Below are positions 1 through 15,650 of a stretch of DNA of 15,650 bases, piece after piece (the stretch's first letter is position 1; every line of letters starts with the position of its first letter). The stretch covers positions 1-15,650 of the forward strand of contig WJIV01000084.1 of the NCBI GenBank assembly GCA_014730055.1, in the 5' to 3' direction. The notes below the pieces were generated by a model. That model saw only the letters and a list, made by a program, of their open reading frames with translations. It did no database searches and was not told the origin of the DNA. The translations under genes were made by a program, and so were the position numbers. The DNA is from Candidatus Bathyarchaeota archaeon (GTDB lineage: Archaea; Thermoproteota; Bathyarchaeia; TCS64).

Positions 1-741
1 AATAACCATGAAGAACATAGCCAAGCTTATGGCTCCTCCAATCAGTATGTTCGGAGCCCAGAACAGGCTCAGAATCATAAGCATTGTCGTCATCTTGACC
101 CAGTGGCCAAGCTCAACCAGAGCCATTGTATAACCGCTGAACTCAGTATATACCCCTCGCACTAGCTCCTGGTGTGCATGCCCTGATCCGCTGACGTCGA
201 AGGGGCTCTTCTTCATTTCTACTACTAGCACTATCTGAAGTGCTACTAGGGCAGCTGGGATCACGAGTAGCAATGGTTTTCCATATGTGTAGATGCCTTT
301 GATTGTGAAGCTTCCTGTTACCAGGAATATTGCTATATCAGCCAAGAGCAATACTGGCTCGTAGCTCAACATACTGAGGAATTCTCTTCTTCCTCCGATG
401 TAGCTGTACGGGCTCTTTGCGTTGAAGGCTGCTACTGTAAGGCATATATCGGCTATAGCTGTAACAAATAGAATCAGCAGTAAGTCTTGCCTAAAGGCAA
501 CAAGACCTGCAGATACTAATGCGAACCCTAAATACCCGAAGGCTAAAATGGGTTGCAGTTGACTCGCAATCATAGGGTTCTTACCCCAGAGTTTGAGTAC
601 GTCAAAGAAGGGTTGGAATAGGGGTGGCCCCATTCTCTCCTGCATTCTAGCGGTTAACTTCCTGTCTATCCCGACAAGAATTCCCCCTACAAAGGGGGTT
701 GCTAGCACGATTAAAACTGGTAATAGTTCTGTTATTTGCAT
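1..741 (-). CDS. NuoH/EchB-type membrane subunit of a group 4 hydrogenase-like complex (partial)
   Basis: The first 247 residues are present; the 3' end lies beyond the left edge. I translated it from the ATG that directly follows the TAA of the upstream NuoL-type gene (TAAATG, no gap). It begins MQITELLPVL and is very hydrophobic, with about six visible membrane segments. The family signature near residues 27-50 is clear (RKLTARMQERMGPPLFQPF, then DVLKLW). A second conserved loop, around residues 183-205, reads SPFDVSGSGHAHQELVRG then VYTEFSG, which corresponds to the NuoH/EchB quinone-site or hydrogenase-interface loop. Family knowledge: this subunit anchors the catalytic arm to the proton pump in complex I, Ech, Hyc/Hyf and Mbh. 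Placement after a NuoL-like gene matches echA-echB and hycC-hycD. Group 4 hydrogenase is more likely than a quinone complex I, but the deciding subunits are outside the window. Confidence 0.9.
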   Translation of the reverse strand, partial: MQITELLPVLIVLATPFVGGILVGIDRKLTARMQERMGPPLFQPFFDVLKLWGKNPMIASQLQPILAFGYLGFALVSAGLVAFRQDLLLILFVTAIADICLTVAAFNAKSPYSYIGGRREFLSMLSYEPVLLLADIAIFLVTGSFTIKGIYTYGKPLLLVIPAALVALQIVLVVEMKKSPFDVSGSGHAHQELVRGVYTEFSGYTMALVELGHWVKMTTMLMILSLFWAPNILIGGAISLAMFFMVI

Positions 742-2655
742 TTAGATTACCTCCATCACGAACATAAGTATCATCAGTAAGGTCCCACCGTAAACAGCTA
801 GTCTGTCGTAGAAAGACTCGTTGATCTCGTTCTCCAGGTATATTCCTGAGACCTCAGCATCGACGGTATCATCGGCTGTGGTCATGAAGGCACCGGATCT
901 GTCTACGACATTCTCTCCTCCGAGGTAGGGAGTCGTAATTGTGCCTCCTTTACTCTTTGCCAGTAGTGCTCCAATTATTATTACGGATAATCCAGCGATC
1001 CAAAGTGGCCATGTTGGGAAGTAGCTAAAGCCTATGTCTATGTTTAGCCATGGGGTTTCTACCGAAATGGGGTAGACCATACTAACCAAGGGGTTTACCA
1101 ACTTTCTGATAACGAAAGCTACCCCGATGCTCACAATAACGTTGATTCCGAGCAGGCTAAACATTGAGACCTTGTAAGGTGTTTGAAGTTTTTCGTTTGT
1201 GTTAGATTTCTGGTTTCTGGGCATTATTGTCAGGTATCCCAGCCACTTTGCATAGTAGAAGGTGGTTGCAGCGCTTCCAATCACTATTAGAACAGCTATT
1301 GGTAGGCTGTATAGTAGTGGGGCTGTTGCGACCGCGTCTACAGCTACCCATTTACCCAGGAGCATTCCGAATGGGGGCAAGAACATGCTTATCATTCCCG
1401 TGATCATGGCTGTTGTTGTGAGGGGTAGTTTACCCATGAGTCCTTCCCACTCCTCGATGTCTCTTGTGTGGATACGATTCTCAATTATTCCAGCGCCCAT
1501 GAATAGCATTCCTTTGGCTACGCTGTGGAATATCAGAAGGGTTACTGCTGCGCTGTAGCTCAGGCTCGTATTAAGCCCGATGCATAATATTATCAACCCT
1601 AGATTGCCTATGGTTGAGAACGCGAGTATGCGCTTGCTGATATTCTGCCTTATGGCCAGTATACTTGTAACGACGAAGGTTAGAATTCCTTCAGCAGCGA
1701 TAATCCAAGTTAGTGAGGTTCCCTGTATTGCAGGTGCCACTCTTAGCAGCATATAGATACCTGCGTTAACCATTGTACTACTGTGTAGGAGTGCCGATAC
1801 AGGAGTTGGCGCTACCATGGCTCCAAGTAGCCAACTGTGGAACGGGAACTGTGCAGACTTTGTGAAAGCTGCAACTGCCAGTAGAGAGAAAACAACTAAC
1901 AGTAACGGGTTGTTTGAAGCTATCAGCTCTGTCAGAGCTATGCTATGTATTGTGTTGTATCCTATGAACATGGCTGCAACAAACGCCACTCCTCCCACAA
2001 GCCCCATCCATAATGCTAGAATAGAGTTCTTGCGGGCTTCTTCAGTTCCGTCATGTCTGATCAAGGCGTAACAGCAGAGAGTTGTAAGCTCCCAGAAGAA
2101 GTACACCCAGTAAAGACTGTTGCTGTAGACCAGGCCGTTCATTGCCCCCAGCAATATTATCATGAAGAAGAAGAAACGGTTCTGACCGCTCTTTCCTATA
2201 TGCAGGTGTTTCTCGTGTTCATCCATATAGCTTAAGGCGTAGACGAGTACAGCAGAGCCCACTATGCTGATTATCAAGGTAAGTAAGTGTGATAGATTGT
2301 CTACGACCATTATGTGTTCGACGTGGGCACCCTTCAGGACGAACTCAAAGTAAGCAACTGGAACAAGCTGTAATAATCCTAATCCAGTTACCTGCCAGCT
2401 CTTGGATTTGAGTCCAATGTACAGGAAGTAAAGCAATAATCCAAAATCCAAGGCAATAACAAGCTGCTCAAAAATCGGGTTCGGTGAGAATAGTAGTGTC
2501 TCAGTCTGATATAGTAGTATGCTGGACGCTATCAACGAGATAGCTGTAATGGAGACTATCAAGCTCCTGATCCGTTTGTTGTCCAGGGCAAGTGAGAACA
2601 AGGCTGCTATTGCAGGCAAGCCCACATTTACCCCTACTAATATCTCAGGGTTCAT
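742..2655 (-). CDS. NuoL/EchA-type proton-translocating antiporter subunit
   Basis: A 637-residue polytopic membrane protein of the complex I / Mrp antiporter family. The key charged residues in the pumping channel are all visible: E189 in FFWELTTLCCYALI, K266 in FTKSAQFPFHSWL, K381 in HSVAKGMLF, and K435 in LPPFGMLLGKW. The APTPVSALLHSSTMVNAG signature (about 282-299) is intact. Near the C-terminus a PYLGGE motif (about 576-581) is followed by a soluble stretch and a last membrane helix. The start is supported by GGAGG seven bases upstream of the ATG. It lies 46 bp after a small unknown gene and abuts the NuoH-type gene. From the family, it should translocate H+ or Na+ driven by electron transfer in the membrane arm of an Ech/Hyf-like hydrogenase. 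I do not assign echA or hyfB because the catalytic genes are not visible. Confidence 0.9.
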   Translation of the reverse strand: MNPEILVGVNVGLPAIAALFSLALDNKRIRSLIVSITAISLIASSILLYQTETLLFSPNPIFEQLVIALDFGLLLYFLYIGLKSKSWQVTGLGLLQLVPVAYFEFVLKGAHVEHIMVVDNLSHLLTLIISIVGSAVLVYALSYMDEHEKHLHIGKSGQNRFFFFMIILLGAMNGLVYSNSLYWVYFFWELTTLCCYALIRHDGTEEARKNSILALWMGLVGGVAFVAAMFIGYNTIHSIALTELIASNNPLLLVVFSLLAVAAFTKSAQFPFHSWLLGAMVAPTPVSALLHSSTMVNAGIYMLLRVAPAIQGTSLTWIIAAEGILTFVVTSILAIRQNISKRILAFSTIGNLGLIILCIGLNTSLSYSAAVTLLIFHSVAKGMLFMGAGIIENRIHTRDIEEWEGLMGKLPLTTTAMITGMISMFLPPFGMLLGKWVAVDAVATAPLLYSLPIAVLIVIGSAATTFYYAKWLGYLTIMPRNQKSNTNEKLQTPYKVSMFSLLGINVIVSIGVAFVIRKLVNPLVSMVYPISVETPWLNIDIGFSYFPTWPLWIAGLSVIIIGALLAKSKGGTITTPYLGGENVVDRSGAFMTTADDTVDAEVSGIYLENEINESFYDRLAVYGGTLLMILMFVMEVI

Positions 2656-2701
2656 TCAGGTTCCTCCGTTTTTCTGATGGTTGATTGAACAACCATGGAT
2701 C

Positions 2702-3028
2702 TTATTGGACCTCTATTACGGGAATAGCTTCCTTAGCAATACATACATCGTTGTCCTTGAAGCTGTCAAGATCAATGATCCTGCAGTGCATGATTTTTCG
2801 TTTGAGACCAAGTTCATCGAAGACGTGAAGCATTCCCTGGTTTTTCTCTTCCTTATTCGGAAGGAACATGGCATATCCTCGTGGGGGAGTACCGCTTATT
2901 GCGAAGAAAATCGCGCCAGTCTCATTTCCTGCACAGGGCGACTTGTGTATGAACATATCTCGGTGAGTCTTGTCTTCCTGTGTCTCGAGGATTACATCCT
3001 GAACCTTTGCGACGGATAATTCCTGCAT
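2702..3028 (-). CDS. Small unknown protein preceding hydrogenase-like membrane subunits
   Basis: A 108-residue protein that I do not recognise. It looks soluble, with no signal peptide or membrane segment. It contains three cysteines (C32, C82, C96) that do not form a standard iron-sulfur motif, and a central stretch GAIFFAISGTPPRGYAMFLP (39-58) that looks like a beta-rich core. The start is supported by AAGGAGGA about 10 bases upstream, inside the last codons of the preceding gene, so the pair is likely translationally linked. It lies between another small unknown gene and the NuoL-type subunit on the same strand, so it is probably co-transcribed with the complex. It could be an extra subunit, assembly factor or redox adaptor; nothing in the sequence decides between these. 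Confidence 0.72.
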   Translation of the reverse strand: MQELSVAKVQDVILETQEDKTHRDMFIHKSPCAGNETGAIFFAISGTPPRGYAMFLPNKEEKNQGMLHVFDELGLKRKIMHCRIIDLDSFKDNDVCIAKEAIPVIEVQ

Positions 3029-3034
3029 TTGTAT

Positions 3035-3397
3035 CTAATCCTCCTTATCGAGGATTGAGGTTCTGACTTCCATTATCTCCTTAACGGATACGCCTTCTTT
3101 TCCTTCTTCTCTGAGTTTCTCCAGAACTGATTCCTTCTGAGTTTTCCTCTGCATTCTTCTGTTCTCGCATTCCTTTGCCACGAGTCTCTGAAGCAAAGCG
3201 CTGTCTCTCTCTGCTATATTCATAGCTAGTCTCTCGCCTGTCTCGCAGTCGTTACAGACTGTGTCTATAAGATGGAAGATGTTGTTCTTGTAATTGATTA
3301 AGCTGTCATAGAGTTTTCTAAACTCTGTATCCATCTCATTAGCTGAGAGCCCGGGCCCGAAGAAGACCAGTTCTTCATCATTCCTATTATAATTCAT
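3035..3397 (-). CDS. Small unknown protein, first gene of the hydrogenase-like operon
   Basis: A 120-residue soluble, mostly helical and highly charged protein that I do not recognise. It has a CNDC pair at C48 and C51 (VCNDCETGER) and a further C77, so metal or cluster binding is possible but unproven. The C-terminal third (about 78-120) is rich in Lys, Glu and Arg and likely a helical or coiled segment. A strong GGAGG lies seven bases before the ATG, and a TATA box lies about 40 bases upstream, so this is the promoter-proximal gene of the minus-strand operon. The gap to the next unknown gene is only 6 bp. The conserved context with a membrane hydrogenase-like complex suggests an accessory role, which is inference only. 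Confidence 0.72.
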   Translation of the reverse strand: MNYNRNDEELVFFGPGLSANEMDTEFRKLYDSLINYKNNIFHLIDTVCNDCETGERLAMNIAERDSALLQRLVAKECENRRMQRKTQKESVLEKLREEGKEGVSVKEIMEVRTSILDKED

Positions 3398-3435
3398 CCT
3401 TTTTCCTCCTTCACCGTACTTACATCAGCATAGGT

Positions 3436-3445
3436 ATTATATAAA
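3436..3445 (-). promoter_or_regulatory. TATA box for the hydrogenase-like operon
   Basis: The minus-strand sequence TTTATATAAT, preceded by CTTGG as a weak BRE, lies about 40 bases before the ATG at 3397. Transcription would start near 3410-3416, giving a short leader that holds the GGAGG ribosome site. A run rich in T on this strand lies just upstream (about 3455-3481). Confidence 0.6.
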
Positions 3446-3557
3446 CCAAGATTACAAAAAAAACGATAAAAATATAAAAAACCGCTACTATTAGTGCTCA
3501 GTAATATGGAAAATTTCGCATTAAAAACCAGAAAAATACTAACAATTAACATAGTTG

Positions 3558-3612
3558 ATTTTGTACATTTTTCATATTGCTTAGTTAATCGAATGAAAAG
3601 TATGTACAAAAT
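3558..3612. promoter_or_regulatory. 11-bp perfect inverted repeat, candidate operator of the tandem HTH regulator
   Basis: ATTTTGTACAT (3558-3568) and ATGTACAAAAT (3602-3612) are perfect reverse complements, separated by 33 bp. Each arm itself contains the palindrome TGTACA, and the two palindrome centres are 41 bp apart, close to four helical turns. The right arm ends one base before the AGGTGA ribosome site of the regulator gene, so binding there would block its own promoter or start. This is a sequence observation; its use as an operator is inferred. Confidence 0.55.
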
Positions 3613-3624
3613 AGGTGATTAAAT

Positions 3625-4761
3625 ATGTCAGAACTATTAGAGGAACATGATAACCTGAAGATTTTGGAAGAGTTGGTATCGGGGAATGCTGTTAGTGTCA
3701 ACATTAGCGAACTTTCGAGGATTTTAGGTAAACATCGTAATACTATAAAAAAGAGTGTTGAGAAGCTATTCGAGCATAATATAATCGATAGGCCCTTCTA
3801 TCCCTTTCATGGATTATATAAGATCTATCCACTTTTAGCCGTTATATATTTAGATCTTCCCGAATGTAGGGAATGTACTGAGGATATAATAAAATGGATT
3901 AAAGAGGACCCACAAATATTTGCCGCATACCGTTCGAGGCAAGGCGAATATGACACACTATTATTCACTTATCATGAGAGCATAACATCTTACCAGCTCT
4001 GGATAGCGACTGTACCCAGCATATTAAAGATAAATTACGGGGTTGAGGAAGAACATGCACACTTCGAAATGAGTACAGCATACTTCAGTAATCAATTGAT
4101 GATCAAGTATAACCCCAGCACTGGGATAAATCTAATGGAGAGGGATTACAATAATAATGGTGAACTTGTTTTAAGAGGTCACAGTCTTGATCAGCTAGAT
4201 CTCGATATAATCCGGTGTCTTGTGAATGGAAAAGGGATCAAAACCAACACGACCCATCTATGCGATAAAACTGGGTTACACAGAAAGACAGTAGAGAAAA
4301 GAGTAAGCAGTATGATCGATGAAAGATTGATCTCTGAACCAGTATGCAGATTCCCAAATTTTTTCGTCCCTCCAAACTATCTACTTACATATATACTTGT
4401 TCAGTTCAGGGAGTTGGATGAGAGGATAATTAACGAGCTTATAATTGACCAAAATGTACCGATTGCGATACATACGATTTACGGTAGATATAATATGCTG
4501 GTTTTTGGTAACTTCAAAGACCTTGACGAGCACCTAAAGTGGGAAGAGAACTATAGAGTTCTTTTCCCTGAGAGCTTTGGTAGTGCACAGATAGTGTATC
4601 TGAGCCCCGAGATGACTATAAGCTTCAATCAGCAGATTGTTAGTCTAAGCTATATTCGTGGTAAACTGGGTAAAGAAGAGGAGATGGATCTCGGTAGAAC
4701 TATACGACAACTGGAGAGAGCCCGTGCCAGGGTGCTCTACAATTTACCCAAGGGCTCATGA
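3625..4761 (+). CDS. Tandem-duplicated winged-HTH transcriptional regulator
   Basis: A 378-residue protein built of two similar halves, each an HTH domain followed by a ligand-type alpha/beta domain, resembling a doubled Lrp-like regulator. HTH 1 is at about 10-56 (ELSRILGKHRNTIKKSVEKL) and HTH 2 at about 188-240 (HLCDKTGLHRKTVEKRVSSM). The following segments also align (IIDRPFYPF with LISEPVCRF). A CREC pair sits at C81 and C84 in the first half only. The start is supported by AGGTGA six bases upstream. The gene is transcribed away from the hydrogenase-like operon and shares its 227-bp intergenic region, so it may control that operon, itself, or both. A single chain with two HTHs could bind as a pseudo-dimer. 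The ligand is unknown, and it could instead act on distant genes. Confidence 0.8.
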   Translation: MSELLEEHDNLKILEELVSGNAVSVNISELSRILGKHRNTIKKSVEKLFEHNIIDRPFYPFHGLYKIYPLLAVIYLDLPECRECTEDIIKWIKEDPQIFAAYRSRQGEYDTLLFTYHESITSYQLWIATVPSILKINYGVEEEHAHFEMSTAYFSNQLMIKYNPSTGINLMERDYNNNGELVLRGHSLDQLDLDIIRCLVNGKGIKTNTTHLCDKTGLHRKTVEKRVSSMIDERLISEPVCRFPNFFVPPNYLLTYILVQFRELDERIINELIIDQNVPIAIHTIYGRYNMLVFGNFKDLDEHLKWEENYRVLFPESFGSAQIVYLSPEMTISFNQQIVSLSYIRGKLGKEEEMDLGRTIRQLERARARVLYNLPKGS

Positions 4762-4773
4762 TATCCATCTAAC

Positions 4774-4780
4774 TTTTAAT
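4774..4780 (+). promoter_or_regulatory. Possible TATA box for the HAD phosphatase gene
   Basis: TTTTAAT lies about 26 bases before the ATG at 4803, which would give a leaderless transcript. No ribosome site precedes that ATG, which fits a leaderless start. The element is short and lies in A/T-rich sequence. Confidence 0.35.
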
Positions 4781-4802
4781 CCCACCCTAATAGAATATTG
4801 CC

Positions 4803-5474
4803 ATGCTCTATGAGATACAGTTGATTATCTACGATATGGATGGGGTTCTAATAGACTCTACTGTTGCAATAAAGTCGGCTTTTATTGACTCATTTAATGA
4901 ACTAGGGCTAAAATATGATATTGATCTTGTAATGAAATTAATGGGCAACCCACTTAGAGTTATCTTAGATAGAACCCTGAGGGTTGAAGACGCACATTTC
5001 ATGGAGGAGTTCGTGGAATCATATAGAAGAAATTACGTTGAGCATCACTTGAGAGACCTCAAATTAATGGAAGACGTCCACGATACTCTACGATATTTCA
5101 AAGCCAGAGGATTCAAGCAAAGCATAGCGACAAATGGTTCATCGGCATTTATGAGACCGGTAATGGAGGAATTTGGTGTAATGAAGTATTTGGATCTCTT
5201 CCTTGGTTTTGATGATGCCAAGGTACCTAAACCTGATCCTAGGATCATAGATATGACCCTTGAAGAGTTGAATATCGATAAAAATAATGCAGTATTTGTT
5301 GACGACAGTGCTATTGGATTAGGTGCTGGGAAAAACGCCGGGGTTCATACAGTAGGTATAACCTCTGGCATACACACAAGAGAGCAGATAGAAGAAGCAT
5401 ACCCTGATTACATAATTGAGAGTCTCTTAGAACTCAAGAAAATAGTAAGCGTTGGTGCGACCGCCGGGATTTGA
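4803..5474 (+). CDS. HAD-superfamily phosphatase, subfamily IA
   Basis: A 223-residue HAD hydrolase with all four motifs: D11 and D13 in YDMDGVLIDS (nucleophile and acid), T110/N111 in SIATNGSS, K143 in VPKPDPR, and D167/D168 in VFVDDSAIGLGAG. A helical cap lies between motifs I and II (about 18-90), as in phosphoglycolate phosphatase and beta-phosphoglucomutase. The substrate cannot be read from sequence. It stands alone, 41 bp after the tandem HTH gene, and converges with the tRNA-Gly and histidine operon. Its final eight codons lie inside the 3' end of the opposite-strand tRNA gene (22-bp overlap with the CCA-containing gene). A natural core end near ELKKIVS suggests the tail is a tolerated extension. 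It could be a sugar-phosphate or glycolate-phosphate phosphatase, or less likely a second histidinol-phosphatase candidate. Confidence 0.88.
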   Translation: MLYEIQLIIYDMDGVLIDSTVAIKSAFIDSFNELGLKYDIDLVMKLMGNPLRVILDRTLRVEDAHFMEEFVESYRRNYVEHHLRDLKLMEDVHDTLRYFKARGFKQSIATNGSSAFMRPVMEEFGVMKYLDLFLGFDDAKVPKPDPRIIDMTLEELNIDKNNAVFVDDSAIGLGAGKNAGVHTVGITSGIHTREQIEEAYPDYIIESLLELKKIVSVGATAGI

Positions 5475-5527
5475 ACCCGGGCCGTCTGCGTGGCAGGCAG
5501 AAATCATAGCCTCTAGACTACGGTCGC
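5453..5527 (-). tRNA. tRNA-Gly (GCC), CCA encoded
   Basis: The minus-strand sequence folds as a complete tRNA. The acceptor GCGACCG (5527-5521) pairs with CGGTCGC (5463-5457). The anticodon arm is TCTGC-CTGCCAC-GCAGA, giving anticodon GCC. The T arm is CCGGG-TTCAAAT-CCCGG. The discriminator is A (5456) and CCA is encoded (5455-5453). There is no intron. The D stem is short, with a G-U pair. A TATA box lies 25-34 bp upstream. The gene is downstream of hisI on the same strand and overlaps the 3' end of the convergent HAD gene. Confidence 0.97.
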
Positions 5528-5551
5528 TCGCACACAGTAAGACAAACCCGT

Positions 5552-5561
5552 GGTTATATTT
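5552..5561 (-). promoter_or_regulatory. TATA box of the tRNA-Gly gene
   Basis: The minus-strand AAATATAACC is centred about 29 bp before the mature tRNA 5' end, which fits an independent archaeal promoter with transcription starting a few bases upstream of the tRNA. The tRNA therefore need not depend on read-through from hisI. Confidence 0.55.
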
Positions 5562-5590
5562 CTTACTCTCAAAATTGATTGGAAAAGAAT

Positions 5591-5941
5591 CTATGGATGA
5601 ACTTGAGGAAGTTTTTCGAGTCTTTTATGGAAACAGCTTTGTTCCCCAAGGTGGCAAGCGGGGCCTGTTTGTTCCACAAGGTAGAGGACTGCATCGTTAT
5701 CGCAGTCAGTTAAGACCTCTCTGATTCTCTGGACGTTTCCGCTGGTTACACCTTTCTTCATTATCTTACCGTGGCTCCTCCGATAGTAGTGTGCCCAGCC
5801 TGTCTCGAAAGTCTTCTGAAGTGCTTCCTTGTTAATGTATGCAAGTGTCAGTACCTCTAATGTGTCGGCTTCCTGTGTTATTACTGGTATTAGTCCATCC
5901 ATCTTATCCCAGTCTAGCTCATTGATTTTTACCTGTTTCAT
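5591..5941 (-). CDS. hisI: Phosphoribosyl-AMP cyclohydrolase
   Basis: This 116-residue protein opens the adenine ring of PR-AMP, the third step of histidine synthesis. The signature is complete: [37 protein letters not shown], and a metal site made of D79, C80, D81 and D83 (TDCDND) with C96 and C103 ([11 protein letters not shown]). The Cys spacing of 16 and 7 residues matches the known zinc site of the family. It is a stand-alone HisI with no HisE domain, unlike the HisIE fusion of many bacteria. It is the last gene of the operon, and its ATG overlaps the hisF stop by 4 bp. Confidence 0.97.
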
Positions 5942-6738
5942 ATTCGTATGTTCACCCCCTGATCTCTGAGATATTGTTTTACAGTCGAGACTGGATATTG
6001 ATCATAATGGAAAACTGAAGCAGCTAGAGCAGCATCTGCATTGCCTTCCTTGAAGGCATCTAGGAAATGCTTTGGCTCCCCAGCGCCACCACTTGCTATT
6101 AAGGGGACTCTCACCCTATCAGATATCGCTCTATTAAGTAAGTTATCATATCCCTGTTTTGTACCATCTCTATCCATTGAAGTTACCAGGAGTTCTCCTG
6201 CCCCCAGATTGACTACCTCTACAGACCATTCTAATGCGTCTATGCCTGTGGCTTTTTTACCACCATATGTATACACCTCAAACCAGCATGGGCCATCAGG
6301 AGCATCAACTAGCTGGTGGCCATCAAGTTTATCATACCTGCGTTTAGCATCTATGGCGATGACGACACATTGAGAACCAAAAGTGTCCGCTATATCAGTG
6401 ATTGCTTGGGGGTTCTCAACAGCTGCAGTATTAAGCCCAGTCTTGTCTGCACCATTCCTCAGGACCTCTCTAACGTCGTCTACGTTTTTGATGCCTCCGC
6501 CCACAGTAAAAGGGATATTTATTTGGGTAGCAACATCCCTGACTAGATATTTGAGGGTATCCCGTTTTTCCTGGCTGGCTGTAATATCCAAAAAGACAAG
6601 TTCATCCGCCCCGTCCTGATTATAGCGCTGGGCCAGTTCAACAGGATCTCCAGCGTCTCTAAGGTTTACAAAGTGTGTGCCTTTGACGACCCTACCATCT
6701 TTGATATCCATACAGGGGATGATGCGTTTTGCTAACAT
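5938..6738 (-). CDS. hisF: Imidazole glycerol phosphate synthase, cyclase subunit
   Basis: A 266-residue TIM barrel that pairs with HisH to make IGP and AICAR from PRFAR. The catalytic aspartates D11 ([15 protein letters not shown]) and D130 (VVIAIDAKR) are at the standard positions, and the phosphate loops FTVGGGIKN (77-85) and IASGGAGEP are intact. A short insert of about 10 residues (about 135-150) precedes [11 protein letters not shown] and is common in some archaea. An oddity: the usual DKVSINT strand reads DKTGLNT, with glycine at the place of a normally conserved serine (position 101). It overlaps hisA by 7 bp and hisI by 4 bp. Confidence 0.97.
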
Positions 6739-7448
6739 CTCTTAGCCTCCTCAAGTATCTCGGCCAAGCTGAGTTTCTTCTCATAAAGTGCTTTACCTAT
6801 TACAACAGCTTTTACTCCCGATGACCTCAGATCTGAGATGTCCTGGAGACTTGATACGCCGCCACTTGCTATTATGGAGGCCTTATCGCTTATTGTATTC
6901 ATGGTCCTGATATCCGGACCCTTCAATGTACCATCACGGGTTATATCTGTTACCAAAAACCACTCAAAACCGTCTGCGGTAAATCTCTCAAGAGCCTCAA
7001 TTATAGTTAATCCCCCTGACTTCTTCCATCCATCAATTTTGACTCTTCCTTTTTCATGGTCCAGAGCGATAATTACCCTATCAGACCCATATTCTCCAAG
7101 AATTAGCTTCGATTCCTCTGGGTTTTTAATAGGCATACTCCCCAATATGATTTTTTCAACTCCTGAGTCCAAAAAATACCTGGCTTTGGCTATTGTCCTT
7201 ATACCCCCACCTATTTGAATGGGGATTTCCAGGTTTTCGGAGATAGATATAATAATATCCTGATTATCCGACTTGCCAAAGACCGCATCCAGATCTATTA
7301 TATGAATACTATTAGCACCCTGTTTCTGCCAGTTAAGTGCAGCCTCCAAGGGGTTATCCATATATGTATCGCTTCTATCTGGGTCTCCCAAAGTGAGCCT
7401 GACGACCTTTTTATCCAGGATATCAATGGCGGGAATTATCTCGATCAT
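6732..7448 (-). CDS. hisA: Phosphoribosylformimino-AICAR-phosphate isomerase
   Basis: A 238-residue TIM barrel that isomerises ProFAR to PRFAR, the substrate of HisF/HisH. The N-terminal [19 protein letters not shown] carries the catalytic D9, and IALDHEKG carries the acid D130. The phosphate-binding GGGIR (80-84) and IASGGVSS loops and the [14 protein letters not shown] motif (166-179) are present. The length is normal. It lies between hisH and hisF with overlaps of 4 and 7 bp, so translation is probably coupled. It resembles HisA rather than the bifunctional PriA or TrpF. Confidence 0.96.
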
Positions 7449-8050
7449 ACTCTCACCATTGATGCAAAGTTTTCTAGCAGCCTAGCTCCGATTTCCCCAG
7501 ACTTTTCAGGGTGAAACTGTGTCCCTATGATATTCCCCCGTTCCACTATCGAGGTAAACGTTTTACCGTATGTCGTTACCGCCAGTATATCCTTTGAGTT
7601 CTCTGGCCTGGGGAAATAGCTATGAACGAAGTAGAAATAGCTCTCATCAGGGATGTCATTCAATATGGGGCTATCCCGCTTTCTTAATATTGTATTCCAG
7701 CCCATATGAGGAATCTTGACCTTTTCACTAAATTTTTTGACCTCTCCCTGGACCAACCCGAGTCCATCCCCCGGGCTTTCCTCACTACTCTCAAACAACA
7801 GCTGCATTCCAAGGCAACTACCTAAAAATAATTTACCTGAGGTAACTTCCTCGATAATAGTATTCTTGAGTGGGTCAAGTTTTCTTGCAGCTGGACCAAA
7901 ATTACCCACACCTGGGAGAACAATTGTATCTGATTTCTCAAGATCTTTGGGATTACTGGTGGTTTCTACCTTAAGTCCTGTCTTCTCTAGGGCTTTCGAG
8001 ATGCTGAAAAGGTTGCCTGCACCGTAATCGATTATGGCTGCTACAGTCAT
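7445..8050 (-). CDS. hisH: Imidazole glycerol phosphate synthase, glutaminase subunit
   Basis: A 201-residue class I glutamine amidotransferase that feeds ammonia to HisF. The catalytic triad is visible: C79 in FLGSCLGMQLLFE, H180 and E182 in GTQFHPEKSG. The IDYGAGN start and LPGVGNFG oxyanion region are typical, as is the HMGWN motif near 115-119. The residue before the nucleophile is Ser (GSCLG) where many homologues have Ile. It overlaps hisB and hisA by 4 bp each. Confidence 0.97.
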   Translation of the reverse strand: MTVAAIIDYGAGNLFSISKALEKTGLKVETTSNPKDLEKSDTIVLPGVGNFGPAARKLDPLKNTIIEEVTSGKLFLGSCLGMQLLFESSEESPGDGLGLVQGEVKKFSEKVKIPHMGWNTILRKRDSPILNDIPDESYFYFVHSYFPRPENSKDILAVTTYGKTFTSIVERGNIIGTQFHPEKSGEIGARLLENFASMVRV

Positions 8051-8628
8051 CTGGGCTCCCCCTTGCTGCTGGGAACACCCACTCTATTCGGATCAATCTT
8101 TATTGCATTACGTAAACAGATAGCCAATGCTTTGAATGCTGCTTCTGCTTTGTGATGATCATTTTTTCCGTACTTCACCTCAAGATGAATATTAGCCCTT
8201 AGTTCAGTAGCTAGGCTTTCAAAGAAGTGGGTCAAATCCTCAGATGGCGTACCCTCAACACTTGGAGCCTCCAGTCTAAGATCAATTATATGGTAGGGCC
8301 TCCCCCCTAAATCCACTGCACAACTAGCTAAGGAGCAATCCATAGGTACGGTTGCACTGCTGAATCTAATTATTTCTGGAGTTTCCTTCAAGGCCTCCAA
8401 TAATACTCTACCCAGACTGATGGCGACGTCCTCAATAATATGATGTTGTAAGTCTCCTTCAGCTTTCAATTGTATATCTATCAAGCTATGAGTGGACAGG
8501 CTGGTTAACATGTGGTCCAAGAAGCCACTTCCAGCATCTATTTGTGACACCCCTGTACCATCCAGGTTTACATTAACCTTGATTTTCGTTTCACGTGTGG
8601 TACGCTCGTATTGACTTTCTCTACCCAT
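8047..8628 (-). CDS. hisB: Imidazoleglycerol-phosphate dehydratase
   Basis: A 193-residue monofunctional IGP dehydratase. The manganese-binding and catalytic motifs are GFLDHML (D38, H39), QHHIIEDVAISLG (H62, H63, E66, D67), DLTHFFESLA (H134) and NDHHKAEAAFKALA (H158, H159, E162). It lacks the N-terminal HisN phosphatase domain of the enterobacterial HisNB fusion. Instead, a separate HAD phosphatase gene ends 8 bp inside its start. The order IGP dehydratase, then HisC, then phosphatase is the biochemical sequence, so the neighbouring genes supply steps 7 to 9. Confidence 0.97.
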   Translation of the reverse strand: MGRESQYERTTRETKIKVNVNLDGTGVSQIDAGSGFLDHMLTSLSTHSLIDIQLKAEGDLQHHIIEDVAISLGRVLLEALKETPEIIRFSSATVPMDCSLASCAVDLGGRPYHIIDLRLEAPSVEGTPSEDLTHFFESLATELRANIHLEVKYGKNDHHKAEAAFKALAICLRNAIKIDPNRVGVPSSKGEPR

Positions 8629-9763
8629 GTCGTATCTCCTCCAGTATTTGATGTAATTCGTTCACCGAAGGGGTTACAATATCGGATTCTGCCTCAATGA
8701 AAGATTGCTTGGATTCCTCAGGTAATGATGAGTGCCCATAAACACCTGCAAATAGAAACTTTGGTTCAATTTCCCATGTCTTCCTTGCCATTATCTTATC
8801 CGCCATAGTATCTCCAACATATAGGACCATATTGTAGGGGTTGTAGGGTTTTGATGCGCGTAAAAGCGGGTATGGATTCGGTTTATGAAGATCTGTTCGA
8901 CCGGTCTGCTTCATGGCTATATCAACGTTATCGTGCCAAACCATGGAATCCTCGCTAAAGTAATCTATCAAAGCACCTAAGGAATAACAGGCTGTGTTAG
9001 CTAGGCTCGAAGAGGCAATACCAACTCTATTACCAATCAATTTCGTTATGCCACTGAGGGTTTTCTTCTCTAATATAACATCATTTTTCTCTACTAGCCC
9101 CTCTTTTTCCACAATAAATTGTGGTTCTACCCCGAATGTCTCACTAAATAGTTCGGATCCTCCAAATATTTCCTCGAATAAAGTTGAGATTATACTTTCC
9201 CCTACACCTGCTCTATAATTGAGCGCCTTCTTAACGTTCTCACCCAGTATAGGACTTAGCACTCGGTCAACAGCTTCGACTCCTGATGAATCTAGTCTCG
9301 ATGTAAAGCTCAAAAGAGATTCGTATAGCTCTTTCTCATGGAAGTTGGCTGTGATTTTGTTTTCCTCTATGAAATTCAATCTTTCTGCTATGTTCTGAAG
9401 CTTTAATGATCTTTTTGATATTTTATCTATTTTCTGGAGGTTTTCAGGGGAAAGCTCTGATAGGGTCTTCATTACATATGCATATGTGTGAGTCCAGTCG
9501 TTGTTGAATCCCCCCGTCTTTTTGTAGGCGAAGTATAGCCTTTCGTCGAAAAAATCATCAGGAATTTTGTACCCGGTGAATGCTTCTATGAGTATGGATG
9601 ATGTTTTCGATACCGCGTTCTTATAGGATTCCCTGACATCCAGAAGTACGCCATCGCAGTCGAATACGATAACGTCGACTTTTTTGATATCGTCAATTCG
9701 GTCTTTCCTTATATAAGTGGGACCTTTATCCGAGTAGTATAACTCTATGTACTCTTTTTTCAT
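8621..9763 (-). CDS. HAD phosphatase within the his operon, candidate histidinol-phosphate phosphatase
   Basis: A 380-residue HAD subfamily IA-like protein. Motif I is VFDCDGVLLDV (D35, D37), motif II IASSS (249-253), motif III K294 in HKPNPYPLLRA, and motif IV VGDTMADKIMA (D318, D322). A very large cap of about 200 residues lies between motifs I and II and contains a GGFNNDW element (84-90). It resembles the HAD group named TIGR01548 in my memory (archaea and cyanobacteria), but I could not verify that. It overlaps hisC by 4 bp and hisB by 8 bp. No other gene in this operon encodes the histidinol-phosphate phosphatase step, and its place between hisC and hisB equals that of the HisN domain in HisNB. 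I infer a HisN role; the gene could instead be a different HAD enzyme captured in the operon. Confidence 0.85.
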   Translation of the reverse strand: MKKEYIELYYSDKGPTYIRKDRIDDIKKVDVIVFDCDGVLLDVRESYKNAVSKTSSILIEAFTGYKIPDDFFDERLYFAYKKTGGFNNDWTHTYAYVMKTLSELSPENLQKIDKISKRSLKLQNIAERLNFIEENKITANFHEKELYESLLSFTSRLDSSGVEAVDRVLSPILGENVKKALNYRAGVGESIISTLFEEIFGGSELFSETFGVEPQFIVEKEGLVEKNDVILEKKTLSGITKLIGNRVGIASSSLANTACYSLGALIDYFSEDSMVWHDNVDIAMKQTGRTDLHKPNPYPLLRASKPYNPYNMVLYVGDTMADKIMARKTWEIEPKFLFAGVYGHSSLPEESKQSFIEAESDIVTPSVNELHQILEEIRHG

Positions 9764-10857
9764 TTAATTACCTCTCCTAAAGCTGATATGAAGGCCTTGT
9801 TCATCGGTGCTGGGGCTACGGTTACCCTTAAGCATTCACTTGAACCAGGAACGTCTCCTATCTTCCTAACAACTACTCCCAAGTTAACAAGATCAGAGTA
9901 GACTTGCCTCATGGATTTCCTTGTGTTGAAGAGTATGAAGTTTGTTTCTGACGGGAATGCCTTTACCCCATCCATCTCGGATAGTTCAAGATACAGGTTA
10001 TCTCTAGCTTCTTTGGTCAACTGGATTTTTTCCTTGAAGTAATCAATTTTTTCCAAGATCTTCACACCCGTCTTTAGAGTTAATGAGGAGACAGGGTAGG
10101 GCATCATATACCGCTCATTGAGCAGTTCAGCGAGTTCTCTATTTGTAATGAGGTAGCCAAGACGCATTCCAGCCAATCCATATGCTTTAGAGAATGTCCG
10201 TAGAATCACTAGATTATCTCTGTCCTCAGCTTCTTCAATTAGGCTATATTTACTATATTCGGCATAGGCCTCATCTACTAAGACCATTCCTTCGTAATTA
10301 TCGACAAGCTCCATTACTGATTTTCTTTGAAACTGATTTGCTGTTGGGTTATTGGGATTGCATAGAATCAGGACTTTTGACTCTTTGTCAGTATTTGATA
10401 TGATATCATCTGGTTCGAAGCTGAAATCCTCTCTTAGCCTCTCTTCAACATAGTTGAAGCCCTTTATCATGCATGTTCGGGGATACATGCTGAAAGTTGG
10501 TGTGATAGCCTGCACCGTATCTCCAGGTCTAAGTGCAGCGGATAGGATCTGTTCAATTATTTGATCCCCTCCAGACGCGAGTACAATATTCTCGGGTTTA
10601 ACCTGATTTACCTCTGAGATGGCTTTTTTTAGCTCGTTTCCTTCATGCTGAGGATAAATTCTTGGGTCAACCTCATCAGACGCCTGTCTAATCAAGTCTG
10701 TAATGTAACTTCTAGGCACGAACAGGTTCTCATTTGCATTTAATTTTAGGATCTCGTTGGGATTCATTCCCAGTCTTTGAGCTAGTTCGTTTTCCCCTTC
10801 ACCTGTACTATAAGCCTCTACTGAGCTATACCTCTCTTTTAGTTCCTGGAGAATCAT
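9760..10857 (-). CDS. hisC: Histidinol-phosphate aminotransferase
   Basis: A 365-residue fold-type I PLP aminotransferase converting imidazole acetol phosphate to histidinol phosphate. The PLP lysine is K224 in RTFSKAYGLAGMRLGY. Supporting residues are N170 (CNPNNPT), D195 and Y198 (VDEAYAEYS), R232 and the LNANEN start (39-44). The phosphate-site SGGDQIIEQ (95-103) is typical of HisC. The C-terminal substrate arginine lies in CLRVTVAPAPMN, where many homologues read LRITVG. The 4-bp ATGA overlaps on both sides place it between hisD and the HAD gene. Confidence 0.96.
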   Translation of the reverse strand: MILQELKERYSSVEAYSTGEGENELAQRLGMNPNEILKLNANENLFVPRSYITDLIRQASDEVDPRIYPQHEGNELKKAISEVNQVKPENIVLASGGDQIIEQILSAALRPGDTVQAITPTFSMYPRTCMIKGFNYVEERLREDFSFEPDDIISNTDKESKVLILCNPNNPTANQFQRKSVMELVDNYEGMVLVDEAYAEYSKYSLIEEAEDRDNLVILRTFSKAYGLAGMRLGYLITNRELAELLNERYMMPYPVSSLTLKTGVKILEKIDYFKEKIQLTKEARDNLYLELSEMDGVKAFPSETNFILFNTRKSMRQVYSDLVNLGVVVRKIGDVPGSSECLRVTVAPAPMNKAFISALGEVIK

Positions 10858-12137
10858 TTTAATCTAGCCTCCAAAGCAAGATAGTGGTTTCTCAGACCCT
10901 CGGCTTCTGCTAGAGCTCTGATATGCCCCTCGATTTCTCTGAGACCTTGTTCCTCTGCTCTGATTATAGATATAGGTTTAACAAAGTCAAGGACCGACAA
11001 ACCAGAACTTATTTTCGCGTATCCCTCTGTTGGAAGTATGTGGTTTACGCCCATGCAGTAATCGGTAGATGATACAGGGGTATATGATCCAAGGAGCACC
11101 AGTCCAGCGTTTCTAATTTTATCTAGTATATTTTCTGGTTTTTTGATAATTATCTCAAGGTGTTCGGGGGCAAACTCGTTTGCAAATTTAATGGCTGTAT
11201 CGAGGTTGTCTACGGTGTAGATGAATCCGCCCTCATCGAGTACGCTCTTAACAGTAGATTTATTGTAGACATTCTCCAGGTTTCTCTCAATTTCTTTCGC
11301 GACTTGATTGGCTAGGCTTTCTGATACAGTAACAAGCCCAGATAGACCACCCTGACCATGCTCAGCCTGGCTTATTAGATCTTTTGATACCAGAACAGGA
11401 TCTGCGGTCTCATCTGCGATTATTAGTATCTCACTCGGTCCAGCCGGCTTATCGATGGCAACTATGTCCGATACCTGTCTTTTAGCCTCTGTTACGTATC
11501 TATTTCCGGGTCCTACAATCTTATCCACCTTTTTAATTGGTTTTATACCATAGGCCATGGACGCTATGGCCTGTATCCCTCCCAGCTTGTAGATCTTATC
11601 AACCTCACAAATATCCGCTGCGACCAATATTATCGGGGCGACCTTTCTGTCCTTACCCGGTGGAGTACAAACTATGACCTCATCAACCCCAGCTACCTTC
11701 GCCGGTGTGACATTCATTACCAGTGTGCTGGGGTAGAGAGCCTTCCCTCCCGGTACATAGCATCCAACTACACTTAGGGGTCTTGTGGAGCATCTTATCT
11801 CAACTCCTTTAAGATTCATATTGAAGTTCTGCTGCTCCAACCGTAGAGATTCTACTTTCTCTAGGCGCTTTTGCGACTCCTTAATCGCCATAACCTGCTC
11901 ATCGGTCGTTTTCTCGTAGGCTCTCTTAATCTCCTCTTCATTTACTTGAATGTTCTCCGGTTCAAGGTTTATCTCATCGAACTTTTCAGTGTACTCAAGA
12001 ACAGCGTCCAGCCCTCGTGATTTTATATCCTCGAGTATCCTTGATGTGTATCGTGCTAACTCATTACTCTCAATGGATATGTTCGGCCATCGGTTTGCCA
12101 GTATTTCACTGGGCTCCTCAGTGTACCTTTTAATCAT
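10854..12137 (-). CDS. hisD: Histidinol dehydrogenase
   Basis: A 427-residue zinc- and NAD-dependent enzyme that oxidises histidinol to histidine in two steps. Zinc ligands are Q257, H260, D359 and H418; the catalytic pair is E325-H326 in FAPEHLE. The IVGPGNRYVTEAKRQV motif (207-222) is complete. A variant: the segment after the zinc histidine reads AEHGQGGLSGLVT, while most homologues read AEHDP or similar. It overlaps hisG and hisC by 4 bp each. Confidence 0.97.
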   Translation of the reverse strand: MIKRYTEEPSEILANRWPNISIESNELARYTSRILEDIKSRGLDAVLEYTEKFDEINLEPENIQVNEEEIKRAYEKTTDEQVMAIKESQKRLEKVESLRLEQQNFNMNLKGVEIRCSTRPLSVVGCYVPGGKALYPSTLVMNVTPAKVAGVDEVIVCTPPGKDRKVAPIILVAADICEVDKIYKLGGIQAIASMAYGIKPIKKVDKIVGPGNRYVTEAKRQVSDIVAIDKPAGPSEILIIADETADPVLVSKDLISQAEHGQGGLSGLVTVSESLANQVAKEIERNLENVYNKSTVKSVLDEGGFIYTVDNLDTAIKFANEFAPEHLEIIIKKPENILDKIRNAGLVLLGSYTPVSSTDYCMGVNHILPTEGYAKISSGLSVLDFVKPISIIRAEEQGLREIEGHIRALAEAEGLRNHYLALEARLK

Positions 12138-13114
12138 TCCCGGTTCTCCGAGACAATTTCTTCAAGGGGTAGCACCTGCCTGGGTTCATATACAACCAGG
12201 CCCTGAGATAGCTCCCTTAGTGTTGGAAGTATCTCAAGGAACCTAGGTTTATCTATGACTGTGTTTATTGCGCACCAATTTGGATCGCTTAACTCGCTAA
12301 TTGTGGGGCGTTTCAGAGCAGGTAACTTTTCTAGTAATTCTCCTAGATTTGACTTCTCTACGTTGGCAAAGATATGTAGCTTTTTGGCACCATCAACTGC
12401 CCCTCGGAGAAGAGTGAGGATATCCATTATCTTTGTTTTCTTCTCCGGATCTCTCAGGCTCTCCTTGTTGGCTATCAATAGGGCGCTGGTTCTCATAACC
12501 TCCTCAATAATTTTCAAACCGTTCTGCTGCAGACTTGTCCCAGTCTCGACGACCTCTATTATTGCATCAGCGTCTTCCGGTGGCTTCGCCTCGGTAGCAC
12601 CGAAGCTTAGATAGATGGCTACATCCTCATTCTCTCCGGTTCTCCACCAAGGAGTTACGGTCACTGGTGTAGAGCCCCCGTAAATCTGCTTGTATACCGG
12701 GTTTTTCATCAGATAGTCTTTGGCAGAGTTGAGGTACTCGGTGCTTATCCTTAGAGTCTCACCATTCTCTCTCTTGAGACTTAGAAGGTCGGATAGGTTG
12801 TTTATCTCTCTCCAACTCTCGGGTACGGCGACAACGAGCCTAACCTTGCTATATTCGAGGTCCAAGAGGACCTCGACATCTGCCCTGTTCTCGTTGACCC
12901 AGTCTCTACCACTGATGCCTACATCCTGGACGCCCTCACTGACGTACGTCGGTATCTCCTGGGGCCTCAGTATCTTGAGTTCTATTCCTGAGTCGTTTAT
13001 TCGAGGTCGGTAGGTCCTGTCATGGCCTGTTATTTGGTATCCTGCTCTCTCGAGGATCTTGAAAGTCTGTTCTCCTAGGTGTCCTTTAGGTAATGCAAAA
13101 TTTACTTTTCTCAT
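12134..13114 (-). CDS. hisG: ATP phosphoribosyltransferase, long form
   Basis: This enzyme joins ATP and PRPP in the first, rate-controlling step. I chose the ATG at 13114 (326 aa): the protein then begins MRKVNFALPKGHLGEQTF, the family start, with AGGA about 10 bases upstream. An in-frame ATG at 13219 would add 35 hydrophilic residues without family similarity. The PRPP motif VETGTSLQQNGL is at 189-200. There is an unusual insert of about 28 residues at about 155-182 (WWRTGENEDVAIYL onward). The C-terminal part (about 245-320) fits the regulatory HisG_C domain that allows histidine feedback, so no HisZ is needed. It is first in the operon and overlaps hisD by 4 bp. Confidence 0.94.
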   Translation of the reverse strand: MRKVNFALPKGHLGEQTFKILERAGYQITGHDRTYRPRINDSGIELKILRPQEIPTYVSEGVQDVGISGRDWVNENRADVEVLLDLEYSKVRLVVAVPESWREINNLSDLLSLKRENGETLRISTEYLNSAKDYLMKNPVYKQIYGGSTPVTVTPWWRTGENEDVAIYLSFGATEAKPPEDADAIIEVVETGTSLQQNGLKIIEEVMRTSALLIANKESLRDPEKKTKIMDILTLLRGAVDGAKKLHIFANVEKSNLGELLEKLPALKRPTISELSDPNWCAINTVIDKPRFLEILPTLRELSQGLVVYEPRQVLPLEEIVSENRE

Positions 13115-13219
13115 GTTTACTTCCTGTGGGTCTGGATGGGATTTTAGCCTAGTATCCACTGCATTCGTTGTATACTCAGAAGGATTTTTCGTGGATTTCG
13201 ATGGCTTAGAATTTTTCAT

Positions 13220-13247
13220 ACTAGAGATGAACGCGAACGCCTCTAGT
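13220..13247. promoter_or_regulatory. 7-bp inverted repeat in the his operon leader
   Basis: ACTAGAG (13220-13226) and CTCTAGT (13241-13247) are perfect reverse complements, separated by 14 bp, with centres 21 bp apart (two helical turns). The spacer holds two direct copies of GAACGC. On the minus strand it lies in the predicted leader, downstream of the likely transcription start and directly before an upstream in-frame ATG (13219). It could be an RNA hairpin or an operator; neither is proven. Confidence 0.45.
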
Positions 13248-13296
13248 GAATATTATCCCTCATTATCTCCACTGCGCCTTTAGAACATGATATCGG

Positions 13297-13303
13297 CTAT
13301 AAA
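13297..13303 (-). promoter_or_regulatory. TATA box of the histidine operon
   Basis: The minus-strand TTTATAG, within AAAGGTTTATAGCC, predicts transcription starting near 13270-13277. That leaves a leader of about 160 nt before the chosen hisG ATG, long for an archaeal transcript. Confidence 0.5.
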
Positions 13304-13524
13304 CCTTTCTTGAATTGATTATTTTTTTAATTCGGTTTTAATTTCGAATTTATATCTATTAGTTTATTCATAAAAATTAACACTAGCAAATAGAATCATG
13401 GTAGATCTTTACTATCAAATCTTTATTTTTATCCTAGTTTGAGCGGGAAAAGATAATAAAAATTCATGGATTGGTGTATAATATCCAAAACTTTGTAGTC
13501 TTTATTTTAATACCCTCAAAATTT
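13304..13524. other. A/T-rich divergent intergenic region
   Basis: Between the his operon promoter and the ribosomal operon promoter I see no gene, RNA or repeat array. It is very A/T rich, with several short T runs. Confidence 0.6.
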
Positions 13525-13538
13525 GGAAAACCTTTATA
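13525..13538 (+). promoter_or_regulatory. BRE/TATA promoter of the ribosomal protein operon
   Basis: GGAAAACC (13525-13532) followed by TTTATA (13533-13538) is a strong archaeal promoter. Transcription should start near 13560, giving a leader of about 38 nt before the uL13 ATG. Confidence 0.65.
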
Positions 13539-13570
13539 CGCATAGAAATAGTGAAGGAGGTTGCATTAGG

Positions 13571-13582
13571 CGGCTCTAGCCG
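13571..13582 (+). promoter_or_regulatory. Small hairpin in the uL13 leader
   Basis: CGGC-TCTA-GCCG forms a 4-bp G/C stem with a four-base loop in the predicted 5' leader. It sits four bases before the AGGT ribosome site (13587-13590). It may be chance or a weak translation control element. Confidence 0.25.
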
Positions 13583-13597
13583 TAAAAGGTAGTAAAA

Positions 13598-14020
13598 ATG
13601 AAGCGTACAGTAATTGACGGAGAAGGCCTCATACTTGGAAGGTTAGCCAGTAATGTAGCTAAGAGGCTTCTTGAGGGCGAAACTATTGATATTATCAATG
13701 CCGAGAAGGTTGTAGTCTCAGGGGATCGTCAGAGGGTAATCGACGAGAGAAAAGAGTTCCTCAACACGGGAGGCCATGGGAAAGGACCTATTCATTACAG
13801 GCAGCCTCATCGTATAGTACGGAGGACAGTAAGGGGAATGCTCCCACACCGTAAGAGCCATGGAAGAAAAGCGTTTAGCAGGCTCAAAGTGTACATAGGG
13901 GTACCAAATGAATTCGAAGGCGTGGATATGGAAACGTTCCCAAAGATCCATGCTAGCAACCTTGGTAAGAGATACGTGACCATTGGAGAGATCGCTGAGA
14001 GCATAGGCTGGAGGAAGTAG
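13598..14020 (+). CDS. rpl13: 50S ribosomal protein uL13 (L13)
   Basis: A 140-residue archaeal L13 of the large ribosomal subunit. The motifs GEGLILGRLASNVAKRLLEG (8-27), INAEKVVVSG, GPIHYRQPHRIVRRTVRGML and PHRKSHGRKAFSRLKVY are clear. The start has AGGT seven bases upstream. It is the first gene of a small ribosomal operon, and its TAG is directly followed by the uS9 ATG. The usual archaeal upstream partner eL18 is absent here. Confidence 0.97.
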   Translation: MKRTVIDGEGLILGRLASNVAKRLLEGETIDIINAEKVVVSGDRQRVIDERKEFLNTGGHGKGPIHYRQPHRIVRRTVRGMLPHRKSHGRKAFSRLKVYIGVPNEFEGVDMETFPKIHASNLGKRYVTIGEIAESIGWRK

Positions 14021-14431
14021 ATGTCAAGTAAGAAAAAGATGGTTCTGGCCACCGGGAAGCGTAAAACGAGCAAGGCTCGCGTAGTGGTCAGTGAGGGCAA
14101 GGGTAGAGTTAGAATAAATAATACACCTGTACACCTGATTGAACCCTGGATAGCGAGGCAGAAGATCATGGAGCCATTGCTACTATCAGGGGAATATAAG
14201 GACCAGGTGGATATCAAGATAAATACAGAGGGCGGAGGCTTCATGAGTCAGGCCGAGGCAGCCCGTATGGGAATTGCCCAGGGCTTAGTCAAGTTCACAC
14301 GGAGCAAGAAACTACGCAGCAAGTATATTGATTACGACAGAACCATGCTAGCGGGTGATGCCAGGCGCAAAGAGTCCAAGAAATTCGGTGGACCAGGTGC
14401 CCGTAGGAGAAAACAGAAAAGCTACAGGTGA
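14021..14431 (+). CDS. rps9: 30S ribosomal protein uS9 (S9)
   Basis: A 136-residue protein of the small subunit head. It has the ATGKRKTSKARVVVSEGKG start, a GGGFMSQAEAARMGIAQGLV core and the basic tail ending KSYR that reaches the P-site tRNA. It directly follows uL13, the near-universal uL13-uS9 pairing. The TGA is part of the AGGTGA ribosome site of the next gene, so translation is probably coupled. Confidence 0.97.
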   Translation: MSSKKKMVLATGKRKTSKARVVVSEGKGRVRINNTPVHLIEPWIARQKIMEPLLLSGEYKDQVDIKINTEGGGFMSQAEAARMGIAQGLVKFTRSKKLRSKYIDYDRTMLAGDARRKESKKFGGPGARRRKQKSYR

Positions 14432-14435
14432 TCTC

Positions 14436-14750
14436 ATGGTAAGAAATATCACACCAATTGTAAAATCGGATGACCGCTGGCGAGATGGTAGAGGTTTCAG
14501 CATCCCCGAACTCAAAGAAGCTGAAATCAGCGTATTTGAAGCTCGGAGGATCGGCGTACCCGTAGACACTCGTAGAAAGTCAAGTATTGATGAAAATATC
14601 GACGAACTCAAAGACTACATCGAGGAAGCCAGAGAAGCAGGAATAAGATATTCTAAGCCGAAGCATGAGACAAAGCCTCAAACCGGGCGTGCTTATAGGG
14701 GTCTAACAGCTTCAGGTAAGAAGATGCGTAATCTCGGTCATAAGAAGTAA
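14436..14750 (+). CDS. rpl13e: 50S ribosomal protein eL13 (L13e)
   Basis: A 104-residue protein. Its middle section reads WRDGRGFSIPELKEAEIS, then ARRIGVPVDTRRKSSIDENI and DELKDYIEEA. This matches the eukaryotic L13e core of GRGFxxxELKAAGI, ARxIGIxVDxRRxNxSxE and LKxY. I chose the ATG at 14436 because AGGTGA lies four bases upstream and an earlier in-frame ATG (14355) sits deep inside uS9. The tail is basic and hydrophilic. The usual archaeal occupant of this slot is the RNA polymerase subunit RpoN, which is not here. In archaea eL13 is known mainly from crenarchaeal-type lineages, so it is also a taxonomic clue. Confidence 0.88.
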   Translation: MVRNITPIVKSDDRWRDGRGFSIPELKEAEISVFEARRIGVPVDTRRKSSIDENIDELKDYIEEAREAGIRYSKPKHETKPQTGRAYRGLTASGKKMRNLGHKK

Positions 14751-14759
14751 TTTTTTTTT
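14751..14759 (+). terminator. Poly-T terminator of the ribosomal protein operon
   Basis: Nine consecutive T bases follow the eL13 TAA with no gap. Archaeal RNA polymerase terminates at such U tracts without needing a hairpin. Confidence 0.65.
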
Positions 14760-14775
14760 AAAATCTCAAAAAAGT

Positions 14776-14784
14776 AATATTTTA
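14776..14784 (+). promoter_or_regulatory. Possible TATA box of the ArsR-type regulator gene
   Basis: AATATTTTA lies about 35 bases before the ATG at 14815. Transcription would start near 14803-14808, inside the adjacent palindrome, giving an almost leaderless mRNA. No ribosome site precedes the ATG, in agreement. Confidence 0.45.
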
Positions 14785-14790
14785 GTAAAA

Positions 14791-14810
14791 CGCTACATTA
14801 CATTGTAGCG
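14791..14810. promoter_or_regulatory. Near-palindromic operator candidate before the ArsR-type gene
   Basis: CGCTACA (14791-14797) and TGTAGCG (14804-14810) are perfect reverse complements, separated by six bases (TTACAT). It sits four bases before the ATG and covers the predicted transcription start, ideal for autorepression by the dimeric regulator encoded immediately downstream. Confidence 0.6.
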
Positions 14811-14814
14811 ATTA

Positions 14815-15420
14815 ATGGTGGACAGGCATACATACATAATAAAAGACCCGGAAGTAGCAAAGCTTCTCGCAGATGAGACTAGAAGACAGATACTTAACCT
14901 CCTTAGGAAGAATGAGAACTCTGCGACAGACCTAGCAAAGGCCCTTGGAAAGAATCACAGCAGCATTGTCCACCACCTAAACACGCTGCTTGATGCAGGC
15001 CTCATCAAAGTAGCCAGGGAGGAAAAAGTCCGCAACATGATTCAGCCCTATTATAGGACGGTGGCGCACAATCTCCATGTTGCTTACAGTCTTACAGAGG
15101 CCCTAAGCCAAGACCCTGACTATGTTGCCTGGCAGGAGGATTTTGTTGAGAAGTTACTTCAATCTCTAGAGGCTTACAACTTTGATATCCCAGAGGACAA
15201 AAAGGAGGATGTAAAGGAGCTTCTGAGGACCATGTACTTAAGGAGAAAGAAGGCTTACGAGGAGCGGATCAGCCAGAGGACAGGCCCCGTTGAGACAAGT
15301 AAGTATGCTGTCAGAAGTGTCGCCCACATTCTAAGTCACATACAGCTCATGAAAGACAAGGAGTACATGGATGCTTTGACGAGGCTCTCCGATATAATCG
15401 GGGGCCTCAAGGAGCGATAA
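14815..15420 (+). CDS. ArsR-type winged-HTH transcriptional regulator
   Basis: A 201-residue regulator. The HTH occupies about residues 12-67 (LLADETRRQILNLL, then LGKNHSSIVHHLNTLLDAGL), with the recognition helix at about 46-59. The long C-terminal part (85-201) is helical and probably mediates dimerisation or ligand sensing; typical ArsR proteins are near 100 residues. No cysteine is present, so it is not a thiol-based arsenic or cadmium sensor. The ABC exporter gene starts 1 bp after its stop, so it most likely controls the transporter and itself through the palindrome upstream. The signal is unknown. A GTG at 14818 is an alternative start one codon later. Confidence 0.9.
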   Translation: MVDRHTYIIKDPEVAKLLADETRRQILNLLRKNENSATDLAKALGKNHSSIVHHLNTLLDAGLIKVAREEKVRNMIQPYYRTVAHNLHVAYSLTEALSQDPDYVAWQEDFVEKLLQSLEAYNFDIPEDKKEDVKELLRTMYLRRKKAYEERISQRTGPVETSKYAVRSVAHILSHIQLMKDKEYMDALTRLSDIIGGLKER

Positions 15421-15421
15421 T

Positions 15422-15650
15422 ATGAATGAGGAAGGAAATCGCAGCGTCGGACTGAGGACCATTCATAGAGTTCTAAAATATGTTACAGGTTACTGGGAGC
15501 TAAAGGCTGTACTTTTTCTAATTGGTGTTACTACGATTCTCTCAATTCTAAGCCCCGCCATTATTGGAGGGATAATTGATATGATAAGGAGTGTCGCCTC
15601 TGGTGGAGGAGTTAGTGCGGGAGAGGGGGTAGAGAAGATTGCCTTCGAGC
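15422..15650 (+). CDS. ABC exporter, N-terminal membrane domain (partial)
   Basis: The first 76 residues are visible; the rest is beyond the right edge. After a short hydrophilic start (MNEEGNRSVG) comes LRTIHRVLKYVTGYW and a membrane helix (about 29-55) containing SPAIIGGIIDMI. This is the start of a type I ABC exporter membrane domain as in MsbA- or multidrug-type half-transporters. AAGGAG lies about seven bases before the ATG. A Gly/Ser-rich loop (about 59-68) follows the first helix. It forms a two-gene unit with the ArsR-type regulator. The ATPase domain cannot be seen, so the family call rests on the N-terminus and context. Confidence 0.75.
   Translation, partial: MNEEGNRSVGLRTIHRVLKYVTGYWELKAVLFLIGVTTILSILSPAIIGGIIDMIRSVASGGGVSAGEGVEKIAFE

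Follow-up and report, generated by a model that had tools for sequence, protein, structure and literature searches.

The question raised by this locus is which enzyme removes the phosphate from histidinol phosphate in an archaeal his operon whose hisB encodes a dehydratase only. Histidinol-phosphate phosphatase (HolPase, or HisN) is the most frequent low-confidence step of amino acid pathways in GapMind (42 of 148 organisms), and Synechococcus elongatus has HisN among its gaps, according to an excerpt of PMC7311316. Excerpts of PMC3189178 and PMC9012536 describe the step as missing in Thermoproteus tenax, Archaeoglobus, methanogens and ANME, and in the study of PMC9012536 HolPase is unannotated in all the ANME and methanogen genomes. 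Bifunctional HisB, as far as the available portion of PMC11237513 goes, has not been reported in Archaea. The stretch of DNA analyzed here (hereafter the window, 15,650 nucleotides, with Bathyarchaeota as its nearest named relatives) contains a phosphatase gene of the HAD superfamily inside a his operon. We consider it quite probable that its product serves as a non-orthologous HolPase of this operon where the histidine pathway exists: HolPase is its most likely function because of the place of the gene, the breadth over which that place is kept, and a process of elimination.

The his operon of the window and its HAD protein

Nine genes occupy the minus strand in the order hisG-D-C-HAD-B-H-A-F-I. 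Overlaps are found at the eight junctions, and measure 4, 4, 4, 8, 4, 4, 7 and 4 bases from hisG to hisI. Gene identities were taken from Pfam and NCBIfam. The operon starts with hisG, which includes a HisG_C domain (12134..13219), and continues with hisD (10854..12137) and hisC (9760..10857; TIGR01141, 296.8 bits, cut-off 276.55). The HAD gene (8621..9763) encodes a 380-aa phosphatase with a large helical cap, a predicted HolPase on the basis of Pfam, NCBIfam, a structure model and conservation of its slot. It is followed by a 193-aa, dehydratase-only hisB (8047..8628), by hisH (7445..8050), which matches PF00117 as a GATase only and owes its name to position and size, by hisA (6732..7448; TIGR00007, 241.4 bits, cut-off 228.95), by hisF (5938..6738; TIGR00735, 381 bits, cut-off 294.55), and by a monofunctional hisI of 116 aa that encodes the cyclohydrolase part only (5591..5941). 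The HAD gene thus overlaps hisB on one side and, on the other, hisC, the gene for the enzyme that produces histidinol phosphate; several archaeal groups share this position.

A sequence-only reading of the window had described this order, with an overlap at each junction, as that of an enterobacterial operon with an unfused HAD in the HisN slot. The description stands when compared with hisG-D-C-B-H-A-F-I of Escherichia coli K-12, with the qualification that both HisB and HisI are bifunctional in E. coli and hisI of the window is monofunctional. The operon is divergent from genes for ribosomal proteins L13, S9 and L13e; rpl13 (13598..14020, plus strand) is its divergent neighbor, and the L13e gene lies at 14355..14750. 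On the other side, a second HAD gene, phosphoglycolate-phosphatase-like (4803-5474, plus strand), converges on hisI, and the 3′ end of its reading frame is overlapped by a tRNA-Gly (gcc) gene (5453-5527, minus strand). Also near the operon, a 378-aa protein encoded at 3625-4761 (plus strand) has a match to an AsnC-type helix-turn-helix just below the cut-off.

The HAD of the operon contains the motifs FDCDGVLLD, GGFNNDW, GIASSS, KPNPYP and GDTMAD, and matches PF00702 with 34.4 bits (cut-off 26.4). In a structure model with a pLDDT of 96, residues 46-210 form helices only, and are placed between core strands 29-34 and 247-250. With the motifs of the superfamily and a helical insertion that separates motif I from motif II, the protein qualifies as a capped HAD; the large cap and the GGFNNDW element had already been noted in the sequence-only reading. 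Among the best 120 homologues listed, 106 match all four motif patterns used.

HAD-IIIA enzymes, the type to which HisB-N belongs, are not known to have a large cap. HisB-N and HAD-IIIA HisN (TIGR01261, TIGR01656) resemble the window HAD in superfamily, in operon place (as part of HisNB) and in the reaction proposed; the window HAD differs from HAD-IIIA by its cap. Neither of these two models matches the window protein at E 1e-3, and neither do TIGR01856 (PHP-type HisJ) and TIGR02067 (IMP-type HisN); in two relatives, TIGR01656 reaches 19-20 bits, with a cut-off of 84.15. BLAST comparison with HisB-N and with SerB of E. coli gave nothing significant. The best NCBIfam match is TIGR01548, with 60.6 bits (below the cut-off of 140.2). 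Six relatives score 43.5-76.3 bits with this model, and a cyanobacterial homologue (L050) scores 210.8. In profile-profile comparison, the profile of the family aligns with seven cyanobacterial-type TIGR01548 sequences over 238 columns (probability 99.5) and with two HAD-IIIA proteins over only 43 columns of common motifs. Judged from these profile matches and the null BLAST result, the window HAD is no detached HisB-N; it is a HAD with a cap, and TIGR01548 is its nearest curated neighbor. The difference from the HisN domain of HisNB claimed by the sequence-only reading is therefore supported at the subfamily level, and the HAD would represent an independent recruitment to the HisN role.

TIGR01548 (HAD-SF-IA-hyp1) is a ‘hypothetical equivalog’ and states no function. 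It has D-V-x-x-S-Y and N-N-D-W elements in common with the window HAD, whose cap is much longer. In the class of the cyanobacterium G015, 22 of 25 genomes have a match that exceeds the cut-off of this model. Structures 1qyi (Q8NW41) and 6iah (phosphatase Tt82 of Thermococcus thioreducens) show 17-24% identity to the HAD, a likeness of fold that shows no function. None of 600 pattern matches on viral contigs encodes a relative of the HAD, PHROGs contains no family for it, and the ribosomal stretch has no match among plasmids.

Linkage of the HAD family to hisB

The sequence-only reading had proposed a search for linkage of the HAD family to hisC and hisB in other genomes, and such linkage was found. 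A pattern scan yielded at least 51 HAD loci from named genomes among the matches listed, and in 45 of these 51 the HAD lies directly before hisB, with no more than 260 bases between matches. The arrangement is hisC-HAD-hisB in 40 loci, hisD-HAD-hisB in three and HAD-hisB in two; three more loci end at the HAD. The remaining three have no his neighbor: one is from Bathyarchaeota (L002), and the other two, cyanobacterial (L050) and proteobacterial (L051), are short, distant matches. Record titles of the listed loci name Bathyarchaeota, Thaumarchaeota, Nitrosopumilus, Nitrosotalea, Calditenuaceae, Jordarchaeia and a Blastocatellia bacterium. On the contig of the latter, an acidobacterial one (L027), the order is hisG-D-C-HAD-B-H-A-F-I, the HAD occupying its usual position.

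Genome searches gave a similar picture, using E 3e-27 or better as the definition of a strong HAD match (the next-best genomes had E 4.7e-9 in the 151-genome search and 6.0e-9 among relatives of G002). In the phylum of G004, represented by 151 genomes, 59 have a strong HAD match and 122 match PF00475, the HisB family. The HAD is upstream of the hisB match, at a distance of 142 bases or less, in 47 of the 59. In the other 12, hisB is elsewhere (ten genomes) or not found (two); one of the 12, G100, retains hisG-hisD-HAD together. Genomes with the HAD away from his genes are G030, G058, G076, G136, G148 and G142. The Asgard-type phylum of G007 (79 genomes) has 12 strong matches, ten of them between hisC and hisB; of the other two, one follows hisC at the end of the locus and one (G224) is beside the his cluster on the opposite strand. 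Among 71 relatives of G002, 18 of 23 strong matches are in a his place. Minimum completeness was 90 in the 151-genome searches for the HAD, PF00475 and HisN types, and 80 in the search of the Asgard-type phylum. The linkage between the HAD and hisB is far beyond chance, and homologues are not found mostly outside his operons.

Other arrangements were observed as well. Two Asgard-type loci outside the above counts (L102 in G209 and L103 in G248) have a weak HAD match (E 2e-12) between hisC and hisB. In L012, L019, L039 and L179-L182 the HAD comes directly after hisD, with no hisC match between them. Clusters of the type hisC-HAD-hisB-hisH-hisA are found in L131 (G054) and L133 (G040), whose genomes have no PF00815 HisD match.

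Other phosphatases and other missing steps

At the genome level the HAD and HisB co-occur: PF00475 is matched in 57 of the 59 genomes with the HAD (Fisher p 3.5e-5), four of these 57 matches being divergent and found in genomes without HisD. For comparison of rival HisN types we used the 118 genomes with a true HisB, divided into 53 with the HAD and 65 without it. Over the cut-off, the 151 genomes contain no IMP-type, nine PHP-type and three HAD-IIIA HisN; the respective figures for 14 control genomes are two, six and four, the IMP cut-off being so strict that only two of the controls pass. PHP-type HisN is found in one of 53 genomes with HAD and HisB (G088) and in eight of 65 with HisB only (p 0.04); for HAD-IIIA the figures are two of 53 and one of 65. 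When any recognized HisN is considered, they are three of 53 versus nine of 65 (p 0.22). Recognized HisN types are thus absent from 56 of the 65 genomes that have HisB and lack the HAD. Absence of other HisN types is therefore weak evidence for the HAD as HisN, since genomes without the HAD are mostly devoid of a recognized HisN too and the IMP cut-off is strict. Furthermore, the phylum of G004 must contain other HolPases, since the HAD is lacking in 65 of the 118 genomes whose HisB is a true one.

Individual candidates were also inspected. G088 has the HAD in its operon plus a HisJ-family PHP protein. The HAD-IIIA matches in the HAD-bearing genomes G110 and G116 have GmhB as their best model. 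Where the HAD is of the short Nitrosopumilus type, matches to TIGR02067 reach about 117-138 bits (cut-off 275), and an IMP-type rival was rejected there: for all three IMPases checked, CysQ is a better-scoring model than HisN. None of the three matches the motif-5 pattern GDx[YFWH], and two have Asp-x-Tyr at the corresponding place, so that motif 5 decides nothing in these proteins. An IMPase of G138 has HisN as its best model (155.6 bits, below the cut-off), and may be a rival HisN in that genome. An IMPase of G052, a genome without a strong HAD match, scores 168 bits with the HisN model and best as FBPase/IMPase.

A step other than HolPase might also be assigned to the HAD. No hisE is seen in the operon of the window, which leaves both the HisE and the HisN step there without an assigned gene; HisI has about 106-128 aa in the window and in most related loci, with no hisE seen nearby in loci of the window and Nitrosopumilus types. 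The HAD might thus stand in for HisE as phosphoribosyl-ATP pyrophosphohydrolase. HAD pyrophosphatases do occur among its structural neighbors, and hisE is absent in N. maritimus according to an excerpt of PMC9012536. We regard this substitution as very improbable, however, since in eight loci where the HAD precedes hisB (L013, L081, L168-L172 and L184) HisI is immediately followed by a HisE domain. Two of these loci were scanned with PF01503 (75.7 and 63.9 bits) and the other six were detected by tblastn; as the search involved two HisE queries at E 1e-4, eight may be an undercount.

The HisE-bearing loci also permit an argument by elimination. L184 has G-D-C-HAD-B-H-A-F-I-E in a row, with a weak HisG match (E 2e-19). 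There, the HAD is the sole gene without a known step and HolPase is the sole step without a gene, which supports the view that the HAD is the HolPase. L081 has the same gene set, except that no hisC was detected in the interval from hisD to the HAD; the other six loci have no HisG match in the stretch examined.

The HAD in genomes without the histidine pathway

A gene for HolPase would be expected to disappear along with the pathway, and nine genomes depart from this expectation: G002, G268, G271, G273, G070, G106, G130, G154 and G160 retain the HAD and lack full-length HisA/HisF. HisD is also missing in eight of them; G268 has a lone hisD (L144, 7275-8549, minus strand), 57% identical to that of the window, with no other his gene within the 15 kb examined. 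In a HisA/HisF search of 26 chosen genomes, 16 gave matches at about E 1e-76 or better (the weakest being G270, 1.3e-76). The best values were E 2.7e-7 to 4.8e-6 in G002, G268 and G271, 3.8e-6 in G272, and 2.8e-10 to 9.3e-13, covering at most a third of the model, in G070, G106, G130, G154 and G160; G273 gave none. Eight of the nine genomes without the pathway have weak PF00977 matches, at best 26-48 bits over about 59-79 of 228 positions, which pass the Pfam cut-off of 23.6. These were not counted as HisA/HisF because full-length proteins reach about 140-293 bits and similar weak matches occur in genomes that do have HisA/HisF. The HisD, HisA/HisF and G002-relative searches had no completeness minimum, and genes missing elsewhere in G002, G268, G271 and G273 could reflect assembly gaps; the adjacency of the HAD and rpl13 was read directly from contigs.

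In the latter four genomes (L002, L143, L145 and L146 among the loci) a lone HAD gene lies beside rpl13-rps9 and divergent from it, at the position that hisG occupies in the window and in G270, and the his operon is absent from the locus. Across 128 codons, the HAD copies of G002 and G273 agree at 76%; their dN of 0.137 and dS of 1.906 (the latter close to saturation) give a ratio of 0.07, a sign of purifying selection. If the pathway was lost before these two lineages split, such selection would have kept the HAD since then. A relative of the second HAD gene of the window (4803-5474) is also found near the HAD in L002 and L145.

A separate HAD clade is formed by L068-L075 (G148, G070, G106, G130, G154, G142 and G160). 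A gene of 1134-1216 aa adjoins the HAD in six of these eight loci, and in four of the five genomes G070, G106, G130, G154 and G160 the HAD is preceded by one that encodes about 1,200 aa; the 1,134-aa equivalent in G148 (L068, the only one scanned) reads as reverse gyrase, with topoisomerase, Toprim and DEAD domains. HisD is missing in five of the seven genomes, and five have a weak IGPD match only (49-99 bits). Two further genomes show irregular operons. In G272 (L114), hisC and an intact HAD precede a shortened hisB and only the tail of hisF; either this operon is decaying or two sequences were joined in assembly. G270 (L147, L148) has a degenerate HAD fragment without a cap after hisI; other his genes remain, and the hisC-hisH stretch is unassembled.

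Retention of the HAD after loss of the pathway in some lineages leads us to expect a second function or substrate. HisN is probably not the whole function of the HAD: the pattern says that it does something else too, or did something else first. The proposal of a non-orthologous HisN made by the sequence-only reading is thus supported in part: broad operon linkage and a subfamily different from HisB-N agree with it, and it did not foresee retention of the HAD without the pathway.

One interpretation is that the HAD is not the HolPase at all, and acts upon another metabolite in housekeeping or in the repair of a side product. Its presence in the operon would then serve co-regulation, and an unrecognized phosphatase would dephosphorylate histidinol phosphate. 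The nine genomes that retain the HAD, the low dN/dS ratio in two of them, and the second HAD gene, which adjoins the operon in the window and is also seen close to two of the four lone HAD genes, are in its favor. We find it unlikely, however, as the hisC-HAD-hisB place persists across Bathyarchaeota, Thaumarchaeota and Asgard-type archaea, and the HisE-bearing operons leave no other gene for the HolPase step.

A somewhat less doubtful idea, compatible with a HolPase function, is that the enzyme is dual and acts upon both phosphoserine and histidinol phosphate, so that serine synthesis retains the gene after loss of the his genes. Both substrates contain R-C(NH3+)-CH2OPO3. Phosphoserine is the natural guess for a second substrate because an excerpt of PMC5764234 proposes a HolPase role for phosphoserine-phosphatase-like HADs, likewise not HisB-N, of Burkholderia, Pseudomonas, Marinobacter and Herbaspirillum; for three of the four bacteria there are mutant fitness data. 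The portion of G002 available (1.07 Mb, about 45%) has a single SerA-like match and no match with SerB of E. coli. This portion is less than half of the genome and has no SerC match either, which limits the weight of the missing SerB. Against the idea, the window HAD shows no significant similarity to E. coli SerB, the one enzyme of the phosphoserine phosphatase type with which it was compared.

As a HolPase, the HAD may operate according to the general scheme of HAD enzymes, from which the following residue roles are borrowed. Asp35 would attack the phosphate of histidinol phosphate and Asp37 would act as acid/base, with Ser251 and Lys294 holding the phosphate and Asp318/Asp322 binding Mg2+. 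The cap, with its GGFNNDW element, might close over the imidazole and the amine end, and the product, histidinol, would pass to HisD. At least one further physiological phosphate ester may be a substrate, as suggested by retention of the enzyme after pathway loss.

Names given to the family offer no hint of this function. In the best 120 rows of each of two protein listings, none mentions histidinol, and the names shown are of the kind ‘HAD family hydrolase’, ‘TIGR01548 family’, ‘phosphoglycolate phosphatase-like’ and ‘hypothetical protein’. An oomycete fusion between a HAD and IGPD was sought in the accessible part of PMC2705460 and not found there; the portions of open-licence PMC literature available do not name this HAD family as HisN. 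An excerpt of PMC5516325 names a monofunctional HAD-type HolPase in Thermococcus onnurineus, which is archaeal like the enzyme proposed here. HAD-type HolPases are therefore already known, and the capped HAD of the window would be a further, differing candidate type.

A broader and tentative speculation is that a single HAD family, akin to cyanobacterial TIGR01548, is the long-missing HolPase of Nitrosopumilus-type ammonia oxidizers, many Bathyarchaeota, Asgard-type archaea and perhaps cyanobacteria, and that its dual specificity, with phosphoserine as first guess, permits the gene to outlive its own operon beside rpl13. With a candidate that is conserved and operon-linked in widespread archaea, the HolPase gap becomes testable, and genomes that keep the HAD without the his genes provide a natural test for hidden second jobs of pathway enzymes.
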